From the NCBI GenBank assembly GCA_022605425.2, contig CM061248.1, positions 682,001 to 746,000 of the forward strand: a DNA stretch of 64,000 bases, read 5' to 3'. Every line of letters begins with the position of its first letter. The stretch's first letter is position 1. The stretch comes from Hamiltosporidium tvaerminnensis (taxonomy: Eukaryota; Microsporidia; Dubosqiidae). Of the stretch, positions 1 through 64,000 are shown piece after piece. Position numbers and translations under genes: made by a program. Below the pieces are notes generated by a model. The model saw only the letters and a program-made list of their open reading frames with translations. It did no database searches and had not been told where the DNA came from.

Positions 1-190
1 CATATGATGAATACATTTTAAAAATAATAATTTTTAATTTATATGATGAATACATTTTAAAAATAATAATTTTTAATTTAAGAAAGGAATAAAATACTGA
101 ATAACTGGTATAAAACATATGATGAATACATTTTAAAAATAATAATTTCTAATTTAAGAAAAGAACAATGTAACCGTATAACTGGTATTA
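1..190. repeat. Short tandem repeat, 39-bp unit
   Basis: A 39-bp unit beginning ATATGATGAATACATTTTA occurs at 2-40, 41-79 and 117-155. The second and third copies also share the following spacer (AAGAAA..., ending in ATAACTGGTAT), so the larger period is about 76 bp. The window begins inside the array, so the true copy number is unknown. No coding potential is seen. Confidence 0.85.
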
Positions 191-1144
191 AGATAGTGGT
201 TTATATATTATAAAATATAATTATTTTTAAAAATACGTCATATTTTCTTCTTCTTTTTCTTCTAAATTAAATATTTTTTTATTGCTAATTTCTTTATAAT
301 ACTGGTATTCGGTATTAATAGAGATTAATTGAAATAATTACAATATTATCTAGATTTTAATAATTTATACAGATATATCTTTGAAGGTGGAATTCTTTAT
401 ATATTTTTAATTTCATAATTTATGTGATATGTGTTTTTGATTGTGGCTGTAGTTAGAATCTAATTTATACGTATCTCTGAGTTTATATGCTTGTTTTGGT
501 TGGTGTGTATCTTCTTTAAAATTTAATTTTTTTTAGTAGCTTTGCTCTTAACCCGATATGGTTTTTGCGGTTTTCAAACTTAAATACATTCAGAGTGGAT
601 ATATTCTATATCAGACAAAACTAAATTCTCATGAACATAGTTTTAGTACTCTGACATATAACTATATCTCTATTTTGACTGTTTCTTAATCAATCTTACA
701 ATATATCTGTAAGATACTTGTTTAAAAGACATTCTTAATTATTAAATATAAAAATCGTGTTCTTAGAAGTTTACAATAAGATTTTTGATTTTTTCGCCAA
801 AATTTTCTTAGAATGTCTATATATCTCAACAACCATTGAAATATTTAATGTTGATCTTACCGAGGAACCGAAAATAATACTAAACGAATATTCGGAATTA
901 GAAGTGTAAATTATGTTGGTTAAAGAGACAAAGAAAATATATAAAAGAATTAAAATTGTTTTAATCTGAATTTTATTAATTAAATCTTGTATTTTCAATA
1001 CAAATTTGAACTAATAAATATATTACTGCAAAGGTGCAGAGCTATCATATTTAGTATCGATAGTACTTTCTATACATTTATTTTTACCATTTCTTAGACA
1101 ATGATAATTTTTTTTTAATGAATATAATATTTTTATATACTTAC
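191..1144. other. AT-rich stretch without a recognised gene
   Basis: No supported gene is seen. A 75-codon open frame on the minus strand (771-998) opens only with TTG, has a hydrophobic N-terminal segment and no CCC motif upstream; I treat it as chance or a remnant. Confidence 0.5.
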
Positions 1145-1262
1145 ATACTTATTCAATTCCTCTTTAACCTCTGATGTCGAATAAACAATGTAAAGTTTAC
1201 CATTTGTTTCTTTTAATCAGTTGTAACTCGGGATTATACGTGTTTGGCCTATAGATCCTGAA
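1145..1262 (-). repeat. Family B dispersed repeat, partial copy
   Basis: Read on the minus strand this fragment holds the distal part of family B: the block resembling TATAGGCCAA...TACAACTGATTAAAAG, then a degraded GACACCGAGAGGTAAAAG block and the AAGTATGTAAGT-type tail. The shared head is missing. The same order of blocks occurs at 3720-3944, 36635-36866, 50543-50775 and 55895-56114. Confidence 0.7.
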
Positions 1263-2220
1263 CTTTTTCAGAAATTTAAAATTTAAGAATTATGTAAATT
1301 TACTGCACTGAAGAATAAATAAAATTCCGTTTTTTAAGTATTTCTTGTATTCTCTCTTCAAAATAACAAAAATATTTTTTAAATCTCTTAAAAAAATCAA
1401 TGTTTTGATTTTTAATTTATCGAGTTAAAAAATATTTTTGTGGTTTTTTTTACAATAATTTCTACTAAAATACAAATTTTACAAATTAAAAAAATATCTA
1501 TTTTCTCTAAATTGACAAGTTATTTTCAAAATCAATATTTTTGTAGGAGAAAAATTTAAAAACTAAGAGGTATATATCCGCTGTATTTATAAGAACACAA
1601 TAAACCCAATTATTTCCAATAATCTTTAATAATTCTTATGTATTTATAAACTTTGCGGTAATTTAGTCGCATCAAATATAATATTTTGCCCGAAGGTTGA
1701 AATTTTGCATAGTATGATATTTTGAATTAGCAATAACTTGCTAAACCGTTTATATATGTTCTTCCTGCTGAATACTAGCTTTTATCATAATGGGAATAAA
1801 CCTATAGATTATTTTATGATGTTATAAAAAACATCAATTCAACTCGAAGCAGTAAATAGGCAAAATTTGATTAGATATTAATCGTGCCTTCCATAAACCT
1901 CCGATGATATACCGCCCATAACATCCAAGACTAAAAAACCTCCAATACACAAATATATTTTAATAGGACACCCCCATTTCAATGCATCGAGTTAACTATT
2001 ATCTCTATCTAAGGGAAGACCTAGCCTATTTTCTATTTTGATAGATGATATGGTTCCAGAATAAAGTCAATATTTATACTTTTTCGTGATGGAAACCAAT
2101 ATTTTTAGAGTAAAAATAAATATCTCAATACAATAACAACAATATGAAGTTGGTAAATAAACGTAAGCAAAATTAAAAAAAGGATCACAGAAAAATCTTA
2201 GAACTTAAATAAAACTAAAG
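1263..2220. other. AT-rich stretch without a recognised gene
   Basis: No ORF with a supported start, no RNA gene and no recognised repeat is seen here. Confidence 0.5.
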
Positions 2221-2276
2221 AAATAAAGAAATAAAGAAATAAAGAAATAAAGAAATAAAGAAATAAAGAAATAAAG
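2221..2276. repeat. Microsatellite (AAATAAAG)7
   Basis: Seven perfect copies of the octamer AAATAAAG run without interruption, preceded by a partial unit (AAAG). The perfect units suggest recent slippage. Confidence 0.95.
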
Positions 2277-2769
2277 AAAATAAAAAGAATTAATTTGCAT
2301 TAATTTAAGTTTTTATATGTCTGCTTTATATCTTCTCTCTAGATTTTTTTACCAGTCCTTTACATATGACTCTTATTCCATATTTTAATCTAACAATTTC
2401 AAAGAAAATAAGACGAAAGCTACTAAACTATATTTTTTTGTAAAAATAACTAAATGCTTCAACTATATTTGTTTTTTCCTCTTTTTCTCAATATGCTTTT
2501 ACTTTTCTTTGTGCAATTTGACAATAAATTAAAATCTAGAAAAAAAAAGAGGGAGGCAAAATAGCCTAAGAAATATATTTTAAAACCCCCAAGTAATTTT
2601 CGGAGTTTGTCTTTTGGCATTCGGTAAAAAAATTTTGTGTGGGTAAATTTTATACTTTAAATAAAATACTAATAAACTTGCTTAATTAAGGTAATAATTA
2701 CAACTTCGTGAATATATATCCCATCGTTTTGAAACGTAACATATGATTTATTGTTTATCCGTCATTGAA
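2277..2769. other. AT-rich stretch, nothing recognised
   Basis: I see no gene or repeat that I can support between the microsatellite and the decayed family A element. Confidence 0.4.
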
Positions 2770-3422
2770 AAGATTCTATTTAAATCTATGCCTGATATCC
2801 CAACACTCCATCTATAACTCATACGATATCTACAACTCAAAGTTTTTAGTATGTTGGGGTGTAGAACACATTCCAAAGGCCAAAAAGTTGTCATAGGTTT
2901 GTAAATTTTCGTTTACTAGAGTATGATCGCAGTTAGAAACTTCTTGGACCCTCGCAGGAATAGCAGCATTACTATCTACACTACACACTCCGAACTAAAT
3001 AATATTACAGCTAAGATATATCTCGCGACTTACATGAGATATATTTAGATTCTGCAATGCCATATTTACAGGTATAGCTATTACTTAAATTTCTTCTTTT
3101 TAAATGGAAGTTTCTTTCATATCACCTAGGCAATAATTCTAATAAACTGGTGAGAAAGGCTAGGTTTTCATGTTTTCACATGTAAATTATCTATAACTTT
3201 AGCCGTAGTTCCATATCTAAGCGCATTAAAAAAACTTTAAACTTCTTTTTAGAAAAGTTTTAGCATTTACCTTCTTCTCTTTCTACGAATTCACAGGAAC
3301 GACCGAAGATATGTGTGGTTTTTATTCCATCAAAAATCTAAACAAAGATTTCCACACCGATTCTAACTAATAGTTGACAACTAAATGTCTTTTTAAAATA
3401 GTTATCCTACCTTCACAAAGAT
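2770..3422 (-). repeat. Family A dispersed repeat, decayed copy
   Basis: On the minus strand the fragment follows the order of the well-preserved A copies (11418-12133 and 47134-47873): head with GATAACTATTTT, the ACACATATCTTCGGTCG block, the hairpin region (CATGTGAAAACATG), CTAGCCTTTCTCACCAG, and the block aligned to TTGGGGT near the distal end. Substitutions and small indels are everywhere. It is non-coding. Confidence 0.75.
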
Positions 3423-3719
3423 GAATGAAAAAAATTGAAGATAGAATACGATTTATTTATTTTTTCGTTCTTTTTTTTATTTTTCCGTTTTTTGCTTTTG
3501 TCAATGTTTGAAAAGCAAATAAATAATGTAAACATGCTTGATCTTTTGACTTAACAATTAAATTACTGTAAATTATTCATAATATTTTCTATTTCTTATC
3601 GTTTTATATTGCATTATATATATAAAAAAGTATAAAGTAACAACAATGCCAAAGATTGTGAGATTTAAAAATACAGAAAAAAGTGAAATTTAAAAATTAC
3701 TTATCTAATTACTTATTAG

Positions 3720-3944
3720 ATTTCATTCTCTTTTACCTCTCGGTTTCGAGGATGAACAACTGGAAATTTTCGAATTGTTTCTTTTAATATGTTTTAACTC
3801 AGGATTATAGCGGATTGGCCTATAAATCAAATGTAATTTATATCCCACCAAAATGTATGACAACGATTTTCACATCAATTTTACACACTCATTGCTAAGC
3901 AGATATTTTTATTGTGGTTATCTTCTCTCCACCCTAAAATATAC
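3720..3944 (-). repeat. Family B dispersed repeat, short form
   Basis: On the minus strand it begins AGGGTGGAGAGAAGATAACC, the head shared with family A, continues through ATATAAATTACATTTGATTT and GGCCAATCCGC, and ends with CGAAACCGAGAGGTAAAAG followed by an A/T-rich AAGTAATTAGATAAGTAA tail. Compared with 35845-36255 it lacks the central segment. Confidence 0.8.
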
Positions 3945-6900
3945 AAAATATTTAAAAAACAGTCACTAGTCTGCTAAGTGTTCTAAAAAAACGAAGAGAT
4001 CTTTAGGCAGAAAGTTAAACATTTTCTTAGTGCGAAAATGATTTTACTTTCAAGAGGTCGATAATCAATATGTTTCGTTTTTGCGTAATTAACAACATAT
4101 ATCGAGCATACTATAAAAAAGAGTACGTTGTTGCATATATCAGTGATTCTAAAATATCTGTATGATTCACAAAAATACTATGATATTCTCAAAGCTTAAA
4201 AAGGAGAAGATGTTTAATCTTGTGGAATATGCGACATATTCATTGCTTTGAAAACGTTCTAGTCGAATATTAAACCATCTTAGTAAAAACATGAGCTTTT
4301 ATTAGACCATGAGAAACCGGGAGTTACAGTGACCAAAAAAATCAACTTTGGTGCTTTCCCAATGTATTTGTCCCATTTATAAAATATTAGAGAGTTTTAG
4401 GTTGACAACTTAGACTTCCAATTTCGACAAAAGACTAATTCAAATTTTGTTTGATAATTTTGATGTCCATAAAAATATGACTTGAAATACGCTGTAAATT
4501 CAAAAATATATTTCTTGAAACTTATTTCATCAAATTCAGAACAAAATTATACATAGAAGACCATTTGATACAAAAGCTTAATACCAAGACAAACGTGTAA
4601 ATTAGATCAAAAGGAGCTATTGAACTAATAGACATACAATCCAGGTGAAAAAAATATGAAGAGAGTCTCATAAAGATGTTGTTTAAAAATATGGCTTTAT
4701 ATACAACAAAAATTATCTATATTATGCTTCTTTTCAGACAACCAGGTTTTAATAATCTAATTTCTAGAAGTATAACAACCAAAAACAAAGCCTGTTTGAT
4801 GGTATATATCCGAATCGGATAAATCCCTGTCCCTTGATAAGAAATGAAAGTATGTAGAGAAATGTGTGGTTTTTGCATATAACTCCTCGCTCTTCTTCTG
4901 TTCTGTTGTAAGGCTCTCGGATTTATATTTCGGTCAGTTTCAAGCATATTTTTTTAACGGATTTGAAATTTATTCTCTTTAAATGTTTTATTTTTTCTTT
5001 AAATCTCTAATCGACTAGATCTTAAGAGGAAATGTGTTTCTTAGCAATTATTAAAACTGAAATTCCTGATAAATATTAGGAAGCATAAAGATTCCATCGA
5101 TGCGCATTAAATGTGTTGAAAGAGTAACTCTTAAAACCATCATATACTTATAATAATTGTTGCGAATATAGCTCATAATTTTTTAATCATAGAAAAAAAT
5201 TACCGAGAATATTTTCGAATTGCATCCCAAAACATTTATCCATTAGAAGCCGACTCTTCCTAAAAAACTTAAGAAATGGGAAAAAAAGACTGAAAAAGCA
5301 CAATGTAACTTCTTTTGCTTCAATAAAACTTTTCTATTGCCCGTTATTTTGATTAAAAACATGTTTAAGTAAAAATTTCTGAATCTGACAAAGATTGGTT
5401 TTAGAGGCAAAATAAAACATATTTACATCCAATGGTTTTTAAATTGTAATATTCCATTTTCACATTGTCAAATTTGTAAAAATCCACCTTATTTTATATA
5501 TTAAAGTTTTAAATTATTTTTTTTGAGGTCATATATTTATCAAAAGTATATAAGCGTGTTTCGGCTTGGATCGCTTGAATTTAAGGGAGAAATTGATTCT
5601 TTTTATAAATGCCCATAGTTTGCAAAGTCGAATCAATTGAATATTAAAAGAAAATTTATAGAGTAGCTTAAAATAACCAGGGTTCAAAAAAAATGGTAGA
5701 AATAGTGGAGGATATAAAAATATATAAGAAATATGAAAGAAGGGTTATAATAAATAATGGAGGTCCTAGCAAATGAGCGGTTTATCAAACCGTGATATTT
5801 TATATTAACGTGACATGCGAATTTTAATATTGTCTGAAATAAAATATTTATTACAGTTTTATAAAAAAATGAGAATACCTAGGTATAAAAGACACTATTT
5901 CATTAGATAATACGTGTTTCCTCTATGTGATTCCGAGGATTTTTCAGTTTGTTTAGATTAGTTTTTATAAAAATGTCTGCAAAACTAACAGGTATTTTTT
6001 TCATGTATCTTCTGCAACTTTTAATTGAATCTGTTTTATTTTACATCCGATTTTTTTAATTCTTATTACCTTAAAGATATATTATCAATTGCACTAGGAT
6101 AGGAGAAGTAAGTCGGGTTTTTTAATATTCGATTTCGTTCTTTTAAAAAATACTTTTTGTATGCCATGCTGTATTGATAGATGCGTTATCTTGTTAACAA
6201 ATTACATTTCGATTTATTAAGATTGAGTATAATTTAAAACGCTTTCAACGAAAAGGCAAATATATCATTCAGTATCTAATTTAGTTCCAATGATAGAATT
6301 TTTTTACTTCATTTATATGGTACAAATACAATACTATGATAACGCACCACAAAATTTTTTGGTCTTAATTATATTTGTAAGTTTGACTCTTGCGCAGAAA
6401 TCGCAAAATTTCCGGAATCATATTATTCCATGTATTTTGAATCGACAACCATCCTAATTATGAAAATTCCGAATTTATTTATGGTAAAATTCTTCACATT
6501 TTTGCAATTTCTACTCGTATCACCTTGTGTCTAGGATAAAGGAAAAACTTAAAAGGTAGGCTGGTGTATACAAAACCACTATTCCGAAGAATGCGATTAA
6601 TTTCTCATTGATATTCATTCTTTCAGCCTCATAAATTTTCTCAGAGAACTTTTTTGACGATAAATTAATATTTTCTAGATAATTTATTTGAAATATTCGA
6701 TTTGAGATATTTCGAGGGCTTTTTAAGCAGTAAACTATTGAAAAATATTACATTCTTTGTTTTAAAATTTTTGGATTATTTTTAGCATCTTTCTCCGAGA
6801 AATTACGGTTTTTAATAATTTCATTAACTAAAATTTTTCTATTTTAAATTCTAATAAAAGCATTTGATTTGTGCTCTAACTGTGAGGATCCAACGGAAGC

Positions 6901-7770
6901 TAATCTAAGCTACTTATTATCCAAAAACTTACCAGTTATTTAACTAAACTAGTGCATCTTTTTAAAGCCAGATTTCTGGAGGCTTCGAATTAGCACCAAA
7001 AAATATATATATTTCAATGAAAGTACATTTAGTTGTTACCAACTTATAAAATCGTAAACTTATGCCGTTCGATATACAATTATCCATAATTCATATTCTG
7101 AAGTTAAATGGTTTTGCATCCAAATAAATTTTTAAAAAAGAACAAGAATAATTGTTTTGGGAACTTTAAATTTAATGGTTTTTGTTAGTATTAAAATACA
7201 TATTTAAAAAAACTAAAAACTTTTAAATTTTGTGTTTTAGAAAAAAGATTTTACATAAAATCATCAATTAATGTAATATGGACTTTTCAACAACCTTTGA
7301 AGAACGTTTATAAAAAATCATATCATATTGTTTTTGATATTCTAGTTTTGATTGAAAAAAATCATAAATCTTTTTTTAGTAAATGAAAAAATATTTTTTT
7401 TTTTCAAATTTCAAATTAAGAGAACAATACTATTTATGACATTATTTTTACTGATATGCTATTTAACGGTATAATTATATCTAAATATTATAATTTTTTG
7501 TTACAACAACATATTCTTTTTAATATAATATCACAATGCATAATTTGATCGGTTTGGTCTCGATAGAATATCTGCTAATAACTTTATATTCATATAATTA
7601 TTCACTGGCTTGTTGGATATATCATATAATACCATTAAACTTATTCGAATAAAATTAATTTGATTTACAAAAAATTTTATAGAAATATTATATTGAAAAA
7701 AATAAAAACAGAAAGCATCGAAGCAAGCCAATTATATGAAGTGATTTGCTCCATTAAATATATTTGTTGG
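3945..7770. other. Gene-free AT-rich stretch; possible B remnant near 4700-4950
   Basis: No gene is supported. On the minus strand around 4880-4950 the string TTACAACAGAACAGAAGAAG resembles the TTACAACAGATTAAAAGAAG block of family B, so 4700-4950 may be an old B copy (confidence about 0.3). The 76-codon minus-strand frame there would then be a by-product of the repeat. Confidence 0.4.
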
Positions 7771-7776
7771 AAAAAA

Positions 7777-7779
7777 CCC
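7777..7779 (+). promoter_or_regulatory. CCC motif upstream of LRR pseudogene
   Basis: A CCC trinucleotide lies 23 bases before the ATG at 7803 and 10 bases before an out-of-frame ATG at 7790. CCC-like motifs close to the start codon are a known feature of microsporidian genes. In this dead gene it is only a relic. Confidence 0.45.
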
Positions 7780-7802
7780 TTACATTTCAATGCTAAGAAA
7801 CA

Positions 7803-10408
7803 ATGAACCGTCATTTTATTGTAAATTTGATAAAAAAAAAAGAAAAGAATCAAGAAATCAGAAAAATATATTCATCTAAATACTGGTACATCATAGAAAT
7901 ACTTTCAAAAATTTTTATCTTTTTCAAATTTCTTAGCTTAATCGATTGTTTTGATATAGAAGTTATCTTTTCAGACGAAGCCGAAAATCTACAGTTATAT
8001 GAAAACCCCGAGTCTGGATTTTCGGGCAACATTGATAATACAAGTAATATATGCTGCCGAGATACGATAGGAATGCCCAAAACAAAAGCGAAAGACGTTT
8101 CAATCGCTAAAAATACGCTAAATAATGTATATGAAAAAGATTGTGTATCTATAGATTCCGGAAAAGGTAGGAAAGAACGTCAAAATGCGAACAATAAAAG
8201 AAAATTTGATTCTGACATGTCTAAATCCAAAAAAACATATGTTACTATCAATGAAAAGGCAGAAAGTACATTGGATCACGATCAGTATCAACCTTTAGAT
8301 CTGTCTTGTAAGAAAAAATTCAAATTTGCAAAGCGAAATGAAGATAGAAACAAAGAATGGATAATAATAAGTCAAAATAGTTTAGTTTTCGATTATTCGG
8401 ATGAATTTAAGATTCGATCTGAATATTTTGATGCCGCAATCAATCCAAAATATAGTATTCGGAACTTTACAAATTTAAAAATTGACATTCAAACATTTAA
8501 AATTTTCCTTTATGTTTTACGTTTCGGCTATAATATAAAGTTTTTGGAATTAGAAACGGAAAAATTCGAAGTTTTTTTGGAACTTTTTTATGATTTACAG
8601 TGTTACGCAGAATCGGATATCATACGTAATTTATATAAAAATATGTTTTCGGGCTTGAGAAACAGCAACGGTAGTTTGGATAAAAATATTGGCAAGAAAA
8701 AATTTGAAAATATATTATTAATTCCGAATTTATTATGCTTGCCTTTTCTAAATGCCCTCTTTGATACCATTGATGTGAAATATGATGAAAATACGAAGGA
8801 ATTATCGTTTTTGAAACGAACAAATCAAAAAAAGTTGAATTTCTTTGATAGAAAAGAAATTAATGAAATAATAATACGTACTACACCAGAAATACTGATG
8901 CTATTAAATGATGCCTCGGGTAATAACATCGTTTTATTGCAACAGCTCATATCAAATTTCAAAATAAATGGAATCAAAATATCTCACGATAATATATATT
9001 ATTCTGAGTCAGAATACAATAACAAAGCTTCTATGTATGAATATTCAATCCAGACATTACCGTTGTCAAACAAGAGTGATTCTTCACTTCTAATAACCTC
9101 GATCTTAAACAAAAATTATTTTAAAATTAAATTTTTAGAGCTAGAACGAGTAAACATTTCGGAAACTGATATTTTATTTGTGCAACAATTTATCGAATTA
9201 GAATCATTGATGCTCTATAAATGCGCTATTCCCCCAAGAAGTCATTTTTTATGGAGGATATTTTCCTTTTACCAAAAATTAGTAACTTTGAAAATCCGTG
9301 GTTTTGTTTTATCAATAACATTTTTTAAAAAATTACATTCTTCTAAGATAGAATCACTGGACCTTTCATACTCTTCATTCGACAAAAATACTAGTAAACT
9401 CTACGAATATTCTAATGGATTGAATTCATTGCGTGAGTTATGGCTCGATAATTCTGAATTTAGGTTATAAAGTCTTAAAATTCTTGTTAATATCGAAGAA
9501 ACTAGAATTCTTGAGTTGGAAAAATGCTGATTTAAATGACTTATAACTTCGGTAAAACTTGTTTTTTTCCTTGGAGAGATTTGAACAAAAATGTCAGCAA
9601 TGTTAATTCCGGCTGTTTTCAACTCAAAATCCTGTTACTACACAACATAAATTTACCATTTCTCTTGGAAATATTAAAGCAAAGCTTTCTACACTCTTCC
9701 ACTGCAAACTTTAGCTCTAAGTAAATGTTCAGTTAATTCTGCTGTCATGGAAAGTTTGAAAGAATTTACACATTTGAAAACCTTAAAACTCTGTGATTTA
9801 ACTCAAGGTCTAAAATTTTCATCTGATATGAAATATTTGTTTGAATATTCATTAATTTCTATTGATATATCAAATTCTGAATTTATACAAGATGATATAA
9901 CAATATTCTTGAAACAGTTTAAATGTTTAAAAAAATTAAGAATTTCTAACTCTAAGCATAAAAAGAAATCTTAGAATTAATTGCGGTAGATTCTAATTTT
10001 TTTTCATTAGAAGAATTAGATATCGCTAAAAATATATTCTCTGTTTATGAGTTGGACAGGCTAAGTCAGATGAAGAATCTTAAATGCCTTTTAATTACCT
10101 TAGATAATTCTATTTATAAGGATTTTGTCAACCAAATGGGAAAAATGTATTTCGAAAATATGAACAAACTAGTTTTTATAAATACTGATATCACTAAGGA
10201 AATATTTCAATTAATAATGGAACAAACTTCATTAATAGATCTTAGTTTTGTAAATTCAAAATTAACCAATGACTTTTTTCCGATTTCAATTCTGGTTTCT
10301 TTGGAAAAACTAAAGCACATATATTTTATTAATTCAACAATTTCCACTGAAATTAAAAGAAAATTAATGTGCTTGAAATTTTATGACATTACCGTTAGCT
10401 TTCAATAA
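7803..10408 (+). pseudogene. Leucine-rich protein family member, frameshifted pseudogene
   Basis: The first open part (7803-9470, 555 codons) matches the intact protein at 40856-43564 in the same order: a hydrophobic segment at residues about 28-50, a charged Lys-rich linker with NKRKFDSD, the block VFDYSDEFKIRSEYFD at about residue 193 (BTB-like region), then leucine-rich repeats such as LKFLELERVNISETD. At 9470 the frame closes; similarity resumes in another frame (GYKVLKFLLISKKLEFL) and then passes through open pieces at 9536-9724, 9747-9974 and 10052-10408, the last with IFQLIMEQTSLIDLSF matching IFQFIMEQPSVKHILF. At least three frame changes and one stop separate the pieces. A polyA run in the first codons makes the start uncertain (ATG 7803 or 7790). 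The ORF part could still give a truncated secreted product, but the whole is best read as a dead paralogue. Confidence 0.85.
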
Positions 10409-11417
10409 TTTTCTTATTAAAAGTTACTAAATTTTATTTTGAGAAAAGATTCTTATATATTTGATTTATTTTCTTTTACTGTATAATATTTTTTGTCTTT
10501 AAAACAATTTTCATTATCGTAAAAAGCTTTCATCAATAATTGGGGTTCATAGATAGACTATCATGATCTTTTTTTTAGATTTTGAGACTGTAGTCAAATA
10601 AATTATGTGAAATTTTATTATAAATAAGGCAAATAAGAAAAAACTTTGGTATTAAAAACAACTGGCGTTTTCTTCCGACAAATCGATACAATTTATTATA
10701 TTTTAATCGGTGTTTAAAGACAATCTCAAATTAAGAGATATCTCATTCTTTATTAATTACAACAAGGTACAATTTAAAAGATAAATTATAGAAATTTTAT
10801 ATGTCGAGACACAAAAAAAAGATAATTATATATATTTGATATAAACTGGCGTAATTTTTTAAGAAATAATAATGTTTTTTTGGAATTCTCGATTTTTGGA
10901 TTCCTGAATTATTAAACATGTCTCATTTCGATATTGACAAACATATTATTCAAAAATAAGTCCTAGGGTTTGTGGTTTAAAACCTGCTCGAAATTTACTT
11001 AATTATAAATAAACCGATATTTATTTAAGGGTTTATATTTTTAGAGCCTTGGTCATTGTGAAACTATAATAAACCAAAAATGCATGTTCTTTTTTTTTAA
11101 ATTAAATATTTTTTCAACGCCCAAGAATTTTGTTTTACATCGATACCTTGAATGAATAAACACATGAATACCGCATATGCTTGAATAAAGATAACACTTG
11201 TAAAGTAAGCATCAGAGTAAAAGTTAGAAAAATGATTTTTGTCTGTTCCTAAATTTCTTCTGTCCTGCAAAAGACTTTTTTTACTCTCTATCATGTCTGA
11301 AACAAAAAGGATGTTCTCATTTTTCGAGAAATTATAATAAATCAATTGTTTTCCGTGCCAAACAACTTTTGTGATTTATATATTATATATTTATAGATAT
11401 TGTTATTTCCGATCCAA
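10409..11417. other. AT-rich stretch without a recognised gene
   Basis: Downstream of the LRR pseudogene I find no supported ORF. An 82-codon minus-strand frame at 11097-11345 has no recognisable motif. Confidence 0.45.
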
Positions 11418-12133
11418 TGTGGAGGAAGGATAACCACATAAAAAACTTTCTGCTTGGCAATGAGTGTGTGAAACTGATATTAGGATCATTGTTTGAATTT
11501 TTCGTTTGAATGAAACCCTACTATATCTTCGGTTGTTCTGTGAGAGTTGTTATGAGGAGTGGTCTACGAAATAGCGAAACCTTTTCTACGAATTTATTTT
11601 AGTTTTTTATGTAACCAGATTGCAGACCGCAGCTGACCTCTTAGGTAATTACCATGTAAAAACATGGAAACCTAGCCTTGCTCACTCGAATTAGTTGACT
11701 TAGCGTCTGGGCGATATAAAAATAAAAACAACTAAAAGCCAGGAGAGCTAAGTAGCAGGTTATACCTGTTGGTATGACATTGCACTATCTAGGTGGGCCC
11801 ATGTAAGTCTCTGAAATATATCTTAGCTAGAAGTTTATTGGGTTCAGAAAGTGTAGAGTAAGTGCAATGCCGCATAGTCTAGGGGGAGCCCAGGGGGCTT
11901 CGGCCTTCGATCACACTCCATGCAACGAACATTAACGAACTCCGGACAACTGCCTCGCCTATTAATTAGGTTCTACACACCTGGTAGATAATGCTTTGAA
12001 ACGTAGGTATCGCAGGGGATACTGATGGAGTGTTGGGGTAGCATTATTTATGTTTAAACTAGAATTGTGTAAATGTCATGAAAACGAATGTAAAGCTTGC
12101 CACTGTTTTAAAAAGATGTGATACTTTTAAATA
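11418..12133 (+). repeat. Family A dispersed repeat, near-complete copy
   Basis: It runs from GTGGAGGAAGGATAACCACA to GTGATACTTTTAAATAAA, about 716 bp, and is clearly more GC-rich than its surroundings. It contains the perfect hairpin CCATGTAAAAACATGG (11652-11667), the block AGCAGGTTATACCTGTTGGT, and GGGGGAGCCCAGGGGGCTTC. It aligns over its full length with 47134-47873 on the other strand. All frames are broken, so it is a non-coding, presumably non-autonomous element. The mechanism is unknown: the ends are not TG...CA and no terminal inverted repeat is seen. The 3' end contains AATAAA. Confidence 0.85.
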
Positions 12134-13194
12134 AATACTATTTTTCCATTCATTTATCTTGAATACAAAGAACATTTAAGCAAGGAACTTGTTTTTTCTT
12201 AACCAAATAGAAATCAAGTTAAAAACACTTATATATCTATAAATTTAAATTTAAAACCAATAAAAATATATTGAAATCTGATTGAAAAATAGTGCGAAGT
12301 TCAGTTTTTAATGACAAAAATGAAAAAAGTTCCAAACATTGTTTGAAAAAAAACTATGAGTAATTGATACATATTTTATTATTCATTTGAAATAGTTCTT
12401 TGTGACTGAGCTGTTTAGATTCACCATGTATTTTTTATCAAAATACCTGTTCCCGTAAAGACTGTATTGTTGTAAAAAGATCAAGTGAGCTAATTTCGCC
12501 ATTTTATTGATGTTGGAGTTAGGTTAAAAAAAATCACCAGTATTAAATTCTCCAAGAACGTTTGTTTATTTCTTCTTCTGTAATTCAATATTTTAGCCTT
12601 TAAATTTATTGCCGACTTAAAAGAAAATTTTCCACCATTTTGGTATTAAAAGTTTTGTGTTCGTCGTAGAAAATTTTGGCCAAATATTTTATTATCCTCT
12701 TTTGAAGAATATAAAAGCTGGCTCATTCTATTCTGCATTTCATCTTCATAACTGCCGAATTACTTCAATAGAAGATCCTGCTTATCTTTTTTAGTTATTA
12801 TGCTTCTATTATGGAAACCGCTAGAATATGTCGTTGAAGAAAAACAAGAAAATATGTTTGGTTTCTTCTTTATGTCTTTACTCAAAAAACCACATCTTTT
12901 TTAAACCTAGGTATAAAGTATATTGTTTTAATGACATAAATACCTTTCAATGTTTGATATGTATAAATTCACCCTAATACTTCATTAATATCACCTATAA
13001 TACATACAACATTAAAGTTTTCTTGTACATGTATGCTAGAACACATTTCATGGGCAGCTAGTGCACATATTTTGTTAATATCAGTCGATTGGAATTTGAT
13101 CACAAGTCTAACTAGCTGTGGGCACCCAAAATCAGCAAGTTCCTATTACTTTATACATTTTTAAACAAATATAAATCTATTTAAGATATATTTA
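12134..13194. other. AT-rich stretch without a recognised gene
   Basis: Nothing supported is seen between two family A copies. Confidence 0.4.
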
Positions 13195-13385
13195 GAGTGG
13201 TAAATTAGGTTGACCTAGACGTTTATATGCCATACCAACCGGTATAACCTACTTTAACTTTTATGGCTTCAAAGTGGGTTAATTTGGTAACCCATAGACG
13301 CCAAGTCTTCTAATTGAGTAAGCAAGGGTAGGCCTCCACGTTTTATAAGATGCTTGCCTACAATTTAAGTCGCGATGGTAATCTA
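13195..13385 (-). repeat. Family A dispersed repeat, internal fragment
   Basis: On the minus strand it contains CTTGCTTACTCAATTAGAAG, GGTTATACCGGTTGGTATGG and AACGTCTAGGTCAACC, which correspond to the central part of family A. Both ends are missing, and the hairpin arm has drifted (AAACGTGGAGGCC). Confidence 0.75.
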
Positions 13386-15145
13386 ATTATATAATGAAAC
13401 TACAATTTTTTTTGGAAAAATGAAAGTTGTCAATAGAAAGATCAGTACATGTTTAACTGATCCTAAAGCTCTAAAGATACTTATTGTTTGTTTAAATTAC
13501 ATTTAGAATCTAAAAAGATGGATTTTTTTTGATAAATGTATTTCCTGAGGTATACACAAGATAGATAAATAAATATTTTTAGCAACTTTTTTAATGTATT
13601 TTGGCCGATAATTTGCAGATTGAATTCTATGCATGCTTTGAAGTCTTATAAACACCAAATTTGTATTTTTGTAATTCATACCATTTCTGGCAGCTTAAAA
13701 TGTGCATTTAATTTATTTTGATGTCTCACCACTTTTAAATTCCTAGTATACTCGATCAAAATTTATAATTCGAAAACGATTCGATTTAATTTACGAGTTT
13801 TTTCAATAAAATATAATCTATATGCAAACTAAAAATTATGCTTTCTGCCGGAACACTATAATTTCTTTTTTATATAACTAGCTAGAATTATCTAGTTTTT
13901 GATATCATCGTTTGAAACCATGTGTTTTTATCTATTTTTACAACTTAAAATCTTTTAAATTGTGTTTTTTATACATCCACTAATATATAAAATAAAAACA
14001 TAGAAAAGAAAGATAAGAACTATGCGATAACCAAATTTGTATAATGTTTTATCTTGTTTAGATCCAGTATTTAGAACTTAATAATACTTTCTTGATTTGT
14101 AAAGATTAACAAAAAAAACTAAAAACTGCAAAATAGAATTTAAAAGCATTTTAGTTAAAAGTGTTGTATACAGAACTCACTTTATACATTGTTTACTAAA
14201 AAAAAATAATGCATAGATTCTATGCAATCCCGACAACAATTGATAAAATTATAGAGGTACACAATTTTTTTTTAAATTAAAGAATTGGCAGGAAAACAAA
14301 TTTTGAGGATCAAAATTTTTTTTCTGAAACATAAAACAACTCGGCTCGTCTTAAGAACTGGGATGACACAATTGAACAATCAAAATTCGTTAAACTATAG
14401 ATTTGAAGACAACTAAGTTTTTTTTTAAAAATATTAAGATCCTGATGTTCATTGTAACGAATTCGGTTTTTAAGTTGAGATATTGTCATTTTGGAAAGAG
14501 ATTTTATCAAACAAAAATACAAAGAAAAAAACATTATCACGTCTCATAACCTCCCCAGAGGCACTCAGATAAAAGGTATCCTTGATGGAGGCATGTTCTA
14601 TCCTTCGAATTAAAGGAATTTTCAACCCTTGTAACTAAAGAGTTGTTTTCATTAATGAAAGGATTGTACAATTTATTCCAATTCTTTGTTTTCCTTTCTT
14701 TCGTATTGGGGTTTTTATAAGATATAATTTTATAAGGGAATCCAATAACTCATAATTCTGTAGTTGAATACTAAACCACGTTTTGAGCTGTTAATTGACT
14801 ATCTTTGATCTTCTTGATTGATATTCTTTCACCTCAAATTAAATAATGAAGTGGTATTATGGAAAAAATATCTTACAAACGATCAAATGTAGAGCGAATT
14901 TCGAATAAATCAGTTAAATTTAACTTATTTATAGTATATTATATTTTGTTTTTTTACTTTCTATTTTATTTTACAGGATTTGAATTTTTATTATTTTATT
15001 GGTAGTTGAGTTTCTTATGGATAAATATAACACCATACATTTCTTATTATTATTTTAGGTTTTTTTAAAATTGAAAATATTGAAAAAAATAGGTGAATAT
15101 TAAATAATTAACATAATATACATTCAATTACTAATATATCTTTTA
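13386..15145. other. AT-rich stretch without a recognised gene
   Basis: No supported gene or repeat is seen. A minus-strand frame of 76 codons (14310-14540) shows no motif. Confidence 0.4.
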
Positions 15146-15563
15146 ATGGGTAGAAAGAAAAATTTTAGAAACGAAAAATCAAAAAATACTAAAATAAAGG
15201 CTGTAAACGACGCTGATGAGGTAAAGAAACGTGATAGTGGCAAACAAAAATCTTAGCTACACCCATTAGCGATTTTCCAACCTTCCTCCTCCTATACAAA
15301 AATAACACATCCACCACAGCCAAACATGCAGTAACAGGCAAAACAGTGAGCTTGACACCTTACCTTCGGCTAAACCACCCCTTCCCTCTTCGGTTGAAGT
15401 CTCTGCGTGCGAGCCATCTTACGAAATGACAAACCCCTGTGCTCGAGCTATTCCGGAGGTAACAGGCTAATGGCATTGCGGACGATATTCGATTCTGTAA
15501 GACCCGACCCGAATGAATGGCCTCGAATTGTTTTTTTTTGCAGTATAGACAAGTTTCGAAAGA

Positions 15564-16781
15564 ATGCCAAGAAATGGCTGGACAGAGCTTCACATGTACT
15601 ATAATGAGAAATTCGGCTGCACTGAAACTCTCGAAGTGTTAAAAAAATTGGCACAAAGTGAGATGGGAAAGGAATTAAAATCAGAAGAGAATGGAGAGCG
15701 ACGTAGAATCGCCATTTGTCTCGCTGATACATGCACCTTGACCGACACCACAGAGTACATAAACCTGAGAGATAAATTCTTGAGTAAAATCAAAGAAATC
15801 TCGATGAATGAAATTGGAAAAGTGGTGGTCCGAACTAGAAAACATCCAAATGAATTGGTTGATAGTAAAGTTCTGGATCTCATTAATCGAGAAGTCTATG
15901 AATATGCCGGAGCTCATGTACCTGAGTCAATTACGGAAGCCGCGTATATCATGCAAGCCTCGCAGGTATGCTATGATGAGGCAACACGTAAAGAGAAGCC
16001 TAGATTTGCTTGGAAGGAAAACATAGAAAGTAGAATTTCTGAGTTAGTACTTTTAAAAAATCTTCTCGAGAAGGCTCGTAAGCAGGAAAAGCTCTACACT
16101 TCGGAAGCGAAGAGCCTTAAGAAAACCATGCGAGAGTTTAATTTAAACTTGAGCAGCGTAACTGATCTTTCTGTGGCTTTAGTTAAGAAGAATATGTCTT
16201 TGAATGTTTACGAGAAAAAAATTACGATGTATGAAAGTAGGAAGCAATTCCGAAAAGAGAATCGTATGTTTGAGCTTTTCCGAGGTCGATTTTATCGTGG
16301 ATTATCTGAGTGTGTAGAATCCGAGCATGTGGTTAGCCGTGATGAAATTGTGAGTTTTTGGTCTACAATGTGGAACAAAAATGATGACACGGTCACGTAC
16401 GATGATTATTTGATTCCATTTGTATCAGATAATCATCCGACCACGTTTCCTTCACTTGATGAATTTGTAAATATCATTAATTGGCTTCCTAATTGGAAAG
16501 CTGCTGGAATTGATGGTATTTACAATTTTTTCATTAAGAAACTTACAACTCTTCACAAATATATTTATGACATTGTGAAAGTTATAGTTTTAGAAGAAAC
16601 ACCTCAAGCTGATTGGTTTTACTACGGGCTTACCTATTTGATATCCAAAGGAAGTCCACAAAGAGGCTCTGACTATAGGCCAATCCCTTGTATGTCCAAC
16701 CTCTACAAGTTAACGACTAAGTGTGTAACGAAAGTCGTTCAACTTGAGGTGGAAAGGCGAGGGTTGCTTGCAGAGAACTAA
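15564..16781 (+). pseudogene. LINE reverse transcriptase, N-terminal part
   Basis: This open frame carries the N-terminal domain and the first RT motifs: NWKAAGIDGIYNFFIKK, then DYRPIPCMSNLYKLTTK, typical of the R2-like RT region (RPI...LYKL). It has no ATG of its own that is convincing: the true ORF came from upstream, where the frame ending KKWLDRASHVL (to 15604) overlaps it in another phase, so a frameshift lies near 15560-15600. It ends in a nonsense codon at 16779-16781. The same frame continues beyond the stop with GAVRGVQGAKEQALLN and WIDVKKAYD, containing the first catalytic Asp. Confidence 0.85.
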
Positions 16782-17470
16782 TTAGGGGCGGTAAGAGGTG
16801 TGCAGGGAGCGAAAGAGCAGGCTCTACTGAATAGGTCCTTAATTAAAGAGTACGGAAACAATCTTAAGGCAACATGGATTGATGTTAAAAAAGCTTATGA
16901 TTACACAGATCAAGCTTATTTAATTTCATGTATTAAACCCTTAATTTACCTCATTGGATCCTGAAATTTATTCAGGTAATTATATCAAAATGGAAAATTG
17001 ATATATCAGTAGGGCCTGAAAAAATCATGAGCAAGAAGATTGAGAGAGGGATTCTGCAGGGAGATAGTTTTTCAAAATTGTTATTTGTGTTGTGTATGGA
17101 TCCATTAAGCCGAAAGCTTAATGAAAAATACACAAAAGTAACAGTACAAACAGATGCAGAATCCCATTCTACTAATCATCGCTTGTTTATTGATTATATT
17201 AAGCTCCTTGCCAAAGACAGCTTCACATTGAATGCTATGACAGGCGAAGCAAAGGAATTTTTAGAGGTCATTGGCTTAGAGATTAACAAAGAGAAGTTAG
17301 CCACAAATGATACGTGTTGTGAAGATACTGCTACTCTTCTAGAAGGTGTTAGTGTTTACAAATATTTAGGAATAATAGAAGATAGCAGAGGAATCCCAAC
17401 ACGTAGCTCATTTGAAGAAGTACAGAGCAAACTTATATCAAGAGTCAAAGACTTTGTCACACTAGATTAA
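16782..17470 (+). pseudogene. LINE reverse transcriptase, catalytic part
   Basis: After the stop at 16781 the RT continues to about 16950, then shifts frame and is open from about 16950 to 17470: ERGILQGDSFSKLLFVLCMDPLS is the RT finger-palm motif. The box that should read F-x-D-D is FIDY (17189-17197): the second catalytic aspartate has become tyrosine, so even a restored frame would be inactive. VYKYLGI is the following conserved segment. At about 17447 one A is missing compared with 33632-33640, which ends the frame at 17470. Confidence 0.85.
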
Positions 17471-17951
17471 ACGCAAAAAATTTATTTTCTGCAATCAATC
17501 GACATGCGATATCGTTCATCAACTATCATATAAGAGTGCTTTGACTTGAACCGGCGTACTTCTCTAAGTTAGATGATGCAGTGCGTGCGGTGTCGGTGAA
17601 GATTACGATACATCTTCGCTCAGGATGTAAAGAGCGATTGTATCTACCTAGAGAAGAACTTGGAAGAGACCTAAATAGTGTTGATTTGCGAAGCAAACAT
17701 ATACTTCTGCAGTTCTTGGATCGTCTGGAAAAAAGTTAAGAAATATCAACTAGAGGAGCAGCAATCCTCAATGTGGAGAAAAATAGTAAAACACATCTTG
17801 CACCAATAGAAGGCTTCTTAAAAGTAAAGTACAAGTTGGTAGAAGAAGTCACTATGAAAAGTTTAGAAAAGCTCAACTTGCAAAACTATATAACGAAATA
17901 GAAAAACGAGAACTCCATTCAAAGTTATATAATGCAAGGAAAAATGAGCTT

Positions 17952-18730
17952 GTGAGTGTTAGTGACTCTTCAAGATGGCTAAAGAGAGGAAATATTAGGC
18001 CACGAAATGAAGCTGTGTTCTGCTATATTCAGTATAGAAATGTATTCTGGGGAGCAGATGGTGTGTGTCAACATTGCGGGAAGTCTGGTAAGACTGTGGA
18101 TCATCTAGCAACTAGATGTAAAAAAATGCTAGGCCATGATTACACTAGATTGCATAATGAAGTGGTGGATGCCTACAACTACTTCTCCTAAATGGATATA
18201 AGTTTAAGTCTTTAAAACGAATAAGGAGCCACTCAGTTCAAGAAATTCTTGATAATGAGTATTCAGAGATAAGAGTCGACACCAGAATTAAAACTGATGT
18301 TAAAATTCGGAATAACAGACCAGACATATTTATTTTAGATAAGAAGAAGAATAAGATAACACTCATTGAAGTAGCAATCACTTCCCAAGATTCACTTCAA
18401 ATAGTTGAAACTGAAAAACTTAGGAAATATGACCTGCTAGCCAATGAGTTAGGTCTTATTTATAAATGTAGTGTTGAGATAATCCCTTATGTGATGACCT
18501 GGGACGGTATTGTGACAAAATACCATAAATCTCATCTTAAAAGACCAGAAATACCCATGAATGTAGAAGCATACATTCAGTCTATAGTACTTAAGAAGAC
18601 GGTCGAAACAATTTCCTTTGATCGACGAAGAGGACTTGAGTCAGGACTAAATGCCGAAGAGAGCTGGGAGAGAGCGTCAATGGGTGTTATTATGAGATCA
18701 GAGATGCATGAGGAACCAACACTCCTTTAA
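17952..18730 (+). pseudogene. LINE C-terminal zinc motif and endonuclease
   Basis: The segment 17952-18191 encodes the CCHC motif C-x2-C-x7-H-x4-C (18066-18119). A one-base deletion relative to 33506-35118 (GTGGTGGATG for GTGGTTAGATG) moves the rest to another frame, open from about 18180 to 18730: RSHSVQEILDNEY, RPDIFILD (RPD at 18317-18325) followed by TLIEVAI, the expected PD...E core of the R2 endonuclease, then VMTWDGIVTKYH. The end is a polar, acidic tail, itself truncated by a frameshift compared with the 33506-35118 copy. Confidence 0.85.
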
Positions 18731-18950
18731 AAGAAGCGAAGAGAGAAGAGGATGGTGCAAAAAAATTTAAACCAAAAAATAATACAACCCTATTTCACGA
18801 GGAGGAACTACTTTAGAGGAACCGACCACCAATAACATAAATGAAAAGTCGAATTTGGAAGAAGAGACAGAAGTGGTTTAAGAGGCAGAAGAAAACATAA
18901 AAAAAATTGTAAAAATATTTTAACGCAGAATTTTATTAAATAAAATCTTT

Positions 18951-19958
18951 TCTTAACTATAATATTGCATCTCTTTACGAAAAATGCTTATATCAGGCTT
19001 ATATTATCGATTTTGGCTAGTTTTATATCTATTTAGTTAATCCTAATCCATCCTTAGTTCAAAGGTTTCTATTCTTACGTAATGTTCCAGCCTCGTTCAA
19101 ATTAATATTTTACTCAGGCGGAAATCTTTTAACTAGATACCAAAGTATATTGCAAGAATTCAAATGACGCATAGAGGTCTTAATTTATTCTTATTCTAAT
19201 GTGATGATAAAATTAAACGAATACTTTGTGAATGCGGTTTAAATCTTTAAAACTCGAAATTACATTATTTTGATTTTAAACCTTACAATTAGAAAAAATC
19301 CTTTTCTAGATTTTTTACTTTTAAATTTTAAACAGTTAAAATAGTTTCTATTAAAAAAATACGATTTTACTCTTCAAATATGTTTTCGAAAAATAAATTT
19401 TATCAAATTTATTTCGAAGGAAAACTTTTAAATCTGCCTGTTTGATACTTTAATAAAATTTAAACGTAAATTAAATTAAAAATTTAAATTAATAACAATT
19501 AAATAGGTTAGTCAAAAAAAGATTCTAACAGTAAATTTTCAATCAAAAAAAACATTAATATTTTTTTTTGTATAATTCAAATATTTATCCTCCATCTAAA
19601 AGTCCTTTGAACACAAAATTCAACAAATATATTTTCTGTGTCGTATCGTACTTTTAAAAAATATATTTTTACAACAGAATCTATACTAGTTAACTATATT
19701 TTCTATTAAAATCATGTTTTCGTTTATTTTTAAAACTTTTAATTTAATTTGTTCTGTCATATTTCTCTCTTTGTTTAGTCGCTTTATGAAATATTGGGAT
19801 ATAAAAAGATTTCTTACGAGAAAATCCCATGAAATAAATAAATTTTACTTTTTAATGATTATATTAAATAATTTTATTAATTTCTTATTTGAAAATAAAT
19901 AATGATATTGTTACTCTTACTAAATCAAAATTTAAAAAAATAGTTATTTTAAATTATA
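18951..19958. other. AT-rich stretch without a supported gene
   Basis: A 62-codon frame starting with ATG (19714-19902) is hydrophobic and Phe/Ile-rich, as random AT-rich DNA tends to be. No CCC motif and no homologue is recognised. Confidence 0.4.
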
Positions 19959-19960
19959 TA

Positions 19961-21709
19961 CACCCTCTGTCCGGAAATATGGTATATATTTTAGCGATTT
20001 TTTTGTCCTGAAATATGGTATACATTTGCGAAACAATAAAATATTCAAAAAATGTAGATTACAAGTTTATTATATTACCTTTTTCGAACGTTTTAATAAA
20101 TATTAATGTAAATATTAAATAAAATTTAAAAAAAATATATATTAAAATTAATAATTCATTCAAAATTTGATTTGCTTTAACGTATTCTTCTTTGGAACAT
20201 ACATATTTTTCTAGCAGTCGACCTTTGCGACGAAGTTTTCCTTTACATAAATGCAGTATTTTATACCATTTCCGCCATCTGCTAACATAATTGACTCCAT
20301 ACATGCTTGCAATGTTGTAAAAACGTTATCGAGAGTATTCGCTTCTAATTGAGGAAATGCATCTTAAACACAATTTATTAATTCGTCAATTGTGTGTGGC
20401 GAAGCTTCATATTGCAGCGATTGTATGGAGTTGAAAAAACCTAAATCAAGAACATTTAAATAGAAGCTATTTGCCGGTTGCGCCTTAAATTTAATATTCC
20501 AGTCATCAGCAGAAGCAAGAGCGACAATATCTGCATCATTATCAGAAAAATGGGGTTTTGCATTGTCTTGTTGTACGTAAATTGTTTTCTTTTTGTATGC
20601 TGGCGGAAATTTAGATTTAATTGCGAGAATTACATTATCAATGATCATGTTTTTGCAATGTACTGCTCTAACAGATATACGATTTTTTGTTATCTTTCTC
20701 TTTAGCCCTATTCTTAGAATTTACTTGAGTTGGTTCTTAATAAACAAATGGCCATATTCCAATTTTCCCATCAAAATGAAGCCTTAGATGTGCATCATAG
20801 CGTGCTCGAGCTACTGCAGCCATGAACATTATTTTCGTAAAAAATTACATACTTTTGCAGTTTCTCTCCGGTTTTTCTTCGTTTAACATTAATTTATAAG
20901 AGCGCTTAACTTTAGTTAGATAAAACCACTTTTTATTAACGTGAACGTAGTCGTACAAATCATCAAAAAGCGATTATCCATTATTAGCAAGATTTTCTTT
21001 AGACAAGCAAAATTTCAATCTGTCCATTTTATTTTTATCTGTTAAAGTTGGTTTAACTGTAGAAGATATTCTCTTGATATACTTTCCCGACTTGAATATA
21101 TCAAACAAAGTCTATTTGGAATATCAATTACAAAGTAAAGACTGCGGGGCGTTCCTCGACGATTTAATGGTGTATTCTTTATTTGCGCTAAATTGTTCAA
21201 ATATTCTTTAGGTTTTCTTCGTCATCTTTTTTTCTTTTTTGAAGAAACATCGGCATATATCTTGCCTTTTCTGTATTAAGTTTGGGCTGCATGCCAAATT
21301 CTGCTAAATTTTAGCCGGGAAACTTGAAAGGCAGAAAAAACTTCGTTTGGGGCACCGTGATTTAACTTATTCTCCTTAATCTGCTGTAATAATTTTTCTA
21401 GAATACCTTGACGTTGTTCTTTGGGTAACTCTTTATATTTTGAATCTCTTTTTTCTAAATTCAACAAATTTCCTTCCACATTTTCCATATTCGTCTTGTA
21501 GCGGTACTAATTTTTTTTACCTTAAGAAACACTGATTTTTGAGCGGTAACTTTTTAACTAAGAATGATATTACTAAAGTCAAATATTTTAGGTTATATTG
21601 TCATGAATATTTACTATGACAATATCATGACGGTTGCCTATTTATTTTTTATATTTACGATAATCTACGGTTTTTTTGAAATGTATACCATATTTCCGGA
21701 CAGAGAGAG
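19961..21709 (-). mobile_element. DD39D mariner (plant/oomycete type), complete but inactive
   Basis: The element has terminal inverted repeats CACCCTCTGTCCGGAAATAT (19961-19980) and, on the other strand, CTCTCTCTGTCCGGAAATAT (21709-21690), continuing into GGTATA in both, with two mismatches in 26 bp. It is flanked by TA on each side (19959-19960 and 21710-21711), as expected for Tc1/mariner. Length is 1749 bp. The left end carries a second, internal copy of the TIR core (TCCTGAAATATGGTATACAT). The interior holds one broken transposase gene on the minus strand. No deleted (MITE) copy of this element is seen elsewhere in the window. Confidence 0.93.
20340..21488 (-). pseudogene. Mariner transposase, DD39D, decayed
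   Basis: It starts with an ATG at 21488-21486 (MENVEGNLLNLEKRDSKYKE), an N-terminal DNA-binding region that stops after 70 codons. Beyond the stop, pieces of the family are readable in changing frames: a DVSSKKKKR block, DDLYDYVHVNKKWFYLTK, FMAAVARARYD and FDGKIGIWPF. The last open part (20648-20364) has the second catalytic Asp in VQQDNAKPH (Asp near 20566) and the third in LNVLDLGFF (near 20446), separated by exactly 39 residues. The first catalytic site, normally D-E-K-W, reads N-K-K-W. Nonsense codons, frame changes and this substitution mean it is dead. Confidence 0.9.
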
Positions 21710-21711
21710 TA

Positions 21712-22199
21712 TAATTTATTTTTAGATTCTTAATTTTATAATGTAAATTAGAAAATCGATTTAATAATATCAAATCACAGATTAATAGATGTTCAACTTA
21801 TTGATTCTCAGATCAGTGAAAGTAAATTTGTAATTTCATGCTTCTTATAATTTGTTCTTTATTTTTTAAACTTCTGGCGTTTGACAGAAATTTTTTAAAG
21901 AAATATTTAAATTTTTATTCTATTTGTATTTTTCATTTCGATCAAAAATATTTTTGATTTCCAAAGAAATTATATTTGTTTATACTTTCATGAAATAAGA
22001 TGTTGAATTCGATATTTGATAAAATATTACTTTGGATTTTAAATGACTGTTTAATAATTCAATATCGAATTTGAAATACTCTTGTATTAAAGCCCCCTAA
22101 TTTTACACTCATATACTCTATCGGTTAAGGGTAAGTATATGCATTAAATATTGAGCAATAAAATTTTGTAAAATATTTCTATAAATACATTGTTTGATA
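21712..22199. other. AT-rich spacer
   Basis: Nothing recognised between the mariner and the duplicated segment. Weak similarity to 31200-31490 is possible but I could not make it convincing. Confidence 0.4.
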
Positions 22200-23990
22200 T
22201 TTTACAAACTTAGAAACAAATTTTTTATGCATTTATTATTTTTTAAAAAACTTTGAGAAAGTTCAATAAAAAATTTATAAATAGAAACAAACGTTAAGAG
22301 TTAAGAAAAGGAATCATTAGAAAATTTTTATTGAAATTATTATGTATCTAGATTAACGGTTCATTGATAAATCTGAAATAAATTTTTGTTGCATTGCGAA
22401 TATCAATAAAAATTCAGAACATCGCTCTACTTTCCAGGAAATACAACTTATCAGAACATTGTTTAAATACGGTTTAATATCAATGGATCTTAAATTCAGC
22501 TTGATAATTCAATATATCATTATAAGTCATACTGTGTTTCACTTTCTTTTAGATACATACTCTGTATTTAAAATAATGCTATTTGAATCCTTTTTGTTTC
22601 TCATTCATGTGATATTGATTAGTATATTTCCCAAGGATTAGTGTGTTTATGAATTTATCTTTCAGATTTAACAGGTTTTTATTATAAAAATTCGAATATT
22701 TGAAAGGTAGTTTTGAACATTGGTACTTATAAATTTAGCTTAAGTTAGAATATAATCTTTTTTTTAGTTTAGTTCTTTACCTATCTAGTTAGTGATTTCT
22801 TATAATTCTATATGATTATAATTTGTCCTGTTCCCTGATTTATTGCTGAATATATTTTAGTTTATAAAGAGGCTTTTACATTTTTCTTTAATTTCGGAAT
22901 AATTTAAGTTTAAATCAAACATATATTTATCTATCAAAGTCTTCACAAATTTTCATTTTCATTTGTTTCTTTAGTTAATATTTTCAGTTTCATTGTTATC
23001 AATATTATTCTTTCATTTTAAGTTTTATTCTTTTTTAAGGTTATAATCTAATTTTTTTTTTTAGTTTGAATAATAAATTTTTTATATGGCCAGGAAATTT
23101 CATTTTTCTTCGTCATTTCTGCTATAAATTTCTTTGACGGGGAGGGGGCTGACTATATTTCAAAATTTCAACTTTAATTTCTTTTTTTTAAGATTTTCGG
23201 GCAATCATTAGTTCTTTAAACTAAAAACCATAGTATATCGACTTTCTATAAGTTTCAAATATCATTTACTATTTCTAAAAGTTCATAATAAACACTTATT
23301 TGAGCACAATGTCTATTCGGTTCGTAAGATAAATTCTATCTTAACCATAAAACCGAATCCTTCGATTTATCACCATTCCTCCATTTGCATTTCTACTTCG
23401 AACAGAAAACATAATTTCTGTTGTTCTAAGCAGATATCCTATTTTCATTTTCTTCTCTTACTTCGGTTCCAATAAGTTTTCATTAAAAATAAACCCCCCT
23501 CCCCACATTTATCTTTTATTTGCTCTATAATAATTTTTATACCGATGCACAGACCTATCTAATAAGCATCAGTTCCATTTTTCTATTCCGATATTTCAGA
23601 AGAAGATATCGCTTCTGAATTTTTCATAATTTCTGGGTTTTTTCGCTCTATAAATACTTTTTTTTTGAACAAATTTGTTTCCGGATTAGGAAAATTTGTT
23701 TATTCAGACTATTCTATGATATTCTTAGGTCTATTTATGGAAGGTGATAATAATAAAAACAATGTCTTTAATGAAATTGGTTGTGAATTGTATTGTTCTA
23801 GATTAAAATTACTTATTCTCTTAATAAATTGGTACAAAATTTGGAAATAGAACTGATTCTACACAAAGTTAAATTTCAAGTTTAGAAATGTTTATAATGT
23901 AGAAACCACATTTTATAGAAATAAATTTCATACTTTATTTTAAATTTGATGTATTAAAAATTTATGCCTGATATAAGGTTAATTATATTT
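22200..23990. repeat. Duplicated 1.8-kb segment, copy 1
   Basis: The segment aligns in order and orientation with 31490-33250. The left half is diverged (AAACAAATTTTTTATGCATT against AAACAATTTTTTCATAAATC); from about 22918 similarity rises, and 23590-23760 is almost identical. The plus strand is strongly pyrimidine-rich (runs of CTTT, CCCCCCTCCCC), while the coding strands of genes in this window are purine-rich, so an old minus-strand gene is plausible. On the minus strand of copy 2 one reads ERKNPEIMKNSEAISSSEIA and in copy 1 the same peptide, but stops interrupt both. No known family is recognised. Confidence 0.75.
23595..23619. other. Conserved hairpin in duplicated segment
   Basis: TTCAGAAG and CTTCTGAA form a perfect 8-bp stem around a 9-base loop. 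The hairpin is retained in the second copy (32882-32906), where only the loop has changed. It may be an RNA structure, or simply a coding remnant on the minus strand. Confidence 0.5.
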
Positions 23991-24599
23991 TTTTGATTTA
24001 ATTTCCATTGTGGAATAGTAAATGTATAAAAAATAAAAAAATATTTAGAAAGCTTCATTTCTTCTAATTAAAATTTTATACATAGATTTGTTTTAACTAA
24101 AGATGTATGAATATAAGTAAGTCATTTTAGATATGTGCTTTTTTTAATAAAAAAATTGCAAGATCTTAATATTTGTCGAAGAGATATTTAAATTTCCTGT
24201 TTTAAACACTATTTTATCAAGTTATCGCGTTATTATTTATCTTGGTTCTAAGTAATATCATGAAGGAGATTTTTTTTTTCATATTTAAACAAAAGAATGA
24301 TATTTTTTTAGTAATTATACCATTCATTCGCAATTTATGCAGTGTTTGTTTTAATATCAAGAAAATTTCGTGGCAAATAGCAAATGTGAATAGATTCGCA
24401 ATCATGATATAATATCTACTTTCGAAAGATACATTTTTATCTTTTGTTATTTCATTCGGAATAACTTGTTGTGTAAAAGAAAATAGAATTTCCCTTAAGG
24501 AAGTATTTCAATGCATCATGAATTTGGAATAATGTTGAGTAAGATGGATCAGAACTGCATGTAAATAATTGTTTAAGTAAATAAGTGTAGAGATTTTCC
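23991..24599. other. AT-rich stretch without a recognised gene
   Basis: No supported feature is seen between the duplicated segment and the SINE. Confidence 0.4.
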
Positions 24600-24610
24600 G
24601 GCAAAACTAT

Positions 24611-24834
24611 TATTATTTAATAGCTCGCCTTTTCTCTACAAATGGAACACAATCCAACGATGAATTATAGCTTGGCAAAGTTATAGGCGGTTAAAGACAT
24701 TTTTATTCTGATAGGTTAGGTTATCAGCCACACGCAAACATTTCTGAACGAAAGATAAAGAGTGCACCAACCGGAGATCAAACCGGCCTTTGGAAGCAAA
24801 TTCCGATATCCTAACCACTTGACCATTAGCGCGA
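24611..24834 (-). mobile_element. tRNA-derived SINE, copy 1 (with 11-bp target-site duplications)
   Basis: Direct repeats GGCAAAACTAT at 24600-24610 and 24835-24845 bound a 224-bp unit. On the minus strand it opens with a tRNA-like head (24832-24764): GCGCTAA pairs with TTGGTGC over seven positions (two G-U), TGGTCAAGTGG fits the RNA polymerase III A box and GGTTTGATCTCC the B box. An anticodon-like arm (TCGGA...TCCAA) has one mismatch and a pyrimidine after the anticodon position, which a working tRNA would hardly have. The head is followed by a non-tRNA body (CACTCTTTATCTTTCGTTC, then CGCCTATAACTTTGCC) and an A/T tail (TTAAATAATA). The same head and body recur at 46486-46702. It would rely on a LINE for mobility. 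Confidence 0.88.
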
Positions 24835-24845
24835 GGCAAAACTAT

Positions 24846-27800
24846 ATTTGACCTAATTTTTCTTTATCTAATTAATAAGTGTACTTTGGTATAAGTTAAA
24901 TCAAAACATTGATTAAGAATTTAAATTAGTAAGAAATTTTAAATTCTTGCTTCGTGTTTTATCAAGAAAAATTAAAAAATATATACCTATCCTTTGAAAA
25001 ATATTTTAAAAATTAGATTTCACAGTTCTCGAAAAAAAAATAGAATCTGTAAGGCTCTTCTGAAAGAAACACGCAAAATCGATTTACCTATGTAACCCTA
25101 TATTCAAATATCTGCAAGTAATCTAAGAATAAATAGTTTTAAATTATTTGCATTTCAAAAATTTAAATTAAACTAAAGTGGTATACTTATATATAATAAT
25201 AGCCAAGGCAAAAAATAATAACGATACAAAAAACTCAGTTATGAATATAATATAAAATGACAATATCAATGAAATATGATTCCAATATTATTTAAAGAAA
25301 AAAAAATATCTCTATAAGATCTCTATGTAATTGTAGATGTAAACCATTTTTTCGATAACGATCTGCAATGAAGTGTGAGATTTAAGTGAATATTGGCCCT
25401 TGAAAGATTTCTACTTTTTAAAACTTAATATCGAAATTAGTATGTATTTATATAAATTTCTAATCTTTTTGTTTTTATGTTTTAATGTATAGACATAAGT
25501 CGGCATTTAATAGTGTTAAGTATTCCAAAAAATTGCGAATTCAGCGGAATTACTTTATTTGTTAGTTCGCGAATATCAAACCAGCAAATCTCAAAATGAG
25601 CAATACAAAAGAATTAATGTATTTAAACATCATTGAATTCATATTAAAAATCTGAGTAGTTTTGGTTTCAATGCATTTAAAAATTTGAAAAATATGAGTA
25701 GGAATATAAATTAAGTTTTATTGCGATATTTTTTGCACATAAAGACTTCGATTATATAATGAAGGCTGGGTGCCATTGTCGAGGAAAAATTTATTAATTT
25801 TAACATATATGAATTAAGTTGCACAATCTTAGAACAAAAATTCAAGATATTTAAATAAAGCGAGACTTCTCTTGTATCTTTCTCGACGCTTCGAAAAATT
25901 AAACGACATACACAAAGAAAAAGTGTTTTAAAATTTTGTAAAAGAAAAAAATGAACATATTTTTGTATTTATATATACAAAGACCTAAGAAATTCAAGAA
26001 TTTATCTCGTTCAGTTATCAATGGTTTATTAAAAAATGATAAGAAGTAATTTAAAATGTTTTTACTAGATTTGTTGGGAAAAAAGCTCAAAACATTAATG
26101 TTATCATAATCAGATTTTAAGCTCTAAATTATGAATTATTTTGATCATGATATTCCTTATTTTTTGCCGTATTCATCATCACTGTTTATTTTACACTCAA
26201 AATTAAATACACAGATTCGTTAAGATCACTACAAAATATCAGAGTTTGTTTATAATTCTGTCATATCGGTATTTTAATTTCAGGAAATATTAAGCACACT
26301 TTAAAATGTTTACCATAAAACCCAATTTATTTATGATGAACATCTATATATTTCCCATGATGTTTATACATTAATTAATTGCGTCTATTGCCATTAAAAG
26401 AAATCCTGTCTATTCAATCCGATTATTATAACATTAAAAATACATAAGCTGTAATTAACCTTAATTAAGAAGCACTACCTTTTTAACCCATTCCGAGAAA
26501 AAGCATACACTCTTTTAGCTTTTACTTACATTGATTTTTCAAAAAATATCCATAGATTAAAAATTCTTTAATTTCAATTATTCGTGATTTTTGTATTTTT
26601 GAAGCATAAATTTATTTTATAATCTACCATTTGAAATATTTTATGATTGTTTTATTATGTCGCATAATATTTTATTAATAAATTTCGATGATAAAGATAA
26701 AATATAATTAAATACATGGCGGCTTTAATAGCGAAAAAGAATTTTTGAATTTAAATTGCGTATTTTTCTTGCTTTTGAATGAGAATTCAAAAGTATACCC
26801 TAAATTGAACCATAAGTGCCAAAAATTACAAAAGAATCAAATTCGATATGAAAGCTGAGCAGTTTTAATTGAATGCAGTATTTGCGCTAAAAATATTCAT
26901 ATAAAAGCTTAATATGAAATTCATCATCGAGAGTTTAAATTTGAACTTTGCAACAGAATTTAAGGTAATAACTTATACCATTAACATAACATAACATATA
27001 TCTTAATCAATTTCTTCCGTATCTTCAAGTGAATTCGTTTTGTTACAAAAATAATTTTTTTCTAATAGGAAACTCTTATAATGTTATATGAAGCGAAACT
27101 TTGAGCAGATTATAACAATACCAGAAATTTATATCACATACTAACAATATATCACATTTTAAAAAACTAATGCCTTACTTTCGTGTCAAAGTGATTTTAA
27201 GCAATATGTTATTGGCGTATTTTGAATTGGATCGTGGTATACCCCAAAAAAGGCTGGATCGATATAGTCTCATGCAAATCGAAAAATATTTTACCCTGTA
27301 AAAATATATGGGCTTTTTTATTAAAAATCTATATTAATTTTGAAAAATCAGGATAAGCTAAAAACTATCTAAATAACTTTAAATACATGTTATATAGTTG
27401 TTTTACGTATTTATTTCTGTTTTTTCACTTTCTTTTGCAATTGAAAGTTTTTTTCGGATTTTTTTTGCTCTTTGTACGTTTTTCTAACAAACACGCACTT
27501 TAAATTTTTATTCTGAGGAACATGGTTTAAATCTGCTTTATGTTTAGCAATTTAATTCGTTCAGTATAAAATATTATAAAGATTACAATGAAATAAAGAT
27601 GATTTTATATATATTTCTGTGTAGTGTCTTTTTCGTAAGGTTTCATTTATTGCTTAAATATATAATTGTTTTACTCCAAAATATTTAAAAATAAAAATAA
27701 GTACATTTTAGTTCCTAAGAATTATCTATTGGTTAATTTGATACTTGATTTATACTTGATTGAAAATAAATCTTTTGAATTTCAAATAGATATAAATTAT

Positions 27801-30800
27801 TTTTTTAAAGTATATATGCCTGCAATACACGTTTGCATAGATGGGACAGAAAATATTTTATCATAATTATGGATTTGTCAAAAGTATTTTAGGCCGCAAC
27901 TAATTAACTTACACAAATTTGATATAGAGAGACCATTCGGAAAATATTTCACATATGTTTCGAAAAAAATTCAATTAATTTTTATGATTTACTATAAATT
28001 TATTTACTCTATAAAACTAACGTTTTGAAAATTACAATGATATGCAATTAATATACAATATTTTAATACTTAAAAAAATTTATACATAATTTCTTCTAAT
28101 GTATTGTTCCTGTGAATAAAACATGTTTATTTTATAAGAAATTTCAATCTAATATATTTTTACAACTTTGCGACAATATTTTAATCTTTAAAAGGGTAAT
28201 AAAAAATTATGTTAGCCTATTAATATCAATCACATAAATAAATATGCCTTTTTAATAAATTTTTCTGTTATATGTCATATTTTAAAAAGGCATAGTACTT
28301 TATAAACACATTTTTAAAATTAAAATTGTTTAAATCGATTAAAATATAAAAATATAAACAAACATAGCTCCGCTTGTTTCAATAAATAAAAATGTGTAAA
28401 AATTCTTATGTTTTTTCACAGGACAAAATAATATAATTCGCAAATCTTATATAGTTTATAAACATGTAAATCCTACAAATTTCGAAAAATCAGATTTGAC
28501 TGGTGAGTAATCTCATGTTATATCAGGAGAAAAACTATAAATCCAATTAAACTATATTTTTGTGGATTATTGCAATCTAAACTCTGTTAAAATAAATTTT
28601 TACGATTTATACCCTCAAGAAAAAAAAATTCATTAATTATTTCCATTCTCGTAACAGATCCAAAATGTATTTAAAATGCTAAATAGTAAGTTTATTTTAT
28701 ATTTTAATTTATTACGTTTCAAATTTTTCACATCGGTTTCAATACCGTGATATATTTATATGCCAGTATTTAAATATAAACAATAATTTTGATATAGTAA
28801 GCTTTTATTTATTTATTTTTTGATTTATATGTATTAAATCTCTTATTATACTTCTTTGCCTCCCTGTATTAAGATTAAATCATAGATTATAATTAAAGTA
28901 TATAATTTAATATTATGGAAAAAAAACTTTAAGCCCACAAACCAGTCTTCTTCTTAATCCTTTCTTGCTTTCAAGTCAATCCTAACTCTAATCTATCCGA
29001 ATTTGGTTTAAACTTCCTGTCTTAATTTTTTTGTACTTGAAAAAAAAGACTCAAGATTTTACAATGAACATGAAAAGCAATTTCTCTTTGAAATATCAAT
29101 TTTTTTAACTATGTCTTATATAATTTTTTCATAGATGCATAAGTTCTAAAGCAATTATACATCAACATTTTAACTTCTTTATTAATATTTGAACATATTA
29201 CAACTCAATATAATTTGTAAAACTACTGATTAAAATCTATATTTCTATGATTCCTATATAAACTTTTACAAAAACCAAGCTTTAGTTATTTTGCTATGAA
29301 ATATATAAATCGAAGATTTTTTGCATCAGATTAGATTCTTTATTATAAGTTTAAGAATCTTAAACATATTGGAAATAATTTAAGATTGTGAATAATAATT
29401 CACAGCTAAAATAGCTATTTTTGATGAAAGTTAATCATTTGCTGCTTCTAGATAATATGAAGTATTTTCCATATATTGAATAGGATTTTTAACAAGCAGA
29501 GATCTATCCCTATTTTTTCTTTCAAATTGTACAGCACTGTTTTTTGCTTTTTTATCATAATATACACCTCTTTTTACCTAAGACAAAACATAATCTACAT
29601 AACAAATTTTGATTTAAAACTTTAACACCGAACTACTTAAAAATAAGTTTCTTTTAATATTTTTACAATTAAATTAAGCAATAATGTGTTATTTCTCTGA
29701 TTTTTTAAATAAAAAATTTTAGAATTTAAATAAATATCATACAAAAAATATTTTATAGTGTAAATATTATACAGTGATAATTTTTATGGTTCATAAATAT
29801 ATTGAAAATAATCTTCATTAGTTCGTTTTATACTAAAATATGATTTTAAAAAATAATTTAGAATTTTTCTTTATTTAGTATTGAATTTGATTTATATTTC
29901 TTTTTGTTTGTTTTAAAATCATTTGTTTAATATTAATTTAGGAATTTTAAAAAAGGATGTAATTATTTGTATGTATTGTTATAGATAACCTATATTAGGC
30001 AATATTTTCATATTATTAGAATCTTCTGTGTATTTTTTATAAATATAATTCAATGTTTTCATGTGTTGTATTATTTTTGGATTTTTTTGATAGAATGAAA
30101 TTTCTTATAGTTTCGTTTTTTTCCTTCATCCAGCTATAGAACATGAAAAACTCGAATCGGTTATAAATTGGCAAAAAAATAATTGTATTAAACTTTTATT
30201 GCATTATATTATGAAAATTAAATTTAAAACTAAAACTCGTGAATTGTAATGTAACAACAAAATTTTACTTTTGCAGATATAGATCTAAAATTGTACAAGA
30301 AAAATAGTTATTTAAATTGTTTCATATTTAAATTTTAATCAAATGCAATAAGTTTATAAATGTTTTGAACTACAATTTTCAACGATAAAAATAGATTTGT
30401 AAAAAAAATTAAGCGCTTGTTTTATCTAAAAATTTTTATATGATATGACTATGAGTTCATTAAAAATACTTTTGTAAAATTAAAGATTTTTTTTGATTTT
30501 CGATATGATCTCAGATGAATATGTGAAAATATTTTAAAACAAGTGTAAATTTAAAGATAGATTAAATCTGTATTTTTTTCTCACAATATTAATTTTAGCT
30601 ATAATCTTCGAATATATGTAAAATAGCTTCGGATTTATATGAATCATAGAGTATTGTGTTAAAACAAATTTTTGAAGTATACATATATTTTTTTCGATAA
30701 CTATAACACCTTATATATTCAAGCCTATGAAATAATTTTCTATAATATTTTGCGGTTAAATGACCTAATTTTTACTATATTTTATATTTGGTTACAGCTT

Positions 30801-31489
30801 TGAAATAATAAGCACCAGAAAAACCTGAGAAAAATTTGAATAAAAAAAATTGGGATTTGATGGTAGTGATCAGAAAATGGTTTATAATATTTTTATTTAC
30901 AATTCTGGGAATGGTATACGATTATTATTGAATTATGACTCTCTGGAAAGTATTTATTTCGTAATTTTATCAAATTTGTCCGCAGTTTCTTTAATTTAAA
31001 CAAATTTTAGACATATTAAATAAATAGAATCTAAGTATAAATAAGAATGAATCGAAATTTATTGTAAAAGCATTTAAGTTTAAGATAAAAATTGATTTCA
31101 TGACGCCAATTTATGTATTTGTTTTTGCTAATACACCTATTATGTGAATACAACTATAAGTACTCTAAAATCTTAACTCATACGTTTGTATTCGTTCTTT
31201 TTTTTTTCTTTAAAAAATCATTTTCTATTTTATAAGAAATAATATTCGGAATCGATTTACCAAATATAAAGAGTATTTTATGCAAAAACATATAATATAT
31301 TTGATATTGAAAAAATAGCCATTTTCTTATGTTTAAATCAAATATTTATTTTTGATTGATCAAATCATCTTATATCTTATAAAACGCATAAATAAATATT
31401 TCTGAATGTGTTATTAGAGATATGTGCGGCTTATTCTTACTTTCACATTTTTAAAGCTTTTAATTGAATATAATTTTAATTCATTTGAT
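24846..31489. other. 6.6-kb AT-rich desert
   Basis: No gene with a supported start, no RNA gene and no recognised element is seen. Small frames at 25899-26090 (-) and 27666-27866 (+) open only with TTG and are rich in Phe, Ile, Lys, Asn, as chance frames are here. The GC content is visibly the lowest of the window. Confidence 0.5.
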
Positions 31490-33250
31490 ACAAAACTTAT
31501 GAAACAATTTTTTCATAAATCTGTTATTTTTTTGAAAAGGTAATAAGTTTACTACGAAACTATAAATTGAAATAAAAGTTAAGGAAAAATTCTCTTAAAA
31601 AATATATTTATTGAAATAATTTTCAATGTAAAACAGAGTCATTGGTAAAAGAAGTATGAGATTATGGGGCTTTTAGACATAAATAGTAATTCAGAACTAG
31701 TTCAATTTTCAGGGAATATAAGTATAAAGTCAAAATAAAAACATAGCTTAATATAACAAATTAGTGTGAAAGCTTCTTTGTATTTTCTAGGCATTCTTAT
31801 AAGTCATCATTAGTAAAATTCATAGTCTTATATATGCTTAGTATTATGTATTATGTAAATCAAATCATCTCTTTGTTGCTTATACATTTATTATGAATTT
31901 ATAAATTTCACAAAGATTTATATGTTCTGGATTTAATTTAGAGCATGAAAAGGTTACTTGTGTAATAATCTAAATCTTTCAAAGGCATTGCTTAATCTTG
32001 GTATTTTCGTATTTAAATAAAGTTTAAAAGGTATCATTTTTCTTAGCTTTGTTCTTTTGCACACCATTCGGCAGATTTCTTATAGATTAAGCATTATGTA
32101 CAATTTTATTATATTTTAAAAATATTTTATAGCTTACTATAATCCTTTTATCTATCGTATGGCATATTTTGAAATTCTTTTTTTTTCTAATATATTCATT
32201 CCAGATAGAACATACAAATTTATCTATCAAAGTCTTTACAAATTTTCATTTTTATTTGTTTCGTTTCTTTAGTTAAAATTTCGGCTTTAATGGTTATCAA
32301 TATTTTTATCTTTCGCTTAAAGTCTTATTCTTTTTTATTTTGAATCATAAATTTCGTATATGACAAGAAATTTCATTTTTCTTTGTTATTTTAGATCAAT
32401 ATTTCTTTGGTGGGGAGAGGGGTTGATTTTTGTTTGGAATTCTTCTTTTGAAGTTTCTTTTTTTTCTATAGCTTAAAAACATCAAAAGTTCTAACTTGAT
32501 GAATTTTGCTTTCTATATTCTTCGAAATTTATTTACTACATTACATTTTTTTTCTATTTCTGACAATGCACAATAATAAACATTTTTTCGTTCTCAAAAG
32601 GTCTTCGATTTTTCAGATAAATTTCTATCTTAACCATAAGACCGAATCTTTCGATTTCACACCATTCCTCCATTTTCATTTCTACTTCGAATAGAAAACA
32701 TAATTTCTGTTGTTCTGCACATATATCCTACTTTTACTTTCTTGTCTTACTTCGGTTCCAATGAGTTTTCATTAAAACTAAATCCCCCTCCCCACATTTA
32801 TCTTTTATTTCTCTATAATATTTTTTATACGATGCACAGACTCATCTAATAAGCATCGTTTCCATTTTCCCATTCCGCTATTTCAGAAGAAGATATTGCT
32901 TCTGAATTTTTCATAATTTCTGGGTTTTTTCGCTCTATAAATACTTTTTTTTTGAACAAATTTGTTTCCGGATTAGGAAAATTTGTTTATTCAGATTATT
33001 CTATGATATTCTTAGGTCTATTTATGGAAGGTGATATCAATAAAAACAATGTCTTAAATAAAAATTTGCTATGAATTGTATTTTTCTAGATTAAAATTAC
33101 TTATTCCCTTAATAAATGTGTACAAAATTTGGAAATAGAACTGATTCTACACAAAGTTTAATTTTAAGTTTATAAATGTTTATAATGTAGAAAGCAACTT
33201 TTATAAAAGAAATTTTAATTTGGTTTTAATTTGATTAATTAAATTTTATG
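31490..33250. repeat. Duplicated 1.8-kb segment, copy 2
   Basis: The counterpart of 22200-23990, same orientation. The block from GAACAAATTTGTTTCCGGAT to the TTTATGGAAGGTGAT string (about 32950-33035) is practically identical to 23666-23751, whereas the start of the segment is only patchily alignable. It ends where the family A fragment begins. The hairpin at 32882-32906 is conserved. Confidence 0.75.
32882..32906. other. Conserved hairpin in duplicated segment, copy 2
   Basis: TTCAGAAG/CTTCTGAA with one base changed in the loop relative to 23595-23619. Confidence 0.5.
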
Positions 33251-33262
33251 AGGCCAATAATT

Positions 33263-33505
33263 GTGGAGGGAGGATAACCACATAAAAAATCATCTTTTTG
33301 GCAATGATTCTGTGAAATTGGCATGAAGATCATTGTTTGGATTTTTGGTGGGAATAAAACTACAATAGATTTCCCGTCATCCATAGAATTTGTATGAGAA
33401 GGAGAAGGTCTATGAATAGCGGAACTTTTTCTAAAATTTATTTTCTTTTTTTTATGCTACTAGATCGAATACCGCAGTTGATTTATAGATAATTCCCATT
33501 CAAAA
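33263..33505 (+). repeat. Family A dispersed repeat, head end only
   Basis: It begins GTGGAGGGAGGATAACCACA and continues through the AGATCATTGTTTGGATTTTT block and GAATACCGCAGTTGATTTAT to the beginning of the hairpin region (AAAAGTATGG), where it is cut by LINE sequence. The junction suggests a LINE insertion into an A element. Confidence 0.85.
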
Positions 33506-35118
33506 GTATGGATACTGCTACTCTTCTAGAAGGTGTTAGTGTTCACAAATATTTAGGAATAATAGAAGATAGCTGAGGAATTCCAACACGTAGCTCTGTT
33601 GAGGAAGTACAGAGCAAACTTATATCAAGAGTTAAAAGACTTTGTCACACTAGATTAAACGCAAAAAATTTATTTTTCTGCAATCAATCAACCTGCGATA
33701 TGGTTAATAACTACCACATAGGAGTACTTCGACTCGAACCGGCTGACTTCTCTAAGTTAGATGATGCAGTGCGTGCGGTGTTGGTGAAGAATAAGGTCAT
33801 CTTCTTCCAGGCTGTAAAGAGCGTTTGTATCTTCCTAGAACAGAACTTGGAAGAGGCCTACATAGTGTTGAGTTGCGAAGCGAACATATTCTTCTGTAAC
33901 TCTTGAATTCGTTTGGAAAAAAGTAAAGAAATATCAAGTAGACGAGCAGCAATCCTCAAGGTGGTGAATAATAATAAAATCCATCTTGCACTAATAAAAG
34001 GCTTCTCAAAAGCAAAGTACAGGTTGGTAGAAGAAGTCACTAAGAAAAGTTTAGAAGAAGCTCAACTTACAAAACTATATAACGAAATAGAAAAACGAAA
34101 ACTCCATTCAAAGTTATATAATGCAAGGAAAAATGAGCTTGTGAGTGTTAGTGACTCTTCAAGATGGCTAAAGAGAGGAAATATTAGGCCACGAAATGAA
34201 GCTGTGTTCTGCTATATCCAGGATAGAAATGTATTCTGGGGAGCAGATGGTGTGTGTCAACATCGCGGGAAGTCTGGTAAGACTGTAGATCATCTAGCGA
34301 CTAGATGTGAAAAAATGCTAGGCCATGATTACACTAGACGGCATAATGAAGTGGTTAGATGCCTACACCTACTTCTTCTAAATAGATATAAGTTTAAGTC
34401 TTCAAAACGAATAAGGAGTCACTCAGTTCAAGAAATTCTTGATAATGAGTATGCAGAGATAAGAGTGGACACCAGAATTAAAACTGATGTTAAAATTCGG
34501 AATAACAGACCAGACATATTTATTTTAGATAAGAAGAAGAATAAGATAACACTCATTGAAGTAGCAATCACTTCCCAAGATTCACTTCAAATAGTTGAAA
34601 CTGAAAAACTTGGAAATATGACCTGCTAGCTAATGATTTCGGTCTTATTTATAAGTGTAGTGTAGAGATAATCCCTTATATGATGACCTGGGATGGTATT
34701 GTGACAAAATACCATAAATCTCATCTTAATAGACTAGAAATACCCATGAATGTAGAGGCATACATTCAGTCTATAGTACTTAAGAAGACAGTTGAAACAA
34801 TTTCCTTTGATCGACGAAGAGGACTTGAGTCAGGACTAAATACAAAGAGAGCGTCATTAAGTGTTATTATGAGAGCAGAGATGCATGATAAACCAACACC
34901 ATCTTTAAAAGAAGTGAAGAGAGATGAAGATAGTGTTAAAATTTTAAAAACAAAAAATAATACACCCCATATTTCACAAGGAGGAACCACGTTTGAGGAA
35001 CCGACCAATAAAATAAATGAAGAGTCGGATTTAAAAGAAGAGACAGTATTGGTTAAAGAGGTAGAAGAAAACATGTAAAAAATGGTAAAAATATTTTAAC
35101 GCAGAATTTATTAAATAA
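33506..35118 (+). mobile_element. R2-type LINE, 5'-truncated copy
   Basis: It starts abruptly inside the RT (ATACTGCTACTCTTCTAGAA, corresponding to about 17325 in the long copy) and runs to the same 3' end (TTAACGCAGAATTTATTAAATAAA). Identity with 17325-18950 is high by eye. 5' truncation is typical of LINE retrotransposition. No clear target-site duplication was found. Confidence 0.88.
33700..35078 (+). pseudogene. LINE thumb, zinc motif and endonuclease, broken
   Basis: Open pieces: 33700-33906 (RT thumb, FSKLDDAVRAVLVKNK), 33913-34629 and 34680-35078. The middle piece has the linker, the zinc motif with its second Cys replaced by Arg (CQHRGKSGKTVDH), and the endonuclease RPDIFILD...IEVAI. 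A small deletion at about 34610 (CTTGGAAATATG where the long copy has CTTAGGAAATATG) ends the frame, and the rest is read from 34680 with VTKYHKSHL and a Lys/Glu-rich tail. The TTG or ATG starts are not real starts; this is one ORF's remains. Confidence 0.85.
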
Positions 35119-35844
35119 ACAATTACTAATATATTCATTTTATAATCTTCATACTATTACCCTAATAAATAATTTTCTAAATATTTTGCTTAGTTATGTT
35201 ATCTGCTTTTTTTACAAATTTTAAGGATAAAAGTTAGAAGCTGAACCATTCAAATAGCTTATATATAAAAATTAAGTTATTTTCGATCCAATTTTTGCTT
35301 AAAATACCATAAATTACCACATAGTAAGTTATAAATACTACAATTATTGTAGATAAATTAGATTAAACCACATAAAATATCACAAAATTTATCATTGAAA
35401 TTCATTATTAAAGAAAAAGCAGTAAAATACATTTTGGAAAATTCTTGTAAAAATATAAAACATTAAACAATTTCGAATTCTTTATACATATGAATAGATA
35501 AGTAATTATTGTGACTAAAAATAGGCACGATCTGTGTAAAATTTGAGATAATGTTTTAAAAATCATGAATGTAGAAAGTTTTTTAAAACCGCCTATATAT
35601 TTCTAAGGCAATTAGATATATTCAAATAGAGGGAAACTTAATTTAATAAAAAAAATTGAATCACATCATTAGCAATTATTTTATAGAAAGATCATTAATT
35701 TCTTGAATAAGTGCTAGAATTAAAAAAATAAATCCTCGAGGAAAAGCTTTACGAGTATTATTTAAACCCTGTGAACAAATAAGCTTAAGATTGTGATTTT
35801 CCTTAGACGATTTAAATTTCAAAGAATTAAAACATAATTAAATC
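35119..35844. other. AT-rich spacer
   Basis: Nothing recognised. Confidence 0.4.
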
Positions 35845-36255
35845 ATAATAGGTATAGAGAGGATAACTACATCAAAAATCATCTGCTTGACAATGTATGT
35901 GTCAAGTTGGTATGAAAATAATCGTTGAAATTTTAGTAGATTATAAACCATACTTGATCTATGGGATGATGCCTTATAATCCCGAATTACAACGGATAAA
36001 AAGAACATAATATAAAAATAAAGAACTTTCGCAAAAATCAATGGCTTGGTCGTAATGATGACCATGACTTATGCAACACGAAAGTAGGAGTTTTGGCATT
36101 GAAAATAAAAAACCTGTGAATTTCGAAGGTATTTGACTCCTTAAACCGGCTTTCCGCAAAAAAGAGTTTACCAATATAACATTTTGAGATGACCAGTGGC
36201 CGAATACTTTGGCGTTAAATCTGTTCATCCTCAACATCGGGAGGTAAAAAAGGAC
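35845..36255 (+). repeat. Family B dispersed repeat, long form
   Basis: It opens with the shared head (GAGAGGATAACTACATC...ATCATCTGCTTGACAATG), continues ATTATAAACCATACTTGATC and TTACAACGGATAAAAAGAAC, then holds a segment of about 210 bp absent from the short forms (with CTTAAACCGGCTTTCCGC), and ends CATCGGGAGGTAAAAAAGGA. The long form recurs at 58995-59412. The minus-strand frames over it are by-products. Confidence 0.75.
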
Positions 36256-36634
36256 TGTAATATCTAAGCATAATAAAATATTTGGAATTTCTTATCATGT
36301 AATTTTCTTATAATATGAATCATCGTATACAAAAACAAAATCATTAATAAGTTAAAATACTAAATTAGGAAAATGAATAAAATTCTGCATTATTATGATA
36401 TTACAAAAAGTTTATGTTACTAAAGCTAGTCATTCATAATGTGAGCGTAGTCAGTGATATTTGTGTAAGGATTTGCAAATTTTGAAATTTAGAAAGCTAA
36501 AATGCAGTGTCAGTCAATATATAAATCAAACGTTCATTTTTTTTATTTAGTATTAAGGTGATAGCCATTTATTTATTTATGATGATGAATTTTTTTAAAG
36601 ATAAATTAACTTTCGAATCGAAGTTATAATACTT

Positions 36635-36866
36635 CTTACTTGTTCCTTTCTCTTTTACGTCTCGGTGTCGAGAAAGAACTACTGGAATTCTCCAATTTCT
36701 TCTTTTAATCTGTTGTAACTCGCGATTATACGGGATGGGCCTATAGATCCAGTTTAGTTTATATCCCACCAAAATGTATAACAATGATTTTCTCAACAAT
36801 TTTATACACTCATTGCCAACGAGATAGTTTTTAATGTGGTTATCCTTTTTCACCTTAAGTTATGAT
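36635..36866 (-). repeat. Family B dispersed repeat, short form
   Basis: On the minus strand: AAGGTGAAAAAGGATAACCA, the CACTCATTGCC-type block in complement, TATAGGCCCATCCCGTATAA, TTACAACAGATTAAAAGAAG, CGACACCGAGACGTAAAAG, and a tail AACAAGTAAGAAGTATTATA. A 94-codon frame (36569-36853) spans it, but other B copies have this frame broken, so I do not call a gene. It lies in inverse orientation about 380 bp from the long form. Confidence 0.8.
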
Positions 36867-38454
36867 AACAAAATAAATTTTTTCCAGAAAAACGAATAAA
36901 AATTTCGAAAAAATTTAACTAAAAAAGCATAAAAATAGAAGTAGTTGTACCAGACAAGTCTTAAAATTGTCAATACACTGTTTTTTTGCATAAACCTATA
37001 AAATTATCAGATCATTTAAATATAAATTAATAAAAGATTTTGGATTTTGGCTTATATTTTAAGTAATCATATCAACAAATACATACTATAAAAAAAGACT
37101 GATTATTTGCTAAATCAATCTATTTTTTTCTCCAACATCGGCTTTTTCAAAGAATATATTTTTAAAAACTAAATGTAGTTTCTAAAATTGTGGTTTCAAT
37201 CTTTAATTTATCCACTGAACTTTGCAAAGATCAAATTATATCTAGAGGATATTGATTAAAATTTAGAAGTAAATCATAGACAATTATTTTTGATAGCAAC
37301 CTATTCTTCAGTTCCAAAAATAATTTAAAAAATTCTGAAATTTATTATAAAAAAATGTAAAACCTATCATTTAAATTAAAAAAAAATTTAAAAAGTCCAG
37401 AACCAATAAATAAAAATAATAAATGAAGTAAAAATTACCATCAAAATTAAAAAATGATAAATCCTAGAATTTATTTAAGGTTTAAAAACATGAAATATCT
37501 CGTATTTCGAATGTCGATTTTCTAGTAAACTCTATTATATTTTCAAAAAACAGTGTAATATAAGGAATAAAAAAAGATATTTTATGTATACAGAATCAAG
37601 AATGGATATAATTTCTGAGCAAGCAATATAATATCGATAGAACGAATAAATAGCAATGTTAAGAAAGGTTACTGTTAAAAAAATTTAAAAAATCCCGATT
37701 TAATTAAAAAATCATAGCATAATATTCAAATTTGCAAAGAAAGCGAATTGAGATGTTAACAATAAAAACATGGTTCTATTTCTATTATTCTACGAGGACG
37801 GAATTATTAGTATATTTACCTTGAATAATAACTGCATATTTTAATGAATATATAATCATCTTTGTAATATATGCATCATAATTTACATTTTAGCAAAAGA
37901 GACGATTATAAGTCTATTTTGCAAATATTATTACCTTTTATGTATTTTCTTGAAATTTTAGTAAAAATATTATAAAGTTAGATTATATTTTATTCGTTTA
38001 TCTATGAGCTTTTTGACATACATTTAAATATATAAATCCTGAATGATATGGCGGCGTTTATGAAGTTTGCAAGAAAAAATTGTTTGAAAATTAACAGTAA
38101 ATGTATCAGCTAAAAATTATACATGAAGGAAAGACACCATAACTATTTTAAAGACAAGAAGTAGGTTAAATGTGCCTTCCACTTCCTAGATTTATTAAAT
38201 ATTTAATAAACATTCAAGTAAAATGCAATAATTTATTAAAACTTACGCAATATATATTTAAATCAAAAAAAACTTATAGTTACTTATCATATTTTTTGAA
38301 GATCGCGAAGCTATATAAATTGGATCATGAAGTAATAAATGGAAGATAGTTCATGTGTTCAATCGAATCGTGATTTTTAAACAATATATTCATGAAGCTA
38401 TGTAATAAAACATAAAAGAGGAAATCAAGCATGATTTTTATTCAAAATATTACA
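36867..38454. other. AT-rich stretch without a recognised gene
   Basis: No feature could be supported. Confidence 0.4.
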
Positions 38455-39860
38455 TGAAAAACCAAGATCAAGAGTCGAAGGACTTTGTCACAGTAAATTA
38501 AATTTTAAAAAAATAGTCTCATACAATCAATATGAGATATATTATATCATTTATAATTTACATGTATTTTGACCTGAACGGCTAACTTCTTTTAAGGTGA
38601 ATGATCATGTTTCTAAAATGATAGTAATATACGAGGAATATTTTTGCTTAGTATTTACACGCGTTTCTTCTTCCTAGAATAGAATTGTAAAGTGTATCAC
38701 ATTGTGTTGAATTAGAGTATGGATTTTGCAATTCTTGGTGTGCCTGAAAACAAGCCAAAGTTATTACAACTGGAAAAATAGCAATACTAAACATAAATAA
38801 TAGTTAAAACTCTATTTTACACCAATTAAAAACTTTTTATAGGTAAAGTATACGATATAAGAAAAACCAGAAAGATAGTTTAAAAATCAAAAATATAAAT
38901 AATATAAAGAAATGAAAATCTTAGATTAAATATACGCCTATATTATAACAGAAAAATTTTGCATGGGCGTTTTGTTGAGTCTTTAAGAGGCCTAAAAAGG
39001 AGAATATGAGGTTAATCGATTATGATGTATTCTGATTGGTAAGAGAAACGTGCCTATAAGAATTATCTGGCACAATGGTAGATAATCTAGCCATCAAAGT
39101 GTAGAAAACACTTCAACATGCCTTCATTTTTACTCAACAGATATAAAATTACCATATTGAACCAAATAATAGATCAAAAGATTCAATAAATTTTTGAAAT
39201 TAGTCAGATGAAGATAAAATTCAACAACGAAATATAAAACCATGTCTAAATTCGGCATAATAGGCTAATCTAAACATTTTAAATGAAATAAAGACATGAT
39301 AACTCTCCTTAAAGTAGAAATTACATTCAAATTAACTTTAAAGAATTGAATTAGAAAAAAAACTTGAAAGTTTGACTTTTTAGGAAAATCAAATAGTTCA
39401 TTGTACAAATGTTTATTTGAGATAATTACAGATTTAAAGACTGAGAACGTATTCGAATAAAATCAATAGGTTAAGATTGAAAAACTTCAAATATTCATGG
39501 CGTTAGAGACATACACTCGTCGAAATTACCTAAAAAAATAATCTGGATAAATTATTATTTACCAAGAGACTTAGCCAGGCCTAATGCCTAAGAGCTTCTA
39601 GAGAACATCTTCTTGTGTTAAATATGGACCAGAAAACCATAAATACCAATATGTTAATAAGGAACAAACTGACAAGTAAGATGGTGTTAAACGGGTGAAG
39701 TCAAAAACTATTTGAACCCATATTTTCGATGACTTAATAAATTAGAAAAACAGACAATAAAGATAAATGAAGAGTAGGATACAAAGGAGAAAATAAAAGT
39801 GATCAAATGATGAATGCAAACGTTTTTAATTTAGAATTTATTTTAATAAAAATATCCTAC
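38455..39860 (+). mobile_element. R2-type LINE, strongly decayed copy
   Basis: It begins with AAGAGTCGAAGGACTTTGTC, matching AAGAGTCAAAGACTTTGTC of the long copy, continues with ATTTTGACCTGAACGGCTAA, and ends with GAATTTATTTTAATAAAAAT, like the LINE 3' end. All frames are lost and divergence is much higher than between the copies at 15146 and 33506, so this is an older insertion. Confidence 0.75.
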
Positions 39861-40848
39861 TAGTTTATTTATTATACTACCACAAAATTGACTAAAAAAA
39901 TAATTTGTTGATTTGAATGATTTTACAACCGAAAAGTTTTTTTTTTATTTTAATAGAATATTTTTTCCTTTACCAGTTTCTAGATCAATTTATTTTAAGT
40001 ATTGTTGATCTAAATCATTATACGTTCTAGTTTTTACATAATTTCACAGCCTATAAATATATATTTCAAAAACGGCTTGCTTTTTTTTATTAATAATAGA
40101 ATAAGACAAATGAAAATATAGGAATATAGACGCACTAATAATAATACTCGTCTCACGTGATAGATATATAGTTTTACTTCAAAATTCAAACCAATAAATC
40201 TTCTATATTTTTTATAACTATTAATTTAATAAAAAAAGTCATCTTTATATTTAATCTTAAAGAAAAGCTTTGGTTATGCCAGTCACTATAGAATTTCTTT
40301 TTCTCTTTTCTGAAGAAAGCTATGAAGAATGAATCACATCTAACAATAGTTCAATCTAATTTCTAAAATTAATAAAAAAAAAACATCTCTGCTTATAATT
40401 TATTTGAATATTATTGAGTTGCTATAAGTTATAAATAAATTCGACCTTAAAACATCCAATAAACATTTTTAGTGTTGAATCACATAGCCTTAAATTTATT
40501 AATTTTATCATTCTATAGCTGAATTGAATATGTCTTTGTACAAATAACAACATGACATCCAAAATTTTAGCCGCAAAAAACAAATATAAATCATTACCTT
40601 GTTATCAATACCGTTTCACAAAATTGTCTAAATTATTTTAATCCGCTTTAATTTCGAATATATTATTAACTAAACCAAGATAAATGTTAAGCTGCTATTG
40701 GTTTCAAACTAAACATTAAAACAAAATCTTGCATTATATAAAACATAAAACAGAAACTTTATAAAGATTGATAGATAAAAAATATTATTAGATGATGAGG
40801 GCGTCTTTTGATCATTATTTAAAATAAATTAAAATAGCGAAAAAATAT
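39861..40848. other. AT-rich region upstream of the LRR gene
   Basis: No gene is seen. The last 50 bases should hold the promoter of the LRR gene. Confidence 0.4.
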
Positions 40849-40851
40849 CCC
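40849..40851 (+). promoter_or_regulatory. CCC motif at the start of the LRR gene
   Basis: CCC lies four bases before the ATG at 40856, in the position known for microsporidian transcription-start motifs. It favours the start at 40856 over the next in-frame ATG at 40901. Confidence 0.6.
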
Positions 40852-40855
40852 TTAT

Positions 40856-43564
40856 ATGTCAGAAAATTATGAGATATTAATTTATTATAAATTATATATA
40901 ATGAAAGGTATCGATAATATAATTAGGAGTTTTTATTGTAGAAAATACCGATACATATTCAAAGCCTTTATACCTGCATTATTTTTCTTTGTTACAATGT
41001 TTAAAGAGTGTATCTGTTTTAAAATTAAAATTATTTTTGAAAACGAAGCAGAATTTTCTCAGGTCGCTCTACATCAAAATATTTCCTTTATTGATAACAG
41101 CGTTCAAATTAATGCATCAAATGAGGCACATATGGAGTCTTCTCAACCAGAAAATCAAAATCCTTTAAATTGTGTAGAGCCGATATATGAAGTAATTGGA
41201 AATAATAATGATACTATATTAGATTCAAAGACTCATACACATGAAAGTAAAAATTCTGCCAAGAAAAAAAAACTAGACGCCTTATTAAGTGTATGCGAAG
41301 AACAAATAAACTCTTTAAACAACAAAAGTGATGATAGCAGTTTCCAAGATGAAAATTTATTCCATAAAAAAGCTAAAAGATCTAATAATCCGTCCTCCAG
41401 TAAAAAACAACTACGCTCTAAGAATCAAAAAAATGGAATCAATGAAGGGAATTCTAAAGATCCAAAGTTCATAGTTTTTGATTATTCAGATAAATATGTG
41501 ATTCGATCTAAATATTTTGATAAGTATATTGGGTCGGAATTTACTGACTTAAAATTTAATATTTGGGAAATAACAAAAACAAATATTGATATCAAAACAT
41601 TTGAAATTTTTCTCAGTGTTTTATACTTTGGCAAATATAAAAAGAGTTTAAATTTAAAAATTGAAAAATTTATGAGTTTTTTAGAAATATTTTATGATTT
41701 ATTTTGTTATGCTAGATCAGATGTTATATGTAGTTTATACAAAAATTTAATTCCGGTTTTAATTATGTATAGAAATGATCTTATAGATGAAACACTTTCT
41801 GAAATGCCCGAGAATATATCATTGAGGCAAAAAAATCTGTTTTTGCCATTTATGAATACATTTTTTGATAAGGTTTCTGCAAAATTTGAAATAAATAATG
41901 ACGAATTTTTGGTTTTGAAAAAAACAGATCAGCAGAATGAAGTATGTTTTTCTCATAAAGAAATCATCAAAGATATAAAAATACGTACAACGCCAGAAAC
42001 ACTTATGCTACTAGGAAGAAATTTTAACAGCCATACTAAATTAATTCCTTGGATTCTATTTATATTAGAAATAAATGGTATCAAAATATCTTGTGACAAT
42101 ATGTACTATTATGAACGAGAAGAATACGAAAAAGAAATTCAATATGGAATATCGAATAAAATATTATCGAATCCAAAATCAAAATTTTTGCCCTCAGGAA
42201 TATTACTTACTATTAAATGGCTAAAAATTAAAAAATTAAAGTTTTTGGAACTAGAAAGAATTAAATTACGATATGAAGAATTAGCAGCAATTAAACAGTT
42301 TATAAATCTTGAATCACTTATTTTAGTTAAATGTATACTTCCTGAATTTTGTTCATTGTTTGCCAAATTATATTCTAATTTCAGAAAGTTAAAAACGCTA
42401 AAGATCATCGGGTTTGTCTTGACTTCAACATTTTTTAACAATTTAAAAAAAATGAAAATACAATATTTAGATATCTCATGTTCTATTTATAAAAGAAATA
42501 CTTATTTTTTGAAACCATGGAATAGAGACAATCAATTAAATAATTTAAGACTGGATTATTCTCATTTAGGGTATGATGTTATAGACAATTTGATGAAATC
42601 TAAAAACTTAAAATATCTGAGCATGAGGAATCTAAATTCGTCGTGGTTTAAAAAATCATCTAATTATTCTCTGTGGCCGAAGAGATATGAGGTTTTAAAT
42701 CTTTCTGGATGCATTTTTCACAAAAATTTGTTGAATTTTTTTTCAAAGGATTTGCAAGTTGACAATATTTTACTTGAAAAATTGAATATATTAGATCTTA
42801 GAAAAATATTGAAACAAAAAAGTTTACATTTATCTACAAAAAAACTCGATATAAGCAAATGCGCATTGGATTTAACTGCTATAAACTTTTTAAAAATGTT
42901 TGAAATTTTGGAGATTTTAATTCTTCGTCATTTGCCTCAATGTGAGTTACCGTTGTTTGCTGTAGACTTTTTTTTTAAATCTCATTTGATTTCAGTTGAT
43001 CTATCAAATTCACAATATATTCAGAATGAAATCATATTTTTACTTCAATTTGGTAGTTTAAGAATAATTAAAATCCCTAGATGTAACTTGGAAGTCGGAT
43101 TTATGAAATCAATTTTTACTATTTCTCAATATTCTTCCGTAGAACATTTAGATATTTCAGAAAACCAATTAGATACTAATGATTTATATTCTTTAAGCCT
43201 ATTTACTAATCTTAAGTATCTTGTCATAACCTTAGATAGTGCCGTATATATAGATTACCTTACAAACCATGATAAAATCTCTCATTTAGAATTAAATACA
43301 TTAATTTTAGTAAAATCTTACATAAATCAACAAATATTTCAATTCATAATGGAACAACCATCAGTTAAACATATTCTTTTTAAATATTCGACAATGATTG
43401 ACAATGTTATTCCTGTAAATTTAACTTACTGCATGAAATATATAAAGAGTATAAAATTTTCGGATTCGCTAATTTTCCCTGGTAATCTTAATACATTGGT
43501 TGATTTGCAAAAACAGGGGATAATAGTTGATTTTTGTGAAAAATCCCTTTCATTTATACAATAA
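40856..43564 (+). CDS. Predicted secreted BTB-like/leucine-rich repeat protein (902 aa)
   Basis: Intact ORF with the CCC motif just before the ATG. A hydrophobic segment (IFKAFIPALFFFVTMF, residues 34-49) behind a basic stretch looks like a signal peptide or anchor; starting at Met16 (40901) would make it a more typical signal peptide. Residues 60-200 are polar and low-complexity with Lys-rich patches (AKKKKL; KKAKRSNNPSSSKKQLRSK) resembling nuclear-localisation signals. Residues about 205-300 (FDYSDKYVIRSKYFDKYIG, then IDIKTFEIFLSVLYFGKY and FYDLFCYARSDVICSLY) have the layout of a BTB/POZ fold. From about 440 to the end come irregular leucine-rich repeats (LKFLELERIKL; LDISKCALDL; VDLSNSQYI; VEHLDISENQL). 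Such repetitive LRR proteins are expanded in some microsporidia; the partner is unknown. AATAAA overlaps the stop codon. The paralogue at 7803-10408 is dead. The BTB assignment is my pattern reading. Confidence 0.85.
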   Translation: MSENYEILIYYKLYIMKGIDNIIRSFYCRKYRYIFKAFIPALFFFVTMFKECICFKIKIIFENEAEFSQVALHQNISFIDNSVQINASNEAHMESSQPENQNPLNCVEPIYEVIGNNNDTILDSKTHTHESKNSAKKKKLDALLSVCEEQINSLNNKSDDSSFQDENLFHKKAKRSNNPSSSKKQLRSKNQKNGINEGNSKDPKFIVFDYSDKYVIRSKYFDKYIGSEFTDLKFNIWEITKTNIDIKTFEIFLSVLYFGKYKKSLNLKIEKFMSFLEIFYDLFCYARSDVICSLYKNLIPVLIMYRNDLIDETLSEMPENISLRQKNLFLPFMNTFFDKVSAKFEINNDEFLVLKKTDQQNEVCFSHKEIIKDIKIRTTPETLMLLGRNFNSHTKLIPWILFILEINGIKISCDNMYYYEREEYEKEIQYGISNKILSNPKSKFLPSGILLTIKWLKIKKLKFLELERIKLRYEELAAIKQFINLESLILVKCILPEFCSLFAKLYSNFRKLKTLKIIGFVLTSTFFNNLKKMKIQYLDISCSIYKRNTYFLKPWNRDNQLNNLRLDYSHLGYDVIDNLMKSKNLKYLSMRNLNSSWFKKSSNYSLWPKRYEVLNLSGCIFHKNLLNFFSKDLQVDNILLEKLNILDLRKILKQKSLHLSTKKLDISKCALDLTAINFLKMFEILEILILRHLPQCELPLFAVDFFFKSHLISVDLSNSQYIQNEIIFLLQFGSLRIIKIPRCNLEVGFMKSIFTISQYSSVEHLDISENQLDTNDLYSLSLFTNLKYLVITLDSAVYIDYLTNHDKISHLELNTLILVKSYINQQIFQFIMEQPSVKHILFKYSTMIDNVIPVNLTYCMKYIKSIKFSDSLIFPGNLNTLVDLQKQGIIVDFCEKSLSFIQ

Positions 43565-44739
43565 ATTTTTTAGAGTTTGATTATTATTCTTTTTGATTAT
43601 AAAGTGAAATAAACATTAATTTTAATATAGTATTATGTTTTAAATGGTTCTGTTCTGATTAGTCGAAAAATTTAAATTTTAAAAGCAAAATAATACCTTA
43701 TGAAGAAAGGCTTGGAGTAACATAACTCTAGAAGTTTATGAATTTATTACAAATAAAACGATGTGATATTTTGTGTTTGCAATACACATAAACCACCTAA
43801 TTATCAAATAAATATGTCTATTACCGGATGTAAGCCTAGATTAAAGAGTAAAATTGGTTTAATATTTTCTTAGTAAAAAATTATATTTCAATACATTTAA
43901 CGTCTTTTATAGGTCTATATCCTGATCATTTGTCAAGTCCCAAATTATAATCTTAATTGTTTTATAGATTATAAATTAATCAAGATATATTGATTGTTTT
44001 GGTTATTTCTTGGGATGGCTTTTTATAAATCTTCATATAAATTAGACGTATTCTATGCAGAAGCCTCCAATATATCCATGATTTCTAGTGTAAATCAACT
44101 AAATATCATGTGTTCACACCCTCATGGTCTTCGCAATAGGCTTAATATTTGGTATATAAATTTATTTTTAGAGCCTATACTTAAGGGTAGTTCGGTATAT
44201 ATTAAATTTCATAGTATATATTATTCAAATTTTAGGTTCATGCAAATTTGTGTTCTTCTAAGTTAAAATATATACGGTACAGGCAATTAGATTAATTGGA
44301 AAATTTAAGAATTTTTTTTTGAATTTTATTGGCTACAAAAAAGGATAGTTTAGTAAAGCAAAGGAGTAATGAAGAAAATGAACGCTTTACAAAAAAAACA
44401 TGTACATTCAAATACAAAATGCATATATCAAGGTTTTTATTCATTAGAGCGGCTTTCTTTTTGGGAAAGTTCCAGTTATAAATCATTTTTTCTATATAAC
44501 ACTTTCATTTGGCAGCCGATATCTAAATTTGCTGCCATATCGACTATGTGCTTAGTCACTAATATTATATAAATTTCTTGAACCTTCGTTTAGTGAAATC
44601 TTGAACCGAAAAATTTCTTCAGCAAAAATAAATTTTCCATACATAAATTAAATTTGTTTCTAGCATAAAGTTGGCTTTATGTTGCATGTTTTGTACCTAA
44701 TTCTTAAAATTTTTTTTATTTCAAGATGAAATGCATATT
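43565..44739. other. AT-rich stretch without a recognised gene
   Basis: TTG-opened frames at 43994-44266 and 44369-44572 lack motifs and CCC signals and are not called. Confidence 0.4.
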
Positions 44740-45960
44740 CTTTCTTGCACGTTCCGTTCTCCGTCGACATCCGAGACTCTAGTTCTTACCGTCCCCTTTT
44801 ATTAGTAGCAGAGGTTTTTGAATTTGAGATTTTTTTCATCTTTTCAGCTTGTTTGTTTGGATTACTTGCTGAAATCGGATTAATTTTTAATATTTTCGAT
44901 TTTCATTTTTTATTTCAAATCGGAATCTTATGGGAAATCATTATAACCATGCTTCACGTGGTTTTAATGTCCAGAGACATAAACTTCAGATCCCAAAACA
45001 TCAGCTTCTTTTTTGTTGTTTTGACAATCAAACAGGGCTTGAATATAAATAAAGGAGGAATGAAAACAGCTACCAAATGAAGAGAACTTCTTTTTTTCAT
45101 AATAAATTATTGCTATCCTGACCGATTTCTTTGCAGTTCAGCTTTTTCTAGCGATTGAAAATTGTTTTATTTATTAATATTACTTCTAGGTTTTCTTCAC
45201 AGTTTACATTTGACGAAACGTCTTTAGTAGAAAACTTTTTTAGCCAACTTTAAACTTAATTCAACATAAATTTACATTTTGTACGATTTATGTCACCATG
45301 TTGAGCTCTGTTTTTCCTAATCGGAACAAAATGTAACTCTTCGGACTATTTTCTGCTGTTGTCATCATAATTAGTAACTTTGCATATTTCCTAGATTTTT
45401 ATGGGCATAAGCTACGATGCCTTGTCTCTAAGAGTATATAGGCTTATTCTGCAACATCTTTGACTCGATCCACATATTATAGAGTTCTTCAATATGATCG
45501 CTAGCAAAAACTCTGCTAATATCACTTTGCAAATAGTTTGCGCACCGAAAATAAGAAAAAAAGCATTTAAAACTACATTAGCTACTTCTTCTGCACTTTT
45601 GATTTTTAGGCGTCGAAGTTATATATACTTAGATACGTGATCTTGTTCAAAAGTATGAATTTAATTAATCTTCGGAATGTGATTAAAATAGTTCAAATCT
45701 AGTTTTCGTCTTGAATTCATGTTTTTACTTAGTATCGGATTTACATCCAATCTTTTTTATGGTGCAGTAATCTTTTTGGCTCGGCATAGATTACTTTAGA
45801 TGGTTTACTATCATTTCTCCTGTGATGTTTTTTTGCAATGAATTTATTTCCTTTTCCCTATTGTCTCGATCATCGTGCCAAATCGCAACACGTGCATCAT
45901 ATAAAATTAAAATATCTCTTCTCGTGTACATAAAAACTCAATCTTCTCTTAAACCTCCTC
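44740..45960 (-). mobile_element. Ty3/gypsy-type integrase remnant, heavily decayed
   Basis: On the minus strand, pieces of a retrotransposon integrase follow in the right order across several frames: an N-terminal part with NITGEMIV (zinc-binding Cys lost), SKNMNSRRKLDLNY (first catalytic region), QDHVSKY (45645-45625), KSAEEV (45600-45583), FGA, LQSD (QSD at 45529-45521, second catalytic Asp), EELYNMW, then RKNRAQHG near 45300-45335 and KQAEKM near 44835-44860. In this family the expected string is FGAP..LQSDNGREF; here N-G-R-E reads I-S-R-V, so the catalytic Glu is lost. Many stops and shifts show long neglect. No LTRs or RT were found. The 111-codon plus-strand frame at 44745-45080 is a shadow of it. 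Confidence 0.8.
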
Positions 45961-46244
45961 AAAAAATGAAAAAAAAAATCTTTCTCCACAATAGTTATCT
46001 TGTTTAATCTGCCTCTCCCCTCATGATTCTTTATTTTCCTCTTAATAACTTTCTTTTATATCCTTTAGCTTTTTCTAGTACTCGAAGCATTGTTTATTAG
46101 TTAAGATTTGTGTATTCTGACTTTTGGATAAGTTTGTTTCATTTAGCCTTTTGCCAAAACAATACGTCATATCATATCATTAACATTCATTAACATTTGA
46201 TCATATAATTTATCTATATAAACGTTGCTTTTTGGATTTTTTAT
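45961..46244. other. Spacer
   Basis: Pyrimidine-rich on the plus strand; it might be further, unreadable integrase-element sequence. Confidence 0.3.
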
Positions 46245-47065
46245 ATGATTTAAACCCCCACTTCATTTTCGGTTGATCTATGAACTATTGTATAAAAGGC
46301 AAGGGGTCTAATAATGGTAAATCTTTCCCACAAAGTTAATTTGTAGTCTTTATATAACGAGATTGGATACATAGCTGAAATTTTGGGAATTACAATATAA
46401 AAGCATGGAAACCTAGTTTTAATCACTATGGTTAGAAGAATAGGTGCCTGGAAGATACCAAAATAAAACCCTTCAAAACCAGTAATCTGCGCGAATAATC
46501 TGGTGTTGAAGATATCGCAATATACTTCCAAAGGCAGGATTTAATTTCCTGTTAGTTCACTTTTTATCTTTCGTTCGAAAGTTTACGTAAAGCTCAAAAC
46601 CTAATCTATCAAAAGAAAATTGTCTTTGGAACGCCTATAACTTGGTGCAGCTTTAATTCATCTGTGGATTATATTCTATCCGTAGGGAAAGAACAAGCTA
46701 AAAAATCCAGTAAAGCTAAATAGCAGGTATTTTTGTTAGATGGCATTGCATTTTCTAGATGGGGTTTATCTAAGTATTCGAGATATATCTTAAAGGATAG
46801 TTTAAAAGCTTCTGAAGATGTAAGTTAAGTAGGAATTCTGCTAAACTTTGGAGAGCCTAAGACGGTTTCAAGTGCAATCAAACTCCGAAAAACGAACTTA
46901 GGCTACTTCCGGACAACCGCTTCGGTAATTTAATGTGTTCTTCAGAACTTTTTAATAAAGGGCTTTAGGTGTATTAAAGTATACAATGGTTTGTCGGGCA
47001 AGCCGTTATCTATTCTAATTCGGACAGCGTTAATAAATTTCATATTTCAAAACGCCCCCATTTTA
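46245..47065 (+). repeat. Family A dispersed repeat, decayed, interrupted by a SINE
   Basis: The plus strand shows TTCGGTTGATCTATGAACTA, AAGCATGGAAACCTAG, then the SINE (46486-46702), then AGCTAAATAGCAGG, GGCATTGCATTTTCTAG, GATATATCTTAAAGGATAG and CGGACAACCGCTTCGG, in family A order, ending near GCGTTAATAAATTTCATA. Substitutions are common. The next A copy lies only 70 bp away in the opposite orientation, so the two are tail to tail. Confidence 0.78.
46486..46702 (+). mobile_element. tRNA-derived SINE, copy 2 (nested in a family A element)
   Basis: The 217-bp unit matches the copy at 24611-24834: head GCGCGAATAATCTGGTGTTG, the anticodon-arm equivalent TATCGCAATATACTTCCAAA, GGATTTAATTTCCTG at the B-box position, body CACTTTTTATCTTTCGTTC, CGCCTATAACTTGGTGC and TGTGGATTATATTCTATC, end AACAAGCTAAA. 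Near-identical direct repeats AAAACCAGTAA (46475-46485) and AAATCCAGTAA (46703-46713) flank it. The A-element sequence continues on both sides, so insertion site and boundaries are certain within a few bases. Its A and B boxes have drifted more than those of copy 1. Confidence 0.85.
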
Positions 47066-47133
47066 TATTACCTTCTATATTTTATTACTAAAACTAAAAA
47101 ATTATCTATAAAAACGTATGGAGTTGGTTAAAA

Positions 47134-47873
47134 CAAGACTTTATTTAAAAGTATCACATCTTTTTAAAATAGTGGCAAGTGTTATATTTGTTTTTATGAC
47201 ATTAACGCAGTTCTAGGTTTGACATAAATAACTGCTACCCCAAAACTCTATCGGTGACCCCTGCAATACCTACGTCCCAAAGCCTTTCATTTACCAAGTA
47301 TGTAGAACCTAATTAATAGGCGAGGCAGTTGCCCGGAGTTCGTTAATGTCCGTTGCATGGAGTGTGATCGAAGGCCGAAGCCCCCCCTGGGCTCCCCCAA
47401 GACTATGCAGCATTCCCACTTACTCTACACTTTCTGAACCCAATAAACTTCTAGCTAAGATATATTTCAGAGATTTACATGGGGTCCACCTAAACAGTGC
47501 AATGTCATACCAACAGGTATAACCTGTTACTTAGCTCTCCCGGCTTTAAATGATTTTTTATTTTATATCTCCCATGGCGCCAAGTCTTCTAACCCGAGTG
47601 AGCAAGGCTAGGTTTCCATGTTTTTACATGGCAATTACCTACAATTTCAGCTGCCGCCTGCAATCTGGTTACATAAAAAAACTATAAATATATTTGTAGA
47701 AAAAGTTTCTCCATTTCTTAGACCTCTACTCTTCATAACAACTCCCATGGAACAGCCAAAGATGTAGTGTGGTTGTATTCCCACCAGAAATCCAAACAAT
47801 GATCTTCACACCAGTTTCACACACTGATTGCCAAGCAGAAAGTTTTTTATGTGGTTATCCTCCCTCCACCAAT
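47134..47873 (-). repeat. Family A dispersed repeat, best-preserved copy
   Basis: On the minus strand it runs from GGTGGAGGGAGGATAACCAC to AAGATGTGATACTTTTAAAT and AAA, about 740 bp, with the hairpin CCATGTAAAAACATGG (47631-47616) and CATAGTCTTGGGGGAGCCCA. Identity to 11418-12133 is high in the distal half. Every frame contains stops. No clear target-site duplication. Confidence 0.87.
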
Positions 47874-48151
47874 AAAATAAATGTAAAAAATAATTGAGAA
47901 ATTTTTTTATAGATAAATTAGATTATTTGAAATACCTGTCAAAAGTTTCATAACTTTTTGTGATTCTAATTTATCATAGAACATTATTTTCAATGGACCA
48001 ATCAAATAATTACAAATGTTAAAAAATATTTTTTATATTTTATTTTTTTGGATTTCAAAAGATTATACCTAATTTAATACAATAATATAAATAATATAAA
48101 TATTTTAAATATTAAAAGTAACTGTATAGATTTAATCAATAATTCGACACT

Positions 48152-49000
48152 TTAATCTTGTAAAATATCGTCAAATGTTATAAAAATCATACTAAAAACA
48201 AAACTAAGCACACTTTTATAAAGCAATTCAAAGGATCCGTTGTACTTGGTTTTGATTTTGAGAGGTAAAGTACTCATGGCTCTCAAAAGTAATATTATCA
48301 TCAATAAAAATGCAAATTCTCTATTACGAGTGAACATTAAGCCAACAATAACTAATATTTTGACAAGAAGATCAGTTCTGATTCCTAAAATGGCAGATCT
48401 TATAGTGGCTAAAAAATCCGTCTTCTTTTTCTTTTCCGTAACGTAATAAAGAATTCCTTTGTTGGTAACTAATTTACTTGGATCAACTTTAATTTTCCTT
48501 CCATTATCTAATATTTTTACAAAAACTTTCCTATCGATTTGATTCATTTCTACACTGCCTTCCTCTTCCATTTCATTTGGTCTAATTATACGTTTTTTCA
48601 CATTAAAGCAACTTTCAGAAAAAATTGACGTACAATTTTTTTTAACATCAAATTTTAAAAATAAATCGCCATTTTCCCCCAAAGAAACCAAAGGTACCGT
48701 TTCACTGACAATTTTACCATTAAATATAATTTGAATCCACTGTGTAGAAATATCTTCTACATTGTATTTATTATTTTCTTCGATAACTTCTGTCTCTTTT
48801 TCTTTTCTTTCATTCATATTTTCAGCGATTAGAGTCTCATTAATATCGTATTTACAAAATGCTCCATGCATTTCATTTGACTCCTTTTCTTTGATCTTTT
48901 TTATTACATATTTTTTAACATCAAGTACTGTCTCTTCATGTGTATATTCTTTTTCAAAAAAAGTATTTCCACTTACATCATTCAAAACTAACTTTGCCAT
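48152..49000 (-). CDS. Ubiquitin-like-domain protein with C-terminal membrane segments (282 aa)
   Basis: Complete ORF whose ATG is immediately preceded by CCC. The N-terminal part holds a beta-grasp-like stretch: MAKLVLNDVSGN at the start and, after an acidic Glu/Lys/Asn insertion (about residues 37-82), WIQIIFNGKIVSETVPLVSL (residues 88-107) followed by GDLFLKF, which mirrors the ubiquitin pattern of L-I-F-x-G-K...L...L-x-L-x. Residues about 209-242 contain two hydrophobic stretches (LLVKILVIVGLMF; FAFLLMIILLLRAM), and 259-276 a third (YKSVLSFVFSMIFITF). Ubiquitin-like plus membrane hairpin is the layout of ER-associated degradation proteins of the Herp/Usa1 kind; this is an inference, not a demonstrated homology. 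Base use is less extreme than the surroundings, so it is likely a conserved gene. It stands alone. Confidence 0.85.
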   Translation of the reverse strand: MAKLVLNDVSGNTFFEKEYTHEETVLDVKKYVIKKIKEKESNEMHGAFCKYDINETLIAENMNERKEKETEVIEENNKYNVEDISTQWIQIIFNGKIVSETVPLVSLGENGDLFLKFDVKKNCTSIFSESCFNVKKRIIRPNEMEEEGSVEMNQIDRKVFVKILDNGRKIKVDPSKLVTNKGILYYVTEKKKKTDFLATIRSAILGIRTDLLVKILVIVGLMFTRNREFAFLLMIILLLRAMSTLPLKIKTKYNGSFELLYKSVLSFVFSMIFITFDDILQD

Positions 49001-49003
49001 GGG
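49001..49003 (-). promoter_or_regulatory. CCC motif abutting a start codon
   Basis: On the minus strand the sequence reads TTAACCC directly before ATG. It is the clearest microsporidian-type start motif in the window. Confidence 0.7.
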
Positions 49004-50542
49004 TTAACAATTTTTACTCCTTTTTATTTTTTTATTAAAGATAACTAAAACCAATTGAAAAATACTTTAAGCAATAAAAATAAGATAAGTTATAAACACC
49101 AATAAATTTAAAGATAATACTTTTTTAAAAAAATACTGGTTACAATTAATTATCATAATCTTTATATTTGTAGTTTATTGATAGTTAATAAGTTAAAATT
49201 TATTATTTTTTTAAATATTGGTATTTATAGGATATTTAATTTATTTAATTATAATGATAATTATAAATTTAAATTTAAATTCTAAGTTTGATAATATTGG
49301 TGTTTATATTATATTTTGTTATTTATATTTGTTAATATTTACTTTAGAACCATTGAAAATATTATCAAAAAGTCAAGAATTTTTTTCGTGTTTTCTATTA
49401 TCTACAAAAGTTATATTGTACCATCAATAAATGAATTAAAAAAAGGAAAAATTAATGGTTTCTGAAAAAAGAAAATGCAATTAATATTTTGTGGTAAATT
49501 AAAAGAAAAACCTTGATATTTAATTCAAAAAAATTTCTTGTTTATTTATTATATTTAAATACATGGATGTTATATTTAATTTATAATGTATTTTTCTTCT
49601 GAAAAAATATAAATAAAAAAATCTATGATTATTTATAAAAGTTGTGTTATATTATATTTTAAATAACGAGTTTTATATAAAAAAATATTTTTGTAAGAGA
49701 CATTCCTTTTTAATATTTTTTTTTATTTAAATCATTTTTTGTATAAAATATTTGTTATAAAAATTATTAATTAACTTTTTTTGTTAATTTTTTTTAAATT
49801 TTATAAAAAATATTTTTAATAATATAATATAGATTCTATATATTTTGAAAAAGAAATCCATCCATTGAATCAAAATATAAAATAAAGTGTCAAATATAAA
49901 ATAACTTTCAAATATAAAATTACTTTAAGTAAAGAATAGAAAGGTTGTATAGACAAATAAATATGAAGAAAAATTAACCAAATGAAATAAATTTTATTAT
50001 TTAATTAAAATTTTTAGAAAAATATGAAAATTTTACAATATAAGATATATATTAAAATATAATTACTGTAAATAATTTTTCTTTACAAATTATAAAATTA
50101 CTGTTCTTACTGTTTGAAGTGTAATGTTAATAACTAAATACATTTGAACAGAAATTTTTTTGTGTATTCGGCTCAATATAAAATATAGAGAAATATGCGT
50201 TTCAATTTATTTTACCTTGGTTTTCAAATTTTATATTACGTTAAGCAACCATCAATTTAATTAAGAATTTGATATTTTTAAATATGTACGAACTTAATAA
50301 ATGGAAGGAGAGGAATGATTGATACAAGGAATTTGGATGAAGCCACGATTGAAATCTAGAAATATTCAATTAAATATTAGCCTTTATATATTTCAAGTAT
50401 CAAAATTTTTAAGAATATACGCTAATATAAAATTTATAGAATATTTTTTCAATCTACAAAAAAATTTAAATGGAACACCTAGTGAATATAAAATTAAATT
50501 AATAATATCTTATGAGGAATTTTATTTTTATTCTTTTGTATT
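49004..50542. other. Very AT-rich stretch without a supported gene
   Basis: A 58-codon frame from the ATG at 49254 (to 49430) is hydrophobic and could encode a small membrane protein, but has no CCC motif or homologue; I do not call it. A 94-codon TTG-opened frame at 50319-50603 runs into a family B repeat. Confidence 0.4.
49870..49927. repeat. Short tandem repeat, about 19-bp unit, three copies
   Basis: TCAAAATATAAAATAAAGTG, TCAAATATAAAATAACTT and TCAAATATAAAATTACTTT follow one another. Simple AT-rich tandem duplication. Confidence 0.7.
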
Positions 50543-50775
50543 TTTATTGGTGAAGGATAATAACCACATTAAAAACCATCTGCTTGGAAATGAGTGCGTA
50601 TAATTGGGCAGAAAATCATTGCAGTCATTAGAGTGCGATATAAAACACACTGAATACATAGGCCAACAGCTTATAATCACGAGCTACAACAGATTAAAAG
50701 AAACAAATTGAAAACTTTCATCTGTTACTCCTCGACATCGAGAGGTAAAAGAGGAATCGAATAGGCAAGCAAGTA
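50543..50775 (+). repeat. Family B dispersed repeat, short form
   Basis: Head GGTGAAGGATAATAACCACA, then AACCATCTGCTTGGAAATGA, CATAGGCCAACAGCTTATAA, CTACAACAGATTAAAAGAAA, CGACATCGAGAGGTAAAAGA, and tail AATAGGCAAGCAAGTAATTA. The central segment of the long form is absent. Confidence 0.82.
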
Positions 50776-51359
50776 ATTAAGTCATATTTTTATAAATATA
50801 ATTAACTGCTATAACTTTAAGAAGGTTCTTTAGTCTGAAGTATTATTTTTCAAGGGCTCCAATCTATTTAGCCTGCAGGCTAATATAGCTTCTATTAAAA
50901 AAGTCTCGGGAGAAAATAATTCATTAGCTTTTATACCAACAATCTGAAAAATATTTCTTCATTATTTATTATAATATTTTTGAGATGAAATGTTAAAAGT
51001 TTCACAGATTTTCAAAAAAAATAAAATTGTATCCTACAAATATTTTTACATGATATTTGCAAATCGATTACTATAATTTATAGAATCCCCCGGCCAAGGA
51101 ATTGAATAGCGCATATAAATTGGCACAAGAGTTTATTTCGCATTAAGCACATTCTTAAGTGTAAAAAAAAAATTTTAAATAGAAATATACCAAAACTATT
51201 TATGATAAAATCCCAAATAAATATTTAAATTCATTATTGATGGTTTCTCTAGTAAATTTAACTCGAAACTTCATTGATTTTATAAATAATGAATTATCTA
51301 GATATTTTTTGTTATTTCTTTTGAAATGTCACGATATTATAATAAAAATCCGAATAACC
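50776..51359. other. AT-rich spacer
   Basis: No gene recognised. Confidence 0.4.
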
Positions 51360-51372
51360 TTTAACAAACATT

Positions 51373-51664
51373 TTAATTAAAAAAAATTCTCGGTTAAAAT
51401 ATTTTTACGATTTTTATGCATTTTCTTCTACCTCTTTTACCACTGTTGCTTCTTCTTCTAAATCCGACTCTTCATTTATATTTATCGTGGGTTCCTTTAA
51501 CGTGGTTCCTCCTTCTGAAATAAGGGGTGTATTATTTTTTGTTTTTAAATTTTTTGCACATTCTTGCTCTCTACTCGCTTCTTTTAAAGGTGGTGTTGGT
51601 TTCCAATGCATCTCTGCTCTCATAATAACACCCATTGGTGCTCTCTCCCAGCTCTCTTTGGCAT
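51373..51664 (-). mobile_element. R2-type LINE, short 5'-truncated copy with target-site duplication
   Basis: On the minus strand it begins ATGCCAAAGAGAGCTGGGAG (corresponding to about 18652 of the long copy), encodes only the polar C-terminal tail (a 73-codon open frame at 51635-51414) and ends AAATATTTTAACCGAGAATT plus an A/T tail. It is bounded by TTTAACAAACATT (51360-51372) and TTTAACGAACATT (51665-51677), a 13-bp duplication with one mismatch. Confidence 0.9.
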
Positions 51665-51679
51665 TTTAACGAACATTAA

Positions 51680-54600
51680 AAACCGATTGATTTAAATTAT
51701 ATTACAAATTCATAAAAAAAATTATCTATAATTGCAATTTTTTTTTATAACTTTTTATATTTTTTTATCTAAAACAACCTACTCTACAAAAAAAAGCCTG
51801 GGGAGATGGATTGAAGACCAATTGTATTACGTCATTATTGAAAGGATCATGCTCCGTTATTTATTCTTTATTGTGTAAACCATTCTTAAAAGTAAATTTA
51901 TCTTAGGTATTTTATCTAAACAAGTCTTTTTTTTCTATTTTTATTTATTCAATCATATCTTTTTAGAAAGAAAGAAACTTTTAGAGATTTCTGATTGTAT
52001 TTTCTGGGTTATAAAACCACAAAAAGTATAAATAAATCTTAAATTTTAAAGGTAAATAGACCTATGAAAATTCCCTACAACATCAATTTCGGGGCAAGTA
52101 GAAACCCATAGTACTTTCTCGTAGTGAAAAAATCATTATCTAAATTTATATTTTTGTCTGAAATTGTATTAATGTCCCATATGAAGAATTTCAAGTTGCA
52201 GTTTGACATTCAGATTCATAAAGATAAGCTTTAAATTTAATATCTTTGATTTCTAAAAAGTTCTGTAAATTTTGATTGTTATTCATTCAAAAGTCTATAT
52301 TTGTTATTTTTCTCAATTAAATTTGTGAGCTCATTCAACTTTCTAATATTGTTAAGTTTTAGAGTTGAATTTAGGTTTTTTAAGTATTTTTCAGCGCGTA
52401 TTCCACGAAAAATATCGATTTGATATATGTAAATCTCAAGACTAACTGTAAAAACCCTTAAAGTTTATTTCTCAAAAGTTATAGAAAGAAATTTTAAATT
52501 ATAAGAACGAAATATTTTTAAATCTACATTATGAATGAGATTTGGTCTTTTTAAACAGATTGAGTTAAAATATGCCGGTTTAAAGAACGAAATGAACGAA
52601 TATAATTGCTTCTAAATTTTAGCATTAAATAAATGATTTGTAACATTTAAATGAGTTATAATATATAAATTTCAGTAACTTTTTTAATTTGAATGAAATT
52701 AAAAATTAAATATCTCATTTCAATATGTTTTTAAGTGATAAAACAAAATAAATCTTTATTTATTTTTTTCAATTAATCGAAAACCTAACATTTTTAATGA
52801 TTAATATTTTGAAATTTTTACATCTTAAACTAAAATTTTTGATCTACATAATATATTTATAAATAAAATATTTTATTTTTTTGGTTCTAAAGCTAGAGTA
52901 GAGTATTTTGGTGATTTTAAGTATATTTCGCTGTTTAAAGAGTGTTTGAACATAATTAACATTTCCATTGATAATATTTTATTTTTTATATATAAGACAA
53001 ACTTTAATATATATCCATATTATTTTGACTCGTCGTTTTACTTAATATATTAAGTCTTGTATCTAAAAAATAAGAACTCGTAAGATTTTTCTTTAGGGTT
53101 GCTGTTGTTTTTTTATATTTTTTGCAGTTAATTAGATTATCCGCTATTTATTTTTTAGCCGTTACGAATCTTTTTGGCTACTTCCACTCTCAGAATTAAA
53201 CTCAAAGCGTTCGTGCTGCATAGCCTAGATATTTTTTTATTTAAAAATATTTTGAAACATTTTTCTTAAATTTTTGAGATACTGTTCGACTCAAAGCAAA
53301 TTTTTAGGTAAAGTAAAGACTTTAACAATCATATACCCTAGCTTTTAAAATAATAAAGTTCACAGTCCTTGGAACTGTACTAATGATATCTTCAACACTC
53401 TAAGGTTTTTTTAAATCGCCTTTAAATATGTTAATTTGTATTTTACTAAATGCTATTATTTATGTTCTAAATTATAACAGCTCTCATTGCAAAATATCCT
53501 AAAATTAATGTGTCAAAGCCAGATACTGAGTGTCGTAGTTGTATAAGTAAATTTTAAATGTACATAAGATTAAAAAAGTAAATTTACCAGCCTCTATTTG
53601 TTCGAATAAACTTTCATTCTATCTTATAAAGTTCTTATATAGCCCGTTTAATTAAAAGTTTGGCTTTCACTTTTTTTTCCAAGAATTTAAGAATATTTTC
53701 AAACACAATCATCAAAAAAAAGCAGGAATATATCGAAATATAACTATCCGATACCGATTAATCTTTCTTTATAAACATTTAATCTTATCATAAAAGTTTT
53801 TGATAAGGTATGCAAATAATAATACTTCTCTTTGTACAAAAAATTCATATATTTGATAAAAAAAAAACCAAATTCCTATTTAAAAATCCGATTCACTTGT
53901 TATTTATTCACAAATATATTTGATTTAGCTTTTACTTAACATCTAAAATCATATATTGCTCAAAATTTTAAGAATACTTTATGGGTGTGTATCAGTGCCA
54001 GATGTTTGTCAAGATTTTTTTGATCTAAAAATATCATTTTAATTCAGATTTAAACATCCAAATCCATTAAACTACAAACAAAGAAGTTGAATCGTTGACA
54101 AGTCATAGAAAAATAAATGTGCTATAAATAAATTAGTGGCTTAGCATATATACATTTTTTTAAGGTTTTTTTTTAATTTCTATTAGCTCGAGTATTTCTC
54201 GTAGCCGATGTTACTTTTAATATATTTTTGCCGCATCTGCTTCAAAAGGCAGATTTTACCAGCTTACTCCTAGTTTAATGGCTTTAGATATATACTTAAT
54301 TAGGCTAAATTTGTAAGAAAATTTTCATATTAAGTGTGGCTTTATAAATTTTTTCTTAAAATGGAAACCGTATTATTTCGAAATCTATACTTGCAATCAA
54401 CCCTCTTCAGAACCATAACATATATAAAATTTTTATAAATTTCAATTGGTTTCTAAATCAGAGCTGAATAATAACTTTTCAAACAGCCTAACTTAAAATC
54501 AATAACTCTAATAAACCCGAATAAAATATTACAAATATAGGTCTACGATTCTGTCGTACATCCCACTTTTAATTTTCCTTGTAAATTTTAGATTCAATAT

Positions 54601-55890
54601 GTTACTTATTTTCAAAAAGTCACAAGTATTTAAAGCTAAATAATTCATTTAAAAGTTCCAACTTATTTATTTTTTTTCAAATTTTATATAAAACATGCCT
54701 TATAATATACCTAATCTATAATCGATATTTAATACCGGAGTCTAAAACTATTTCTGTTTTCTGTCTAGGGAATTTAAAATTGCATCAAACCTATTTTGAA
54801 AATGTACTTTTCGCAATGAGAAATATCATTGTTTAAGCGATTTTTTAATTTTATATCCAAAGAATTTAATTAATGTTTTTACTTTTGTTATTTATTTCAG
54901 CACAACACTGTTATACCTAGAGGTTCTCATTATCCAAATATTCATGTGCAACTTGTATAATGCATGTAATTGAGATAATGTAGCGGTGAAGGAAAATCAA
55001 TATTTTCTCTAAATATAGGATTAATAAACCACAAAGCTTCTATAGGCCGAATAAATTTAGAGTTCTGGAGTTCTGATTCATATTTTAAATTTACTTAAAG
55101 TTATCTCTTAATTAGTATAGGGTGTATTTTCGTGATAAAAACACTGTACGATGGTAAAGATAATCCTGGACATATAATCTCTCACTAAACTTTTTTTTAT
55201 TGTTTCTTTCAATCTAAAATAAAAGATTCATAATTCACAGAATCGTCTCATCTGAAAATTACGCCATATTATATTCGACTCTTCTTAGGTCGTTCAATCT
55301 AGGCTTTGAAACATTAAAAACCAAAAAAAAACAATACAATTATTTTGTTATCGCCTTTTTTCGTGTTTAAGCTATAGCATATTTATATATTTGTTTATTT
55401 CGGGATAATAGAGATCGCAATAAAAGCTTTTATAACGTGCTATGATCGCAGAATACACCTTAAAATGTTATTATGCTATAAAAGATGCAACTAGTGCAGC
55501 ATTTCTACAAGAATGCCGAATTTTGTGATTTTGATACTTCTGATATTTTAGTTTAGACCGGGCAATCAATTTTTACAATTCCTTTTAAGATTAAATCTAA
55601 ATACTTTCATTTCCAAACTTTATATAAACCTTCTTTTTATTTTTAACTGTCTATTCAAGATATTTTTAAATTAATCTTTTAAAATTCATATTTTCACATA
55701 GGCTGAATCTAATGTGCTTTACGAACACATAAATTTTCGAATATTTTTTTTTTCATTATATTAAATTTGGAGTCTGATTCTTTACTAAAATAATCAGTGA
55801 ATTACTAAAGACATCGTTTTTCTATTATATTTTTTGATTATATTTGTAGCCTGTCTTAATTGGAAGAAATATTTGTCTATCATTTGCTTT
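51680..55890. other. 4.2-kb stretch with no recognised gene
   Basis: No frame above 60 codons is open. Composition is less extreme than in 24846-31490, so decayed genes or elements may lie here. One minus-strand string near 53380 reads LRVLKISLVQFQGL, reminiscent of a leucine-rich repeat, but I cannot extend it. Confidence 0.45.
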
Positions 55891-55894
55891 TTTT

Positions 55895-56114
55895 ACATAT
55901 TCCATTCAACTTTTACCACTCGGTGTCGAGGATGAACAAAGGAAAGTTTTCAAATCAGGTTCTTTTAAGCTGCTGTAATACGAGATTATGGGGAATTGGC
56001 CTATGGATCAAATTGGTTTATATCCCACTAAAATAGAAACAGTAATTTTCACACGATTTTATACACTCATTGCTAATCAGATAGGTTTTAATGTAGTTAT
56101 CTTCTCTCCACCCA
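55895..56114 (-). repeat. Family B dispersed repeat, short form
   Basis: On the minus strand: GGGTGGAGAGAAGATAACTA, AACCTATCTGATTAGCAATG, GGGATATAAACCAATTTGAT, CATAGGCCAATTCCCCATAA, CAGCAGCTTAAAAGAACCTG, CGACACCGAGTGGTAAAAGT and GGAATATG. Complete short form. Confidence 0.85.
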
Positions 56115-56484
56115 ATAATTTTTTGAACTGGTTAATCATATAGTAGTTGGTAAAAAAAATTATCCTGAAATTACACAATAAAAATTTATATTGAAATCAT
56201 AAAAACTTTATTATCATTTTTTTAAAAAAAGAGATAATGAATAATCAAACCTGAAAATTTTTTAATCAAAATAAAAATTCCAAGTATAAAAATACATAAA
56301 TTTTATACAATTAAAACATTTTTACATTCATTTTAGTTCAATAATTTTTGATAAAATTATTGCGGTTTTTCAATTTATATGAAATAAATAGCAATATAAA
56401 AAAAATGTGATAAAAAGTATTTTTAACTTTATTATCTTATAAAAACAAAAGAAAACATTTATATTTTTGTTTCCTGATACAAAA
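56115..56484. other. AT-rich spacer upstream of a small gene
   Basis: No feature beyond AT-richness; no CCC motif close to the ATG at 56485. Confidence 0.4.
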
Positions 56485-56871
56485 ATGATCAATCGAAAAG
56501 AAGAAAATTATAGAAAAGAAATACGAAAAATCAATAATTATTCTAATAATGATCAAATAACAGAATATTATGCCGATGAATATAATGCAGTACCTTATCC
56601 GATCATTATAGAAAATAATGACTCTGAATATGAGGTGTTTTTTGATAGTTTGGATGATGTTTTAAAAACGTATAAATCTATGGTCAAAAAAACCGTGATG
56701 TTTGAGTACAAATACGCTAATTGTAACAGGAAACTTTTTGAAGAACTATATCCGCTTTTAGAAGAAGCCAAAAGAATACTCTATATATATTATAAAAGGT
56801 ATCTTATACATAAAATCGATATATCCAGTGATATGTACATTGAAGAATTTATTGCATCTTTCGAAAATTAA
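56485..56871 (+). CDS. Hypothetical charged protein (128 aa)
   Basis: I do not recognise it. The start is placed at the first ATG (MINRKEENYRKE), because an in-frame TTG upstream is not a plausible eukaryotic start. The protein is hydrophilic, with a Lys/Asn/Glu-rich N-terminus, then VPYPIIIENNDSEYEVFFDS and a C-terminal half that looks helical (LFEELYPLLEEAKRILYIYY). There is no signal peptide or membrane segment. Amino-acid variety is greater than in chance frames of this DNA, and the coding strand is purine-rich, which supports a real gene. It stands alone between a family B repeat and an AT-rich spacer. It could instead be a fragment of a longer dead gene. Confidence 0.55.
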   Translation: MINRKEENYRKEIRKINNYSNNDQITEYYADEYNAVPYPIIIENNDSEYEVFFDSLDDVLKTYKSMVKKTVMFEYKYANCNRKLFEELYPLLEEAKRILYIYYKRYLIHKIDISSDMYIEEFIASFEN

Positions 56872-57794
56872 ATATAAATTTTAATTTCTATTCATCGCGA
56901 AGGTAATAAATAAATTGATTCTTTTTTCTAATTTTGGAATATAAATTTTTACTTCCCGATACTTTAAGTTATATAAGTCTTGACTTACTGTGCAATATCC
57001 TTTAAAAATTCGCAAAATGTAATGTTTTACTTCAAAATTTGGTCAAAAATACGTGAAATAAATATAAAAAAATATTTTTTATTCAATTATATCTGTCTAA
57101 CACTTTTGGAAATTTAAAAATTTTTATGTTATTTTGTAAGATGTGGTCAATAAATAAAATAAACAAGAAAATAAATTTGCCTATAAATAAGTTTTTAACT
57201 AAAAAAATAAGTTTTAAATCTATATTTCAGTTCACAAATAGTTTTTAAATATTACGGCCGATAGGTATTTTCTGAAAATAAATTGTATTTTAGATTCAAC
57301 AAATTTAGATCAAATATATTTTGAGTATTTTTATAGATGAATAACTTTTTGCCATAAAAAATATAATATTTTGTTTGGAGTATCAATAGAATAGTAAAAG
57401 AACGATTTTTATATTCAAAATTAGATTCTTTTTTCTGGAAAATAGAAAAAAAACACATAAAACCTGTGGTAGATGATTCAAAGCAAAAAAAAGAATAAAT
57501 TTAAAATTTACATTAAATTCAAACTATTTTAAAAATTAATAATTTGAAAAGTATGACTTAGTAGATATTTTAAGGTTATATATTTTTTTCATGTTATGTA
57601 CATTTCAAATTCCCTGAGATTTTGGTAAGATAATAAAAAATGAATTCTAATTTTTAAACAGGTTATAAACCTAGTCGTATTTTACAAAAATATTATTACT
57701 AAAATTCAAGTTTGGCTTTTTACATAATTTCAAATTCCGAGTATACGCTGGCCTTTGTTCTTTGAATAATATATATTTTAAGTTGAAATAACAA
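56872..57794. other. AT-rich stretch without a recognised gene
   Basis: A 68-codon minus-strand frame (57252-57458) has no motif and is not called. Confidence 0.4.
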
Positions 57795-58545
57795 ACTTTT
57801 AACTCAATAAATATCACATCTTTTTAAAAACAGTATCATGTGTTAATTTTTAGTGAATTTAGCGCAGTTCTAGATTTAAATATAATCCAGTCCAGCATAT
57901 CCTCGGCATAGCATATAATGTTCAAATTTCAAATATTTTCATCGAAAAGGTTAGAAAAACATTGGAAATGGATTGAGCACTTTCCCTGCTATCGTTATAT
58001 TCGTTGACTAATATGTGAATTACAGGTCGAAATCAAACCCTTGCTCTCAAAGATCAGCAGCACATTTAGGTACTTTAAACTTTCCAAACTGAATAGACCT
58101 ACTGCCGAAGAAAATTTCTTCGATTTAAATATGATTTACAAAGACGTCACAATGCCATATCATAGGAAAAACCTGCTAATGACTTACTTGCTTTTTAGAG
58201 CTATTTATTTCGTATTTACGAAGGCGCAAAGTCTTCTAAACCGAATGCGCAAGACTGGATTGCCATGCCTTTATCTAGAAACTGCTTATGAGTTCTTCAG
58301 TGGCCTCCAATCTAGTTAACAAAAAATTAAAAACAGAGTTAGCGGAAAAAGATTCATTATTTTCAGGATAATCTCCTCCTAATATTATTTACAATATAAC
58401 AATCAAAATAGCAATAAATTATCATTCTAGTAAAAATTAAACAATTATTTCCACACGTATTTCACTTACTAATTGCCAAACAGTGGGTTTCTATAGTGAA
58501 TTTTCTTTATTGATCAACATGGTTATCCTTCTTCATCATCAAGTT
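57795..58545 (-). repeat. Family A dispersed repeat, decayed copy
   Basis: On the plus strand it opens with AATATCACATCTTTTTAAAA (complement of the A 3' end), then GAATTTAGCGCAGTTCTAGA, AAGTCTTCTAAACCGAATGC, CTCCAATCTAGTTA and ends CATGGTTATCCTTCTTCATC, the complement of the head. The 92-codon frame at 58041-58319 is a by-product. Confidence 0.75.
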
Positions 58546-58994
58546 GAAAAAAATAATATATTTATTTAAACGATTTGTTATGCTGTTACTGTTTTTCTTG
58601 GCTTAAATCCTTTCTTTGGGCGCTTTAGATCATCTTACTAGATTTTCTGTTCGAATTAAATTTTGCTTAAAATATCGACTATAGCGTAACAGCCAAGACA
58701 AGGAATGGAATATTTAGCGCATTTGTTGCTTCAAGACTATCTTTGTTGATATGTACATCAAATAAGTCTAGATTCTATTTGTATCGGAGCTTTTCGTACA
58801 ACGATGATTCCTGCCGTTGACTATATTTCATCGGTAATGAGCATTGGATTACGACTTTGCAGTTTCTCGAGATATAATTTTTAATGTGTTTCTATGTACA
58901 ATTAAATTTATATATCTCTTGTGTCTTTTATGTATTTGAGATTCAAAGATATAAGACTATATTTATCTTTGTCTCGAATTAAATTATAAAATCG
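58546..58994. other. Spacer
   Basis: No feature recognised. Confidence 0.35.
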
Positions 58995-59412
58995 TATCTA
59001 GTTACTATTTTAGTCCTCTTTTACCCTCTGTGTCGAGGTGGACAATAGAAGCCATCTTATCTGTTGATGATCAAAGTCTTAGCATTGGCTAGATCAATTC
59101 CTGTTTCACATAAAGCCGGTTTTATGAGGCAAACCATTTCAACTTCACTGATTCTTCTGTTTTATAGGTTAAGCCTTACACTTAAAAGTTTACAATTTAT
59201 AGTCCGGTTTCCATACCTGTATTGGGTTTGAGGAAGTCTTCTGTTTTCCCATTATTTTTCTTTTAATCTTCTGTAACCCGGAATTATACGAGATTGATCC
59301 ATAGATAAGATTGGTTTATACCCCACAAAAACGTCAAAAATTATTTTCAGACCAATTTAACTTGCTTATTACCAAGAATGTGGTTTTTGATCTGATTTTT
59401 GTCTCTTCAAAA
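58995..59412 (-). repeat. Family B dispersed repeat, long form, decayed
   Basis: Read on the minus strand: AAGAGACAAAAATCAGATCA (head), GGGGTATAAACCAATCTTAT, GGGTTACAGAAGATTAAAAG, then the long-form segment with CATAAAACCGGCTTTATGTG, and CCACCTCGACACAGAGGGTA. It matches the layout of 35845-36255. Confidence 0.7.
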
Positions 59413-60964
59413 AATCTTTTGTAAGGTGTTTAAAGATAAGCTATCTCAAGATTTTTTTAAAATCATCAAAAAAGCTTTAATACACAGATATAATTCTAGA
59501 CCCTTCTGTACAATTATTTCACATACTTTATGCCAAAACTCTTTTTTCTTACGTTAAATATGAATCATTTATATAATTCAGTAATGTTCCGACGACAACG
59601 GCGACGACTCACCTCCAAATGTTTAATTGGTCAAAACACTATAAGACACCAATAAGAGGCTCTAATCAAGATATCTGTCTTTTTATTTGTTCATAAAACT
59701 ACACAACCAATAATAGGCAGTAGAACTGAACATAAAAAAATTAAAATGATTTTATTAGTCCAAAAAAATATTTGAAATGGAATTTGTAAATTTCTTCTAA
59801 ATTGTATTAATTATCAAGAATAACACAATAATTTTGTTTTTTTTTACTTCTCCTAAAGTTTTTAGTTTTGAAAAAATTTAAATCGATTTGTTACGTTTTC
59901 TTTTTTAAGAATTTAAAGGTAAACAAAACATCGTATGCTAAGATTGATGCATTTTTCCATTCTTATGTCTCATTATTTATATTTCCACTTAAAATTGCAT
60001 AAAAACATTACTGCTTTAATAGTTTCTGAAACTTTTTACCGGATTATATCAAAAGATTTTTAATAGAAATGACTAGGAATTTATACAATAAATGAATCAA
60101 CAAACACAGCATATTGTTCATAAGCACACTTTTTTTCAGCGGAAGAAGACTCTTCACAAGAATATATTTTTTAGAAAAAGACGACGAGCTGGAATAAAAT
60201 ATATTTTAATTGAACAGATTATATATTAAAACCGAGCTAAAGCACTAAAAAATTTGAAATGAATATAAAACAAGAAGAGAACTATGCAGGTTAAAAAAGC
60301 CTAGATTTTTATTGGGAAATCGCAAAAAAGCGAGTAATGATTGAAAAATGAGAGACTAAAAAAATATACCAGAAACAGACCAGGTGAGAATAAGAAATTC
60401 TTATTGAAAAGGTTAAGAAACCAGAGCTCAGATAATAATGTCTAAGATTATTTTCCGGTATTTTTTTCTTATGAATGCAAAAGAAAGTTCATTTCTACCA
60501 GTTTAACAACTACTCAGTAAAAAATATTTTTAATTTCAAATAATACGATTTGATAATCAACTTAGATTTTATCATAACAAAAATTTACAATTAAATTGGG
60601 TGCTTAATCCGACGAAATATTATAAAAATTCAATATTCTAATATTCTAAAAGTTAAAAGTTTTTAGTTGAATTTAAAATCGTTTTAAAAAGTATATTTGA
60701 TTGACTGATCATAAAAATTATTTAATATAACAATTGTTTTTTATTTTAATTTTTACTAGAGATTCTTGTTTGGTTTTTATGTACTCAACCTATTATCGCA
60801 TAGATTAATTACTGTGGTAAATACAAAAAAAACAAAATCTTGATCAGACATAACAATATGAAACAAAATTCTACTAAAATTCATTATTAACAAATCGAGT
60901 AATATTTTTATCTATTAAATGCAACATTTAACAAATTAAATAAACAAAATTTTTTTCAAAAAAA
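59413..60964. other. AT-rich stretch without a recognised gene
   Basis: Nothing could be supported. Confidence 0.4.
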
Positions 60965-61177
60965 TCATCATCTTCATCAGCGCCACAGCTTTTGTAGAAT
61001 CTTGGCTGCTGCAACAAAGTAAATTCCATTCTTCCCGATGATACGCCTTCTTTCGCGAGCTCTTAAGCCAAGCTTCTGGAAGTCAGCTGCCACATCATCT
61101 ATCCACCTCTTCCGTGGGCGCCCTTTAAAAAAAATCCTATAACCCAATATCGATTTCATTAACAAGGAATATTTCAT
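60965..61177 (-). mobile_element. Non-LTR retroelement C-terminal fragment (RTE/jockey-like)
   Basis: A GC-richer island encodes on the minus strand GRPRKRWIDDVAADFQKLGL, followed by RARERRRIIGKN and YFVAAAKILQKL, then a stop and GATGAAGATGATGAT. The G-R-P-x-K-R-W-x-D-D-V motif near the end of the ORF is familiar from arthropod and other animal non-LTR retrotransposons, and a short GAT-repeat tail suits an RTE-like 3' end. The fragment is unlike the R2-type LINEs in this window. It could have come from an arthropod host. Confidence 0.7.
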
Positions 61178-61399
61178 TTAAATTTCCAAATTTATATTTA
61201 AATTAATTTAGCCACAAAAAATGCAAAGAATGTCGTAAGTATACATTTATTTTACCAAAAATACCAAAAAGTAAATTTAAATTCATTTAAATTTTGAATT
61301 TATACAATAAAATATTTCTATTTAATTGAATTCTAATTTAAAAATATATTTTCAAATTCTTTACATATTTTGACAACTGCTATAACTATTTACTTTCGT
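61178..61399. other. AT-rich spacer
   Basis: No feature. Confidence 0.35.
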
Positions 61400-61520
61400 T
61401 TTCTAATTTGACTCTTCATTTATATTATATTTGGTTCCTCTAATGTATATACTCTGTTGAAATGAAGAATATATTATTTTTATGTTTTTTTTATACATCA
61501 TTTTAAAAAGTAAAAAAACA
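61400..61520 (-). mobile_element. R2-type LINE tail, decayed scrap
   Basis: GACTCTTCATTTATATTATATTTGGTTCCTCTAA aligns with the complement of the LINE C-terminal tail at 51466-51500 (GACTCTTCATTTATATTTAT...GGTTCCTTTAA), followed by a TATTATTTTTATG block. The fragment is short and old. Confidence 0.6.
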
Positions 61521-61845
61521 TGCATTGACGATTTAATTGATCTTGGTTTGCAATTTTTTTTTTCAAATAAGTTAATATTCAAATTAAAAAAAAATTATGA
61601 TCGAATTATTTTATTTTAAAAGAAAATTTGATCATAAGAGTGGAAAATATATCAAAACCAATGATTTTCCTGTTTGTATTTTATTTCTTATTCTTGACTC
61701 GACAATTATTTAAGAAAATATATATTTAATTTTTGAAAATCGTTTTTAATCACTTTAATACCAATAAAATTTATGAGATATTTGCATTCCTAAAAGGGAA
61801 ATTGTTTTTTTGTTTTTTTATAAAAATCAAAGACGCTATTCGTTC

Positions 61846-63414
61846 ATGTTTTTGCATTTGATTTGGCTGGTTTATGTACAAAAAACTATTTTTTCTGGGA
61901 ATAATGAATCTTTATATCAACTAGAATTGAATGAAAGAATGGATACCTGTACTAGTAATATTGTTGAAGAAATATCAACAGAAGATGTTGATAATGCTAT
62001 AAAAAACGATGAAATATATTTAAAATCTATATTAGAGAAAATTTTCCGTCAATTTTCCTCTTATTTTAAAAAACTGATAAAAGTTGATGGTTATCTTACC
62101 GCATATGAGATAAATCTTGACTGTCTTTTTTTTAATGAAATGAACTATTTTCTGAAATTCGAAGTAGAAAATATAGATTTGGGATTTGTTACTGTCCAGA
62201 ATAATGAAAAAAATATAAAAGAATTTGATTGTACTAAGATATTTGAAAATAACTATTACAACATTATTGATTTGTTAAATGCTGTTGCTACTTGGATTAT
62301 ATCACTAAAAAACTATCAAATGCATATTTTGTCTTTAGATTTCTCAACAATACCAGTGTTTAATAGTCTATTTACTTTGCTAGAAAGTGAATTAGATGTA
62401 AAATTCGATTTTAAAAAAACGATCGAAGATATATTAAGGGGCCTAAATCCTTTGCTTCGTATCATTTTGCCAGAATTTGAGGCTATACGCGACCTTTTGA
62501 TACAATCTCCAATACTAACTAGCAATAATACAAATATTCAATTAGAAATTCTTTATTTATGTATTTTAATTCAGAAAATAGAAACAGAATATAAAGAACT
62601 ATTAGAATACCAAAGAAATATTATGTATTCATTTAATTTTCATGAAAATAGCCATGATAATACGTTTAAAAGGTTTAAAATATCATTAAGGATCGCATTC
62701 ATTCGACTTATTAACCTAGGTGGTGTATCTGATGCTCAGATTCAGGAATATTCAGTTCTGCTGCTCTTAGATAGTATAATAAAGCTGAAACGGAAAGGAA
62801 AATTATTTTTTTCATCTTATGATGGACTTTATAGTTTTGTATCATGTAGAATCAGATTTTTTCTATATGACACCGTAAGTAATTCAGAATATAATCTGTA
62901 TATGAATCATTTGAAGATTTTTTTGCAAAAATATTTAAATACATTCGAGGTTGATACAAGTAGATTGAAAGAACTTGAAAATAAATTATTTAAAGGCATA
63001 AATTCGATTCTCACGATTTCGAACTTAAAGAAAAAACTAAATCAAGTTGAAAAAAAACTATTGGTAAGTATTGATTGCGTTTTGAACCATAAACTTCCCT
63101 CCATCAAAGAAAATGACGATCTTGATAACTATCATATTATAGAAACAATATTTAAAGGAAAATTCCCAATAATAAAATCTTCACGAGAAAACGGAGATTT
63201 TTATCTTCATATTAAAAAACACGGGTTATTTCGCATGAGCCCAATATTCTATCAAAGATTCGAAAACGAAATTATCAACATTTTAGAAACTTATATATAT
63301 CTATTGAATTCAGCAACCGGAGAGAAGGAAATCATAGCGATATGTAAATTTCTCGATTATAAATTTGATATTTTAAATGAACTTTTAAAACAAGGAAATT
63401 TTAGAGAAATATAA
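61846..63414 (+). CDS. Hypothetical secreted protein (522 aa)
   Basis: I do not recognise it. The start is taken at the ATG at 61846; an in-frame TTG at 61810 would add twelve residues but is not a plausible start. The N-terminus MFLHLIWLVYVQKTIFSG is a convincing short signal peptide. The rest is soluble, rich in Leu, Ile, Asn, Lys and largely helical in appearance (LKSILEKIFRQFSSYFKKLI; LNPLLRIILPEFEAIRDLLI; LEILYLCILIQKIETEYKEL), with no LRR pattern, no transmembrane segment and no known motif. A GGG lies about 50 bases upstream, but no CCC close to the ATG. The coding strand is purine-rich and the frame is long, so the gene is surely real. Possible roles (secreted effector, spore wall) are guesses. 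Confidence 0.82.
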   Translation: MFLHLIWLVYVQKTIFSGNNESLYQLELNERMDTCTSNIVEEISTEDVDNAIKNDEIYLKSILEKIFRQFSSYFKKLIKVDGYLTAYEINLDCLFFNEMNYFLKFEVENIDLGFVTVQNNEKNIKEFDCTKIFENNYYNIIDLLNAVATWIISLKNYQMHILSLDFSTIPVFNSLFTLLESELDVKFDFKKTIEDILRGLNPLLRIILPEFEAIRDLLIQSPILTSNNTNIQLEILYLCILIQKIETEYKELLEYQRNIMYSFNFHENSHDNTFKRFKISLRIAFIRLINLGGVSDAQIQEYSVLLLLDSIIKLKRKGKLFFSSYDGLYSFVSCRIRFFLYDTVSNSEYNLYMNHLKIFLQKYLNTFEVDTSRLKELENKLFKGINSILTISNLKKKLNQVEKKLLVSIDCVLNHKLPSIKENDDLDNYHIIETIFKGKFPIIKSSRENGDFYLHIKKHGLFRMSPIFYQRFENEIINILETYIYLLNSATGEKEIIAICKFLDYKFDILNELLKQGNFREI

Positions 63415-64000
63415 TGATTTTTTATACATAAAGGCTTGTAATACTGTGGAAGTCGGCAATTCATAGATAATTCAAAATTAAAAAAAACTTAGACATAATT
63501 TTTCCGTAATTGAATAATTTTTTTCGTTTATTTTTTAGCTTACACTATTTTAAAAATAAATATGCTGTTATTTCATTAGATAGACGAAAAAATTGCAAAT
63601 TGTCCAATTCGAATTGTGTTCAAATTTTTTCCGAATATATTTAAAAACTTTAAAAAATAACACAAATAAACAATTTTTTATTTATAATCATATTTTGATA
63701 TGATATGTTGCAGAACAAATTAATTTCCAAAGCTCAGCTGATATATCCGAAATTACATCAAAGCTTTAATATTTTTCGAGTCTTTTTTTTGATTTAAAAA
63801 GAAATATTCAATTTTTTAATTAACAATCTAATACTTAGAAAAAAGTTTGCAATCAAATTTCCGAAACTACAAATAAAACTGATTCAGTTGTTATAAACAC
63901 CAAACTTTAAGTTGAATAAAAAAACTAATAAATTAATATGCATTTTCAAATCAATCAAAAAATAAACGATTTTTAATAAGTGAATTCATTAAAGGTATTG
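63415..64000. other. AT-rich stretch after the last gene
   Basis: No gene or repeat recognised to the end of the window. Confidence 0.4.

Follow-up and report, generated by a model that had tools for sequence, protein, structure and literature searches.

Two copies of one short element in the window

The window, i.e. the whole stretch of 64,000 nucleotides of Hamiltosporidium tvaerminnensis DNA analysed here, holds two units of one short element, at 24611-24834 on the minus strand and at 46486-46702 on the plus strand. Both had been proposed from an inspection of the letters alone (the sequence-only reading), and both were confirmed at these places. The same inspection had recognised a microsporidian-type genome, in agreement with a dimethyladenosine transferase that is 100% identical to that of Hamiltosporidium magnivora (276 residues) and about 60% identical to that of the next named microsporidia. 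An 18-base rRNA primer pattern had no exact match, which for a single pattern is no argument against a microsporidian.

Copy 1 (24611..24834, minus strand) was delimited by own-genome search and alignment. It comprises a tRNA-like head that begins at 24832, a body, and an A/T tail that reaches 24611. Alignment to the genome's own tRNA genes placed the head at 24764..24832 on the minus strand, with an acceptor start GCGCTAA at 24832, an A-box-like stretch (24825-24815), a B-box-like stretch (24784-24773) that exceeds the consensus box by one base, and an acceptor end TTGGTGC (24770-24764). The target-site duplication ATAGTTTTGCC is found on the same strand at 24835..24845 on the 5' side and at 24600..24610 on the 3' side. 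Copy 2 lies at 46489..46706 on the plus strand with its head starting at 46489, and is more decayed (K2P distance of 0.213 from the consensus). Its direct repeats, AAAACCAGTAA at 46475..46485 (5' side) and AAATCCAGTAA at 46703..46713 (3' side), both read on the plus strand, are identical at 10 of 11 positions. The two copies share 75.9% identity over 220 columns, and the B box is degraded in both.

These units had been described as lying at two unrelated loci. Each does carry its own direct repeats, but copy 1 sits in a duplicated segment: the five places of its group (L001-L005) are 95.9-98.5% alike over about 3.1-3.2 kb, flanks included. This points to a single insertion that was later copied together with its surroundings, so that the near-identity of these places is not evidence of recent activity of the element. 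Altogether, flank comparison revealed five flank-sharing groups among the places of the family (L001-L005, L012/13, L082/83, L089/90 and L097/98).

A dispersed family with a common 5' start

A search of the whole assembly and a consensus, both called for by the sequence-only reading, were carried out on the 21,638,905-base genome. The family occupies at least 70 distinct places on 16 of the 17 contigs, a lower bound because only the best-scoring candidates of each search were retained. These places were pooled from searches with copy 1 (best 40 of 105 first-look candidates scored), with a majority sequence (best 40 of 155) and with the 3' half of the element (best 40 of 109 candidates), from a conserved 30-mer with 35 genome matches at up to three mismatches (none for the reversed control), and from one place found by the tRNA search. 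A profile of the element gave 79 hits, reduced to 52 after removal of identical or doubly fetched places (L002 included). When four tRNA genes and seven flank-sharing places were set aside, 41 independent copies remained, 35 of which start no more than 8 bases away from the first consensus base; the other six, whose 5' end is short by more than 8 bases, were left out of the duplication test described below.

The consensus is about 226 bp long, a length that should leave it without protein-coding capacity, and runs from GCGCCAATGG at the 5' end to CTATTAAATAAATAA at the 3' end. Three observations had been named in advance as fatal to the proposal of a SINE family. When they were looked for, the copies proved to have duplications and a common start, and the unit was not part of a larger coding element. 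We conclude with high confidence that this dispersed element, which includes the unit at 24611-24834, is a tRNA-derived SINE, i.e. a non-autonomous retroposon.

A tRNA-Glu-like head joined to an unrelated body

Judged by sequence similarity, the first ~72 bases of the element, its first third, are tRNA in origin. Of 51 tRNA matches in the genome, 30 loci were compared with the head; the best was tRNA-Glu(UUC), identical to it at 59 of 74 columns, and the next other isotype by score was tRNA-Gly, at 51 of 74. The tRNA-Glu(UUC) gene is present in two identical copies, and a DNA query with it returned nothing else from the genome. Predicted A and B boxes, assigned by the usual box consensus, lie at positions 8-18 and 51-61 of the consensus of the element. 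Two heads, those of L087 (38.3 bits) and L105 (31.7 bits), exceed the Rfam tRNA cut-off of 29, while a separate Rfam scan of four SINE loci matched the head in L087 only. In the 64-kb window, neither ARAGORN nor Rfam at its gathering score found any tRNA, the heads of copies 1 and 2 included.

The head is predicted to fold into four arms. Its folding energy is unexceptional, as 16 of 200 shuffled sequences fold equally well, and by itself is thus no proof of a tRNA-like structure. Acceptor pairs 1 and 3 have changed on both sides relative to the tRNA gene with pairing kept, from T-A to G-C and from C-G to G-U. The predicted fold of the whole element is unremarkable (z -0.96). Low-scoring tRNA-like matches were also seen at L102-L104 (G000:C4 at 489027, 503099 and 517206), about 14 kb apart; these are not copies of the element, and ARAGORN calls a tRNA-Ala in one of them and nothing in the other two.

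Downstream of the head, the same body of about 140 bp recurs across the 41 independent copies and is constant in every copy that reaches it. It matched no tRNA gene in hand, the tRNA genes covering at most positions 2-79 of the consensus. The longest T run in the consensus is three, without any run of four. Divergence from the consensus is somewhat above the base-corrected expectation in the head (448 against 395.8) and below it in the body (693 against 746.1).

Target-site duplications, empty sites and 5' truncation

A look for duplications around all copies had been proposed. For this, the highest-scoring repeat directly next to the 5' end was taken for each of the 35 copies with both ends. 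In 16 of them the score was at least 8, and in eight at least 10; among 1190 mismatched flank pairs, 4.0% and 0.4% reach these scores. The summed score of 251 exceeded the maximum of 206 obtained in 20000 permutations. Duplications thus occur above chance and are clear in 16 of the 35 copies, the other 19 having no clear one. The 16 clear cases are 8 to 14 bases long, 14 of them falling between 11 and 14 and the others measuring 8 and 9. Twelve of the 16 start with AT, at an edge that is blurred by the A/T tail.

The sequence into which copy 2 inserted is itself an old repeat copy; other copies of this ~730-bp repeat are seen at 47140-47869 (plus strand) and 11419-12135 (minus strand). Four paralogs of this repeat, namely L051, L035, 47390..47727 (minus strand) and 11513-11825 (plus strand), were aligned and contain the target once, without the SINE; a fifth, L041, was left out of the alignment. 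A further empty site was found for L099, a copy 5'-truncated to about position 58 that lies antisense within a LINE copy: in the paralogous stretch of the LINE, at 34518-34906, the SINE is missing and the target is single. The third candidate, L095, gave no clean alignment. Hits crossing the insertion point came from four of the 41 query copies, and those of L029, which consist of its own flank and 41-base matches, were left out of the alignment.

Target-primed reverse transcription is known to leave 5'-truncated copies that still carry duplications. The duplications of the six 5'-short copies (more than 8 bases missing) were read by eye: L096 and L099 each carry an exact one of 11 bases or more, that of L097 agrees at 11 of 13, L028 has one of seven bases, and L089 and L092 are ambiguous. 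The architecture first read from two copies, that of a tRNA SINE, is therefore borne out across the family by the tRNA head, the unrelated body, the common 5' start, the duplications, the empty sites and the 5'-truncated copies.

Other repeats in the window

Another short repeat, some 215-240 bp long and also dispersed, was seen at 3720-3954, 36634-36874 and 55892-56119 on the plus strand and at 50529-50770 on the minus strand, with a partial copy at 35845-36006 (minus strand). The genome contains 861 first-look candidates, of which the best 41 were scored. No tRNA-like head was visible by eye and Rfam gave no match; three of eight copies reach a duplication score of at least 8, against 1.8% of 56 mismatched pairs. 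It is possible that this repeat represents another SINE-like family, more abundant than the first. The last ~100 bp of the ~730-bp repeat are common to it (36745-36846), giving short and long elements with a common 3' end. Finally, a DNA transposon remnant, mariner-like by eye, lies at 19968-21702 and has the inverted ends TGTCCGGAAATATGGTATA (19968-19986 and 21684-21702).

An abundant LINE ends in the same 11 bases

The window also contains three copies of a LINE family. The longest one, at 15143..18946 on the plus strand, has a broken reading frame and carries the 3' terminus TATTAAATAAA at 18934-18944. A second copy (33511..35119, plus strand) is 5'-incomplete, 91% alike, and also ends in TATTAAATAAA; a third, a 3' fragment at 51366-51666 on the minus strand, is 82% alike to the longer copy and has a deviating terminus. 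Among the best 41 of 1198 candidates in the genome, 28 matches end at a position equivalent to 18943-18947 of the window. Pfam and PDB searches with the window reading frames recognised a partial reverse transcriptase only. By eye, the protein shows a CCHC motif with a PD..E motif behind it, a candidate endonuclease of the PD..(D/E)xK type as it follows the reverse transcriptase in LINEs with a restriction-like endonuclease (R2/R4-like); Pfam hits in this region were below cut-off and PDB gave no match. Relatives of this LINE were found in Vairimorpha apis and Astathelohania contejeani. Among the best 150 of 456 reverse-transcriptase candidates, the genome holds several types, and 48 have frames longer than 1200 residues, perhaps not all of this family.

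The terminal 11 bases of the SINE consensus are identical to the LINE terminus TATTAAATAAA, in register at both ends, although this match is short and made of A/T only. The 11-mer is kept exactly by 16 of the 41 SINE copies. Ten distinct LINE ends were compared; five have it unchanged, even in copies whose likeness drops to 70-77% (L047 and L008), and five deviate. The 11-mer is otherwise rare, with 11 occurrences in 312,428 positions, LINE ends included. The 14-base end of the SINE has 27 exact hits in the genome, 19 of them at listed SINE places; the other eight do not adjoin a reverse transcriptase (by eye, with the best 150 reverse transcriptases listed).

Mobilisation by a LINE, as already suggested from the two window copies, is likely as far as anatomy can tell, from truncations, duplications and a shared terminus. 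Since both elements end in the same 11 bases, the abundant LINE, or its ancestor, is the likelier if unproven partner, a reading we hold at slightly better than even odds. The SINE may instead have depended on another LINE family, since lost or lying outside the loci in hand, with the common A/T terminus a matter of chance or convergence; we give this about one chance in three. The diversity of reverse transcriptases speaks for it, as does the contrast between old SINE copies and a LINE family much of which looks young, judging by the long frames. It is weakened by the in-register match at both termini, by the rarity of the 11-mer elsewhere, and by the 14-base hits outside SINE places, none of which lies beside one of the best 150 reverse transcriptases.

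Age, origin and alternative explanations

Copies of the SINE differ from the consensus by 7.5-21.5%, with a mean of 15.0% (K2P, n = 41), and the changes are mostly towards A/T. When 153 pairs of variable positions were compared, the best p value was 0.006 and no pair was linked after correction, so that no clear subfamilies emerge. This divergence and the absence of linked positions fit one old burst from one or few source genes. The sequence-only reading had proposed that an active family existed in this lineage. This holds for the past; the burst is old and present activity shows no sign.

Other origins for such a family were weighed. Short, dispersed, non-coding elements with direct repeats on both sides could also be derivatives of a DNA transposon (MITEs) that resemble a tRNA by chance. 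This is very improbable, as reading the ends of the consensus revealed no terminal inverted repeats, the duplications vary in length, 5'-truncated copies exist, and the head is a tRNA both by similarity and by covariance model. It is even less credible that the copies are merely parts of larger duplicated segments without mobility of their own. Such duplication does account for the five flank-sharing groups, and hence for the spread of copy 1, but as a whole explanation it is refuted for the family by 41 copies whose flanks are unrelated and whose duplications are their own, and by the clean empty sites. That the element came from Daphnia, the host, or from some other organism and then spread is improbable, albeit less so. 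Microsporidia and animals have been reported to exchange transposable elements (PMC4202319), but the tail is that of a LINE of the parasite itself, and the head is nearest to the tRNA-Glu(UUC) of the parasite, the 30 tRNAs compared being all from the parasite.

A tRNA-derived SINE is the best explanation. Its founder would have been a tRNA-Glu-like head with RNA polymerase III promoter boxes, fused to ~140 bp of unrelated body sequence that closes in a short A/T stretch. RNA polymerase III would have made the SINE RNA, the 3' end of which may have been bound by the reverse transcriptase of a LINE and copied elsewhere in the genome through target-primed reverse transcription. The family would then have spread in an old burst and decayed since. 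The complete proposal, of a first SINE family described in Microsporidia, one that arose in this lineage from the organism's own tRNA-Glu gene and moved with the help of a restriction-like-endonuclease LINE recognising little more than an 11-base 3' end, is put forward tentatively, and we think it rather more probable that some part of it will fail.

Microsporidia are a textbook case of genome reduction, and their large-genome species carry many repeats. This family suggests that the pairing of LINEs with SINEs, a two-level system, was present there as well. Its insertions, for which the direction of change is known, could mark Hamiltosporidium lineages, and through the short common terminus, the way in which a microsporidian LINE recognises RNA becomes open to experiment.

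Comparison with known systems

The H. tvaerminnensis assembly (Angst et al. 2023; 21.64 Mb, 17 contigs, N50 of 1.44 Mb, 26.6% G+C) was described with 25.45% of 'other' interspersed repeats (PMC10542269). The main texts of PMC4202319, PMC7313128, PMC12449221, PMC13174016, PMC12558613 and PMC10542269 nowhere use 'SINE' as a whole word, and none of the titles and abstract starts listed in a search of openly accessible papers describes a microsporidian SINE. An automated fungal survey includes a SINE class and may hold undescribed labels (PMC12543289). The mechanism belongs to a known class; the host group is new as far as these searches reach.

LINEs, by contrast, have been described in the same phylum, with four families in Anncaliia algerae (PMC4202319) and abundant Dong-R4-type elements in Microsporidia sp. 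MB (PMC13174016); such elements could supply the enzyme but, unlike the SINE, are autonomous. Genomic tRNA genes and pseudogenes resemble the SINE over its first ~72 bases, and tRNA genes match its first ~79 bases only, whereas the SINE copies carry the constant ~140-bp body. A close likeness, by description only, is to the tRNA-derived SINEs of filamentous fungi as summarised in PMC5063351: Mg-SINE of Magnaporthe (472 bp, ca. 100 copies), Foxy of Fusarium (ca. 160 copies) and AfuSINE2 of Aspergillus fumigatus (140-493 bp, duplications of 4-14 bp). These have in common with the present family a tRNA head with boxes, an unrelated body, duplications and a low to moderate copy number. The Hamiltosporidium element differs from them in belonging to another phylum, in its tRNA-Glu head, and in its tail ATTAAATAAATAA, which is common to a local LINE.
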